A DNA stretch of 64,000 nucleotides from Umbilicaria muhlenbergii (taxonomy: Eukaryota > Ascomycota > Lecanoromycetes > Umbilicariales > Umbilicariaceae), in NCBI GenBank assembly GCA_000611775.1, contig KK106986.1, forward strand, positions 1,240,001-1,304,000. The letters run 5' to 3'. The stretch's first letter is position 1, and each line of letters begins with the position of its first letter. Shown here piece by piece: positions 1 to 64,000 of the stretch. Under the pieces are notes generated by a model. That model saw only the letters and a program-made list of their open reading frames with translations. It did not search any database and was not told the DNA's origin. The position numbers and the translations under genes were made by a program.

Positions 1-465
1 CTCTTTATCTCGAGACAACAACAACTGCGAAACTTCAAGTGACCTGTTCTCGAACAAGCAGGACACGCAACAGCTGTACTGCAGCACAGGTCTTCGTTGC
101 ATCAATTATTTGAGATTTCTGAAGTGGGCGGACCTTGCGTCGAACTTTCCGACACGAAACCCCTTTCACTCGCTTTCTGGCGGCAAATTCCTCGTTCAGC
201 GTCTTACCGCGCAACAACATCGTGAAACCGACTTCTGGCAACAAACATCTCCACCGATCAGTATAACAATCGTCCAGATCAATGGGCAGCACTTAATGTG
301 AGTCACGATCGGATTTCCCTCATCCATAACCCAATCGCCAAGGTTGCGATCTATGGTGGGGTGCACGACGTTGCCACCCCACGAACGTGGTGACAACAAC
401 CGCCTCAACGTTCTGCTGACTGAGAATTCGCAGTTCCTCTACCAGAACATCATCCGACCGTAATC
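1..465. other. 5' flank of FKS1, no gene seen
   Basis: This stretch lies upstream of the glucan synthase start codon. Short open frames exist on both strands but none shows a recognisable domain. It probably holds the promoter and 5' leader of FKS1. I see no clear TATA box or repeat. Confidence 0.5.
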
Positions 466-3400
466 ATGTCGGGCCAGCCGCAAGGAGGCCACTACGACGA
501 TGGCTACGCTCATCACCCGCAACAAACCGACTCCTATTACCACGACGATCAGAACCAAGGCTACTATGACCAGCATCAAGACTATCAACAGCAGCATGCT
601 GGCGATGGATACTACGACGAGTCGTATGTTACGCACTTCATCGTTGTGTGGATCACATGCTGACAGCTTTCAGTGGCTACTACAATGCAGACGCCAACAA
701 CCCCTACCAGCAAGATGGAGGCTACTATGAGGGCCATCAACAAGGCGGCGAGGACGAATACTACAACGACCAGTACTATGACCAAGGGGCTCCAGCTGCT
801 GGCCAGCAACCTCATTATGGCCAAGGCGGTTACGCGTAAGTACAGCAATTGGGACTTGAGTGTCATAAAGCTGATCGATGCATAGACCCAAACCTAGGCG
901 TCGCGGCCATGATTCCGAAGAAGACTCCGAGACCTTTAGTGATTTCACTATGAGATCCGACATGGCTCGGGCCACCGACATGGACTACTACGGCCGTGGT
1001 GATGAGCGTTACAATGGCTACAACGGCGGCCAAATGGGTGGACAAGGCTACCGACCGCCGTCTTCTCAGATATCGTATGGTGGCAACAGGTCTTCTGGCG
1101 CATCGACACCCATTTATGGCATGGACTACAACAATGTTCTTCCCGTCGGCCAACGATCACGGGAACCTTACCCTGCGTGGACTTCCGACGCACAGATTCC
1201 TTTATCCAAGGAAGAGATCGAGGACATATTCCTTGATCTCACTGCTAAATTCGGCTTCCAGCGCGACAGCATGCGGAACATGTACGACCACTTGATGACT
1301 CTGCTCGATTCCCGGGCCTCCCGCATGACGCCAAATCAAGCATTGTTATCATTACACGCAGATTACATAGGAGGCGATAACGCCAACTACAGACGATGGT
1401 ATTTCGCAGCCCATCTCGACTTGGACGATGCTGTTGGATTCGCCAACATGAAGCTGGGCAAAGCCAACCGACGGACCCGCAAAGCACGCAAGGCAGCAAA
1501 GAAGAAGGCCGAACAAAACCCTCAAAACGAGGAGCAAACCCTCGAGAGTCTCGAAGGCGACAACAGTTTAGAAGCTGCCGAATACCGGTGGAAAACACGC
1601 ATGAACCGCATGTCACAGCACGACCGGGTGAGACAGGTGGCCCTGTACTTGCTTTGTTGGGGTGAAGCCAACCAAGTCCGCTTCATGCCGGAATGTCTTT
1701 GCTTCATCTTCAAGTGCGCGAGCGATTATCTCGCTTCTCCTGAGTGTCAGAACCGAGTCGAGCCTATCGAGGAGTGCACCTACCTCAACACCATCATCAC
1801 TCCACTGTACCAGTACTGCAGAGACCAAGGCTACGAGATTGAGGATGGCAAATATGTTCGTCGCGAGAAGGACCACAACAAGGTCATCGGTTACGATGAC
1901 GTTAACCAGCTCTTTTGGTATCCCGAAGGCATAGAACGAATTATTATGGAAGACAAAACTCGAATCGTCGACGTTCCCCCAGCGGAGAGATATCTGAAGC
2001 TGAAGGATGTGACGTGGAACAAGGTATTCTTCAAAACATACAAAGAAACGAGATCCTGGTTCCACATGTTGGTCAACTTCAACCGCATCTGGGTCATCCA
2101 CGTCACCGCTTTCTGGTTCTACACTTCCTTCAACTCCCCAACGATTTATACTCGTCACTACCAACAGCAACTTAACAACCAGCCGACCAGCGCAGCCCAT
2201 TTTTCGGCTGTTGGTCTTGGAGGTACTGTCGCATCTTTGATAATGATATTCGCTACGCTGGCGGAATGGGCCTATGTCCCTCGCCGCTGGGCTGGTGCTC
2301 AACACTTGACCAAGCGTCTATTCTTCCTACTCGCCATCTTTGCCATCAACATCGGTCCGGCTGTATACATCTTTGGAGTCAACCAAGACACTAAGATCGC
2401 TCTCATACTCGGTGTCGTCCAATTCCTTGTGGCATTGGTGACGTTCTTCTTCTTCTCCATCATGCCAATTGGCGGTCTGTTCGGAAGTTATTTAACTAAG
2501 AACTCTCGACGGTATGTGGCTAGTCAGACATTCACCGCCAGCTATCCACGCCTCTCTGGCAACAACATGTGGATGTCCTACGGCCTCTGGGTTCTTGTCT
2601 TCGCTCTCAAGCTCATAGAATCCTACTTTGCCCTGACGTTGTCGTTCCGAGACCCGATCCGAATCCTGTCGAACATGAAGATCAGCAAGTGTGCCGGTGA
2701 TGCCATCATTGGTGATGTCCTGTGCAAGTACCAGCCTCAGATTCTCCTTGGTCTGATGTTCTTCACCGACTTGATCCTCTTCTTCTTGGATACTTACCTC
2801 TGGTACATCATCTTGAACACCGTTTTCTCGGTGGCTCGCTCGTTCTACCTTGGTGTCTCGATTTGGACTCCTTGGAGAAATATATTCTCTAGGCTGCCAA
2901 AGCGTATTTACTCCAAAATCCTCGCTACTACGGACATGGAAATCAAGTACAAACCAAAGGTGCTTATTTCACAGATCTGGAACGCCATCGTCATCTCCAT
3001 GTACAGGGAGCACCTTCTGGCCATCGATCACGTGCAGAAACTTCTCTACCATCAAGTCCCTTCGGAGCAAGAAGGGAAGAGGACACTGCGTGCACCGACT
3101 TTCTTCGTGTCTCAGGAGGATCACTCTTTTAAAACCGAGTTCTTTCCGACTCAGAGTGAAGCAGAACGCCGTATCTCGTTCTTCGCTCAGTCCCTATCAA
3201 CACCTATGCCCGAGCCCTTGCCAGTTGACAACATGCCCACCTTTACTGTCTTGATCCCACACTACAGCGAAAAGATTTTGCTGTCCCTCCGAGAAATTAT
3301 TCGCGAGGATGAGCCATACTCGAGAGTGACGCTGCTGGAATACCTCAAGCAATTGCACCCTCATGAGTGGGATTGCTTCGTCAAAGACACCAAGATTCTC

Positions 3401-6364
3401 GCGGATGAAACTTCGCAGTTTAACGGGGACTACGAGAAGACTGAGAAGGATACGGCGAAGAGCAAAATCGACGACCTACCTTTCTATTGCATTGGTTTCA
3501 AGTCAGCAGCACCTGAGTATACTCTGCGCACTCGGATTTGGGCTTCTCTCCGCTCTCAAACGCTTTACCGCACCATCTCCGGCTTCATGAACTATAGCCG
3601 CGCGATTAAGCTTCTTTACCGTGTTGAGAATCCCGAAGTCGTGCAAATGTTTGGAGGCAACTCCGACAAGCTCGAACGTGAACTCGAGCGCATGGCCCGT
3701 CGCAAGTTCAAGATTGTCGTGTCCATGCAACGTTACGCAAAATTCAGCAAGGAGGAGCGAGAAAACACCGAGTTCCTATTACGTGCTTACCCCGACCTAC
3801 AGATCGCCTACCTTGACGAAGAGCCACCGCTCAACGAAGGCGAGGAGCCACGACTGTACTCTGCTCTGATCGACGGCCATTCCGAGCTCATGGAGAACGG
3901 CATGCGTCGCCCTAAATTCCGCGTTCAGCTCTCAGGAAATCCTATCCTTGGTGATGGTAAATCTGACAATCAGAACCACTCGATTATCTTCTACCGTGGC
4001 GAATATATCCAGCTCATTGACGCAAATCAGGACAACTACCTCGAAGAGTGCCTGAAAATTCGAAGTGTTCTAGCAGAGTTCGAAGAGATGACCACTGACA
4101 ACGTGTCGCCCTACACTCCTGGTCTGTCGCCACCCACCAAGAATCCCGTTGCCATCCTGGGTGCACGCGAGTATATCTTCTCGGAGAACATTGGCATTCT
4201 TGGTGATGTTGCCGCCGGGAAGGAACAGACCTTTGGTACTCTCTTCGCAAGGACTCTTGCCCAAATTGGCGGCAAGTTGCATTATGGCCACCCTGACTTC
4301 CTCAACGGCATCTTTATGACCACTCGTGGTGGCGTATCGAAAGCTCAGAAAGGTCTGCATCTCAATGAAGACATTTACGCTGGTATGAACGCCTTGCTGC
4401 GTGGTGGACGCATAAAGCATTGTGAATACTATCAATGCGGTAAGGGTCGTGATCTCGGTTTTGGTTCCATCCTGAATTTCACTACGAAGATTGGCACAGG
4501 TATGGGTGAGCAGATGCTGTCTCGTGAATACTACTACCTCGGCACTCAGCTACCGCTGGACCGGTTCTTGTCCTTCTACTATGCTCACCCTGGTTTCCAC
4601 ATCAACAACCTGTTCATCATCCTGTCTGTCCAGTCCTTCATGTTCTGCCTTATCAACTGCGGAGCGCTTCGGCACGAAACCATCATCTGCCACTACAACA
4701 AGAACGTACCTATCACAGATCCTCTCAAGCCCACTGGATGTGCTAATCTTGTCCCGATCTTCGACTGGGTCGAACGTTGTGTTGTATCCATTTTCATCGT
4801 GTTCTTTATCTCGTTCGTACCTTTGATCGTTCAAGAACTCACGGAACGAGGCTTCTGGCGCGCTGCCACTCGTTTGGCGAAACATTTCGGGTCATTCTCG
4901 CCAATATTCGAGGTCTTCGTCTGTCAGATCTATGCCAACTCCCTCCACAATGACTTGTCATTCGGTGGGGCGCGCTACATTGGCACTGGTCGTGGCTTTG
5001 CAACAGCTCGCATTCCCTTTGGCGTCCTATACTCTCGGTTCGCTGGGCCGTCGATCTATCTAGGTGCTCGATCATTGATGATGCTTCTCTTCGGAACCCT
5101 GACGATCTGGGGCATCTGGCTCATATACTTCTGGGTGTCTCTTTTGGCCTTCTGCGTCTCGCCATTCCTGTTCAACCCTCACCAATTCTCGTGGAACGAC
5201 TTCTTCATCGACTACAGGGACTTCTTGAGATGGCTATCGCGTGGTAACTCTAGGTCGCACGCTTCATCATGGATTGCATTCTGCCGACTTTCACGGACGA
5301 GGATTACTGGGTACAAGCGCAAGGCACTTGGTGAACCATCATCGAAGCTTTCCGGTGACGTTCCACGTGCTCACTTCACGAACATATTCTTCAGCGAAAT
5401 CATCGGACCTTTGGTGTTGGTGGCAGTCACGTTGGTCCCATATCTTTTCATCAATGCACAAACTGGTGTGTCACAACCGACGGCAACTAACGCTCTTATC
5501 CGTGTCGCTGCTGTGGCCTTCGCCCCTATTGCCATTAACGCTGGTGTCCTGGCCGGTTTCTTTGGTATGGCTTGTTGCATGGGACCCCTCCTCAGCATGT
5601 GCTGCAAGAAATTCGGCGCGGTATTGGCAGCTATTGCGCACGGAATCGCAGTAGTTGTTCTTCTGGCGTTCTTTGAGGTCATGTTCTTCCTCGAGGGATG
5701 GGACTTTGCCAAGGCACTTCTTGGCATGATCGCTGTCGTTGCGCTTCAGCGTTTCATCTTCAAGCTGATCATTGCGCTCGCGCTCACCCGTGAGTTCAAG
5801 TCGGACTCGGCAAACATCGCATGGTGGACGGGTAAATGGTACGCCATGGGATGGCACTCGATGTCTCAGCCTGGACGAGAATTCCTCTGCAAGATCACTG
5901 AACTCGGCATGTTCGCTGCTGACTTCATCCTGGGCCACGTCTTACTGTTCCTTATGGTTCCGGTACTTGTCATCCCCTACATTGACAAATTCCATTCGGT
6001 CATGCTCTTCTGGCTACGGCCAAGGTACGTAGTCACTGTTCTCTTTTAAAACACACGTAACTAACTATAACCCAGTCGTCAAATCCGACCACCAATATAC
6101 TCCCTGAAGCAGTCCAAACTACGGAAACGGAGGGTCATACGATTTGCGATCCTCTACTTCGTTATGCTTCTTGTCTTTGTGCTGTTGATCGCTGGTCCAC
6201 TGGTGGCTTCCAAGTTTATCCACAGCCTGCCGTCGATTCCGCTGAAGCTTATGCAGCCTACTGGGTTGAACAACAACGACACAACTAATGTCGTGACTGG
6301 TTCGGCTCTTAACGGGATTGGAGCAGGAGCAGCAGCAGCCACTACAAGCTTCTCGCTAGGCTGA
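466..6364 (+). CDS. FKS1: 1,3-beta-D-glucan synthase catalytic subunit (GT48)
   Basis: Plasma-membrane enzyme that polymerises UDP-glucose into 1,3-beta-glucan, the main structural wall polymer; Rho1-regulated and the target of echinocandins in this family. Four exons (466-623, 674-835, 886-6024, 6076-6364) give 1915 aa, the usual family length. The N-terminus is Gly/Gln/Tyr-rich and disordered. An FKS1 dom1 region follows ([19 protein letters not shown]), then a membrane block, the large cytoplasmic GT48 domain (with [12 protein letters not shown] and NEDIYAGM) and a C-terminal membrane block. Hot spot 2 reads DWVERCVV (about residue 1400). Hot spot 1 (2630-2656, from residue 689) reads ALTLSFRDP, with Ala where most fungi have Phe. 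The three introns are 50-51 nt, and the last exon supplies the conserved [14 protein letters not shown] tail. The family assignment is secure; the exact start is inferred from the first ATG that stays in frame. Confidence 0.96.
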
Positions 6365-6995
6365 AGAATGTTTCCCAGCATGACCAACGGCATGTCCGAA
6401 CTTCTCAGCCGTGTAAAATGGCCCTATATGGAGTAAGGGTGTTAGCCTAATTATACAGCGGACTCTAATGATCTGCATTGACTTGCATTATGTGTTCTAC
6501 AATGCTTTTATTACGGGTGCATCAGGGCATAGGGAATAGACGCTGTCTTCACTTTTGTTTTGTGGTTTTAGCACTCGTACTTACCTTCAATCGTGGACGG
6601 GCAAGACAATACGCTCAAGGAGTGTAATGAGTGCTCGGCCGTTGATGTCAATGCTTTTGGCTCTGATCGCTGGCGACACATAACGTCGATCATGGCCAGG
6701 CTTGGGCTCATTCTATGTACATGATAATTGGTAGAATGAAGCGTACATTCATTGAACCGCTTAAGACCTCCCCAATGCATCTGATTGTGACATCGAAAGT
6801 AGTCTATTCTGTATTCCTGAAATAGTGCTGTGAAGACCGATCCAAGCTAATTAAGAACGGAGTGTTTGTGGTGGTAAAGGTACCTCAGGCACACGTACCC
6901 GTCATAAACCAGGCTGAGGCTGCATCCCGAGACGCAGCTAGATGCCTCGGGTACCCAAGCTTCTTGACGTTCTCCTATGAGCTTTCAATAGCATA
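6365..6995. other. FKS1-LCB1 intergenic region
   Basis: Holds the 3' end of FKS1 and the promoter of LCB1, both on the plus strand. No coding frame is convincing. At about 6928-6955 a CCCGAG/CTCGGG inverted repeat could form a small hairpin, next to GGTACC-type motifs at about 6879-6893 and 6943-6956. Function of these is not known. Confidence 0.4.
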
Positions 6996-8779
6996 ATGGA
7001 TCTGCAATACGCGCAAAGCTGGCTCAACAACTTCTTCGGAGAATTGTCTGTCCAATTTCAGAAGGTCCCCGGCTCTGCTATCCTCCTACGGTATGTCAAG
7101 TCAAGCTACCAGAACGACCCGGTGCGCTCTGCGGTAGAGCTATTCCTTTTCCTGTTCGCCGTCAGATACTTGCTTGCGCCGAAATACTCCACGCAGAAAA
7201 AGAGCTATGTCAAATTATCGGAAGAAGTATGCCCGTCCTCTAAGCTACATGGTTCATGCGCGGCTTTGCATTGACTGCGGGCGTAGGAGATTGATGAACT
7301 GGTAGACGACTGGACTCCAGAACCGCTGGTCGCGCCGCAGACAGCATTCGAGGAAGCCGAGAATGAGAAACGGCCGGTCATCGTTGGGTACTGCCTTGAG
7401 AAATCTCCCTCATAGCAGGGTCTGTAAGTGACTGACAAGGCCGTCTGCAGACCTACGGGACCTCGATCAAAGCTCTCCAACGGCCGCACCGTCACGAACC
7501 TTGCATCCTACAACTTCTACAATTTTGTCGCCAACGAAACCTTGAAAGAGAAGGCCATCCAGACTCTACGAACGTACGGCGTCGGCCCCTGCGGCCCCCC
7601 CGGGTTCTACGGCACGCAAGATGTGCATGTCAAGACTGAAGCGGACATCGCAGCGCACTTGGGGGCGCCAGCATGCATCGTCTACGCACAAGCCTTCTCC
7701 GTCGTTTCGAGTGTCATCCCAGCCTTTTCGAAGAGAGGGGACATCATCGTCGCCGATAAGGCGGTCAACTTTGCGATACGGAAGGGGATTCAGATTTCGA
7801 GGAGTACGGTGCGGTGGTATGAACATAACGATCTGGCGGATCTGCAACGGGTGCTGGAGAAGGTTGTCAAGGAGCAAGCGAGGAAGCCGCTGACGAGGAG
7901 ATTCATTGTTACGGAAGGGCTGTTTGAGAATGTGGGGGATATGGTCGATTTGCCCAAGATTGTATGAACCGCTACTACCCTTGGGTGCGAGTGGGACAGA
8001 AGCTGATCGGAGAGCTGTACACAGATTGAGCTCAAGCTCCGCTACAAATTTCGGCTCATCCTCGACGAGACTTGGTCCTTTGGCGTCCTCGGCCGGACAG
8101 GACGAGGCATCACCGAGCAGCAAAACGTCGACGCATCCGAAGTTGACATGATCGTCGGGTCGCTCGCAGGCCCTCTCTGTGCCGGTGGAGGCTTCTGCGC
8201 AGGCAGTGAGGAGATTGTCGAACACCAGCGGATCTCGGCCTCGGCCTATACCTTCTCGGCAGCCTTGCCGGCCATGCTGGCGACCACGGCCAGCGAGACC
8301 CTCGCCTTGCTCCAGACGAATCCAGACATGCTCACGCAGGTACGAGAGAACATCAAAGCGATGTGGGCGCAGTTGGATCCGAGGAGTGATTGGGTCTACT
8401 GTTCGAGTTCGATTGAGAATCCGATCATGCTGCTTGTCCTGAAGCCGGAGGTCGTTGCTAGTAAGAAGTTGGGGGTTGGGGAGCAGGAGACACTGTTGCA
8501 GGACGTCGTTGATGAGGTACGAGCAGTCCCATATCGAGTACATGATTCACAAGTTACCGAGCTGACGCCTTCTTCGCACAGACTCTGGCCAACGGGGTGC
8601 TGATCACGAGATTGAAGAGCATGCCCAAGGCAGTCAACGCGGCGCCGAAGGACACGGAGTGGGAGCTCCAGCCAGCGTTGAAGGTGTGCATCACGATGGG
8701 GCTGTCGCGAAAGGAGATCGAGAAGGCGGGGATTACGATCCGGCATGCGATCACGAAGGTGGTGAATAAGAGGAGATAG
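6996..8779 (+). CDS. LCB1: Serine palmitoyltransferase subunit 1
   Basis: ER-membrane subunit of the enzyme that condenses serine with palmitoyl-CoA, the first step of sphingolipid synthesis; works as a heterodimer with LCB2. Five exons (6996-7226, 7287-7387, 7451-7961, 8025-8516, 8582-8779) keep frame and give 510 aa. A membrane segment lies near residues 45-62 (ELFLFLFAVRYLLAP). The fold-type I aminotransferase core follows, with NLASYNFYNF, YGVGPCGPPGFYGTQDVH and LDETWSFGVLGRTGRG. As is normal for LCB1, the pyridoxal-phosphate lysine is absent where LCB2 has GTFTKSFG, so this is the regulatory, non-PLP-binding partner. Introns are 60-65 nt. Same strand as FKS1, 631 bp downstream of it, with its own promoter. 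Confidence 0.95.
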
Positions 8780-10216
8780 TTCCACAGTCTTACTTCTGTG
8801 TCATCTCGTTTCTGCAGTTGGCTTTATTGTCAGCAGGGATCTGCCTGCAGTAGAGCGTGGGCGTTAGCAGGAGTAAACAGCAACGGCGTAATCACATAGA
8901 GCAAATATGAAACTCTGCATATTAATAAATTGATATGTAAACCCTACATATTGGCATGTCTTGATGCTTCTCGTGTGAGCACTGTTGTTGCGCCTGCGGA
9001 GACCCTTTTCCGAGCCCATGCATTGGCCAGTGGATCGACAACTAGGTCCGTTGGCAAATTCATGGGTACGGACGGAAAGATGAGGACTTCGGTAAGGTAA
9101 CACGCCTTTGATTGCCGGGGCGCCAGGGGTCTGAGTGAGCGAATCACAAGACGCGGGTACCTGACTTGCGCTTGGCAGCATGCGCGGCAAGAACGGAGGA
9201 GCAAGCGAAGCTCACACGTCGCTATCCACGCCGTGCGGCAGGCCAAACCGATGCCACCCAATTGATCGAGGAAGCATCGCCTCCTCGGGCACCCAACGGT
9301 CGGTCGAAATCCAAGTGACTGGCCCAAGGTGATGTGTTTGTGATCCGTGGTTGGGACGCGTGGTGAAACGCAGCAAGGAGTTGTTTAGCTGTGGAATGTA
9401 CGGAACCTTGGTGAAGATTGAGAGAAGTGACAAGCAGACCGGTCCAGTGATTCCTCGTACTTGCTTTCTTGCCCGAAGTCAATGGAAATGACTGGGTGGA
9501 ATCCCCCCTGATGCGACCCCGAAACGGAAACACTAAGAGCGAGCGAGCGATAGGGCTCTTTCCTTAGCCGCCAACCCCTTCACTGCTCTCCCCCCTCCCC
9601 CCTGCCCACCCGTTCGTGTCGCATCTTGACACAACAACAAAGTCTTCCTCGCCATCTTTCATTCTCTCACCGACACCACGTCCGGAGACAGTGAGGCCGT
9701 TCTGGAACGAGTGCTGTCCACCCACATTCCTTAACCTCAAACATACCCTTACTTGACGGAACCCCTACACTCCCTTGACCCATCATCACCAGGAGCTCGA
9801 CCTCCACGACTGCTGCCAAACACTGCGTCCGCTATCCGTTCAGTACACATTCAGCAGAGTCATCGTTCGGCAATCACCACGGATTCACCATTCGATCACG
9901 ACACTCCTTCGAAACATCCCCGCCGTTGAGTGAGCAACGAAAACATTCCTGGTCGGATTGCGGCTTGGTATACACCTTCTTGGCACAATAGAGCGAACCT
10001 TGCATGTATGTGGACTTCATGGATTGTTTCGTCGTCTCTACATATACGCAGCGTTGAACTTGACATTCTTAATCCTCTGCGGCTCGCCCAACCCGACATA
10101 CCACAACACCAGCTTGCTAACACCGCCGGACGGTAGACAGTCACTCATTACGGTCGCAACACCTCACCTTATTGATATACACACTCATTGGAAATTCGGT
10201 CGTTGATTTAGCCAAG
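8780..10216. other. Long upstream region of the GH17 gene
   Basis: 1.4 kb without a supportable gene. The right half (about 9540-9850) is pyrimidine-rich, with runs of C and CT, as is common in promoters and 5' leaders of highly expressed fungal genes. The short open frames here have no recognisable features. Confidence 0.45.
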
Positions 10217-11550
10217 ATGAAGACTGGATTCTTCTCTGCTGCTGCTATCTCTTTACTGCAGCTTGCTGCTTGCCAGCCTCGAGGTAGAGACCTGTCATGC
10301 TCCACACGTCGGAATTCTTCTAACATAGTTCTCTAGGGCGAGGCCACCAGCATCTCCACCCAGCTCGACAGGCTGTTGTTGAGGATGTGGTCACGGACAC
10401 TGTTGTTGTTACCGTGCAAGCCCCCAATGTCATTGTCTACGTAGACGGGAATGGCAAGCCAGTCTCGACGGATTATCAAAGGCATTCTCCGCCTACAGCG
10501 GCGCCTCAATCTCCAGCATCGTCGTCTTCTACACATACGCCCGCACCCTATCAAGCCCCCAATCCAAGTCCTGCGCCGCCCAAGGTAGTGTCTTCCATAC
10601 CGTCATTCTCTTCTGCCTCGATCGTTATCATCAAAACGTCGAAAGAGCCTGTGCCGACACAGACACCTACCTCAACCGTCGTCCCGGCTCCACCCCCACC
10701 ATCGACTTCCAGCTCGGCCGCGCCACCTGCCCAGACAAGCTCCGCAGGCTATTCCAGCGCGCAGGGGCCTGGGTTCAAGTCGGCCATCTCTTACTCTCCC
10801 TACAACGCTGACAACACCTGTAAGTCAGCGCAGCAGGTTGCGCAAGACTTCCAGAACCTGCCCGAAAGCCATGAAGTCGTCCGCCTCTATGGTACCGACT
10901 GCAACCAAATCGCAAATGTCTTGGCCGCCGGCAAGTCTAAAGGCATTCAGCTCTTCGTGGGCATCTTCGACATCACTCAGGTGGCCAGCTCGGTCCAGAC
11001 AATCAGCAGCGCTGTCAACGGTGATTGGAGTGTGATCAACACCGTCAGCGTCGGCAACGAGCTCGTCAATAATGGAGCTGCTTCAGTCAGCCAAGTCGTT
11101 GGTGCTGTAAACCAGGCCCGTACCGCGCTGAGGACAGCTGGCTACAACGGACCCGTCGTCACGGTCGACACCATGGTTGCCATGCTCGCCAACATTGAGC
11201 TGTGCACGGCCTCCGACTACTGCGCCATCAACTGCCACGCCTTCTTCGACGGCAAAGTCGAAGCCAGCGGTGCTGGGCCCTTCGTCCTGAGCTGGGCACA
11301 GAAGATCAGTGCGGCCGCCGGGGGCAAGACGACCGTCATCACCGAAACCGGCTGGCCTACTCAAGGATCTCCGAACGGTGCGGCCGTACCGGGGACAGCG
11401 CAGCAACAGCAGGCGATTTCGTCGTTGAAGTCGACATTCTCGAACAATCTGATCTTGTTCAACGCCTACAACGACCTGTGGAAGAAGAACTCGGCCTCGC
11501 AATTCAACGCCGAACAGTACTGGGGCATTTACGGCAATGCCCCCAGCTGA
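10217..11550 (+). CDS. GH17 cell-wall beta-1,3-glucanase, Scw4/Scw10/MP65 type
   Basis: Secreted, wall-associated glucan hydrolase or transglycosylase likely to remodel beta-1,3-glucan. Two exons (10217-10283, 10337-11550; 53-nt intron) give 426 aa. The N-terminus is a signal peptide (MKTGFFSAAAISLLQLAAC). A His/Arg-rich propeptide follows, then a Val/Thr region and a VYVDGNGKPVST stretch typical of the Scw4/MP65 group, then a Ser/Pro/Ala-rich linker (about residues 70-170) likely to be O-mannosylated. The C-terminal GH17 barrel starts at FKSAISYSPYNADNTC. The proton donor is the Glu of TVSVGNELV and the nucleophile the Glu of VITETGWPTQG, both intact. No GPI signal is seen. The first exon is only 67 nt; its join restores an open frame from the signal peptide, which decides the start. 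Confidence 0.92.
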
Positions 11551-12088
11551 CCTTAGGTAGACTCCGTTTGAATCCTACAAGAATTCATCACCCCTTGTTC
11601 CTGTTACTGTGACATTGTTTCCATGACCGTTCGATGAGCTTTGTGTCGTGCGCGGGTGCAGGGCTGTACATTAAGGGAGACGCGTGCGTGCGTGCATATA
11701 CATTTGCTGTGGATATACCGGGTCCTTTTTACGGTTCTGGATTTCTAACCCGCCGCAGTGATGGCCGTGCGTGCTGTGGCATTTTTTGTACACTTCTTTT
11801 TGTATATATTCGGGAAGATCCGGGTGGAGGATCATTTGTACACTTATCTGCCTATACATACCTGCAATCTTCGATTCATATCTCGCTTGTTCGTCCAAGG
11901 CACAGAGACCGCGGGTCGTGAGCGCCATACATGGACCCTGCCCGGCACCCGATATTCTGGTACGCCCCATGCAGCAAAATTCAAGTGGATTTTGCTATCC
12001 TAATCTCGGATGACATTGGTATCCACTCCCTCCCCTTCTCTGCTCTCACCCACATCCCCGTCCCCATCCATATCACGCCTCGACGCCT
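11551..12088. other. 3' flanks of two convergent genes
   Basis: Region between the stop of the plus-strand GH17 gene and the stop of the minus-strand hydrophilin-like gene. It contains AT-rich stretches that could serve 3' end formation. No coding frame stands out. Confidence 0.45.
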
Positions 12089-12786
12089 TCATTTCCCTTT
12101 CCCTCCCTGCCCCGCTCCGCTCGCCCCGCCCTGGCCGCCCTGGCCGCCCTGTCCGCCCCCCGTGTTCCCGCCCCCTTGGCCATTACTGGCGTTGGTGTTT
12201 CTATCGCCGGCACCCTGGGCGCGAGCGCCGAAACCGCTGGTGGCGGTGTTGCCGGCGGGGTTGCGCTGGAAATTGCTCGCGTTAGCGAAATCCCCATCTC
12301 TTTTTTTTTACCTGTGTGGGTTGAATGGGATTCGGAAAACAGAGCGAGTCGGTGGGTGGGGGTGGTGGGGGATAGAGAGATGGTTTGGCGGGACGGGGAC
12401 GGGGACGGGGACGGGGACGGAGATGGAGATGGAGATGGAGATGGAGATGGAGATGGAGATGGATGGGGGAAACGGAGAAGAAGAGGGGAGGCACCTGGTA
12501 ACTGTGGTGGTGGAAGAGGCTGTTGAGTTGCATGCGGACGCAGTCGAGACTGTGGTGGAAGGGGGGTTTCTGTCTCTGTAGAGAGGGGAGAGGTGTGAGA
12601 GGGTGGGCGGAAAGGAGGTGGGGAGTAAGGGTTCGATGAGGACGGGGGAAAGGGGGATGATACGGAAGGAAGTGTTGGGCGGTGCGGTGCGTGGGATGGG
12701 ATGGGGGAAAGGAGGAGCAGGAGACGTACGTCACCGGCAGATTGGATGCGTGCGGAGGCCTCTTTGGTCATTGCGTTTGATGGCAT
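12089..12786 (-). CDS. Small seed-maturation-protein-like (SMP/hydrophilin) protein
   Basis: Predicted small, highly hydrophilic protein of the fungal group with plant seed-maturation-protein-like motifs, often stress- or spore-linked. Two exons (12786-12735 and 12297-12089) give 86 aa. The first half starts MPSNAMTKEASARIQSA, matching the MTKE-AARIQS signature. The second holds SGFGARAQGAGDRN, matching the SSGGFAARAQSAADRN repeat of the group, then a Gly/Gln-rich tail ending GGKGK. The intron is 437 nt, long for this genome, and contains the hexanucleotide array at 12391-12462. The donor could be GTGACG (used here) or the overlapping GTACGT; only the first keeps frame with an AG acceptor at 12298. 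Role is inferred from motif resemblance only. CACGTG boxes lie upstream. Confidence 0.66.
12391..12465. repeat. Hexanucleotide array (GGACGG)5-(AGATGG)7
   Basis: Five copies of GGACGG run directly into about seven copies of AGATGG, a two-motif microsatellite. It lies inside the predicted intron of the small hydrophilin-like gene, so length changes would not alter the protein but could affect splicing. Confidence 0.95.
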
Positions 12787-13919
12787 GGTGGAGGGGCACG
12801 TGGGGGTTCGGTTTCAGAACTTTTCTTTTCTTTTCTTTGAGTTTCGGATGGGCTGTTGCTGTGGGTATCTGGGAAGAATAAAAGGAAAGGTGAATGCAGA
12901 GGATGGTGAGGTTACAAAGTCAGGAAAGAACATCTCGTCTCTTTATGGATGGAGCCCATAACGGGCCCCTCTGCCATGAACCCGATTGAGGCATTTGTTG
13001 AGATGAACAACCGGCTTGCTGCATCGCACGTGAGAATGGGGCCAACGCTGCACAAAGGGGGCGTGAGAGGAGAAAGAAAACAAAGGCCGTCTGGGAATGC
13101 ACCACACGTGTCCCGACATCGGGAGCTGAAAAGCCGCTGCATGCAGGGCTGCAAGGGCGGATTGCTACATCCATGTCGATCATATGGGATCGGGAAGACA
13201 TGGCACACCACCCACGCGCGTGGCTGCTTCGGGAAGCTATTCAGTGCCGCCGAGGTATCAGAGCCCTGTGTCCGGCAAAGAAGTGCGGGGCGAGGCCGTG
13301 GGAGAGCCATCCAAGCCACGTCACGAGTGTTACTGGGGTAAAGCAGGTTGTACAGAAGGAAAACAGCTGACCCCGGCCAGGGTTTGCATAGGTACAGTTG
13401 CCTTCTTGCCTTCTTGTCTTCTTGCCTTCTTGTCTTCTTGCCTTCTTCTTGTCAAACTCGTTGTCCCCTTCAAACCCAAGTATCACCTTCAGCTTTTGCA
13501 GCCAGTGCGTTCTTCAGATTGCTGCCGGTACCTTCGTAAATGGGCGTCACTGTAGCTTCAAACGCGTGGCCAGTGCACTCCATGGCAGCCGCCAGGGTGG
13601 TATCATCCGGCAGCCAGCAGCCGCGCACTGCAAGCCATCGCCGAAACGGTTTCCTGAACCAGGTTTTCCCTGCGCCGGTTCGGTACGAGCCGCACAGGCC
13701 ATCTGCAAGGAGACAGCCTGCCCAAGTCCTTGGTGCTTCCAGATATCGACATCGGAACCCTCTTGATGCAGCGACACGTTCGCAATATAATTGTTAGGCA
13801 GGATCCACAATCGCGCACTGCCTGATCTCCACTGCCAACTCATCTGGTGCCCAATCGGAACGAACGTTGGTGAATTAGTCCCAGTCAGATGTTTCAAATT
13901 AATCCCGTACCCATGGGCA
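12787..13919. promoter_or_regulatory. Upstream region of the hydrophilin-like gene and 3' flank of LDB17
   Basis: 1.1 kb without a supportable gene. Three CACGTG palindromes lie at 12797-12802, 13027-13032 and 13105-13110, the first beside AGGGG/GGGGG stress-element-like runs just upstream of the ATG at 12786. A TGACGTGG-type motif (on the minus strand) is near 13316. These fit a bZIP or bHLH stress promoter but are sequence resemblance only. A CTTCTTG-rich microsatellite is at 13402-13450. Confidence 0.4.
13402..13450. repeat. CTTCTTG(C/T) microsatellite
   Basis: About six imperfect repeats built from CTTCTTGC and CTTCTTGT, all pyrimidine-rich on the plus strand. Intergenic. Confidence 0.85.
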
Positions 13920-15703
13920 TCACGCCTCGCCCTCGACCTCGAATGGGCTCCTTTCGTCCCCTAGAACATGCTCATCCGTTCCCGATGTAACACCATTCCC
14001 ACCAGGTTCAAGCGCGACTCCATTACCCGTACTGTGATCGATGGGCCCATCCTCACCCGTTCCACGAGTGACCGCCTCATCAATGCCATGGCCGTGGCAT
14101 TCCCTCTCTCTACTCGGGGTCAGCACCCCTGGCTTCTCCTTGTGCGACGCCACCTCTAGTACACTAAGCGTACTCTCCCGTGCCTTTCCGAGCTCCATAC
14201 CCAGTAGATCCGCTCCCAGCATCTTCTTCGCCGCCTCCGCCCGCCCGCTTTCGGCTTCCTCCTGTTCTTCTCTTAACCATGTCACTCGGAGGATCCGCCC
14301 CACTAATCGACTCGTGGTCTCATCCACCGCACCAAAGTGCACCGAGCGAGCGTTTGTCATCATGTTCAGCAGCTTCAGGAGCTCTTCACGCTTGTAGTGT
14401 GGTGCTTGCTGTAGCTGGGTGTGTGCGAGCAGAGGGTAAAGAACGCGGAGGTAGGTATGGCGGAGGGCCGTGGAATCAGAAGGGAGGTCGAGGAGATTAC
14501 GTATCATGACATCAACGAGGACGCGGAGATCGTTGGTATAGAAGTATTCGTAGGTAGAGCGGGTTGTGAAGAGGAGATAAAGTAGCTTGAGGATCAGGAG
14601 TTGTAGGGACGTTTCGCCTTGGGAGTATTAGCAGGTAAGAATAGTTCGGGTGGATGGACAGCGTGGACAAGGATGAGCTAACTTTCGCGGTTTAAGAGCA
14701 GAATTATGTTCTCGCCGAAGGTCTTGTATGCTGAGCCGTGAAGGGCGAGAGTCTTGATTACTTTGTTGGTAAGCGGTGCGGTGGGTGCTTGGTCGGGTCC
14801 TGGGTCGTGAGTTGAAACCATGTATTGTTCATTAAGTACGAGCTAGCACACTTGCGTCAGTAACGGTAACAACGGCGTTGTTCTGCGATGGAGGAGCGTA
14901 CTAGAACTCTTATTACAGGGTAGTGGTAGGGATCGTTGACGTCGTCAGATAACTCCTCGATGATTTGAAAAAGGTATATTATGAAATCGTCCTCAATTAG
15001 CGCTGTGATGCATATCAGCCTCCATTCTGAACTGACCCGATGTAGGCAGAACAGTACCTAGTTCCTCTGTTCGGATTCGTTGTATTCGTGACATTTCGTA
15101 AAGTAATTCCAGTAGTAATCTATGCAAGCCTGCATCGTCATCCTTTCTGCATAGAATCAATTCCAACAGCCTTGGAAATCCGCCCTCTTCATTGATCATT
15201 TCAAACGTGATCTCGTTCTGCCGGCCATCGTAGAGGAGAAAGGAAGCTATAAGGTGGAGGGTATCGGCCGCATCTTCCTATCTTTACTCAGCCAAGCACT
15301 AAACGCGTATGGAAGGCAGCGTACCTGAAGCAGGCTGTAGACTATCTGCCTGCGCACATAGTCTTTATGCGCAACGAACAAAGCGGAGTCAAGAAGCTTA
15401 TAAGAGCAGCGCGCGATATCGTACTCGCTCTGAAGGTATTCTCCTAAGACATAGTCAGCCAACGGGTCCCAATGGCACTCAGAGATCAGGCAGCGGACCT
15501 TTGTAGTTTGTCGTAAAGCTCAAATAGGCCCTCAATGTATTATCAATCAAAGCATGAGTCTCGCAATGCGCTGAAACGATGTCATCGAGTTCTATTGATC
15601 CTACGTCAGTGCATGCTTAGACTGGGCACGTAGGGCCACTGGCTTACACACCGTCCCAGAATTGCTGCTCATTATCCAGGGAATAAGACACCTCGAACTC
15701 CAT
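13920..15703 (-). CDS. LDB17: Ldb17/SPIN90 family actin and endocytosis regulator
   Basis: Cortical protein that regulates Arp2/3-driven actin assembly at endocytic sites. Seven exons (15703-15652, 15600-15499, 15443-15325, 15277-15058, 15002-14902, 14842-14683, 14617-13920) sum to 483 aa in frame. The all-helical SPIN90/Ldb17 leucine-rich domain is clear: [20 protein letters not shown], then [37 protein letters not shown] and [18 protein letters not shown]. The tail (about residues 330-483) is poorly conserved and charged. One intron uses an uncommon GTCCGC donor; reading through it meets a stop, so the intron is needed. The gene shares orientation with the GH47 gene, whose 3' end lies 427 bp upstream of its start. 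Confidence 0.9.
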
Positions 15704-16129
15704 TGCTCATTGCTCTGGCAGGGAGCGAACAACTGTCTATCGCAGAGGCATGGTTGGTGAAGGGGTCGTTGAAGTTCATAGCTCAGCGAGCTCAGGTAGC
15801 TTCACGGCTAGAGTCACTGTTGAAAGTAGGCGAAAGTAAGATTACAACACGACAGAATATTGATGTCTTACTATTCCAAATCGAATGGCATTCAGGGTAG
15901 ATTCGCAATGGCGGTGCTATTGGTTTATGTATTACAGTCCCTAACATCTCAAGTCCTAAATTAACGCCTCAAATGCTGCAATGTTGTATGAATTCACCCT
16001 GACCAACTGCAAGATGCAGGAAAAACCATGCACAAGAAAGCGTTCAAGAGGTAGCTTCGCTACTTATAGAATAGAGTACAGCCCTCTGGGGTATGTACAG
16101 TTTATATTGATCCCACTCCATTTCCTGAC
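15704..16129. other. Promoter of LDB17 and 3' flank of the GH47 gene
   Basis: Short intergenic stretch between two minus-strand genes. No coding or repeat structure seen. Confidence 0.4.
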
Positions 16130-19100
16130 CTACCTTGGTCTTTTGAAAGGATGAGCCTCTGTATTCCTGTTCCATGGTCAGCGAAGCTGGAGGACATGTA
16201 GCAAAACAAGGCGAACTTACAGAACGTATTCGTCCAGGCTCACCAAACTCGGATCACTAAACAATAGATAGAAATACTTGAGCGTCTCAGCCAGCCAGAA
16301 CGACTCCATTTCGTCAAGGCCAAACGGATTCGGATCTGTCACATCATGAATAGCAGAGTTGCCATAGTCGGCCCGGGTATAGTTTTGAATGGCGGTAAAC
16401 ATTTCCCAACCTTTGTCTCGCCAATAATTATCGCCAGTAGCTCTGTACATGATGAAAACTGACTCAATGGCTTCAGGTCTGTACATTGTTAGTTCCACTC
16501 GAGGACCATTGAAGACCACGATTCAAGATTTACGTACCTTAAGATGTATTTTTTGCTTTTCATATCGATGAAACCTGGCGGTAGCCTCTCTCTACTGATC
16601 CTGTCCTCGACAAACTGTTCGTGAGTGAGTGGTGGCGATGGTGCTGGAGGAGTGATTGGAATGGGTTTGCCGCCTGAGGAGAATTTCTTGCCGGCAGCCC
16701 CGGCAGCCTCACCGACAGTCTTCACGTATCCTTCAACTGTCTCGGTCTTCTTGTCGAAGTCGGCACTCTTCTCAATGTCTTGCGGAGATATTCTCGGTGT
16801 TGGTGTTCCGGCAGAATCTTTTACTGCCTTCGCCGGTGCCGCCTCGTTCTTAGTGGCTTGCAGAGGAATTTTTCTTGTTGGTGTTCCGGCGAAATCCTCT
16901 ACTGCCCTCGCCGGTGGCTCGTCGTTCTCAGTGTCCTGCTGAGGAGTTTCCTGTGTTTGACTTCGGGTGAAATCTTCTGCTGCTTTCATTGGTGCCGCGT
17001 TGTTCCCCATATTTTGCTGGGCCACCTTCTTAGTAGGAATTCCAGCCAAATCTTCTGTTGCCTTTGTTGATGCGTGGTCGGAAAGTTCGTTTTCCACAAG
17101 GTCAACCTGCCTTTTCCGGAGAGCGTCCGCAGGGGGTGTACTGGCCTCTGCTGGTTTTGGCCACTCAGTCGGCTGTGTCTGCGGCTCCTGTTCAAGCACC
17201 TCCACTTTGCTGGTGTGATCAAGCAGGGCTTTTTCCTGGGCTTTCCGAGCACGCTCTTCGTGAGCGAGCCGGTTGCGTTCTCTGTTCTCGCGATATGGGT
17301 CGAGCGCCTCGTGCCATCTCGTCTCATTCCAGACGCACTCATCACGATCCTCGCAACTAACCAACGTAGCGTCTTCAGGCATAATACCAGTAGTCGTTGA
17401 CTCGTAGGCCCATACACAGCCATCTGTGAGCTTTGCTGCAATATCCATATCGGCCTCATGACCAAAAATCTTCGCACCAACGGCGAACATTCCACCAGCA
17501 AAGCATGCTAGATGAGTCGCCTCTGCCGTGAGCCTCATCGCGCCTACATTATTCACCTTTCCGCCGGTTGTTACCCTTGCAGATCCTGAAAACAGGATGT
17601 CACGATCACCTGGTACCATTGGGCGGTACAATAAGTGGGCCTTGACAGCCTCGATAGACTGTTCGTACATCGTCCGATACTTGTCTTCAAGACCGCCAAG
17701 TAGCATGTACTCCTTGGGTAAATACTCATAAGTGGAATCTGACCGACCGCCCAGACTAAACTCTTCACTACCCATCTTGGGTGGGGCCGATAGTCCTTGC
17801 GCTTCACAGTCGGGCTGTTTGGTGGGGGAAGGTGTGGGTACATCAGGCTTGTAGGGAGTGTGCGTAGCCGCAAAATCTTCATCCTGTAGTTGTCTTCTAC
17901 CCAATTGCGCATTGGCCGGCGCAATGTCGTCGACAATTGAGACTTTCTCTATGGGAACCTGGTGGGCCTTTCCCACTTCTAGAAGATCTTTGTCGCTCTG
18001 GATCTCTGATATGGCAAGACCCTGCGCCGCTGGAGTAGGGACTAGATTTGGTAAGTCCACTAAGTCGGGACTGTGCGGTAGATGGTCACTGCGAACCCGT
18101 TCACTGCTGACATCCGAGGCCACTTCAGCGGAGGCTGGCTCAAACGTTGAATATTTACCGCCGTTGAGCACCACCTGTTCCGCGGGCGTAGTCTTCATCT
18201 CGGGCTTTTTACAGCCGGAAGCGTCCACCGTGATCGGCCACATGCCGGGAAGCTTCGTATTGTTCTGCCAGATCTCGAGTTCATTGGTGATTCGGGCTAC
18301 TGCGTCGTAATATTTGGCTTCCTTTGTGATTTGGGCCAGTCTGGTAAACTCCAATGAAAGAGAGCCCAGCTCTGCGAGGACGGCTCTGGTGCTAGCTCGA
18401 TGAGCGTTTGCTGCAAATGTACTATTGAAATTTTAGCCCATGTCTCAGTGACGCGAACTTAAGGGACGTACGGCTTCCAGTAGTAGAATGTCATGGGCAT
18501 TCGGTTTGGTGTATCAAATGCGCCCATCAGAACTTCCGCCAGCTCAGTTGCCTTTTTCAACAGATTTTGGTATTTGCCTCCGCTGATGTCGTAAGCAGCG
18601 ATAAGTCCTCCAAGATACCTGATAACAGTCTCGAACACAGGAATATCATTCCTCATTGTAGTTGTAAAGTCGATAGAGTCCACGGCCTTAGCGGCTTCAT
18701 CGAATTCCTCCTTCAGCCCCATTATCCAGAGCGCATCCAGAGAATCAACTAAGGTGGCGGCCCACCCGCAAAAAGGACTACGAGATTTGCCCGAAATTGG
18801 ACGCAATTCGTCCATGAGCCATGCATATTCTCTATATCCAGCCCACGATTTCTCAAAGACTTGTTTCACGGCTAGAAGTTGTTTCTCTCGGTCAATCTTG
18901 GAGTTTGAAGACTCATCCTTGAAGTCGAATTGAATCTTCGGTATTGCTTTGGGCTTTCCAGTAGGTATCGGGATAAGGCTCTCCAACGGAATCGGAAAGT
19001 GTTCGGGCATCCGTTCCCAATGGATTCTGGTAGCAGGCTCATCCTCCAACAGTACCTCATGCCTTCCCTGCCCTTTTGCTTCGAATTTCTCCTCAACCGC

Positions 19101-19574
19101 TTGGGCTACTGAAGAAGGTAGCAGTTGGACGGGAGCACCATCGACTAGCACGTCCTCGCCTTTGTTCAACCCTTTTGGAGTGCCATGACCGCTGACTAGT
19201 ATCGTGGATGGGCCTGCCAGCGATGCGCTGGAGGTTATTGGGGCTTGCACTAGAGCGGCCGACGTTGTGGGTGGCACAGAGATAGGTGGTGGCACAGCTA
19301 TTGAATTCTTCTCTGGCGCAGCTGTTGTTGAGGACTTTACGACTGCATGCTTCGGAGTCTCCTTTACCACGCCCGATGTAGGATTCGAGGTGCTCGATGA
19401 GGAGCTCGATAAGGTGCTCGATGTGGCACTCGACGTTTGAATATATTTTCTGAGACCGTCGACGGTGATCGCTGTGGTGTTCTCCCAGTCCCGTACACTG
19501 GTGAAATGATATAATGCTCCTATGGCAAAGACTGCGAATATCACGAATACCCTATAGCGACGAAAGCGTAGCAT
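16130..19574 (-). CDS. GH47 class I alpha-1,2-mannosidase-like protein with large insertions
   Basis: Type II membrane glycosidase of the secretory pathway expected to trim alpha-1,2-mannose from N-glycans. Exons 19574-18472, 18421-16538, 16478-16221 and 16166-16130 give 1093 aa, about twice the usual catalytic core. A short cytoplasmic tail (MLRFRRYR) precedes a membrane anchor (about residues 9-27) and a Ser/Thr-rich stem. GH47 blocks follow: [51 protein letters not shown] and [18 protein letters not shown]. The final exon supplies NTEAHPF, whose Thr normally binds calcium. Two non-homologous insertions split the domain, the second bearing about four 26-27-residue repeats. An EDEM/Mnl-like role is possible. 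The upstream in-frame TTG is not used; the ATG at 19574 starts the membrane anchor. Confidence 0.88.
16767..17075 (-). repeat. Four degenerate 78-81-bp coding repeats in the GH47 gene
   Basis: In the protein the units read as variants of K-A-x-E-D-x-A-G-x-P-T-x-K-x-x-x-Q followed by an Asn/Glu/Pro-rich end, about 26-27 residues each. They begin near [43 protein letters not shown] and [14 protein letters not shown]. Unit lengths are multiples of three, so copy-number change keeps the frame. The insertion lies in the second loop of the GH47 domain. Confidence 0.85.
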
Positions 19575-20617
19575 CTTAGAATGAATTGATGGTCTCAGCG
19601 ACCGGGGCAAGACTGATCTGGCGGTTGCGCATGCATCTGCTGGATCCGAGACAACAAGTGAGCTCTGGACTATATGGCCGGTTTATGCGGCAGTGCGTTG
19701 AAGCAACTGCTGAGTTAAAGGGCACAAAGTGCGCGTTTCTCGTTCGATGTTGCTTGACGGCGTCCCCACGGCTTCAGCGCATGCCCCTGGTGCCAAGTGC
19801 CAGATGCCAGTCTTGCCAGACTTCAGGTTGGGCTTTTAAGCGTCAGCGGATCAAGTGTAATGAAGCAAAGACCAATAAGCCATGGCTGAAGACGCCGCAT
19901 AGCCCGCTGTCGTGTGCCCAGCGTTTTTATCCGGCTCTTCCCCCTACGCGAGTTAGACCTGCCTATTAAGCAATAAGCAATAATGGGTGGCCGAGGTGGG
20001 GCACAGGGCTCGTCTGGCCTATGTTGTACAAGCACATCAAGATTTGCCACGAGTCAAATCAGCTCCGAACGAAATCCGAATACTGATACTCAATAACGTT
20101 TTATTTGTGTGTATAGGGATCTTGCAGAACACCGCATGTTTCAAGCATAGATTGAGCGCACGTGGACGGAAATCCAGTTGAACGGTCAGTGTACCTTATG
20201 AGGTAAGGGGTCGGCCAAACAGATCTCCAAACACGACTCGAAACATATTTGACATCCACCCGCGCTTTCGCTTAAAGTGCTTCTGCATTCTTTCGATGCA
20301 GGGGGATCCAGATGGAAATTCAACCATGTAGACTGAAAGCTATGCCTGAGTGTGTTAACATCGGACGTCTTTCTTGCAATTGCAGCATTGGCGATAAGAG
20401 GGTTCCAGGCTTGACCGCGAGATCAGACTACATCAGGAACCCTCTCAGAGGATCAGTCGGAATCGTTCATCTCATCAGATCATCGATACCTATGCTAAGG
20501 AGCTGTGCCGAAATGAAGTCTAGCCGATTGACGTTATTGTACATGAGAATGCCTATACTATGCAGGATATCCGATTCCCAGAACAGAGCATCATATCAGC
20601 AACGTCACAAAGAACGC
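19575..20617. other. Promoter of the GH47 gene and 3' flank of CCT6
   Basis: 1.04 kb with scattered short frames and no recognised gene, RNA or repeat. One frame contains a Cys/Lys-rich patch resembling part of a zinc cluster, but the spacing is wrong. Confidence 0.4.
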
Positions 20618-22691
20618 TCATCCTTCACCCTCGTCGGCTCCGGGACCTTGTTGTCTCCCCTGCACGAAGTTAATGTCTTGTCATTGTTAGGATGAGGCAT
20701 TGAAACGTACCATTTGCCTTGCTTTTAGAAGCTCGTCACAAAGCAGCAGATTCGATGCTATGCCAGAACTAGATGCGATGCAGTTCCTCAGCACTCGGAA
20801 TGAGTCGTAGACGCCTTCTTGTATAGGGTCCATTGGCTCTCCGGTAGTCAGATTCAGGCCAACGATATTACCCTCAGCCTCGTCCTGTAGCCCCGCCACT
20901 GTCGACCGTTAAGTCAGCATAGTAGATATGAAGACCTGGCTTACTTACAGCTATCTTGAATGTCATGACCTGCGTTCGCTGCAAGGGTCTTGGGGATGAT
21001 CAACAATGCCTCCGCAAATGCTGATACGCCATACTTGGCCTTGCCTTTGACTTGCTTCCTGAAGGCTTCGCTCGAGAGATGTGCAGCACACGCTACTTGA
21101 AATGCACCGGCTCCTGGGACAACACTTTTGTCAACAATCATGTTGTAGACGCTGCGAAGACCATCGCGGACAGCATCGGTGATCTGCGTTATCGTATGCG
21201 CATTAGGGCCTTTGATTAAAAGCGTCACGGACTTTGGTTCCTTCACATCTTCCTGCTTGCAATGAGCAGACGACCATGGCCTGGCGTTCCATTTTACTTA
21301 CGATAAAGGTATACTTCTCCTCGCCCAGTTGATGTTCGTAAACAAGCCCAGCCCAGCCAAGAACATCAGGTGTCAGATCATCGACACTATTCTGTGCACT
21401 TCCCCCACAGACGAGTTGTAATCTCTCCATATTTCTTCTCTTTGCTCTCCGAAGGGCAAAGATACCATTCTTCACGAGGACATCAAGACTCAATGGATCT
21501 ATTCCTTTCTGGTTGATAATGACAAAACCCTTCTTCGGATCATTACCACACACTTCCTTTTTTAGCTCGACAATCTTGCGCAGCTTGTCGTCAACGAATC
21601 TTCGCTCACTCTCCACAAGCTTCTCTCGTTGGTCGGCGCTCGAGTAATAGAACCCTGAATTGACTTCTGACTTCTCATACTCCAGACTGACGTTGAGCGT
21701 TAAGATGAAGGCGTTTTCTACACGTTTAGGCATATCTGGGTGTCTCGCCCCATGATCTAGAGCTAGTCCTCTGATTAACTGTGTATCAGAGGCAGTACGA
21801 TGCTGCATCTTCATGATCTCAATCATGTGAAGATCCGGTCTCGCAGGAGGGTGGTATATAGCGAGAACAGCGTCAACAATGTCCGGCGTGAGCTTCTCAG
21901 CAAGTGTTCCGTTAAGTTTGGTGGACAGTGACGTTCTGGCGACCGAAAGGAGCAGCTCGCGGTCGACCTCTTTCTGCAGCTTGAATTGGTCCAGGAACTA
22001 TTGACGATAGTTTAGAAGGGTAAATAAATCGAGATAGGACGTCCATACCTTCAGAGTTTCCGCCTTTGCTATTTCGTATCCGTCGGTGATTATGCGTGGG
22101 TGTAAGCCTTCCGAGATATATCTATCTGCTTGTTTCAACAGCTCTCCAACCATGAGAACTACAGATGTCGTCCCATCCCCTGTGATGTCATCTTGTGCGG
22201 TTGCTGCTCGTGCAATCATTACCTGCAACCGTGAGTGATCGCCGTGAGACTAGTAGGATCCGGACGTACAGCCGTAGGGTTCTGTATTTGCTATAGAAAA
22301 CATTAGCACTGTGAACGAACGTGTATTTTTGAGGAGCTTACCATTTCTCTGAGTAAAACATTGCCATCTTTTGTCAATTTGATCTGTTCCTTGGATCAAA
22401 CTCTGCGTGTATTATGAGGAGCACTTAACGTACAGCACCAGCTCCATCGACCAACCTGAAAGGTCGTTAGCATGTACGTGATGACACCTGGAAGAGGTAC
22501 CATACATTTTGATAGTACCCGAAGGGCCCAAATTCGATTTAAGAACATCTTGTAGACCTTCGCCGGCGGAGATGTTGACTTTCAAAGCTTCACCGCGTCT
22601 CTGCCTAATGTTAGCTCGTGCTTTTCGAAGCCGTTGTAGAGGAACCTACTCTCGACTCCGCCTTAGGATTGAGCAGTTGTGCGGCTGACAT
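20618..22691 (-). CDS. CCT6: T-complex protein 1 (CCT/TRiC) subunit zeta
   Basis: Cytosolic group II chaperonin subunit that folds actin, tubulin and other clients in an eight-subunit double ring. Ten exons (22691-22650, 22600-22506, 22455-22434, 22383-22342, 22290-22270, 22222-22049, 21997-21302, 21252-20949, 20898-20711, 20659-20618) sum to 541 aa, the normal length. ATP-binding motifs are intact: [24 protein letters not shown], and [21 protein letters not shown] with the catalytic Asp. [16 protein letters not shown] and [23 protein letters not shown] identify the zeta subunit. The 5' part is split into five very small exons (21-95 nt), which is why no long open frame appears there. Divergent from NOP58. 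Confidence 0.96.
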
Positions 22692-22958
22692 CTTGGCCGA
22701 CCGAGCTATAGCGTGTAGATTTGAGACGTCTCCGGCTGCTGGATCCCACTGGTGCAAGCCCTTTGGAATTATTGATGCTCAAGCTTGCCGTGCCTGAAAT
22801 TCTGACCGCGTTGCGAAATTTAGTACGCGATGCTCGTCTGGTTTGGTCGCAGGGCTGAGAGCTAGTGACGGCCCCACGAACTTTCGACATTTTCTCGAGC
22901 ACTGGAGTACTGAAGAAGCACCAAATCACCTACGGTCCGAATCCACCAACGTCGCACT
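22692..22958. promoter_or_regulatory. Divergent CCT6/NOP58 promoter
   Basis: Only 267 bp separate the start codons of two growth-related genes transcribed in opposite directions, so they very likely share regulatory sequence. No single binding site is obvious by eye. Confidence 0.6.
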
Positions 22959-24661
22959 ATGTCTGTCGACTACCTCTTGCATGAGTCCTCTGTGGGTTAT
23001 GCGATCTTCCAGGTCGTCCACCAGGCGGACACCGTCGGCAATCGACTGAAGGAAGTTCAAGATTCTGTGCAGGTAATTATTACTTCGGCGCTTCAAAAGG
23101 CCCAAGTCTACGCAACTTGCTGAACATAATGTCTAGGATCTTGCAAAATTTGGCAAAATGGTCAAGTTGGTCAGCTTCGCGCCGTTTCAGTAGGTCCTAC
23201 ATTGCACCGGCACGTGCAATGTGCCAGTGCTGACTACCATTCAAGAGGAGCAGCACAAGCCCTAGAGAACGCCAACGAGGTCTCTGAAGGCATCGCATCT
23301 GAGTATCTGCGCTCCTTATTAGAAGTCAACCTACCTAAGGGCGGGAAAAAGAAGAAAACTTTGCTAGGTGTATCTGACAAAAATCTTGCTGGAAGCATCA
23401 AGGCTGCTTTCCCTTCCGTCGAATGTGAGACTGGCGATACTAGCGAGATTGTGCAAGATATGCTCCGTGGCATTCGACAGCACGCGCCAAAGCTACTCAA
23501 GCAACTACAAGAAGGGGATGTTGAGCGTGCTCAGCTTGGTCTTGGCCATGCCTACTCAAGAGCTAGGGTGAAATTCAGCGTGCAAAAGAACGACAACCAC
23601 ATCATACAAGCCATCGCCACACTGGATCATCTGGACAAGGCTATCAATACATTCTCGATGCGGGTGAGAGAGTGGTACTCATGGCATTTCCCCGAGCTTA
23701 TCAGAATTGTGTCCGAGAACCAGCAATACGCTCGGTTGGCTCTTTTCATTGGGGACAAGAAAACGCTGTCGGACGACCGCTTACATGACCTGGCTGCGGA
23801 GCTGGGCGATGACGAGGGAATTGCACAAAGTATCATTGATGCTGCACGCGTGAGTATGGGACAAGATATCTCCGAGTCCGACATGGAAAATGTCACCGCG
23901 TTCGCTGGAAAAGTTGTCAGCTTGACGAAATACCGGAAGTCACTATTCAGCTACCTTGTGTCGAAGATGGGTATCGTCGCTCCTAATCTGGCCACCTTGA
24001 TTGGAGAAATCGTTGGTGCCCGCCTAATTTCGCACGCCGGAAGCTTGACGAACTTGTCGAAGTATCCAGCTTCAACGGTGCAAATACTGGGTGCAGAGAA
24101 AGCCTTGTTCCGTGCACTGAAGACAAAGGGTAACACGCCCAAGTACGGCCTCATATATCACTCTTCATTCATTGGCAGAGCTGGGCAGAAGAACAAGGGC
24201 CGGATATCACGCTTTTTGGCAAACAAGTGTTCTATTGCGTCAAGAATCGACAACTTTTCTGAGGCACCGACGACGAGATTTGGAGACGCGCTGAAGAAAC
24301 AGGTGGAGGAACGATTGTTGTTCTATGCTTCAGGAGCTCCCCCAACGACGAACGAAATGGCTATGGTATGTCTATCCTAGTAATACATGCCCAGGTCGTT
24401 GAAGCTAATAGTTTATAGCGGAATGCCATGGACTCGGTCTTGGCAGATATCAACGTTGAGGACCCGACAGCTGGCGCAGACAGCGATGTCGAAATGGCGG
24501 ATATCGCACCTCGCGCTGTCCAGAAACAAGAGAAGAAGTCAAAAGATAAGAAGGAGAAGAGGAAGTCGAAGGATGGGGTCTCGGAGGACAAGAAGAAACG
24601 GAGGCATAGTGAGGTGGACGGGGAGGTTGAAGGGAAGAAGAAGAAGAAGAGTAAGCAATAG
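22959..24661 (+). CDS. NOP58: Box C/D snoRNP core protein Nop58
   Basis: Nucleolar core protein of box C/D snoRNPs, which guide 2'-O-methylation and pre-rRNA processing with Nop1, Nop56 and Snu13. Four exons (22959-23072, 23137-23189, 23246-24365, 24419-24661) give 509 aa. The NOP5 N-terminal domain starts [19 protein letters not shown]. The coiled coil includes [10 protein letters not shown], and the Nop domain holds [24 protein letters not shown]-type residues (about 270-300) and [12 protein letters not shown]. The C-terminus is a Lys/Glu-rich KKE tail ending KKKKKSKQ. The second intron uses a CAAG acceptor, needed to join APFQ to [13 protein letters not shown]. The start matches the conserved family N-terminus. 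Confidence 0.96.
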
Positions 24662-25364
24662 TGATAAGCTACCTCCGTGGGACTTGCATGTGCTTGGCGT
24701 TCTACGGGATATGTCATTCATGGCGCTGTCTGGATATGGTCGTCCAGATGATCTTTTGCCGTTATACTCGATACCTTGTACACTAAAGCCTGGTGTTCAT
24801 CTCATTCAAGTACTGCAGACAAGGATCGCCCAGGTCATACATGCAGATAGAGTGCGCCGCAAATTTTCTTTAAAACAAACCGCTGGCAGCTATTGCCCAT
24901 GCCGACGGTCTCTCTATGAAGAATTTCCTCTCTATGAAGAATGTTCTGTCTATAAAGAATGTGCTCGCTATGAACAAACAGGACATTATCAAAAATATTA
25001 GCCATGCCATTCGGCAGAGTCGCCTACAGCGGCAGCCGCACATATAACCAGACAGCACGCCATACACAGTATCTCGAACAGCAGGCATACCATCGAATTA
25101 AATGGCAGTTGTAGGTTGAGATATCTGGAGATCTTCTGCAGCAAGTCGATAACGAAAATCAGTATCTGCGCGGCTCGAAAGTTGCTTTGCAGTCAAGGTA
25201 TCGGTCCAGGACTCTCCCAGTTTGTAAATTGGCACTTGTTTCGATAGCACACCTGGCAAGGCCCCGGTGCCTCTTGAAGCTCGTCGAGCAAAGTAAGGAT
25301 CCTGACGGGTCAGTAGCGACCTAAGGACACCTTCGTGGCAAAGGCCTTTTGGCATTCTGCCTAC
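24662..25364. other. Convergent 3' region of NOP58 and OTU1
   Basis: 703 bp between two converging genes. It contains the 18-bp repeat array at 24911-24982. An 85-codon frame on the minus strand (25355-25098) begins just past the OTU1 stop but has no recognised feature. Confidence 0.45.
24911..24982. repeat. Four 18-bp tandem repeats
   Basis: Units of 18 bp begin at 24911, 24929, 24947 and 24965, the first two differing by three bases (TCTCTATGAAGAA core) and the later ones more diverged. In one plus-strand frame each unit reads as six residues around L-Y-E-E, but no gene is supported there. Confidence 0.85.
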
Positions 25365-26501
25365 TCAGCCAGCCTCCCCAAAGTCATAATGTCCAGTCTG
25401 CTTCGCATGCTCAGTCGCCCCCTTCTCTCCCACACAATTCGTCCCGCACACATTACATCTTATGTTGAAGCGCGCCGTATCGGTGAAGTAGTGCCTCTCT
25501 TGCAATATCCTACATAGCTCCACCGCCCTTTCTAAGACCAAATGATCATCCGCCTCAAAGATTTTGGTATCGAAGTCTGGGGTCGCATATGCATGTCTAT
25601 ACGGAGGATCACTGGGTGATATTGCAATAACATCATAATGTATGCCGGAGTAGACGAGTATACACCTCGACGGTCTACCCTCATTGAAGCGATCTACCCG
25701 CAGTGTCTGCACATCGATGGAGCAGATCTCGATGTCAAAATGCTTACTGAGGATGTCCAATTCAATGGCCCCACCCCAAGCGTCCTCGGTTTGTATCCAG
25801 CGGCAATAGTCGTCCGGTATCTGCTCCAACACGACTTGTGGGTAGATATCGGGGTTTGCTTGAATGTTTTGAGCAATAATGGAGCGAAGTTCGGTCATGT
25901 TGTCCATCTCGCCAAAGAAGGCAGAGCCAAAGGCTCGGAAGAGACATGAGTTGTCATCTGGCATTATTCGGAGGAGGAGAGTGGACGCATGGGAGGGAAG
26001 GTCGAGCTCTGGTGGTTCGGTCGGGGCGGGCTTCCGGGCTAGGGCAAGGCGAGGTTGGGTGCCAGCCGGCTTTGCCGGGAGTTCGGGTTTGCAACTTGTC
26101 GAGCCCGGGGGTGTCTCGCCGACGCCTGTGAAGGAGAAGGATGACGGCGTGGACATTTGCGAGGATCGGGACGATGAAACTGAGGTATACGTAGACCCGT
26201 CATCTCCCGGCACTACAGGTTTCGCCGGTTCTCGTTTTGTGTTGCTTTTGCCATGGGTCGAAGCACCCATCCTTTGGCTCACGATCAGTTGCTCTCCATC
26301 GAGCTTCACCCCAAGTTCGGGCAGCTTCATCGTCGAAGGGATGGCGTCCAGGTCGAGTGCTTTCGGTGGATAACCATACTTAACATCAAAATTGGAAACG
26401 GACGTCGCTTCGGAAATGCGTAGCTGTAAATCGCCAACAGAAGCTGTCTCGTCCAGAGATAGAACAGACTGTCCGCCTGGACCACGGATTCTGATTCTCA
26501 T
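25365..26501 (-). CDS. OTU1: OTU-family deubiquitinase, Otu1/YOD1 type
   Basis: Cysteine protease that removes ubiquitin from substrates of the Cdc48/p97 pathway. A single exon of 378 aa starts at the first ATG (26501); an upstream in-frame GTG is not needed. A UBX-like N-terminal domain (about residues 1-80) would bind Cdc48, followed by a Ser/Pro-rich linker. The OTU domain runs about 174-310 with the catalytic Cys186 in PDDNSCLFRAF and the catalytic His288 in SGIHYDVI. A C2H2-type zinc finger ends the protein (CNVCGTNCVGEKGATEHAKQTGH region, about 350-373), as in yeast Otu1. Divergent from the RSC gene. Confidence 0.94.
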   Translation of the reverse strand: MRIRIRGPGGQSVLSLDETASVGDLQLRISEATSVSNFDVKYGYPPKALDLDAIPSTMKLPELGVKLDGEQLIVSQRMGASTHGKSNTKREPAKPVVPGDDGSTYTSVSSSRSSQMSTPSSFSFTGVGETPPGSTSCKPELPAKPAGTQPRLALARKPAPTEPPELDLPSHASTLLLRIMPDDNSCLFRAFGSAFFGEMDNMTELRSIIAQNIQANPDIYPQVVLEQIPDDYCRWIQTEDAWGGAIELDILSKHFDIEICSIDVQTLRVDRFNEGRPSRCILVYSGIHYDVIAISPSDPPYRHAYATPDFDTKIFEADDHLVLERAVELCRILQERHYFTDTARFNIRCNVCGTNCVGEKGATEHAKQTGHYDFGEAG

Positions 26502-27346
26502 ATGCACAGTATCTATGTAGGATTGCCTCGGCGGTGGTTGAAAGAGGTGTATATTTGTGATAGGGACACGAAGGGCAGGCTTCCTGCAATGGTTTTACGT
26601 ATGTTGTTTCGATGTGATATTCTTCCGAGACCATACAAGCAGACAATCTCGTAGAAACCAAGAGCCCTATTGTCGAGATACCAGTTCCACTGTTCTTTAT
26701 TCAAAACGGCTAGGAAGGGAGTGAGTAGTGACGTGTCATGAGCCAGCAAGACACTCTTCAGTATGGCTTTGTAAGGCGATACGCCGAGGTCAGACTTCAC
26801 GGACGGGATGAACCGAGGCCTGCTCCGTTCAGGTACCTTAATTCAGGTACCTTAATCTTCCGACTTCTCGTACTCCAAACTACGCCCATGATGTTCCGTA
26901 GATGAGCTGGATTGCCACCGCTGTAGCATAGCCACATCATCCTCGGAGACGTGAAAGTTCCGAGACAGGTATCGGAGTAGGAGCACCTCGTCTGGCCATG
27001 CCCTGGTTGGGAGGAATGTAGAAGGCCTCATGTTCTTGTGATTGTCCAGTGCGCTGCGGGGGCTGGCCCTCACGCTGGGGTGAGCGCGCTAACGCCATTT
27101 GGTAATTTACCTTTCGCCTATGGTACGGTCCCACAGTAGACCCTTGGCCGCCACGGCCGCCTCACCTGCAGAGCTCCGATCCACGCCTTTTTAGCGGCGG
27201 GAAGCGCTCCCTCTGTGAGCTCTGCTTGAGCCTCTCCCCTTCCCTGCCTCGCGACTCTCACCCATGGTCGCACGCATTGCTCTGTCTGCTCCATCAACCC
27301 AGAGGCCTGCCACCGGGCATAAAGATCGCCTTGACGTCCCACCACC
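26502..27346. promoter_or_regulatory. Divergent OTU1/RSC promoter region
   Basis: 845 bp between opposite start codons. It includes a direct repeat of CAGGTACCTTAAT at about 26831-26856, each copy with a GGTACC palindrome. Apparent open frames on the minus strand around 27100-27500 run across the RSC first exon and have no family features. Confidence 0.5.
26830..26856. repeat. Two tandem copies of a GGTACCTTAA motif
   Basis: The motif CAGGTACCTTAAT occurs twice with a period of 14-15 bp in the divergent promoter. Related GGTACC/TTACC motifs appear near 6879-6893, 40240-40255 and 50983-51016. Confidence 0.8.
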
Positions 27347-30231
27347 ATGGCTGCCAGCAGAGCGTCTGGTAGCCCAACCCCAGTGGAGTCGACTGAAACC
27401 AATGGCGCGTTAATGCAAGAGAGCTCAAGCTCAACCGTGACAGACGACGAATGGCGAGCCATGAAAGCCATCGTAGACACCCTCTACAACCATCGAACAC
27501 CAGAGTAAGGAGTATCACTGTGCTCAGGCGTCTGATCGCCCACGGCTAACTCTTTGGCAGGGGACATGACCCCTCAAAGGTCTTCCATCGCAAGGTAAAC
27601 AAGAGATCAATACCGGAGTACTATGAGGTCATCAAGGAGCCCATAGCGTTAAGCACAATTAAGGCAAAGCTGAACGCTCGAGAATACAAGACGTTCGCAG
27701 AGTTTGTAAGAGATTGTGCATTGATGATCCACAATGCGCAGACGTTCAACCTGCCAACGGCTGGAGCATATGTCGACGCTTTAGCTCTGAAAGCAATCCT
27801 GGAGACGGAGTTCCAAAAGCTGGCCGACCAGAACATCATCTCTCCAGAAGCTGCAGTACTCCCGGATCTTGGAGAGATACCACCCGCGGATCCTCAACCC
27901 CCTGAGGAAGAGGAGGAAGAAGACGATGAAGACGAAGACGAGGACGACGAGGATGACGAAGCAGATGAGTCTGAAGAGGAAGGTGGTCGGCGGAAACGTA
28001 AAAGAGGACCTCGTTCTACTGCGGCCATCTCAAAGCGCGAAGGTGGATCGAAAGACGACGGTGGCCAGAAAGGTAATGACACGGAATCTAGGAAGAAGAG
28101 GGGTCGGCCACCACGTGTAGATACCCCTATGGAAGCAAGAATCAAGGCGGTATTGAAAGGCATGAGAAAGTTCAAGAACGATGTGGGCCAGATCATGATC
28201 CACCACTTCGAGAAAGTGCCAGACAAGATCGGCATGCCAGAGTACTATGTCGAGATCAAAGAGCCAATGTCGATCGAGATAATCAAGGTACGCTCGAGAC
28301 CACAGCCGCAGATGTTGAACAGAAACATTAGACCTCGATAGCAACTAACCCCCTATCCAATGAATAGAAGAAACAGAAGCGGAAGAAGTACCAGTCTGTT
28401 GATCACTTCATGCGGGATGTCGATCTTATGTTCAACAACGCCAAGATGTACAACGAAGACGAAAGTCAGATTTATAAAGACGCGGTCAAGCTTCAAAAAG
28501 AGGCCCACGACATCGCAGATAAGGAGAAAAAGAAGCCTGATACTGCCTTCGTCATGGAAGAAGGAAGACTTCCCCTGCCAAATGGTATCCTCCACAATGG
28601 CGAAGTGTGGCAAGTTGGAGACTGGGTCCATATTCAGAATGCCAACGACGTGACGAAACCGATAGTTGCTCAGATTTACCGTACATGGCAAGATGCAGAA
28701 GGCCTGCAATGGGTGAATGCCTGCTGGTACTATAGGCCAGAACAGACTGTCCACCAGTACGAAAAACACTTCTACCCTAACGAGGTAGTCAAGACAGGGC
28801 AGTATCGAGACCACCAAATCGATGAGATTATCGATAGATGCTTCGTCATGTTCTTCACCCGATACAGCAGAGGGCGCCCTCGTAGACTTGCAGCTGACAA
28901 GGAAGTGTATGTTTGTGAAGCACGGTACAACGAGGAGAAGCACAAGCTCAACAAGATCAAGACATGGGCCAGCTGTTTGCCTGACGAGGTGCGGGACCAG
29001 GATTATGAGATGGATTTGTTCGATGGCATGAGGAAGGTTAAGAAGGTTCCGAGTTCCATATTGCACCTGTTGAAGGAAGATGCGATGGAAACGGACGAGA
29101 TGCCGAAACCAAGATGGGGTGCAGAGAACGCGCCGCCGGTTGTGGGCGCCGTGCACAAGGGTCCGAGGGACGAGAATGTACGTGGTGTTGTTCGCCACTC
29201 TTTAAACGATCTCCGCCGCTAACTTTCACGTCAAGCAATCTCCACCACCTGAGCCCACACCATCACCACCTCCGCAACTTCCTCCTCCTCCTGTCAGACA
29301 GATCTCGAACGTGTCAAATCAAGACACGGGCAGCTATCGTAGGAACAGCGAAGTAGACGTCAACATGAGTGGAACAACCCCACACACGAACATGTCGGCT
29401 CCAACGCCATCACAAGGCAATCCTGCGCAATCCGCGTACAGCAGTCAACCAGCTCAACAGTATCATCAGCATTCGGCGTCTCCGGCACCAGTACACCAGT
29501 ACGCTCCGCAAGCTTCTACCTACACCCCACAGATGCACCACAACGCGTTTGTTCCGCCTCAGCAGACATCTCACCTCAACCAGTACACGGCTCCTGCACC
29601 CGGCTATGGCTACCAGCCAACGAGCGCGCGTAACAATCTCGCTAGCGGTGCTAACTACAATCCTCCTCGGCCCACCGAAGTCTATCACCTCGGCGATACT
29701 GCGAACAATTCGATCCCTGAAGACATCCGCGAGCAATTCCACCGCGACGACCAAGGACACGTCCTCTTCTTCACCGCGCCACCTCTCGATGTTCTTCCGC
29801 CAGCCACGCCGGCCCCCGCTCTTGGCCATAGTCTTAAATACCGAGCCGCGAAACTGAGGAGAAACCTGTTGCTGAGGATGAAGAAGAGAGCCGAAGAGGA
29901 AGCCGCAGCGCTGGAGGACGGGCCGCAGAAGAAGGCGAAAGAAGAGGAAGCAGCAGTGTACCTAGACAAGCTCACGGACATGTACGCCGACGCTGTGGAA
30001 GAGTGGTGCAAGTTGATGGACGAAGGTACCGACCGGATCTGGCAAGCCACCTGGGGCGACAACTGGGAGGAAGCCAAGAGAATCGGGGCTATCCGACGCG
30101 AGGAGTTCCAGCGGGAGCATCAGGTGAGGATGGCTATTATCGAGGAGAATGCGCGGAAGCGGAAGGAGCGCGAGCATGTTTCGTTGAAGGACCCGGAGGT
30201 GTTCCTCGACGACATCGATCCGAGGTACTAG
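27347..30231 (+). CDS. RSC1: RSC chromatin remodelling complex subunit Rsc1/Rsc2
   Basis: Nuclear subunit of the RSC remodeller that binds acetylated nucleosomes. Four exons (27347-27504, 27561-28287, 28368-29177, 29236-30231) give 896 aa. Bromodomain 1 spans about residues 35-150 (KVFHRKVNKRSIPEYYEVIKEP-type block, MIHNAQTFN). An acidic Glu/Asp tract follows, then an AT-hook-like KKRGRPPR. Bromodomain 2 is interrupted by the second intron (KIGMPEYYVEIKEPMS, MFNNAKMYN). A BAH domain (about 370-490) begins NGEVWQVGDWVHI. The C-terminal part is Pro/Gln/Tyr-rich, then a charged helical segment. This order matches fungal Rsc1/Rsc2; which of the two cannot be told. Exon 4 starts after a TCAAG acceptor, joining DEN to QSPPPEPTPS. 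Confidence 0.93.
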
Positions 30232-30944
30232 GTGTGTGTTTTTCTTCGGCGTGCGGGCTCGGTGTCTGTCTTTCAATGTGCTTTGGCGCAGGGGAGGATA
30301 TACCACGGGGTTTTGCTTCGACCGGAAAGTGGGCGAGACATGTAATTGTCAACCTCTTTTCAAGCTTCACTATGCGAACTTCGATTCTTCTCTGTACATA
30401 TTACTTGCTTTCATTTCTTCTAGTGGCATCAATGCGTTGTAAGCCCACTCTTCTGCATTTCTTCTAGTGGCATCAATGCGTTGTAAGCCCACTCTTCTGC
30501 ATCTCTGTCGGGTAGGCTACGGCCCTAAACCCCGGCATAGGATGCATATCTGAGGGGATCTGCAGACGTTTCTACAGGCTTGGCTTGCTTGTCGGCGGTG
30601 GTGGGACTTGCATGCTGGACCTAACGTTCTGCAATCTTCCTTTGTAGCTAGCTAGCTGCTTAAGGATCCCTCAGTTCTCAGATAGCTTTTCAAAAAGATC
30701 GTCAGTCCATACGGCCAATACATGCTACGTGAGTGATGTACTCTAATCGTGTAGTAATGTTTTGCCATGTTCAGTTTGATATACATCCTAGTCGATAGTA
30801 TCGTTTGTACTTCTACTGTAGCTGTCTGGGACTCAATAGCTGCGTATGCCCATGATACACCATGGACACAAAAACGCCGCCATCCACCCCTCCCTTAACC
30901 CAAAACTCCGCGCCAATATTGCCAAGTCAACACACTTTCCACTT
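30232..30944. other. Convergent 3' region of the RSC gene and DnaJ gene
   Basis: 713 bp with AT-rich stretches suited to 3' ends of both genes. It contains an exact 44-bp tandem duplication at 30413-30502. No gene is supported. Confidence 0.45.
30413..30502. repeat. 44-bp perfect tandem duplication
   Basis: Positions 30413-30456 recur without change at 30457-30500, and identity continues for two more bases. The unit begins ATTTCTTCTAGTGGCATC. It lies in the 3' flank of the RSC gene. An exact two-copy duplication suggests recent slippage or an assembly artefact. Confidence 0.93.
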
Positions 30945-32590
30945 TCAAGGAAACTGAAAACCCCCAGGGAACTGAAACCCACCACCTCCTCCTCCAAACT
31001 TAAACTGAGGCCCACCGCCACCGCCGCCGCTCTTGAAAAAGAACTGCTGCCCACCAGCCCCCTGCCCAAACGGACTCCCTTGGAACGGACTTCCCTGATG
31101 CTCATGACTATTCGGATCCTCACCGCGATCGAACCTCGCCTTCAACTCCGGGTCACTCAGCACCTCGTAAGCCTCGTTAATAGCAGCCATTTTCTTCTCC
31201 GCATCCTCCTTGCTGACGCCCTGCCCGATGGCTTTGTCCGGGTGGTGTTGTTTGGTCATTTGGCGATAGGCGCGCTTGATGGTGCGGTCGTCGGCATCGC
31301 GGGACACGCCGAGGATGGCGTAGTAGTCTTTTGTCTTGGAGCGTTTGAGGAGGTTTTGCGCTTTTTGGAGGAGAGGCGGGATTTGGGTGGCGGAGGGGTG
31401 GTGCTCTTTGGCGTGGTTGAGGGTGTGGATTGCGGGTTCGAAGTTGTCGGAGTCGATTTGTTGTTGCGCTTTGGAGAGGAGGGCGGGGAGGGAGTTGGGG
31501 TTTAGTGTTAGGGCTTCTGTGCAGTAGGGGAGGGCTTTTTTGTGGTTGTTCATCTGGGTGAGTGGTCAGCGCTGCTTTCTCGAAGGATTGGGACACATAT
31601 TTGGAGGCTTACTTCTAGATAGCAGTCGCAAACCATCTCGACTAGACTGCTGTATAGCTCGTTTGGCGAGTTTTTATGTATCATGCCCGATTCCCTGGCT
31701 TCCTTCACATCATCTCTGATGTCCTGAAGTAGACCAGTGTCACTCCCCGATCCTATAAGGTTCTTGACAGCGCTGTTGAACTGGCGCTTCTCCTTCAATG
31801 CCAATGTCTGCTGCAATACTTTGTCCAATTGCCTTTCTCTCCTGTACAATCGACTGCAGGCCTTCGAATCAGGGTCTGAATGCAGACACTTCCGAATCTG
31901 CGATAACCCTTTCTCCGTGTCGCCCATGGAGTAGAACATCATTGAAGATATCTGCAGATGTGGCTCCGTGGAGCCAGGTGAGATCTGAAGAACGTGGCTC
32001 AGGTCGCTCACTCCCTCAAAGACTTCCCCCTTTTCGAAGCGGCACCGTGCCCTCAACTGTCGTAAACTGAGTGATGTGCTCGCAACCATGATGGCGGCTC
32101 CAGCGTGGTTAACGCAGCCTTCCCAGTCACCAACCTTCTCGGCATCCCTGGCCAGCGATGCTGCCCCTTGCGCCTCCAGCAGCTCTGAGATTTCGGGCCC
32201 TTCATTTTTGCCCGCAGCTGCATAGTCCTTCGTTGCAGCTTCCCAATCACCGTTTCTGCCCTTTATCCTGGCTCTCTGGAGTAATGCCCCTTCGAAGTCA
32301 GGCTTGATAGACAAGACCTTGTCGAAGTCCTGACTTGCTTGCGCATTTCTGCCTAAAGAAAGATATGTTGCACCACGTTGGAAGATGGTAAGATAGTTCT
32401 GTGGATCCCGCGATATAGCCACATCGAAATATGTCAGGGCGTCATTAGCGTTGCCTTTGGCAAGATTGGCCTTTGCGGAGGAGACGAGGGAAGCTATGGG
32501 GGTGTCGGCAGGGATTTCGGATTGTGAGAGGCATAGCACGTAGGGGACGGCGGTGAGGAGGGTTGCCCCAAGAGCCAATCGTATAATCAT
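30945..32590 (-). CDS. ER-lumenal TPR and DnaJ co-chaperone (P58IPK/DNAJC3 type)
   Basis: Hsp40 co-chaperone of the ER Hsp70 BiP. Two exons (32590-31613, 31553-30945) give 528 aa. A signal peptide ([20 protein letters not shown]) leads into TPR repeats over about residues 28-390 ([25 protein letters not shown] and similar blocks). A J domain starts at about residue 400 ([19 protein letters not shown]) with the HPD motif intact in QHHPDKA, followed by a Gly/Phe-rich tail. No KDEL-type retention signal is present at the C-terminus, as in animal DNAJC3. Divergent from HAUS1 over 366 bp. Confidence 0.93.
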
Positions 32591-32956
32591 TGCGAGTGAG
32601 TTGCGAATAATACCTGGGGAAGATCAAGATGGAGAGGAAAAGGACCACGAAAGCGAGAGGATTATCTGGCATCTCGGGAAGCGGCTGTTAACCGCAGACC
32701 CCTGTCAGCCCTGTGCGAGAAAGCGCCCCAATCGGGTATAAAACATTTTACTCGATCCCTCGAAAGGCTTCAGTTCCAATCTTAAATCGGCCATGGAGAA
32801 GTTCACGGCTATGAGGCCACTCACGCATTGTCGTTGCTGTGCTTGCGCGGAGGCATTACTGTACGCTTAGTGTTGTAGAACTATCTTGAAAGAGTGACCA
32901 GCACTTGAGTTCCGGAATCCCAACGGTACCCCCAGGCTGTTGATTCTCTTGTGTCA
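32591..32956. promoter_or_regulatory. Divergent DnaJ/HAUS1 promoter
   Basis: 366 bp between opposing start codons. An unfolded-protein-response element would be expected for the DnaJ gene, but I cannot point to one with confidence. Confidence 0.45.
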
Positions 32957-33835
32957 ATGGACTCACCACCGGACCCTCTCCTCTCACCTTCCAAAGCAGC
33001 TTATGCGATTTCCGTTTCCCGCTCATGGGCACATGTTAACAGCTTTCTTGCTCCTCTATTCTACCCTAAACCCATCCCTACTTTCGAAAAGAACGAAGCC
33101 ACGCTCAACGCGCTCCTCGCCTTGGCTTCACATTCTGAAGATCTAACCGAGCAGCACGCTCTTTTAGCCGATGTCAAGGCTGAAGCGCTGCATGAGCTGC
33201 ACGAATCTGCAAAAAACGATCCTGACGCTCATATTCTTGATGCTATCGAGGAAAGTCTAACCCGTGAGGGACACGAAGCTCTTGATACTTTAGCCGCTCT
33301 TTCTACAGTCTTTGGCAGTCTCTCCTCGGACCCGGACGACATGGCTGTGTCAATTGTCAAGCTTACGAGATCCGAATTTGACACTGAGCAACAAATTCAG
33401 CATGTGGATGCATTACACAAACATCTCGAAGCCGAGCAAGCTCGCCTCCTAGCTCAGCTTGAGGAGCTCAGAGCAATTGAACTGCAAACATCACCAAAAT
33501 TGGTGCAGCAGACGAGTGAGTGGACTAGGGGCACTAAACAGCTTAGTGTCAAGCTTCGAGAGTACAAGGAGCGGGTGGTTCGTCTGGAGAAGGCCACGGG
33601 AGGGAAGCCCGATCTGGGTATTCCGGAAATCAAAACGGAAGAGAGAGCAATGATGGTGGAAGAGGAACGGATCCAAGGTTTGGAAGACAGAGTAAAAGCG
33701 TTCAGAGGTCTGCCGGCAGACAAGGAACTGGCGCTGTTGGAAGTAGAGAGGGCGAGGAGGGAGCTGGAAGAGTTGACGCGGAGAAGGGACAGCCTTTTCG
33801 AAGGTTTGGTGGAAGGTGGGAAGGGAAGGGCGTAG
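32957..33835 (+). CDS. HAUS1: HAUS augmin-like complex subunit 1
   Basis: Subunit of augmin, which recruits gamma-tubulin to microtubule sides for branching nucleation in the spindle. Single exon, 292 aa, starting at the first ATG; an upstream in-frame GTG is ignored. The fungal HAUS1 signature near the N-terminus is SPSKAAYAISVSRSWAHVNSFL followed by PLFYPKPIPTFEKNEATLNALLAL-like residues. The rest is almost wholly helical with long coiled coils (about 120-290), rich in Glu, Lys and Leu. Length and composition fit the family. Recognition rests on the N-terminal block. Confidence 0.82.
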   Translation: MDSPPDPLLSPSKAAYAISVSRSWAHVNSFLAPLFYPKPIPTFEKNEATLNALLALASHSEDLTEQHALLADVKAEALHELHESAKNDPDAHILDAIEESLTREGHEALDTLAALSTVFGSLSSDPDDMAVSIVKLTRSEFDTEQQIQHVDALHKHLEAEQARLLAQLEELRAIELQTSPKLVQQTSEWTRGTKQLSVKLREYKERVVRLEKATGGKPDLGIPEIKTEERAMMVEEERIQGLEDRVKAFRGLPADKELALLEVERARRELEELTRRRDSLFEGLVEGGKGRA

Positions 33836-34224
33836 TGGTGAGGCCGACGAAAGCAGACGTACTGCCATGGCATGGGTCAATAAAGCCGAAGATGTAAATG
33901 GATGCTTTGTGGCTTCATTATCGCTTCAGTCTCATATGGTTCTCAAGGCTTAGCTAAGAGCGGAGTTTGTCCTTGTGGGATTATACGAAATAAAAATCCA
34001 AGGTTACCTGTAATTCAGAGGAACACACAACAAGACCAAGCCCTTAAAGGGGATGAAGCCTGCTTCCCGCCCCCATAATATACAACACAGCGGGAAGCAG
34101 ACTTATAAAGACAAGCTATACAACACGGCAGCAGCTTTTACGGTCCCAAAACAAACACCCTCCCAAGCATTCATCTTTCGAATAAGGTCACAAGGACAGA
34201 AGCAGCAAAAAGGTAAAAATGCAA
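33836..34224. other. Region between HAUS1 and the tRNA gene
   Basis: 389 bp with no supported gene. It holds the HAUS1 3' end. On the minus strand it begins, just past the tRNA, with a short T run that can end RNA polymerase III transcription. Confidence 0.45.
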
Positions 34225-34348
34225 CGACACCGGCAGGGTTCGAACCTGCGCTTCCGAAGAAAACAGATATCGGATTCCAGGATGCTGAGCAGATGCCCAA
34301 GATGCAGGAAATTCAAGTCTGTCGCCTTAACCACTCGGCCACAGTGTC
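34225..34348 (-). tRNA. tRNA-Ser(UGA) with a 43-nt intron
   Basis: Read on the minus strand, the 5' half GACACTGTGGCCGAGTGG opens a serine-type tRNA. The acceptor stem pairs GACACTG with CGGTGTC, with G as the discriminator. The anticodon arm is ACAGA-CTTGAAA-TCTGT with anticodon UGA. The long variable arm (TTTTCTTCGGAAGC) is typical of Ser. The T arm holds GGTTCGAACCC. An intron of about 43 nt (34311-34269) sits after position 37, the canonical site. A run of five T follows the 3' end as a Pol III terminator. The mature length is about 81 nt. Confidence 0.95.
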
Positions 34349-34554
34349 TGACGAATGAAGAGTAGCCTTATTGCCCTAAATAATCGATGACACTCAAATC
34401 ATCTGTTGTTGAAACACACGTGATCTCTAATCCGTAGTTTTACAAGGCTGTAGGTCAGGCTTTCGCAGCGGTAATTTTGAACTTAATTCTGTCGCACGCA
34501 GTTTCACGCTATATACATATGGCACAGCAATAAACTCCAAAAGCCCCGATGCGA

Positions 34555-36166
34555 TCATTGATCGTCAATAACGTGGAGGTACTTCTTTTCCTCCCTCTTC
34601 TCCCGTTCCGTTGCCGGCGGTAAATCGTAAAAGGCCGCACTTCGATACCCTTGCTGTAAGAGACAATGTTTGTATTAGCCATATCCATAATGTAATGTGA
34701 GGACTCCCTACCAGATAATGGAATGTCAGGTTCGAGATCTCGGCCGGCTCAATCCCAAGATCCTTGAACGTCTTCGCCTTGGAGTCGATCCTCTGGTCCA
34801 TAAACTCCCTCTCTACCTCATCCGCGGAGGTGGTTGGCCACCACAGTAGCTTGTTGAGCAGGTTGGCCGTTGGCTTGAGGATACGTTTTGGGATGTTGAT
34901 ATGTCGGCGATGCTTGATGATTTCACGGTCCACCAACTCCGCGATCTCGGCTGTCGAATAGTTTTTAGGTCCATACAGCTCAAAGGTCTCTGATGCAGTG
35001 TTGTCATCTTCCAGCATTAGATGGAGAGCTTGGCCGACATCAATTGCCTACGGACATCCGTATTAGACACGTCTTCAGTTGGGACTTTGGGATTGATAGA
35101 ATAACTCACGTGGACGGGCCAGTACCTCTCCTGCATATGATTGGCCGTTAAAAGATTGGTTACCCCCGCCAGCCTATGGAGAAGGCGATCCTCGAAGCCA
35201 AAGACTGGAGCGGGACGAACGATGGTGGTCTCCGGAAAAATGCTGCGTACAACTTCCTCACCTCGAGCCTTCCTGTTGTCAGCACTCAGTCATCCACAGG
35301 GTTTCATTATATTACAAGCTAACGTACTTTTGTTCGGAAGAATTCTGAGGGCGAGTTATTGTCAGCATTATAGGATGACACATGGATAAAGCGATCCACG
35401 TCATATTTAGCTACAGCTTCCGCAATGCGCTCGGCTCCCTCAACATGAACGTCCTCGAGGGTGAAGTTCCTATAGTCCCTATGAGCATCACCTCTCTACA
35501 TGTCAAGCTCCGGAGCGCAAACTTTGTGGGGTAGTCCCGACCGACGAGGTTGTACACTACATCAGAATGTCGTACCGCTTCCTCGAGTGATGGCGTGTTC
35601 CGCAGATCGTATTCCTACAGTAAGGCAAGGTCTTTAGCTAAGAGCAACTCCCCAATTCCGACACTAGACAAAGCTCACCATGAAAACAACCCTCCCCAAG
35701 TCTCCCATTAACTTCAGATGTCGCTTTGCCATCTCCTCACGGAATGGCACTACCACTGTACATCCTGTGCGGGCTTTTCACAGTTAGGGACCACATCTGC
35801 TTCGGGTCCAATGTTTGCGTACCTAGCCTGTTGACAATATACCTCCCCAAGAAACCAGTAGCACCGAAGACTGTTGCGGTATGGCCTAGCAGCGCTTCAG
35901 TAAAATCTCCAGGAAAAGGACATATATTCTCTACCTCCAAGAGACGCTCTGTAGACCCGGCAATTAGTCATTGTCCTCAGGCAGCGTACATGTACTTGCA
36001 GGAATACTCACCGGCCGCCCTGAACTCTTATAATGGGCTTTCCTGTTCGTGTAATGGATACATCCTGCAAGCCTCTCTTCTGGAGAGCTGCCACCCGCCG
36101 AATGCTAGTTGGTCGTGATATGGTCCGCAGACCATTTGAAGCCGGTGTAGCCCAGCACTTCTGCAT
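34555..36166 (-). CDS. Mitochondrial complex I 39/40-kDa subunit (NDUFA9/NUO40)
   Basis: Accessory subunit of NADH:ubiquinone oxidoreductase with an SDR-type nucleotide-binding fold, in the inner mitochondrial membrane. Nine exons (36166-36012, 35948-35935, 35885-35823, 35773-35679, 35614-35523, 35469-35328, 35268-35110, 35047-34712, 34653-34555) give 384 aa. The N-terminus is an Arg/Ser-rich mitochondrial presequence. The core starts ITRTGKPIIRVQGGR, then HTATVFGATGFLGRYIVNRL with the Rossmann glycines, VVVPFREEMAKRHLKLMGDL and IVRPAPVFGFEDRLLH. The second exon is only 14 nt and the donor of exon 5 is GTTTGC. All joins restore family sequence. Divergent from RPN9. Confidence 0.93.
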
Positions 36167-36485
36167 GGTTCTAATGCTGGACCACGCAGGGTAAGAACAG
36201 GCGGCGAACAATTGTTCTTGTCCTCCGTGAGGTACGAGATAGGTGCCGCCGGAGCTGGTTACGACGTACTGGGGGGTTGATAGATTACGCCACTAACGAT
36301 AGTTCGGTAATCTACTGCGCGTTGCTCTAAGCTCTTGGGGACGGCCATGAAGCTCCATCATCCTCAGCAACGTTCTGTTTGACTTCACTTTCTAGAGACA
36401 CGCTGCCGAATAGTCTGAGACTTTACTCATCTTCGTCTCTTCAACAGAAGGATTTAATACCGCCTACTCCATCCTTCGGACAGTC
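36167..36485. promoter_or_regulatory. Divergent NUO40/RPN9 promoter with a possible uORF
   Basis: 319 bp between start codons. On the minus strand an ATG at 36348 opens a 29-codon frame (MAVPKSLEQRAVDYRTIV...) that stops at 36259, upstream of and out of frame with the NUO40 start, so it may be an upstream ORF if transcription begins far enough out. Confidence 0.4.
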
Positions 36486-37730
36486 ATGGATCCGGAGGTA
36501 ATATCAAACTTCCTCTCCGAGCAGCGTGAGGTTGCGCCTGAGGACCTTCAAGCAAGATTTTTAACGATAGAGGATTACTGGGATCGAAAACTCTGGCATC
36601 AGCTCACCGACGTGCTCGTGGACTACTTCAACGACCCAGCAAGCGCCTCTCAGCGGCTGCCGCTGTTCCAGAGGTTCATCTTAAGCTTCTCAGAGAAGAT
36701 CAATCAGCTCAAGTTTGTTGCGCTGGGCTTGTTAGCTGCAACACAGTGCTCTGGTTAGTCATTTGAATGGCATATTGGGAGCGGTCGTTAATTCCGAGAT
36801 AGATGATCACGAGCGCCTGACGTTTCTTACCACCTTGACCGAGAAAGTGAACAAGCCTTCTTCGCAAGATGCCTACGTATACGCTCTTGTTGCAGCATCA
36901 GATGTGAAGCTACGGTTATCAGATTATGATGGTGCTCGCAAAGACCTCGACAAGGCGGAGTTGATCCTAGACACATTTGATTCAGTGGAGACAGAAGTCC
37001 ATGCCACCTTCTACCGCATCAATGCAAGTTATTACCAAGTATGTCATCCGCTCTTGCCAAACAGTCGGGGCCCTATTAACCAGATCAGGCCAAACTTGAC
37101 TTCGCCGCCTACTACAAAAATGCCCTCCTATACCTCGCCTGCATAGACCTCAAAACTCTCAACCCCCAAGAATCCGAATCCCGTGCCTACGACCTCAGCG
37201 TAGCAGCTCTAATATCCGATTCCATCTACAACTTTGGCGAATTACTACTTCATCCGATCCTTGACTCCCTCACCAACACAGAACATGCATGGCTCAGAGA
37301 ACTACTGTTTGCCTTCAACCGGGGCGATCTAGCCGCTTACAACGTGCTTGAAAATAATCTCTCCAAGAGCAAGATATTGGAAGAGCACAAGACTTTCCTA
37401 TGGCAAAAGATATCGCTCTCCGCCCTAACGGAGGCGGTCTTCCGACGTCCGCCCCACGACCGCGCAATGACATTCGCGACCATCTCGAACGAGACGAATG
37501 TGCAACCACAAGAGATCGAAATACTGATAATGAAGGCGCTGAGTCTGGGGCTGTTGAAGGGCAGTATTGATCAGGTGGCGGAGATTGCAAGGATCAACTG
37601 GGTCCAGCCGAAAGTGTTGGATATGAAGCAGATCGACAATATGCGTTTGCGACTGAAGGACTGGGATTCGAGTGTTAATCAGCTGGGCAACTGGATTGAG
37701 GGAGTAGGCAAGGATGTTTGGGCTGCATAG
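36486..37730 (+). CDS. RPN9: 26S proteasome regulatory lid subunit Rpn9
   Basis: PCI-domain subunit of the 19S lid. Three exons (36486-36753, 36803-37038, 37089-37730) give 381 aa, the normal length. The helical N-terminal half holds FLTIEDYWDRKLWHQLTD and QCSDDHERLTFL across the first intron, whose acceptor is the AG of GAGATAG. The middle has AKLDFAAYYKNALLYL. The PCI domain ends with RTATSNETNVQ-like winged-helix sequence (TFATISNETNVQPQEIEILIM) and NIEGVGKDVW-like WIEGVGKDVWAA. The converging GAA1 gene ends 273 bp downstream. Confidence 0.95.
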
Positions 37731-38003
37731 GAGAGGTGTTTGTCTTGTAGGATTTTGTTTGGGGCATAGACAAATGCATGGACTGTCACGTGGACGGAGC
37801 AGGCAGTGCTTCTTTGCTGGAGCAGGTTTTAAAGCAGAGTTTGGAGTCCAAAATGCTGTATACATCGATGCCCTGAGCTACTATGGGGTTTGCTATCATG
37901 CAACCCACTCTTCAATCCCAACGTATGATTTTGGCATTTTATGTCCACCAAGGTTCCAGAGCACCCTATTGCGTACAACGCTCTTGTAATCTCACAAATT
38001 TTC

Positions 38004-40044
38004 CTACATTCTCCACGACGGGCTCACAAATACTGCCCCCACCAACCAAGCCGGCCACCAGACACACCATACCACAACCTGCGTCCACATGCCCCAAACC
38101 TTCCACCCAAACGCCGCCTCAATCAGCACCTCCCCAACCCCGACTCCCCAAAACCAACAGCACCCGAATAGCACCGCTGGTGGCGATAGCAAATGCAACA
38201 AGGCGCTGCTGGGCAGCCAGTACGCAATGTTCTGCTTCGCCCTGGCGTCTTCAGTCGAGCTCGGGGAAGGCAGTGGGCCGAGGAAAGAAAGAGGGGCGGA
38301 GAGGAGACCTATCAGGAAGGCGAGAGAGAAATTGAGGGTGGCGAGCGTTGAGAGAAACATACCGAGCAGGAGTAGGGAGAAGGACTTTATGAGTAGGGTT
38401 TGTTGTGCTGTCGGAGGCGTGAAGTGGGAGAGGGTTGAGGCGAGTATAGTCGGGAGGAGGAGGTTGGAGACGGCGAAGAGGAGCATGTTTGTTGGGAGAG
38501 CCTGTGAGGATATTAGTTGGCAGGTCTAAGTGGAATTGGGAGTGAGCCGCGGAGAACTTACTGCTTGAGAGCTGTTGTTGAAGATGTATAACGGAATGAC
38601 ACCGAGGCAATGAAGAGTGAAGACAAAAGCGAGCGGTAGGAAGAGTTGGCGCTCGACAATGGCAAAAGCCTCTTTGGGGACAAGAGCCACCATCCCGTCG
38701 TGCCTTACGACCTGAACCTCTGCTTCGATCTTCTCGGAATTTGGAGGAGCTACCTTTAGCTTCGGCGGGCGGCCGCTCTGCACCCACAGAGCTATCGCCA
38801 TGATGGTGAAATTGACTGCGACTAGCATTGCGCTGGGCAGGTAGGTACCAATGCTGACAAATCGATTTGCCTGCATGAGCAGATAGAAGAAGAAGCTCTG
38901 GTGGAAATGCTCGAGAAGGTTGTTCAGACTTCGGAATGTACTCTCGATGCACCTTCCCATGGCCATCTCGTCTTGCCAACCCTCTCCAACGGCTTGTAGA
39001 GTGATCGCATCGATGTGGTATGGGATGAAACTGCTGTGTGGTCCCGATGCGTGGCCTAGACCTTGACTGACCATGCCACGTAGCATTGTTTGTAGACGCT
39101 CTTTGTAGCTGTCGCCATGTTTCCACATGCGTTGTAACGAAACGCCGATACCCATTTGCCCACTTGCGATAGCGACAGCGGTGTTAAAGAGGTCTAGATT
39201 CGGAAGCTGGCCATTGATACCATCATACGTGATATGTAAAGATTCGAAACGGCGGTTTAGGGCGTTATCCACGACCACCACACCTTGCAGAGCTCCGCTT
39301 TTCAATGGTAGAGACGCGACAGGCGGCAGAGAGTGTGCATCGTGGTACGCATCAACCCATGCTTGGGGTCCCGCTTTACTGTCACTGGTGATCAAGAAGA
39401 TGATGTCCTTCGACCATAGTGACCATTCTATCCCTTTGTCAGCCACACTCTACGTTCCGGGAGTTCTTCAAGGCATACTCTTAAAATATCTGGCCAGTGT
39501 CAAGACCAGTGCAACACCGCTTTGGTTCAACTCTTCGTCCATATTCCGCCACGCAGCAACAAGGACTATAGCTTCTGTGGCATCGCCTCTTGGCGTATGG
39601 AGTATGGAATAAACGTTCTCTCCGCCATAGATCCGGCCCCCAGCTTGGTATTCGTACTTTTGTGTGGCCACTTTCAACCCAGCTGACTTGAAAATATTAC
39701 TGAGCTTCGTTGCGACCCTATCATTTTGTCACTATCAACATGAAATACATCTCCGCATACGGAATGAGCCTTGCATACTCATGCTGCCCCTCCTCAGCCA
39801 ACGACCGTACTTCATATTTGTATGCGTTGAAAATGCTTTGCTCGCTGCCCCCAAAATACGTGTGCACCTGTCCCGGTAGAAGGGCGTTTTCAGAGATGTA
39901 TGTCTGCCTCGAATACTCATTGAGCGGTAAAAGCAGCAGCCAGACTACGCCAACTAAGACGCAAAAGGCAGAAAGGTAAGGAGGAAGCTTGAGGATTCGT
40001 GGATCTCGTCTCAGTGCTAAGAGAGTAGGGGCTTCTAAAGTCAT
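38004..40044 (-). CDS. GAA1: GPI transamidase subunit Gaa1
   Basis: ER-membrane component of the complex that attaches GPI anchors to proteins. Four exons (40044-39761, 39717-39479, 39427-38562, 38501-38004) give 628 aa. The N-terminus has the conserved RRDPRILKLPPYL then a membrane segment and PLNEYSRQTYISENALLPGQ. The lumenal, M28-peptidase-like domain carries GLKVATQKYEYQAGGRIYGGENVY, WSLWSKDIIFLITSDS and AVGEGWQDEMAMG-like blocks. Multiple membrane spans fill the C-terminal third, ending FVSPSWRM. Introns are 43-60 nt. The start is the first ATG in frame; no upstream exon fits. Confidence 0.93.
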
Positions 40045-40428
40045 CAGCACCTATGCAAAGCCCATTTATTGAGGGCCCAGCTCACATATTAATGCCATCT
40101 GGGCTGATTGTCCGTCTCATGATCGATATGATTGACTATCTTACGGATGGGAGCTGCTCCACTCGCGTGGCTGTGGAGGCTCTGCTTTAATTTCGCGCTT
40201 GCGGGACCTTGCAGTAGCTCCTGCGAGTGAGCCCTAGCCGTACCTTACCTTATTTTCTGGGGGGCACCTACATATAGAATACTTTGATTACCTTACTACG
40301 ACATCTCACGTCGTGGGAATAGGCCTCCCCAAGTGATAAATTGAACAATTCATGTCAAAAGATCTCGTTAAATTCTGGCGAAGTTGATGCTCTTTTTGAT
40401 CTGTCAGGAGTAACCACAAGTCTCAAGC
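40045..40428. promoter_or_regulatory. Divergent GAA1/EFM5 promoter
   Basis: 384 bp between opposing start codons. It contains a GTACCTTACCTTA stretch (about 40243-40255) related to GGTACC/TTACC motifs elsewhere in the window. Confidence 0.45.
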
Positions 40429-41442
40429 ATGAGTAATGACACCGGAGACGGGGACGAGGGGGAGGAAAGAATGTGAGATTTCTGATGTTAAGCTTTAATT
40501 CTGTTGCTAACCTATGTCACAGTGAATTGTCTGGCGGCGCACTTGCTGCTTTGCAGGAATTCTACACAGAGAGGGACGACCGGCAGAAACGCTTCGAGGA
40601 ATTGCAATCAGCGGCAGAAGAGCAACATTCAAAAACAAGATTATCTATGGATGTATTTACAGAAGACTGGAACGCCAGTCAATTTTGGGTAGGTTAAGAG
40701 AGGCGAGGATCATCGGTAACTTTACTCACCTACTCAGTATAGTGACGAGACAGCCACGATACTAGCAAAGGAGCTCCTTGAAGGAGCAACCGCAGAGACA
40801 CGCATTGCCGTTATATCCGCACCAAGCGTCTTCATTCAGGTTAAGAATCTACTTGTGAGTGCTGCATGCTCCGAGGAAGCATGTGGAAGGCTTATGAGGC
40901 CAGGCGTCCGACACTTCTTCCGACTCTCCCCAAGTCTTCCTCTTTGAATTCGACGAGCGATTCGGCGTGTTTCCAGAGTTCGTACGCTACAATTTCCAGA
41001 GCCCGTTAAAGCTGCCCCGTATGTATCTCCTAGTACTTTAATCCCACCTAACATAAAGACCGCTTATATTTCTCTCAGTGGAACTAAAAGGTACATTTGA
41101 TCGAATCATCTGCGACCCACCATTTCTCAGTTCTGACTGCCAGACCAAAGGTACGTGGACCTAACAGTCAGCATACCACGATGATTGATCACAAAGACTG
41201 AGGAGCCTTATCCAACAGCGGCGATGACAGCGCGTTGGTTGTCGAAGGCATCGCCAACAAAGGGTAGCCAGCCAGACGTACGGATCATTGTTTGCACGGG
41301 TGAGAGGATGGAGGCTCTAGTCCAAAAAGTCTACGCAGGCGTCCGGACAACAAGCTTCGAGCCTCAGCATGCTCAGGGACGACTCAGCAATGAATTTAGA
41401 AGTTACGCCAACTTCGAGGGCGATTCTTGGTCATGGCGATGA
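40429..41442 (+). CDS. EFM5: eEF1A lysine methyltransferase, EFM5/EEF1AKMT1 type
   Basis: Seven-beta-strand methyltransferase expected to methylate a lysine of translation factor eEF1A with S-adenosylmethionine. Six exons (40429-40472, 40523-40688, 40738-40854, 40904-41018, 41079-41150, 41219-41442) give 245 aa. It begins with an acidic stretch, then LSGGALAALQEFYTERDDR. Motifs include TRIAVISAPSVFIQVKNLL, FLFEFDERFGVFPEFV and the catalytic-type DPPF in DRIICDPPFLSSDCQTK, then TGERMEALV and SNEFRSYANF. The last intron must end at CCAACAG (41218) so that QTK joins AAMTARWL. The DPPF motif was once misread as N6-adenine methylation in this family. Confidence 0.91.
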
Positions 41443-42893
41443 CAGCATCCGAGATTCTGAGGAACTAGGCTTCGTCGAGGAGGTTTGGACGAACAAGAGC
41501 TTGCCGAGTCCCTTGCGGGCGGGAACCTTCTCTGATGCCCGACGAGGATTTGGCGAGAGATCCACCAATTTCCCGCCCCCTCGACAAGAAAGAGGCTACG
41601 GAATGTTCACGTGATTCTTGACAATGATTGGCCACGGTAGCACCGAGGCACGTCACCCAATGATCGTTGGTAGTTCACCACCAGAGTATGTATGTGTGTG
41701 ATAAGGCGATCACATGAGACCACACGGCGTGGGATTGTGAGGCCGCCGCCGTGCTTGCCGTAATACGGTGTACCTCAGTCTGCTGCCTGTATGAGGCAAG
41801 GTAGAAGAGTCATAACGGTTCGGCAGTGAACGGGATTAGGTTCTGCATTAGTGCGGCGGCAGCAGGATGAATAATGATCAAACATCGGATAAGTCGGGTT
41901 CGCAACGAGGCTACGGATATACCTCCGCCCACCAACTTCAACTGAGTCAAGTCCACCTCCTCCCTCCTCGGGGCCCACCGGCCAGCGACGTCGATACTAC
42001 TCGTCGATGCTAGAAGTAGATGGACTTGGAATCAGAGATTGCCACGTCCCTGTCGTAAGTCGTCCCTTGCCGACAACAGAATGCCAAGAGCAGAGCAGGC
42101 ATCATTAGGCTCTTTGCCCAGTGGAGGCACTGTGCACGAGCCGATCAGGCGTCCGGATTTCCAGCTTCTCCATGCCACATGCCATGGTGATTCATGCAGT
42201 TGTGTGCCTTGTGTCTGAATCCCATGCCCATCTTCCTGGTGTGATCCTGACACGGCAAAGTGATTGGAAGCGGCGTTGTTCACCGAAGGCACTCCCAGGG
42301 ATTGGGACACTCGCTACATCCCTGCCTCGGAGCCCGGGTCGGTGATAAGTCCGACCCCTCTGCGTCCAACGTTGGTGCTGTTCTGCGGAGGCTGTCTCGC
42401 TGTCTCGCTCGCTCACCGGCAGAGGATGGACTGTTCTGTCTTTGTAACGTCAACATCAGACGTCAGACAGTTGCCTGTCGCATGGCCACCTTTTCCGGTG
42501 GAGCCCCTCGGCACGAGCTGGCTGAGCCGACCGCTCGAGCTTACCTCACCATGCACCACGTTGTTAATCCGAGAGGCTTAAGTTAGGTTTCGAGCACGAG
42601 AGAGGCTGGTTCCGTCACTCCCGAAAGGAACCGCTGACAGATGACGGAGCATCTGAGGCGTGAGATATAAGAAAATACATACATCTTATGACTTCTGCCC
42701 AGCCCTATGCGCTGGCCTTTGCTATACCATCCTCTTACTTGTGCTAAACTCCTAACAAGCCTCAGCTACAGTGCTCCTTCCTAGCAAACCTCACTCTTGC
42801 CCTCAACTCACCACTCCTCCTGGCTGTCTCAATTCAAACCCCACACCCTATCACAACTCCGAACCCTTATTACACCTGGAAATCACCCGGCCT
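41443..42893. other. Long region between EFM5 and the Ytp1-like gene
   Basis: 1.45 kb. Several 60-110-codon frames occur on both strands but they overlap one another, several lack ATG starts and none shows a domain. The last 250 bp are C/T-rich and probably hold the promoter and 5' leader of the Ytp1-like gene. Confidence 0.45.
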
Positions 42894-44908
42894 ATGGTTA
42901 TTAAAGTGAACTCCATAGCCGTCGCAGCGGTCTTGCTGCTAGATCTCCTTCCCCACGTGCTCGCCCATGGTGACGACAGCCATGGCCACGGCGACATGGC
43001 CATGGCGATGGGCGCCTCTATGGCCTCGGGGGTGAACAACTCGATTGACAACTCTACGTCGGCAGCGCCAGGAAGCTATTTCGCCCACCCATACCTATCT
43101 GGTTTCATGGTGGCACATATTGTGCTAATGACCATCGCATGGCTCTTCATACTCCCCATCAGTGAGTTTACATCCTGAGTTAAGGAGATACCCTTTAATT
43201 TGGTGGCTGACTGCCCTCTCGCAGGTGTTGTGCTAAGTATTGCTCGCTCGCGGTTGGGTTTACCCACGCAACTACTCTTCCTCTCCGTGAATGCATCCGG
43301 GCTGTTCTTGGGAGGGATCTACAACCGCAACACCCCAGACCTCTACAAAGGCAATGTTCACCATACTTTCGGCTGGGTTGTGACATGGATCATGTCAGCG
43401 CAGGCAGTCATCGGACTGATCAGACTGTACGCTTCAGAGAAAACGCGAGCTCATGCATCCGAAGAACATGCAGCGTTTATACCGGTGTCTGTTGCGTCCA
43501 TGGCGCAGCATAGGCGAATGCACAGTATGCGCGAGGTAAACCTATACAGGTATTCTAATGACAGCGGGCATGGCACGGAGTCACCGACGTCCCACTGCAA
43601 TTCCTTGTCGCCTGTTGAAGAACCTGAGGAAGAGGAGATGCTCCGCATGTACCACCGACAAAACGATGACTTCGGAGAGCACGAAAAGGAGGCACCACAC
43701 CTTTGGTGGCGCAGCACAGCACTGGATCGCTTTTTGTCGCGCAGGATTCCAGCTATGGTGTCTGAACGGGCGATGGGCCTGATGAACATGGTCTATGACG
43801 TTGTGGACCGCCTCATCCTCATTCTTGGGTTCGTTGCGATCGCCTCTGGGATGGTGGTATATGGCGGTATCTTCGTAAGCATATGTCATCTCCACGCGAC
43901 TGCCACGGGCGCTAACGTAGCCTAGCGTGGAAACCACGTGTTCAACGGTCTTGCTCACTTCGTGAAGGGTGGGATCTTTTTCTGGTATGGGATGCTTACC
44001 CTTGGTCGTTGGATGGGCTGCTTTGCCGACTTCGGCTGGGCATGGAACGTCAAGCCCGCCGCAGACGTTGTCGGCCGGCGGAAGGCTGCGATGCCCTCGG
44101 CTGAATTTGTCGAGTCTTTCTTGATCTTCTTTTACGGGGCAACAAACGTGTTCATGGAACACATGGCCGCCTGGGGCGGAGCATGGACAGCTCAAGATCT
44201 TGAACATGTCTCCATATCAGTTATGTTTTTCGGTGGTGGATTGGTAAGCATCCTCCTTGTTGACTTTCACACTTGGGTTCGGCTAATCATCGTGCAGTGT
44301 GGCATGCTGGTTGATTCCAAGCAAATTCGCGATTTGCTCAACACCTCAGTGCTGACAAAGTCCGGCACCCATGGAGTCCAATCTTCGAACGAGTTGCTTC
44401 AAGCGCCTAAGACCTATGGCTTCTCGTTGAATCCGCTGCCTGGTCTGATCATCTTACTCCTGGGCATTATGATGAGTTCGCATCACCAAGCCTCGATGAT
44501 TTCTACGATGGTGCACAAGCAGTGGGGCACTCTATTTGTTGGAGCTTCACTGGCGAGGGCAGTGTCTTACATTCTGACCTATCTATCGCCGCCGGCTTCC
44601 CTACTCCCCTCACGGCCGCCATCCGAGATCATCACCGCGTTCTGCTTGATATCCGGCGGTCTGATCTTCATGGCAAGCGTGAGTACCCCTAAGAAACCGA
44701 TTGTGCAAGGCAGCAGCTAATTTGATTGCAGAACAAGGATACTGTGGCTGCCATGGAGGCGTATGACCTGAATGCCATGTTTAGCTTCACCGTGACTATG
44801 GGACTAACGGCGTTCCTTATGGCTTGGACTATCGTAGTACTAGCCGTAAAGGGATGGGCAGTTCGGCGCCAACATGTGCCATCCTTCGACTCTCGCGTCT
44901 CAGCCTGA
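42894..44908 (+). CDS. YTP1: Ytp1-like multi-pass membrane protein
   Basis: Integral membrane protein of unknown biochemical role; yeast Ytp1 resembles mitochondrial electron-transport proteins. Five exons (42894-43161, 43225-43874, 43926-44243, 44298-44678, 44732-44908) give 597 aa. A signal peptide (VAAVLLLDLLPHVLAHG) is followed by a His-rich HGDDSHGHGDMAMAMG stretch that might bind metal. The DUF2427 membrane block (YLSGFMVAHIVLMTIAWLFI) comes next, then a loop of about 120 mostly acidic residues and the Ytp1 domain with RGNHVFNGLAHFVKGGIFFWYG, NVFMEHMA and SSHHQASMISTMVHKQWG. Conserved His residues line several membrane segments. The start is the only ATG in the leader frame. Confidence 0.9.
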
Positions 44909-45552
44909 AGGCTCCCTCCAGCTCCCTGATGTCTTTTCTTAAGCGTCTTCTAGTGAGCGTTCAAGCGTATTGCTTCAGCACTCAATGAGGGAGTTCAGAG
45001 CATTGATTCTGCATGATACCCGGTCGATAAATGATAATGTGTTATGTCACCTGCTACTACAGCGCTGCAGTAATACCTTTGGAAATAAAACTCTCAAATC
45101 CTCAATAGTATTTCTGATTGCGTAGGCAGAAGTGCAATACCTATGATTTGGTCGAAACCAATGGGGCGTGCCTCAAAACAGTAGACGCAACTAGGCGTCC
45201 AACTATCACATCTAGAAGTGTGTGTAGGCTTGCCTCTTCGGCCCTGTATATATCGCGCCCTGTTGCGGTCGACATTATGGACATGACAAATGCCAAGTAT
45301 CGTACCGCATGCTGGCCCTACAATAGGGCTCAGCGGCAATCCTCGAAAAAACCCGTTCGCCAAAGATCACTGCGCCTGCCTGAGCACCCGCGACACCACC
45401 TGGCAAGGAAGAACACGTCGACACCCCTTTCGCGGTCCATCATGAAGGGAGGAGACCCCGCGAGCTGCTCCAATCCAAACACTCACGAATCCTCGACACA
45501 AAGATTGCGCATTCGAAGGTAGCGAAGGTCACCGCGATTTGCCCACACGTAA
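44909..45552. other. Region between the Ytp1-like gene and RBD2
   Basis: 644 bp holding the 3' end of one gene and the promoter of the next. No supported gene or repeat. Confidence 0.4.
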
Positions 45553-46687
45553 ATGGCGCCCACCTCGGGGACCCAATGGTTTTATCCCGGAAGACTACGC
45601 TCGTACATTTTCCGCCTGCCTCTTCTCACGCGCATTATCATCCTTGTGATCGTGGCGTTTTGGATCTCGGAGCTGCAGTCTTTCTGGAATGTGGTGCAAT
45701 GGGGCGGTCTTATACCGAGTGAAATCGGTTTTGGTACCAGTATGTCTTCTGCAGACGGCGGGAACACTCTGTCTATTTGGAGGGCGCGTGCTTGGATCGT
45801 TGGAATCGTTTATTTATGGACGCAAAAGGCTGATCTGATGGTGTGGTAGTGTATCGCCTGAATACCTACCCCCTTATCCATGAGACTTTTCTTGGATTCG
45901 TACTCGGCCTATTTGCTCTTACGCCGTTGATGGAACGCTTTGAATCCGAACACGGGACTCTGTTGACGGGGGCTATGTTCTTTGGGCGTACGTGTCCAAA
46001 GCGGCTAGCTGTGCGACTGTAGCTATGATAGCTAACACGCGTGCGTGGGTTAGCCCTTTCCACCCTTCCTGGCGCGGCGTATCTTTTGGTTGAACGAGTC
46101 ATTCTGAGGCGGAACAACGCCATTCAAGGTGCAAGGTATGATTATATCCAGCCCTGTGAGCTGCGAAAATGGCGAGTTCTAACGACCTGCTGCAAGTATA
46201 TGGGTATTTGTACTCATAGGCGTCGAGGCTATTAAAGCCTACCGAGCGAACCCCTACTTCGTGTAAGTAGCCGCCCCATACTCTAGGATCGACGACTTCT
46301 AGGGCCCTCTAACATAATTTCATCTGCAGAATCGGTACTACCCGCATCCCCACCTGGAGTACCCCCCTCGCCCTCCTCCTCTTCGTCGCCGCACTCATCC
46401 CCAATACGTCCTTCCTCGGCCACCTCTGCAGTCTCGGCATTGGCTACGTCTACGGGCTCGGCTATCTTAAGATCCTCGCCCCACCTGAAAAAGTCCTTCG
46501 CTGGATCGAAGGGAAACTCAACCTCCTGGGCCGACTACCGCATTATGTGTCGATTGATCAGATGACGTATGGCAGATACGGTGTCTTGCCTACGACGTCT
46601 GCACCGCCGCCGAGTCTGGCGGGGGTGGGCGGGGAGGGGAGCGTGCCGATGACTTATCTTGGGAGTACGCAGAGGTTGGGCCCGTGA
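45553..46687 (+). CDS. RBD2: Rhomboid-family intramembrane protease, Rbd2 type
   Basis: Golgi or ER rhomboid protease; in filamentous fungi Rbd2 homologues help activate the sterol regulator SREBP. Five exons (45553-45739, 45850-45987, 46054-46135, 46197-46262, 46330-46687) give 276 aa. Motifs are MYRLNTYPLIHETFLG, MFFGPLSTLPGAAYLLVERV, the catalytic Ser in GASIWVF (created at the exon 3-4 join) and the catalytic His in SFLGHLCSLG. The C-terminal GYLKILAPPEKVLRWIEGKLN and LPHYVSIDQMTYGRYGVLP blocks are typical of the fungal Rbd2 group. One intron is 110 nt, the others 61-67 nt. Its presence hints at an SREBP pathway, although no SREBP gene is in view. Confidence 0.91.
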
Positions 46688-47364
46688 GAGGCACATTTAA
46701 TGCGAGCTCGGCTTGCGGTAGGGGAGAATGAGGAATTGTACGAGTTAAGATATTTGTACAAAGATCTGTCTTCTAGATTATTTCAATGACACTTGGCCCC
46801 ATCGATTATGACACCGGATGATACCCCAGTGCCCATGCAAGTCCGGATGATCTCTCGCCTCCTCCATTCATAATTAACACCCTAGATTCTGCTTTCACGA
46901 AGCTCCGTGTTGGCCTCTCAGACCCAGCTAAAAGACGAGCGTATGGGTTTCAAACAAGTAAGACGCCCAACCATGCGATATTAGAAAGCTCAGCCATCCT
47001 CCGTTGAAAGATCTTAAGGTATTCCGTTCGACCAAGCGGGTAGAAGACAGCAGCCTTTTCCCGTCCTGGAACCTCCAACGCCACCGTGAGCACCAATAAA
47101 ACAAAACCAAGCGGGTAGAAGACAGCAAGCCTTTTCCCGTCCTGGAACCTCCGACGCCACTATATGCACCCACATAACAAAACCAAGTGGGTAGAAGACA
47201 GCAAGTCTTTCCCCGTCCTGGAACCTCCAACGCTACCATATGCACCGTGTTCTGTTCGAGCAAGCGGGTAAAAGACCATCGAGCATTTTCCCGTCCCGGA
47301 ACCTCCAACGCCAGCACCCTTACCACCACAACCAAAACCTCAAAAGCGTACCTTATGAACCACA
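46688..47364. other. Convergent 3' region of RBD2 and UBP8
   Basis: 677 bp without a gene. Its right half is a minisatellite of four 75-77-bp units (47031-47335) ending just 3' of the UBP8 stop. Confidence 0.55.
47031..47335. repeat. Minisatellite, four units of 75-77 bp
   Basis: Units begin with a GCGGGTAGAAGACAGCA-type block at 47036, 47111, 47187 and 47264, and each contains CCCGTCCTGGAACCTCC or a near match. The units differ by point changes and by the length of an AACAAAACCAA-type spacer, so the array is not brand-new. The minus strand is open in one frame through much of it, but no gene is supported. Confidence 0.93.
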
Positions 47365-49213
47365 TCACGCCACCGCTTTCGCCGCCGCCAATTCTTCATC
47401 CCCACCCGGCCCCAGCGACCGCACCATATAAAACAACAAATACGCATCCGCCCGCAACACCTGCGCCTCCGTCGCGAGCGTGACTTTATTATCGTCGAAT
47501 TTGAACCACTGGTCGTCGCGCCGGCAGTAGCAGATGTAATGGCCCGCGTCCATCTTTCCAATGTGCACGATCACGCTCGTCAAGTCGTACCAGCCCGGTG
47601 AGCGGGGCGAGAGCGGGGAAGTCGGGGTGGTGGGTGAGAGGGGGAGGTCGAGGTGGGGTGGCTTTTTGCGGTGGGCGGCGGTGGTGTAGGGGGACATGTC
47701 CAGCTGGAGGGGGTAGGTGAGTTTGGTCTCGAGTTTGGAGGCGTTGGTTTTGGTGTGGGCGAAGCGCTGGGGGGTGGGTTAGCTGGGTGGGGGGTTCTAG
47801 GGCTAAAGGGTGGGGTGTGGTAGGGCGGCTTACCTTTAGCTGGATACAGAGGGATGGGGGGAGCTTCTTGATTGTGACGTGCTTGGTGGCTCGCTGGGGG
47901 GTGTTTTGGCACTTCTCCGATTTGCAGGTGTATGCGTCAGGAGGTAGTCTCTCCGAGCTGGTAAAGCTCCCCAGACATCCGGTCAGCTCCAATGGAGCCT
48001 CGTTGCTCGGTAGCCCTACGTCGATCTTTCTTCGCTTCGCTTGGTGGTGCAGGTCCAGGCTCAGGTCGATGAAGGGGTCTCGGGCCGTGGTGACGTTCTT
48101 GCACGCTAGGCATGTCACGGTGCTCCGAAACTTCCCGTAGAAGCTCTGGTGGTAAAGGCATTCGCAGGATCGTGAGTCTTTTTCCTCGGCGCAGACGCTC
48201 ATCTGGTGCAGCTGATCCAGCATGAACTGGAAATACTCGTGGGCGTCTTGCTGACGGTAGCCGGCAAGGTCCTGGGTAGCATGTATTAGCAGCAGCTGCG
48301 GCCACAGAAGTACGGGTGTACACAAGAGGAAGACTTACCGGATGGCACAGCCATGATTTGTGAAGCAGGCTCACGGGACCGTGGCCCTCTATCTTGTCGG
48401 TGGCGAGAATATCCGCGAAGGAGTCGTTTAAAGCGCAGGCGAGACACGGCGACCGGGTGCATTCGGTGCTGTTGTGGCGGCCAGCAAGGAAGTAGTTCCT
48501 CATCAGAGGATTGTGGATCATCGCCTGGAGAATTACGCTCATATAGCATGACTGTCCCAAGTTGTACAGCCCCCTCGGTGCTCCTGCAAGGCAGGAGGGC
48601 ATCGACAGATTGGCTTGGAGGAAGCTTGGGTCATCCGTTTGCCTGGAGATGGCGCTGTATTTTCGCTTCTTCGGATCTTGATCTTGTTTCAGCATTCTAT
48701 AGTCGCTCCATTGTAGCAGAACAACTTACTTGCGGCGGAAGGAAGTTGTGCTTTCAGCCGAAGTGGTTCCAGCGTTGGATCGTAGATGTAGTCGTCACAT
48801 ACGTGACAATACAAGCACCCCATCCGGCTTTCCACGGCTGTAGAGTGTCAGATCATGTCGTACTGTCTCAATTAAGGAAACTTACAGAACATGTGTTTTC
48901 TGGCTTCACAATGAGCCGCCCTCGTCTCTGCAGTGCTTATTGTCGCACATTGCAAGCAATGATGCGTTGAGAGGATAGTGGTGATGGAAGACTCGTTGCC
49001 ATCCTTGGAGCTTCGAGTGCTCTGGACTTGGGCAACGGAATCGTTGCAAAGGTGGCCTTGTATCCTAAGATAGCCATTGACGCACTGTTCGGCGATATTG
49101 GGAGATTTCGACATCATATCCTGCAAGTGCTCTGCGGTATATTAGAGAGAGAAAACGACATGGAATAGACAAGACATACCGCAACCGTACTCCACTGTCT
49201 TGGACTCACCCAT
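47365..49213 (-). CDS. UBP8: SAGA deubiquitinase Ubp8/USP22
   Basis: Catalytic subunit of the SAGA DUB module, removing ubiquitin from histone H2B. Six exons (49213-49180, 49131-48886, 48837-48730, 48682-48339, 48271-47834, 47766-47365) give 523 aa. An N-terminal ZnF-UBP domain (about residues 45-125) holds HHCLQCATIST, AHCEARKH and GCLYCHVCDDYIYDP. The USP domain has the Cys box GLYNLGQSCYMSVILQ with Cys175 and the oxyanion Asn170. It also has the QQDAHEYFQ block, zinc-binding CxxC pairs (VTCLACKN, CKSEKC) and the His box DAGHYICYCRRDDQWFKFDDN. Exon 4 must begin after AAACAAG to keep frame. Exon 1 is 34 nt. Confidence 0.93.
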
Positions 49214-50001
49214 CGTCGGAACGCGCGCCGCCGAGGGGGGATGAGACTTGGATTTCTCCACGATGATTTGCAAAAGAGCTGGAAAGCGGACAGCTTGGGA
49301 AAAGATGTGGTAAAAGTTTGAAATGCAAAGAGAATTAGCTGTTTGGATTAAATAGCGAAAGAACGTAGATTTGGACAAATGGGAATATCTTGCGTGTCTT
49401 AGCTGTTTGTCAAGTGTAAGTTTGTGTTGGTTTTAAGGAGAGCAAAAGGTGCGAGACGTAGCAGATTGAGAATGACAGTAGCAATGGCAGACACAATAGC
49501 TACAATAGATCCTGAATGGCAGTCTCTAAGGGACGGTTGACAATGCATCGTCAATGACAATTTATATTCATCGAAGTCAATAGCAGTCAGATCTTCAATA
49601 TCCTTATTGTCAGTCTATTTTGGGCCTAGCTCAAGTGTTAGCTGCATCTCGACTCCACGTTTTGTATGTCGATCTCCCGCCGGGAGCTAAGCCTGTTCAA
49701 GTGATTGTGCATCTGCACCAGATACTTTAAGCATGATAGGTCGCAATCAGTGTTCAGCAACAGGTTGTGGCCAATTGTTATCAAACAGAAAAGCGCATAG
49801 TGCTGCAAATAACATGTTCTTCCCTGTTCAGCGACAGTGCCTAGGTAGACAAGGAATTCGAATGTGGCACGTCACAAGTTTCAAGAGCAAATGCGCCAGT
49901 TCATTGTTACCGTGATTATGATCGATCGCTGAGTACATAAACATCTAGGATATTTGACCAAGGTAAAACAATAACTCGACCCTCCGAGGTATTGAACATC
50001 C
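49214..50001. other. UBP8 promoter and DAM1 3' flank
   Basis: 788 bp, rather AT-rich, between two minus-strand genes. No coding frame or repeat is convincing. Confidence 0.4.
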
Positions 50002-50804
50002 CTATCGTGCACCCCGAGGCTTCGCCCTTGCCAACCCGCTTCCACGGGTCCCTCGTCCCGTGCCCCGCATTTGACTTCCTCGACCAACTGTGCTTCCACG
50101 ACTACTGTTCCCTACACTTGATCCTGACGGGGGCGCGGAATTCGCATACTTCTGAGCCGGTTTTAGGGAGGATGGTGGATTCTCGACGAAGGAGGTATCG
50201 GTCGTCCTAAGGTATCGCGTGTCAGCATGGTTCAGACGTCTCCAATAGCCTTACACACAGGCCTGCCACTTACAGGAAGGTTGTCTCAGCGTCGAAGTCG
50301 GGTTGATAGGTGTTTGCGCGTGTAGCACTACCTTTAGGGATGGGTATTTGTTAGTCCGTCTAACAAAGGGCAAGACTCGCAATGCTGACCAGTATGCTCT
50401 TCCTGCTGGGAAACCCTCTTGAAAGAGTCCGAAATTGGAGCCTGAAGCTGTCAGCAATGTGCGCAGGATTCCAGTCAACGCTGACGCCGTACTTCGGGAA
50501 AGTCCACGCAGAAAGCGTTCACGTTCAAGCCATAGAGGAAGCTGGCAAAGCTCTCGCTGAACCTTGACAAGCTCTCGTGCATCAGTTGTAGATGCATAAA
50601 GTTCGCCTCCAGATCAGCCATGGAATCGGACAACTCGGCAAACGCAGGCTCCAAAGCCTCCAAGGGGAATTGCGATGACCCGCTTGCACCGCCAAACCCT
50701 TGACTCTCGCGTAATGAAGTTCGCGAACTTGGGCGCAAAGGAGTGGTGGGCCGGGAGGAGGCGCGGTTGCGCGACGTCGATCGCTTGCTGCTTCCCCCTT
50801 CCAT
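50002..50804 (-). CDS. DAM1: DASH/Dam1 kinetochore complex subunit Dam1
   Basis: Outer-kinetochore subunit of the DASH complex, which couples chromosomes to microtubule ends and is regulated by Aurora B. Four exons (50804-50493, 50441-50390, 50331-50274, 50206-50002) give 208 aa. A Ser/Arg-rich basic N-terminus (KRSTSRNRASSRPTTPLRPS) carries possible Aurora sites. The Dam1 core is almost unmistakable: EPAFAELSDSMADLEANFMH, LQLMHESLSRFSESFASFLY and GLNVNAFCVDFPEAPISDSF. The C-terminus has FDAETTFLTTDTSFVENPPSS and a Gly/Arg-rich tail. The second intron has a GTCAGC donor; without it the frame ends early. Confidence 0.93.
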
Positions 50805-51266
50805 CGCTGCAGTATTTGCAGAAGTCAGGCTTAGAATGATGCAGTCAATGCATTCAGCAAGCTCGCGATATGGCGCAGGGTTCGAGAGGTGGGAGACGTG
50901 TCCTCCTTGTCGCGTGGAGACTACGAGTACTCGCAGGCTGGAGCAGTGTTGACAGTGTGGGGCGGCAATCCTTGTCGATAACGGTAAGGTAAGGTAAGGT
51001 AAGGTAAGGTACCTCGTACCACGTAATCTCACCACTTACCGAAAGCACGGTAGCGCGGTACGGGTCCCCGGGCCTTGAGACTCGAAGGTGCGGGCATGCA
51101 TGATCGAAGTGGGAATGGCTGCAATGACGACGGGACGATACAATTACGGACGCTTCAAGGGTGCGCCGACATTTTCGTTTGATTACGAGATCGTCCACTA
51201 GCAAGCCTATTGCAAGGAGCAAGCTCACAATCCCCGATCTCCAGTTCTGGTTCAGAACGAATTTAC
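50805..51266. promoter_or_regulatory. Divergent DAM1/CRAL-TRIO promoter with GGTAA repeats
   Basis: 462 bp between opposing start codons. It includes a (GGTAA) pentanucleotide array at 50983-51011 running into GGTACC. Confidence 0.5.
50983..51016. repeat. (GGTAA)n pentanucleotide array
   Basis: Five full GGTAA units and a partial one, followed by GGTACCTCG. Each unit joint also reads as TAAGGT, so the array is a string of splice-donor-like motifs on the plus strand. Confidence 0.9.
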
Positions 51267-53162
<1,896 letters not shown>

Positions 53163-53339
53163 TTGAGCTGTCGAGTGCCACGGAACCACGACATGAGTGA
53201 CCTATAATTATGTATATTATAGCGTATGGCGAGGGCGTTGATCGGGAACTGCATAAGCATCGTCACCTGGTTGCGGTTGTATTATGATGCATCTTGTTGG
53301 GTTACCCATAGAGCAAAAGTGGTTTCCCCAATAAGCATT

Positions 53340-54102
53340 CTACATTTTAGCCTTTACTTCATTGAACAACGCCTTGAGCTTGTCCATATCGGTCTTCTGT
53401 GCAGGCCATCCGATTCCTAGGCCCTCTGTCTCGTTCGGTTTGGGTATCTGCAATCAAGCGGTTAGACATCGTTCGTGCAATAAGGTCGGTTGTAAATATG
53501 CCATACCATATGGAAATGTACCTGAACAGAGATACGTAAGTCAGCACACCGTAGCACCGCAGCTTTATACCCCATCATTATACAGGCAACGTACGTGATC
53601 GACCTCCTGATGCGCCAGCCTTCCATTGTTCTGCAGGATATTGTAGTTCTCCGCTCCCGTCGCCCGGACCAATTTCTTCACCACAGGCTACTCCCAGATG
53701 GTCATCAGCTTCCGTGGCCTCGATCGCAGGGCATTCGGAATGCCCTGTAGAACACACACGCTCATACCAGTATCTCCTCGAGCGCCTCATCGGGTATGTC
53801 CGTGAGTTTCGTGCCGTGGTGTTTGGGTACCACCAGCTGTGCCAAGATGATTTGTATTAGTATTTGATGTAGTTGAAGCAGCCTGAGGAGGACGCACTGC
53901 ATGGCCTTGACTGAGAGGTTGGATGTCTAGGAAGGCGAATATCCGGTCACTCTCGAATAGCTTGAAGGAGGGGATGTCCCCTGTGTAGGTGGACTGCGGT
54001 CAGTTATCTGCGTTGTTTGTGTGAAGGGAGTGTGTGGATGGATTGGATTTGGATTGGAGTTTTGGTACCTTTGATGATCTTGCAGAATATACAGGCCGCC
54101 AT
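53340..54102 (-). CDS. HNT1: HIT-domain protein, HINT/Hnt1 type
   Basis: Nucleotide phosphoramidase of the histidine-triad superfamily. Six exons (54102-54069, 53980-53898, 53836-53768, 53687-53595, 53521-53507, 53447-53340) give 133 aa. It begins MAACIFCKIIKGDIPSF, then FAFLDIQPLSQGHALVVPKHH and NYNILQNNGRLAHQEVDH. The catalytic triad HVHFHMIPKP is spread over exons 4-6, with one exon of only 15 nt (VHFHM). The C-terminus is PAQKTDMDKLKALFNEVKAKM. Cys pairs typical of zinc-binding HINT branches are only partly present (CIFC). All joins keep frame. Confidence 0.93.
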
Positions 54103-54643
54103 TATTGCTTTTGGGTACAGCGAGAGGTAGAGAGAGGGTTGGCAAGGGATTAGAGGGGCTTGAAGTAGAGGGATGGCGGGGTAAACTGTTTATTGGAATA
54201 GATTTTATAATAAGAACTTCCTTGGATTGGAGTGGGACAAACTAGCTCAGAATCCATTTCTTGCCTTTTACCAGAGATGGCCGTGGTTATGCCCAACGTG
54301 CTCCGTTAATCAATCTTTGGAAACACACTTCTGCCTTGAGCAGAGTTATTTTTTGCTTTTTGCAACTGAGATTAAATCATGTACTCTCTATAGTAGTTTT
54401 TGGAGCGGACTTATTACGACACGTTCGTGAGTTCGAGTCTGCAGGCTATCAAAAATCCGTGCAATTTCATAAAAATAAGCGAACCTACGTTGAGTGCATA
54501 ACCGCTTTCCGCTAAACAGGACCAAGAGGACCCCCAGGTGCACCAACACATCAAGTGGCGGTTTTGAGCAGAACCACATGGGGGATCCTCAGGAGCAGCA
54601 GACAAATAGCGAAAAGCACAATGACAATCAGTGAAGTCAAGGG
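54103..54643. other. Flank between HNT1 and the TRIM element
   Basis: 541 bp, AT-rich, with no supported gene. A TTCGAGTCT stretch near 54431 resembles a tRNA B box, but no tRNA can be folded around it. Confidence 0.4.
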
Positions 54644-54648
54644 TGTAG

Positions 54649-54745
54649 TGTTGTGATGTGAAACGGCTGTGGATTTTCTACGTGGGCAGCTCGCTACTTG
54701 TACCACTGACACTAGTCCTAATAGGTCATAGGGCGAATTCCAACA
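54649..54745 (-). repeat. 3' LTR of the TRIM element
   Basis: 97-bp terminal repeat, identical base for base to 55243-55339. Its outer end adjoins one copy of the TGTAG duplication. Confidence 0.93.
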
Positions 54746-55242
54746 CTCCCTCTCGAAAGAAAGATCCTATTAGACATGTGTGTCTCCTGTACGCGTAGCT
54801 CCCTCTGAAGTATCTCCCTCTGAATTGCAGCCTACTCAGCCCTTCTTAACCACCCAATCTGAATTGCAGCCTACTCAGCCTCTTCAAAACCACCCAAAAC
54901 CTCTCATACCGTAGGTGGAAATGGTGGAAAGAGTACTGTGTCTAGCCCTTTGATTCATGACTGTTCTCTTCCTTTCAGCTCTGTCACATCGCTTCTCCAC
55001 CTAACCTCTGGATCCTTGTCTCTGGGTTCTGGCCTCGTTGGCTCATTGGCTCATTGGCTCGTTGGCTTGTTGGCTCATCAGTGTGCTTCTGACTGTGACT
55101 TGTATCGCTATAGGAGGTGGTCAGATCATCTCTGAGCTTCTGTGATATACAACACAGCCTGCGTTCAGTGCTGTGAGGGAGCCGCCTCCAGGTATAGACA
55201 GCGTGTAGTAATAGAACTACTGCGCATACCGGGCTCATAACC

Positions 55243-55339
55243 TGTTGTGATGTGAAACGGCTGTGGATTTTCTACGTGGGCAGCTCGCTACTTGTACCAC
55301 TGACACTAGTCCTAATAGGTCATAGGGCGAATTCCAACA
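55243..55339 (-). repeat. 5' LTR of the TRIM element
   Basis: 97-bp terminal repeat identical to 54649-54745. The primer-binding site (55229-55242) lies directly inside it with no spacer. Confidence 0.93.
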
Positions 55340-55344
55340 TGTAG

Positions 55345-55732
55345 ATAATAAAGCGCAGTAGCTAGCGTCTGCGCACTTGATCCTCTATAAGGAGGACTTA
55401 TATTGGGGGCCTCCCTGTGTGAGAACCCCCTATCTCAAGGTGTATGGACAAACTAAATAGCAGTCTTCAGCTGGGATTTCAACAACCCAACTACGAAGAA
55501 AGATCTGAGGAAATATTGAACACAGGGATATAATTGGTCATAAATCTCTACAATGCTTGCTACAGGGATTCTCATATATCGCTTTGACCGTTGAATTGTT
55601 GAGGGTTACCCTATCAGAGGACTGCACTTAAGTTGACAGTGCGCCTGCCCCTGGATGTGCTGGATTTTGCATCTAGCTGTTCAACCGGAAGGGCTCCATC
55701 GGAGTGTATACAAGATGCTAGAAACCCATTTC
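55345..55732. other. Flank between the TRIM and the RSA3-like gene
   Basis: 388 bp with no recognised gene; probably the 3' flank of the RSA3-like gene. Confidence 0.4.
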
Positions 55733-56147
55733 CTAAGAGCTCATCATCTTTTTCTTCTCCGCGTCGCTGTAAATACTGGCACCCTGTTTCAATGCCGAGA
55801 TCAGGATTGGCAAAGATTTGTCGCCAAAATCACTCGCACTCCTCAACTTCTCCAGATCATCGGCGAACTCGGTTGTGACCTTCTTCAGGTAGAAGCTCTC
55901 GAAATCTTGATCCGTGGATGCAGACTCCGGCTTGGACTCCTAATACCCTGCGCTCAGCAATTTCCTCTCACTGTAACCTAGATAGCTGTTTACGAACCTC
56001 TGCGACTTGGCCTTTTGAAAGCTCAACGTCATTGACTGGTTTAGGCTTCGACGGTGGGAGCTTTGTGGCCTTGGACTTTGCCTGGAGGAGCGTCATTAGT
56101 TGTTTCGGCGTGGTGGAGAGTTGGTCTTATCGAAAGGACCTTACCAT
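55733..56147 (-). CDS. RSA3: Rsa3-like ribosome-assembly protein
   Basis: Small nucleolar factor of 60S subunit assembly by resemblance. Three exons (56147-56145, 56081-55998, 55939-55733) give 97 aa. The first exon contributes only the ATG; the second starts AKSKATKLPPSKPKP, a basic nuclear-type N-terminus. The C-terminal domain reads FESFYLKKVTTEFADDLEKL, then RSASDFGDKSLPILISALKQ and GASIYSDAEKK, the pattern of the ribosome-assembly-protein-3 domain. An alternative start is an in-frame ATG at 56095-56093 inside the first intron (MTLLQAKSK). The gene is shorter than many homologues. It sits between the TRIM and the GH128 locus, so it is a host gene inside a repeat-bearing stretch. Confidence 0.75.
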
Positions 56148-57244
56148 TGTAAAAGATGCAAATTTGGAGTAAAGCAGATGAGATGTAAAATCTTCTCTAG
56201 TGCAGAGTCTTGTTGTTCAGAGGCTCATGACCCGCATGGCCTTTCCGGAACCAGCTTTAAGGAATTGCGATTCTTGAGTCATCTTATCTACAACTGTCAG
56301 TTCCGCTTCCACCGGTGTCTCCACGCTGAAGGAGTTCGATAACACCATGTCTTGAACCAACTCCGGCCCAGGAGTTGTAAAAACTCCGAACCGGATTACT
56401 TGGATGTCCTCAATGTCACCACATGAGCACTACATACTCGTTCAACACCAGACCTTCAAGGCCGGGCGAGTTGGCAGCAAGGCCAGCCTGGTGAACACGC
56501 TGGAATCATCCTGGAATTATGCCGGAAAAATGCTTTGCACATTCCTATGACTGGCTCGCGAGTATCATGAAACGTTGACGGGGAATTCTCTGAGTTGGTT
56601 ATGCGCACAACAGCACCAATGAGCGCCGTATGCCCAACCTTCTGCACACTACGGAACGGGGAAAGAAGAGAAACCAGTTCCATGCGGCACTCCCTGTAAG
56701 GTACCATCAACAACAGTTTCTCGGCCTACGCTTGGCAGCCTGGTGTTCGGGAGTGTTGGAACAGAGCTTTTTCCTCCATAGGAGAATACCATCCTTCGCT
56801 CAGACTGCCTGTGCGTGCTTCATCTCGAGCTAGGTCGATTCATCTCGACCGATGTTTCAGTCTACCGGCCAGAACCCCATGTCCAGTGCTGCTGCGACTG
56901 CGCCCTAAGATGACACAGTCATGGGTTCCTCAACGTGGTTCGCTCTATGGCAAAATTATTTGTCGGCATCTTGGTATTTCGGTATTGTTCGCCCCTTGAA
57001 TGACTTCATGTGTTTCAATGACTGTCTCTGTTGATTTCAGAAAGAAATCACTCTAATTGTAATCCTTTGGACCAGCCTCTGTTCCCATCCATTATATCTT
57101 CTGCTGGCTATTTGAGGTTTCAGTTTTCCCGTTCTATTTATCCGCATTCCATTCCTTACACCACCAGGAAAAGAGCTGTTCTATCCTTATATCTTGTGGC
57201 TCACACGGTTTTTCCCTAGCAGTCTCTCCCCGCTAAGTTCAAAT
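56148..57244. other. Gene-poor stretch upstream of the GH128 locus
   Basis: 1.1 kb. An 85-codon frame on the minus strand (about 56713-56456) is open but lacks family features. The right end probably holds the promoter of the GH128 gene. Confidence 0.4.
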
Positions 57245-58191
57245 ATGCATCTGCTCTCGGTCTCTCTAGCATGCTTGGTCTTCCTGGTCACGGTCAATGG
57301 CGCACGTATGATCTCCAACCGGATCTTCACCGTGAGCCATGCTGACCAGTAGGCTCAGATGTACGAGGTGGTCTCAGTGAATATGATAGCTACCCACGGC
57401 ACCGACCTCGCCAGCAGCATGACACGGCGGCCTTAACACATACCAAGCGCAATTCTACCAGCTCTAGCTCGAAGAAAGGCGCAGGCATCTGGTACGCTGA
57501 AGGCATGACTGCTGGCATTCCTAAGGTTGGAGCCACCTGGCACTACAACTGGAGTCCTAACACGCAGGAGTCACTCGATGCAGGCCCGGTAGCATCCGGC
57601 ATTGAGCCTGTCGCCATGATAAAGACACTGTCTGATCATACTCCTGAGATCCTCAGTACCGTGAAGGCCGATTATCAGACCGTGCTGGGCTTCAATGAGC
57701 TAGATGGTAATGACATCACGGCTTAGTAGGCCGTGGATGCCTGGTCGGATATTGTTGCTACGGGCCTCTGGATTGGCAGTCCTGCTCCTACCACAGTTCA
57801 TGCTCCCCAGCCGGGGGACTGGTTCTACGACTTTATGCAGGGTGTAAACAACAGTGTGGATTTCATTGCTCTGCATTTCTACTCAGCAGGCACGGATTGG
57901 GCAGCAGAACTGGAAAAGTACGTCACCGACGTGCATGAAATATACCAAAAGCCGATCTGGGTAACGGAATTCGCTATGGTCAACTACAGTGGCAGTTCGT
58001 ATACTACGCCTGACATGCAGACGGAAGCCCAGAATGCGATTTCGGCCTGCGAAATGCTTAACAGCCTCAGCTTCGTGGAACGCTACGCCTGGTTCGCTAT
58101 GCCACAGAACAGTTATCAGCCTGATACCTATCTATTCGACAATACTTCAACCATCACCGTGATTGGAGAGGCTTACAGTTCCGTCCCCTAG
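57245..58191 (+). pseudogene. Secreted GH128 (Asl1-type) glucanase gene with two in-frame stops
   Basis: Member of the glycosyl-hydrolase catalytic-core family (GH128) that cuts beta-1,3-glucans. Two exons (57245-57305, 57353-58191) keep one frame of 300 codons. A signal peptide (MHLLSVSLACLVFLVTVNGA) precedes a Ser-rich leader and the catalytic domain from KKGAGIWYAEG. One catalytic Glu lies in LGFNELDGND (most homologues have NEPD) and the other in PIWVTEFAMVNYSG. The tail VERYAWFAMPQNSYQPD is normal. Two adjacent TAG codons (57724-57729) sit between GNDITA and AVDAWSDIVATG. CAG-to-TAG change would explain both. Everything else is intact, so this is a recent pseudogene, a read-through gene, or a sequence error. 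Confidence 0.82.
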
Positions 58192-58831
58192 GTTGTTGAT
58201 CATAAGCCATGCTGGTGTACTGTCGTTAGTGTGGAAGATGCATATACTACTTATTACGAGTGGGTCAACTTGAGTTGCGCTGTGCGCGAATCTTATTTCT
58301 GTTTGATGGGCCATTACCATATGTTCTCTAAGCGTATGCCTGTCTATGCGCTATATTGTAATTAAACAGTACATACAAGCCGACATTGATTGTACGTTAT
58401 ACATCACAGACTTTGAAAAAGCCAGCCGTAGAAGTAACAACATAGATCATAAAACATAGTTCCGATCCTTCAGTTGTTTGGTGCGACTGTTGTTGGTGTA
58501 GGGCGTTCCCCCGTGAACTGAGAGTGGTGTTTGGTAAATACTCCGATTTGTTCACGTCTGCCAGTATTAACGATTGTTTCATGCCACATAGGACAGATCT
58601 ACGAGATCGTAGAGACGCGGACAGTAACTCTTCATTACCGTTGCCTCCAGCTCATCATGACCATGTGCTGCCAGCAACGAAGTGAACGCTGCTTGCCGTT
58701 TAGGGGAGCGCTGACAACACAATCAGGCATCAACTTTCCACCGCCTCAAGACTCATTAGCTTGATCATCCTAACACCTACTTGCTTATTGGACTTCTGTT
58801 GAGCCTGTTTAGAATACAAATTACATCGTCG
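58192..58831. other. Region between the GH128 locus and the next gene
   Basis: 640 bp with no supported gene; likely the promoter of the downstream gene. Confidence 0.4.
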
Positions 58832-60712
58832 ATGGCATCCGCTGTGGAAGCAAGGTCACTATCGGCGCTCACAAATCTTGCCGCGAACCCACCTAGATAT
58901 CCTCGAAACCCTACGCAGAACGTACAAGAGCCGTTGGTACTTTACATTGCCAGGGTGCCAGGAAGTAGAGGTTAGATGTAGCGTGGCTGTGGGGCAGTAC
59001 ACCATGCTAATCGCAACACAGATGTCTTTCTCACCACCATGAAGCCGTTGCAGAAGGTAGTCACCGCACAGGATATCCAAAGCTCGTTATACTATTTACA
59101 CGTTGACGACCCAGCCGATGATGACCTTAGAGCGGCAACATACATATCGCAAGACGCAGAAGAGGCTGGCGACCTGCCATCCAACAAAGTATTGGACCAG
59201 AAGAGCCCGGAAGCTCTACCAAGGAAACCTCTTCCACCAGAGTCTCCATTGGCAGGGAGTGACCGTCTGGAACCTTCACCGGAAACTTATCCTCATTTCC
59301 AAGCAAACCCCCAGGGTCCACAGTCGCGCTTCCAGCTGTGGCGCAAGCCAGTCAATACCGGTTCTTCAAGGGGAACAGAACTGTCAGTGCCATCGCCAGC
59401 AGCTCCTTCCCCTGGTCTCCTTTGTCCGCGTCCATTCCACCAACGTCTTCGTTCTGCTGACAGTAACGCCCGTGAGCCTGCGTCAGATCGTGGAAATATC
59501 AATCCAAGGCGGTGGTCTGAACAGTCGCCAGTATTGCCGTTGCGACCAGAGTTGAGGAGGAAAGAGGTCAGGAGTGAGCAGAGAATACGAGGTTTGGCAA
59601 ATAAGTCGGAACCATCTGAACCAGGCAGTGGAACTACTATCGGACGAAGTCACTGGTGGTTGTTGGGAAAGTCAACGGGGACGGGATTCCGAAACGCTGG
59701 GGCTGAGAACAGCACAGGACATACACAATCTCGAAGAAGGGATATCTCCGTTACGCTCATCAGGCGTGATCCTGGCTCTGGCGGACAGTGGAACGTTGGC
59801 AAAATCCTGACCAGTAGCTCATCTCAGGATGATGGGGCCATAGAGTGGAGTGGCTCTAAACCTACGACATCGACCATGCATGCAAACTCAATAATCAACA
59901 TTGAGATCAATGTTCCTGGTTATCTGAAGTTTACGATACCAACCGCCACAAATGCCTCACGCCCTTCTACTGACAACCGCCCAGAGAGAGACACAGCGCC
60001 TCCTGAGCTTTACATCCAACAAGATCGTGTATTTCGGCGTCAGCTATGGACCGGCGGGCCTGCTTCAGATCGTCACTTAGAGCACTATAACTCACCTGGC
60101 GATGCCGATGCGGGCCGTAGAAGTAGAACTCTGCGACCCTCATTCGATTTACGTCGAGGCAGCAGCATGGATGGTGAGGATTCTAAGCCCAGAGTATCTT
60201 CAGAAGGCAGGCCACCCAGCCTCAAAGACTACACCTTCCAAAGCCCATGGAACGGTCTTTGCGAGTTCACCACCGGTATCGCAGGTAGAAGCCTGAAATG
60301 CAAGCACACCCTGCTCAACAGCAGCAACCCATCAGCAGCTGCGTCGCAGTCCGTCGCCGTCAGCGAGTTGCGCTTTAATCTCCCCAGCTCGAAGATCTTC
60401 CGGCCAAACAACAACGGTGGCTCAGAAGCATCGGCGAAGTCAACAACGTCCAAACGCTCTTCGGTCTTCTCCATGCACCACACTCGCACCGCCTCGGCGG
60501 AATCGGTCGACGGAGAGGTGGAGGATGCGGGTGATGGAATGGACCGAATGGATCTTTCGCTGGGCCAAGAATACGCTGGCGGTGGGTTCGGAGGCAAGGC
60601 GGCGAAGTTGGGCAAGTTGATTGTCGAGGATGAGGGGCTGAAGATGTTGGATCTGCTGGTGGCTGCTAATATGGGGGTTTGGTGGCGAGTCTGGGAGAGC
60701 GGTGGGGGTTGA
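58832..60712 (+). CDS. Conserved Pezizomycotina protein of unknown function
   Basis: Two exons (58832-58970, 59022-60712) give 609 aa. The N-terminus is the most conserved-looking part: MASAVEARSLSALTNLAANP, EPLVLYIARVPGSRDVFLTT and KVVTAQDIQSSLYYLHVDDP across the intron. The middle is long, disordered and rich in Ser, Pro and Arg. The C-terminus has LCEFTTGIAGRSLKCKHTL, VSELRFNLPSS and GLKMLDLLVAANMGVWWRVW. From memory, proteins with the same N- and C-terminal blocks occur widely in filamentous ascomycetes without assigned role; I cannot name a domain. The first exon is needed because its reading frame joins exactly to the conserved DVFLTT block. Converges with the RPAP1 gene over 225 bp. 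Confidence 0.85.
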
Positions 60713-60937
60713 TTTCCCGATGGCGGTGATGAGTTTTCTCTCGAGACTGCGAATGGACGGTTCCGTCTGGATGATTACTAGTGATTTTGAAAACGACCCT
60801 TCTCTAGAGCGTTTTGGACACTTGCGTACGCCATAATCTCTGCCTTTCCATACGTCCAACACTATGCATCACCAGATCCAACGCCGAGATATCCACCGCC
60901 ATAATGTCCCCTTCCCCCTCTTCACAAGTACACATAC

Positions 60938-62317
60938 TCAAGTCGCCTTCATCCTCTTTCCCCCACCCTTCCTCCACAACCACACCGCCTCCATGGCCGT
61001 AATCCGACAGCTACGATTCCCCTCCCCCTCGCCTCTGCCCGCCTCAGTCACCAAGGTCTCCAGCACCCTCCCCTCCTCCACACACTTCCACAACCCGCAC
61101 GCCAGCTCCTCCTCCTCGTCCCCAAACGTCCCGATCCCCAGCCGATACAATATCCGCCCGAGGGTCTGGTACGCCACGCACCGCTGCGCGGGAAACGCAC
61201 TCCGGCTGAGGTGCGCGAGCTCGGGGATGGTGTAGCCGGCGGCTTCGGGCGCGTCGGAGTGGTGGTGTAGACCGGCGGTGGGGGGGAGTTGGCGGGAGAG
61301 ATTGGGGGGGAGGAGGTCGCCGCGGAAGGAGAAGCGGATGGAGGAGGCGGCGAGGGAGGGTTGGGAGGGGTGGTAGGGGGAGGTGAGGTCGGCGGTGGAG
61401 TTGGGGGTGGGGAGGGGTGCCATCCAGGCGAGTTTGGAGGGGTCGTTGGGGAAGGTGGGGAAGTACTTGGAGTGGAGGTTGGTGAGGAAGTCGGGATCGG
61501 AGGGGTCGAGTGAAGGGGGTTGGGGAGGGCGCGGGAAGTGGATTTGGGGTGCTGGCGGGAGGGAAGTGGAGGACGAGGCGGGTTGGAGGTCTGGTGGGGG
61601 GACTGAGGGGGCGGCGTCAGGGTCGGAAGGAGGTTCATGGGACGAAGAGGGAGGGACTTCTTCGAGGCCATCTTCCTCCGGCGGTGACTTGAAGGCGACC
61701 TTCTTAGTAGAGGCAGGATTCTCAATGGGCTCCGTTGGTGCATCTGTACCTAACGACGAGTGCTCCGTGCCAATATCTGTCCGTCCTTCATCGATGTCTG
61801 CCTTCCGCAGCAGTCGCTCGATGAGGGAGGGGCTCAGTCCGGCCAACAGCTCTTGCCGTTCTCGCGCAATCTCGTCCGGCGACATCTGTGCCATCCTTTT
61901 GCGATTCTCCTCGTCTATACTCTTTCGCTCCGTGTCCGCCGACGGGGATCTAACCTCTGCCAAAGATTCTCCAGGTGGCATCTGGTCATCTCGGCCGGTG
62001 CTCGCTCGACCTGAGGTGACGGCCTGGGTAGTCTGAGGGATATCTCGGTCATTAAGCTCACTTGTGGATGTGCTCTTTTTGCTTCGTGCTTGTGCAAATT
62101 TGGAGCGTTTTCGATGCGCGGGGAAGCCTGTCGTTGAGTTTCTCAGCTGCGGTGCGGAGGGGGGTTTTGTGTTGGAAGATAGTGGTCGTTCTTTGATGTC
62201 GCTGACGAAACCGAGATCCCACGCAGCCGCAGCGGATGTCTTTGATCCGTTCTCCACTACGCCGCCCTCCTCATCGGAGCTCAAGTCGAGATGAAAACGC
62301 TGACCTCTGACGGCCAT
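60938..62317 (-). CDS. RBA50: RNA polymerase II-associated protein 1 (RPAP1/Rba50) family
   Basis: Assembly factor that helps put together RNA polymerase II with Npa3/GPN GTPases. Single exon, 459 aa. The RPAP1-N motif lies at about residues 135-185 (DEENRKRMAQMSPDEIARER, QELLAGLSPSLIERLLRKAD). A Pro/Ser-rich linker follows. The C-terminal domain has IHFPRPPQPPSLDPSDPDFL, LHSKYFPTFPNDPSKLAWM, SIRFSFRGDLLPP, GLHHHSDAPEAAGYTIPELA and QRCVAYQTLGRILYRLG. The size fits fungal Rba50, which lacks the long C-terminal half of animal RPAP1. The third-base composition of the 3' half is strongly G/C, giving long shadow frames on the other strand. Confidence 0.93.
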   Translation of the reverse strand: MAVRGQRFHLDLSSDEEGGVVENGSKTSAAAAWDLGFVSDIKERPLSSNTKPPSAPQLRNSTTGFPAHRKRSKFAQARSKKSTSTSELNDRDIPQTTQAVTSGRASTGRDDQMPPGESLAEVRSPSADTERKSIDEENRKRMAQMSPDEIARERQELLAGLSPSLIERLLRKADIDEGRTDIGTEHSSLGTDAPTEPIENPASTKKVAFKSPPEEDGLEEVPPSSSHEPPSDPDAAPSVPPPDLQPASSSTSLPPAPQIHFPRPPQPPSLDPSDPDFLTNLHSKYFPTFPNDPSKLAWMAPLPTPNSTADLTSPYHPSQPSLAASSIRFSFRGDLLPPNLSRQLPPTAGLHHHSDAPEAAGYTIPELAHLSRSAFPAQRCVAYQTLGRILYRLGIGTFGDEEEELACGLWKCVEEGRVLETLVTEAGRGEGEGNRSCRITAMEAVWLWRKGGGKRMKAT

Positions 62318-62548
62318 GTCTGCACTGGAATCGCGCTCCCCGACCGGTGGGATGAGGGCGGAATATCATGCAGTCCAAAGGAGCATAGCGTGGGATTTAA
62401 GGTTGTTCGGCAGTGGCGCTAAGATCCTCTCAGCCACGGGAGGGCAAGCCTCAAGTGATCAACACCCCTTCTCGCCATCAGGCACGGCACAGCACCGATC
62501 AGATGCACCGTCCGCACGACGTGGCCGGGATCAAGGAAGAGACGAGCG

Positions 62549-62584
62549 ATGCTGAGCATGCTGAGCATGCTGAGCATGCCGAGG
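62549..62584. repeat. 9-bp tandem repeats (ATGCTGAGC)
   Basis: Three exact copies of ATGCTGAGC from 62549 to 62575 and a fourth diverged copy (ATGCCGAGG). Intergenic. Confidence 0.9.
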
Positions 62585-63079
62585 ACATGGTCTTCCCAAG
62601 TCTCGTTACACGCGTGCCTCTACTGTGGCAGGTGGCGGGACCGGACGAATATGATGCGGCTTCATAGGTCGCGCAGGCTGCGGGAGTATGCCGGCCACGT
62701 GATTGGCCCAGGGAAATCAGGAGAGTTGAGTCGGCAGAAAAGTGGTCGGGCATGCCAGCACTGGCACTTCGGCCAGCACGAGCATGGGGGCTCCGATGAT
62801 CGTCTTCCTTGTCACACCAGGCCTGAAGACCTGGTCCGATGCGAAGGGAGGTGAGCAGCGCAACTGGACCTTCCCCCATTTGTGCTGGGAACTGTCCTCA
62901 TGTCCGGAGTAGGCTGCCGGCAGAGTGGCCTGCCCGATGGCCCAGCAATAGGATTGCAAGGACAGCGGCAACAGGCCCGCAGGCCACCGGCCCAACAGCG
63001 CTGTCGTGCTTACTTCCGAGCATTCTCGTAGGGGAGTCGTGAATCCTGAGCCCGAGCCTGAGCCGGAGCTGGAGCTGGC

Positions 63080-63161
63080 TGCTTGGTGCTTGGTGCTTGG
63101 TGCTTGCTTGGTGCTTGCTTGGTGCTTGCTTGGTGCTTGCTTGGTGCTGGTGCTTGGTGCC
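63080..63161. repeat. TGCTTGG/TGCTTGCTTGG array
   Basis: About ten units alternating between 7-bp TGCTTGG and 11-bp TGCTTGCTTGG forms. Units of two lengths make it open in several frames, producing Leu/Ala/Cys/Trp-rich shadow peptides. Confidence 0.9.
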
Positions 63162-63680
63162 TCCTTTGCTCGCCTCGCCGTGGTTCGTCTGTGCTGCTGT
63201 GTCAAACCTAGGTGGTGCCTTCCCTACGCCATCTCATTGCCCAAATCCCCATATACTCCCAGGCCCCCCCTCCTTTCTTCCGCTGCCTGATTTCTCTCCA
63301 TTCCATCTCCTCATCACGCCTGCAAGGACATCATCCCCTTCATCATCCAGACGCCCTTGCCGCAACTGCCCACAGGGACATCCAGCTGTTCCATCGACGT
63401 TGTGTTACACGCTCGCCTTTACACCAATTTATGTGCAGAGAGAGGCCGCTCTTGACGCCGATTTCATGCCCGAACACTGCGGTCACCTGGACGCGCCTTT
63501 GAAGCTATCGCGATTTCCAGCCAAGCCGGATTGCTGGCCCTTTGTGTAGCGTCATACCAGCAATAGAAGGTCGGATATCAGCCCGAAAGAATATCGCCGA
63601 CTCCTGATTTCACTCTGGGACGCATTATTGAGGGATCCCGGTGCCATTCTTTCCCTGCATGATCCGGCGTGTGGTGGATC

Positions 63681-64000
63681 ATGTCGACGGCAGTAGAGGT
63701 GCCTGGCAGAGATGAGGGTGGAGGGGCGAGCTACAGTTCCTCGCCAGATCTCTCGTCCCCACCCAAGTCGCCCGACTCGCCAACGACGGGAGCGTCGCCA
63801 GCGCCGGCGCCCGGGCGAACAAATCATGCAATTTCACCCGCGCATCCAGCCCATCTTGCGAATAATGTTGGAGGAGTGAAATCGTCGTCGGCAGGCACGA
63901 GCACCGCAACACGCCTCGCTAAAGAGTCTGCACCAACCACAGCGGCGGGTCCCAAGAAGCCGCGCAAGAAGAAGGATGCCACTGCACACCTTAATAGTAA
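63681..64000 (+). CDS. 5' part of an unidentified gene, cut by the window end
   Basis: From the ATG at 63681 the frame MSTAVEVPGRDEGGGASYSS stays open to the last base (106 codons and two bases). The sequence is Ser/Pro/Ala/Thr-rich and disordered, with a basic patch GPKKPRKKKD that could be a nuclear localisation signal. I do not recognise the family. The gene is divergent from RBA50 at a distance of 1.36 kb. An intron may begin soon after the edge, and the true start could differ. Confidence 0.55.
   Translation, partial: MSTAVEVPGRDEGGGASYSSSPDLSSPPKSPDSPTTGASPAPAPGRTNHAISPAHPAHLANNVGGVKSSSAGTSTATRLAKESAPTTAAGPKKPRKKKDATAHLNS

Follow-up and report, generated by a model that had tools for sequence, protein, structure and literature searches.

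Non-autonomous LTR elements of the TRIM type, for which the accessible part of PMC10886601 gives a total length under 1000 bp, have been described in fungi. According to the available portion of PMC4112212, Cochliobolus heterostrophus contains seven Copia TRIMs, and its Copia LTRs start with TG, end with CA and are associated with 5-bp target sites in most families. In rust fungi, 113 families of Helenus, a TRIM with tRNA-like LTRs, have been reported, and the same source places the priming of Drosophila Copia and yeast Ty5 at the anticodon loop (PMC10886601, accessible part). Within Pseudoviridae, the genus Hemivirus is set apart from Pseudovirus by a primer that is a short tRNA segment (PMC8515867, in the section consulted). 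Both Copia TRIMs and anticodon-loop priming are already published for fungi; the opinion of an earlier note on the present locus, which was made from its sequence alone and called such elements rarely reported in fungi, is fair, but judging from the portions of PMC4112212 and PMC10886601 at hand the case is not exceptional.

Here we describe such an element from the ascomycete Umbilicaria muhlenbergii, whose assembly comprises 34,788,950 bases (34.8 Mb) in 7 contigs, denoted below by C and a number. The window, i.e. the whole stretch of 64,000 nucleotides that was analysed, corresponds to C6:1240001-1304000. The element (Table 1) is 691 bp long and its sense strand is the minus strand, which the earlier note had not given. 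As that note had claimed, its two 97-bp repeats are identical (97 of 97 positions), start with TGTTG and end with CAACA, and TGTAG is duplicated perfectly on both sides. Immediately downstream of the 5' LTR, 14 bases are complementary without mismatch to nt 26-39 of the tRNA-iMet of the same genome after joining of its exons; when 200,000 random plus-strand window positions were put through the same anchored test, no match exceeded 10 bases, a length reached at 5 positions. A purine tract does border the other LTR on its internal side, short and identified by its position. The longest stop-to-stop frames over the internal region (95 and 90 aa) matched no Pfam family at E-values up to 1, and the part of this region shared with a longer relative contains tandem repeats with steps of 39, 15 and 8 nt. 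Two terminal direct repeats, a PBS and a short polypurine tract (PPT) at the internal ends, a target site duplication (TSD), no recognised mobilisation protein and a length below 1000 bp give the anatomy of a TRIM, as the note had proposed. With a probability of about 0.9, we regard the element as a Copia-type TRIM mobilised in trans and derived from a gag-pol Copia family.

Table 1. Parts of the 691-bp element (window positions) and the other genomic insertions with the same LTR
Feature	Position	Strand	Basis or remark
TSD, left (TGTAG)	54644..54648	.	read directly
LTR, 97 bp (3' LTR in minus-strand sense)	54649..54745	-	100% identical to the other copy
Polypurine tract GAGAGGGAG	54746..54754	-	short; identified by position, directly before the 3' LTR
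Internal region common to the 2265-bp C2 copy	54746..55134	-	alignment to the C2 copy
94-nt leader, this copy only	55135..55228	-	genome DNA search; absent from the C2 copy
PBS GGTTATGAGCCCGG	55229..55242	-	complement of tRNA-iMet nt 26-39
LTR, 97 bp (5' LTR in the element's sense)	55243..55339	-	100% identical to the other copy
TSD, right (TGTAG)	55340..55344	.	read directly
691-bp element, window copy on C6	54649..55339	-	TSD TGTAG
2265-bp copy	C2:785588-787852		TSD TAATC
Solo LTR	C2:195051-195147		TSD TCCGG
Solo LTR	C3:114486-114582		TSD AAGGA

A U5 spliceosomal RNA gene is located 301 bp from the element (window 54227-54347, plus strand; Rfam score 69.6 bits), and a tRNA-Ser(TGA) gene with an ordinary 43-nt anticodon-loop intron is found elsewhere in the window (34225-34348, minus strand). 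Small-RNA genes as insertion targets were considered and rejected: in the flanking stretches searched around the other three insertions Rfam gave no match (among the 8 sources, the sole match was the C3 tRNA-Phe locus), so that the proximity of U5 to the window copy does not amount to a pattern.

The whole-genome DNA search with the LTR (6 of 6 candidates scored; repeat counts from the genome searches are lower bounds) revealed six copies at four loci, nearly identical to each other, with two single-base departures in all. The four insertions carry perfect and mutually different 5-bp TSDs and therefore represent separate integrations, not segmental copies, in agreement with the earlier suggestion of a mobilised family. 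Two of them are solo LTRs, which recombination between LTRs commonly leaves behind; the one on C3 lies, by inspection, inside the 3' end of an apparent reading frame, whose last residues it would replace. An ordinary duplication without retrotransposition is a scarcely credible origin of the 97-bp repeats: no point was found in its support, while other loci have TSDs of their own, TG...CA ends, a PBS complementary to tRNA-iMet and a gag-bearing relative. The youth of the element, claimed in the earlier note, is weakly supported by the lack of differences between its LTRs, because 0 differences in 97 bp bound the divergence only below about 3% (95% upper bound 3.0%); the near identity of the six LTR copies at four loci points in this direction as well.

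The 2265-bp copy on C2 supports the proposed link to Copia. One of its frames in the minus sense contains a Copia gag domain (PF14223, E-value 2.9e-7) and Pol_BBD (PF22936, E-value 5.7e-18), and the frame with gag includes a CX2CX4HX4C zinc knuckle read by eye, in a piece for which Pfam reported no match above the cut-off. The copy is devoid of RT and integrase and keeps a piece of the protease region. Window positions 54649-55134 align to it with 481 of 502 columns identical, five substitutions and one 16-nt gap. The 94-nt leader adjacent to the PBS of the window copy has no counterpart there, nor any other match in the genome DNA search, while the C2-type leader with the PBS (271 columns, 89% identical) recurs at C1:2634-2904, near a contig end, and at C5:2479744-2480014, in both cases without this LTR. 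With the same confidence as the overall reading, we place a gag-pol Copia element at the origin of the family; all that can be recognised of it today is the defective 2265-bp copy and two diverged relics. An autonomous partner with the same LTRs, expected by the earlier note, was not found by the genome DNA search, the largest copy being itself defective. The nearest protease-region relative (C1:9195449, 46% identity) was rejected as a partner, as none of the 55 RVT_2 matches in the genome is nearby and its LTR-like repeat is different.

The 691-bp form might instead be a dead remnant of a longer Copia element that inserted at this site, lost its interior in place and never moved in its present form. 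We consider this unlikely. It would fit the single copy of the 691-bp form in the genome search, as against four loci for the LTR, and the close match of the 3' internal part to the 2265-bp copy. However, a simple internal deletion of the C2 copy is insufficient, since the 94 nt by the PBS are absent from that copy and unmatched elsewhere in the genome search, and neither the PBS, the purine tract nor either LTR is damaged. The form may still derive by deletion from some other parent that has since been lost.

The genomic distribution of the primer site supports priming of the Copia type from a half tRNA-iMet, as the earlier note had proposed. The 14-mer occurs at 58 exact sites (32 plus, 26 minus) and the reversed pattern at none; one site is the tRNA-iMet gene itself and 57 are elsewhere. 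An RVT_2 match follows on the same strand, about 1.6-5.0 kb downstream, at 19 of the 58 sites (limit: 7 kb), corresponding to 18 distinct RVT_2 matches, as two sites share one; the other 39 sites, tRNA gene included, have no RVT_2 within 7 kb. The best RVT_2 match belongs to an uninterrupted frame of 1505 aa, with the same PBS (C3:348501) 4.35 kb upstream of the match. Among 12 sites read in detail, the PBS is preceded by CAACA in 10 and by CAATA in 2, and the LTRs differ widely. The 14-mer is therefore common to resident Copia elements, and the window element has the same entry point.

Some of these sites belong to short tandem LTR-PBS units without RT, namely C1:2944635 and 2945311 (within C1:2944480-2945400, step 676 bp) and C1:6666432 and 6666620 (within C1:6666280-6666680, step 188 bp). 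These two loci and two further ones have a common leader after the PBS in spite of mostly different LTRs. It is probable that this genome contains several short non-autonomous forms, the window element among them. A different arrangement was observed at C6:135560-140180, where a Copia sequence is present head-to-head, with 1.47-kb inverted arms that are 99% complementary, a 1.67-kb centre, and an LTR and an inward PBS in each arm. C2:2768950-2773500, compared at its ends only, has the same ends and the same 15 bases of left flank, and the two structures may be duplicates of one locus.

The decay of the Copia copies bears on another alternative, extinction of the family through loss or mutation of its autonomous parent, with nothing left at present to mobilise it. 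We rate this as possible, at somewhat less than even odds. It agrees with the absence of an autonomous element with this LTR from the search results, with the state of the C2 copy (11 in-frame stops in the stretch read, with a TAG and a TAA coming first, near the leader, and nine TGA after them), and with the heavy C-to-T mutation of the Copia RT copies, which have stops in the matched stretch at 29 of the 30 RT loci examined. In the 29 decayed copies we counted 156 TGA versus 32 TAA or TAG codons; the uninterrupted frame has tryptophan at the positions of 62 of these TGA and arginine at those of 59. In 49 alignments among 23 of the 30 RVT_2 loci, with the GC-richer copy taken as older, C-to-T changes affected 3228 of 8066 CpG (.40), 4358 of 13201 CpC (.33), 1432 of 14905 CpA (.10) and 1487 of 14183 CpT sites (.10). 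C-to-T mutation turns CGA and TGG into TGA and would thus account for the excess of TGA; a use of TGA as a sense codon in the Copia frames was rejected, mutation being the simpler reading. The preference for CpG and CpC is unlike classical RIP, which is biased toward CpA. Against extinction of the family speak the six LTR copies at four loci, nearly identical as described above, and the one remaining Copia element that shares the PBS and in which the frame containing RT is uninterrupted.

For the Copia-type TRIM that we favour, the following cycle can be proposed from general knowledge of the enzymatic steps of LTR retrotransposons. The RNA would start in the 5' LTR, on the minus strand, and would be packaged in particles made of the Gag of a presumed Copia helper, which need not share its LTR with the element. 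Reverse transcription would be primed by a tRNA-iMet fragment ending at nt 39 and annealed to GGTTATGAGCCCGG. Priming of Drosophila copia uses a 39-nt fragment of tRNA-iMet; the PBS complement reaches nt 39 as well, hence the same primer 3' end is to be expected. Plus-strand synthesis would start at the purine tract, and Copia integrase would insert the DNA, generating the 5-bp duplication. The 691-bp form, which has a 94-nt leader of its own, could have arisen by a further deletion or by template switching.

The gene of the putative primer has an unusual structure. The pattern GGGCTCATAACCC occurs once in the genome, and a looser exact pattern of the iMet 3' half found the same locus and two hits that are not tRNA-like by their letters; exact-pattern searches of this kind would miss a variant gene. 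The sole initiator tRNA-Met gene found (C4:1007401-1007223, minus strand) consists of AGCAACATGGC, a 55-nt intron (GTAAGT...CAG), GCAGCGGAAGC, a 52-nt intron (GTGAGT...CTAAC...CAG) and the rest of the tRNA. The first intron follows nt 11, inside the A box, and both are GT-AG introns, mRNA-like and away from the usual tRNA intron position. ARAGORN identified the joined exons (72 nt) as tRNA-Met(cat), and gave no call for the unspliced gene, with or without intron options, or for the gene retaining only the second intron. The B-box pattern GGTTCGANNC was uninformative (739 hits versus 1102 control hits).

Both tRNA-Phe genes found (C3:3883136-3883258, plus strand; C4:484550-484428, minus strand) are split in a similar manner, with a 50-nt intron after nt 24 that starts with GTGAGT or GTAAGT and ends with CAG. 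An exact pattern of the Phe anticodon and T-arm gave 7 hits, of which 2 are these genes and 5 are unlike tRNA-Phe by their letters. When joined, both genes were called tRNA-Phe(gaa) by ARAGORN, with one mismatched acceptor pair in the C3 gene. The two genes differ from each other at 1 of 73 exon positions but at 8 of 50 intron positions, a contrast that selection on the exons would produce. In a control, 6261 GT...AG excisions from 300 random 200-nt window pieces yielded no tRNA call, while 3 of the 21 excisions at the C3 locus yielded one (two Phe, one Thr); therefore ARAGORN alone cannot fix the exact joint. Two observations speak against the split reading: in the unspliced C3 gene, the ARAGORN intron option reported tRNA-Met(cat) with a 31-nt intron, and an Rfam tRNA match (41.3 bits) covers 75 nt, including intron bases. 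Nonetheless, we favour the split reading, because Rfam gave no match to the unspliced C4 gene and the two genes have the same exon 1.

In length, these introns resemble mRNA-intron-like stretches of the window, of which 16 (48-78 nt) were found versus 5 in the reversed control. The branch point is well matched in one tRNA intron (CTAAC) and less well in the others (CTAAA, CTTAT), and all three tRNA genes (iMet and two Phe) are followed on the 3' side by T runs, as in Pol III terminators. Among at least 19 Rfam tRNA matches in the genome (63 of 1258 candidates scored), ARAGORN named 16 of the 18 outside the window, with an anticodon-loop intron in 12 of these 16, the option looking nowhere else; it gave no name to the C3 tRNA-Phe and to a Met(CAT)-like match at C1:10594996, for which no 5' acceptor strand was found. 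Excision of the introns gives clean tRNAs on paper, from which we infer splicing. We consider it likely that the window element, and the Copia elements of this fungus with the same primer site, are primed by the 5' half of an initiator tRNA, that the sole detected gene of this tRNA is split within that half by two spliceosomal introns, and that the two tRNA-Phe genes are split similarly; essential nuclear tRNAs would then need the spliceosome, not only the tRNA splicing endonuclease.

Non-canonical introns have been described in the tRNAs of nucleomorphs and of a red alga; the available part of PMC4090602 ties them to the splicing endonuclease, describes the removal of the nucleomorph introns as not understood and contains no word beginning with spliceosom-. 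The U6 RNA of fission yeast, a Pol III transcript, has an mRNA-type intron (PMC10484740, accessible part). Spliceosomal introns in tRNA genes are not reported in the accessible portions of PMC3978253 and PMC6461891, and our literature search, short on subscription journals, found no report of them, which leaves novelty unproven. If true, two RNA-processing systems that are usually separate would be linked by a new dependency, nuclear tRNAs being processed by the spliceosome; the failure of a tRNA finder on these genes would be accounted for, and the primer supply of a tRNA-primed transposon would pass through the spliceosome.

Among the known systems, the TR-GAG elements of plants resemble the C2 relative, which keeps gag and is without RT and integrase; unlike them, the C2 relative has stops in its gag frame and retains a piece of the protease region. 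The C. heterostrophus TRIMs are likewise non-autonomous Copia-related LTR elements of an ascomycete, accompanied by solo LTRs, but they are related to a named family, Copia-1_CH (PMC4112212, available portion), whereas here no autonomous element with the LTR was found. With Helenus the Umbilicaria element shares the TRIM type, the 5-bp TSDs of the fungal forms and the inferred mobilisation by Copia, and with its dominant fungal type also a PBS complementary to the anticodon loop of tRNA-iMet; however, Helenus is defined by tRNA-derived LTR sequence (PMC10886601, accessible part), and an assignment to it was rejected, as no tRNA match up to E 10 was detected in the LTR or anywhere in window 54600-55400. 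The kind of priming is that of Hemivirus (PMC8515867, section consulted), of which the element, having no gag or pol, is not a member. The element and its relatives enlarge the set of known fungal non-autonomous Copia families by a small and clean one, and 57 primer sites tie many of the Copia-type insertions in this genome to one tRNA primer.
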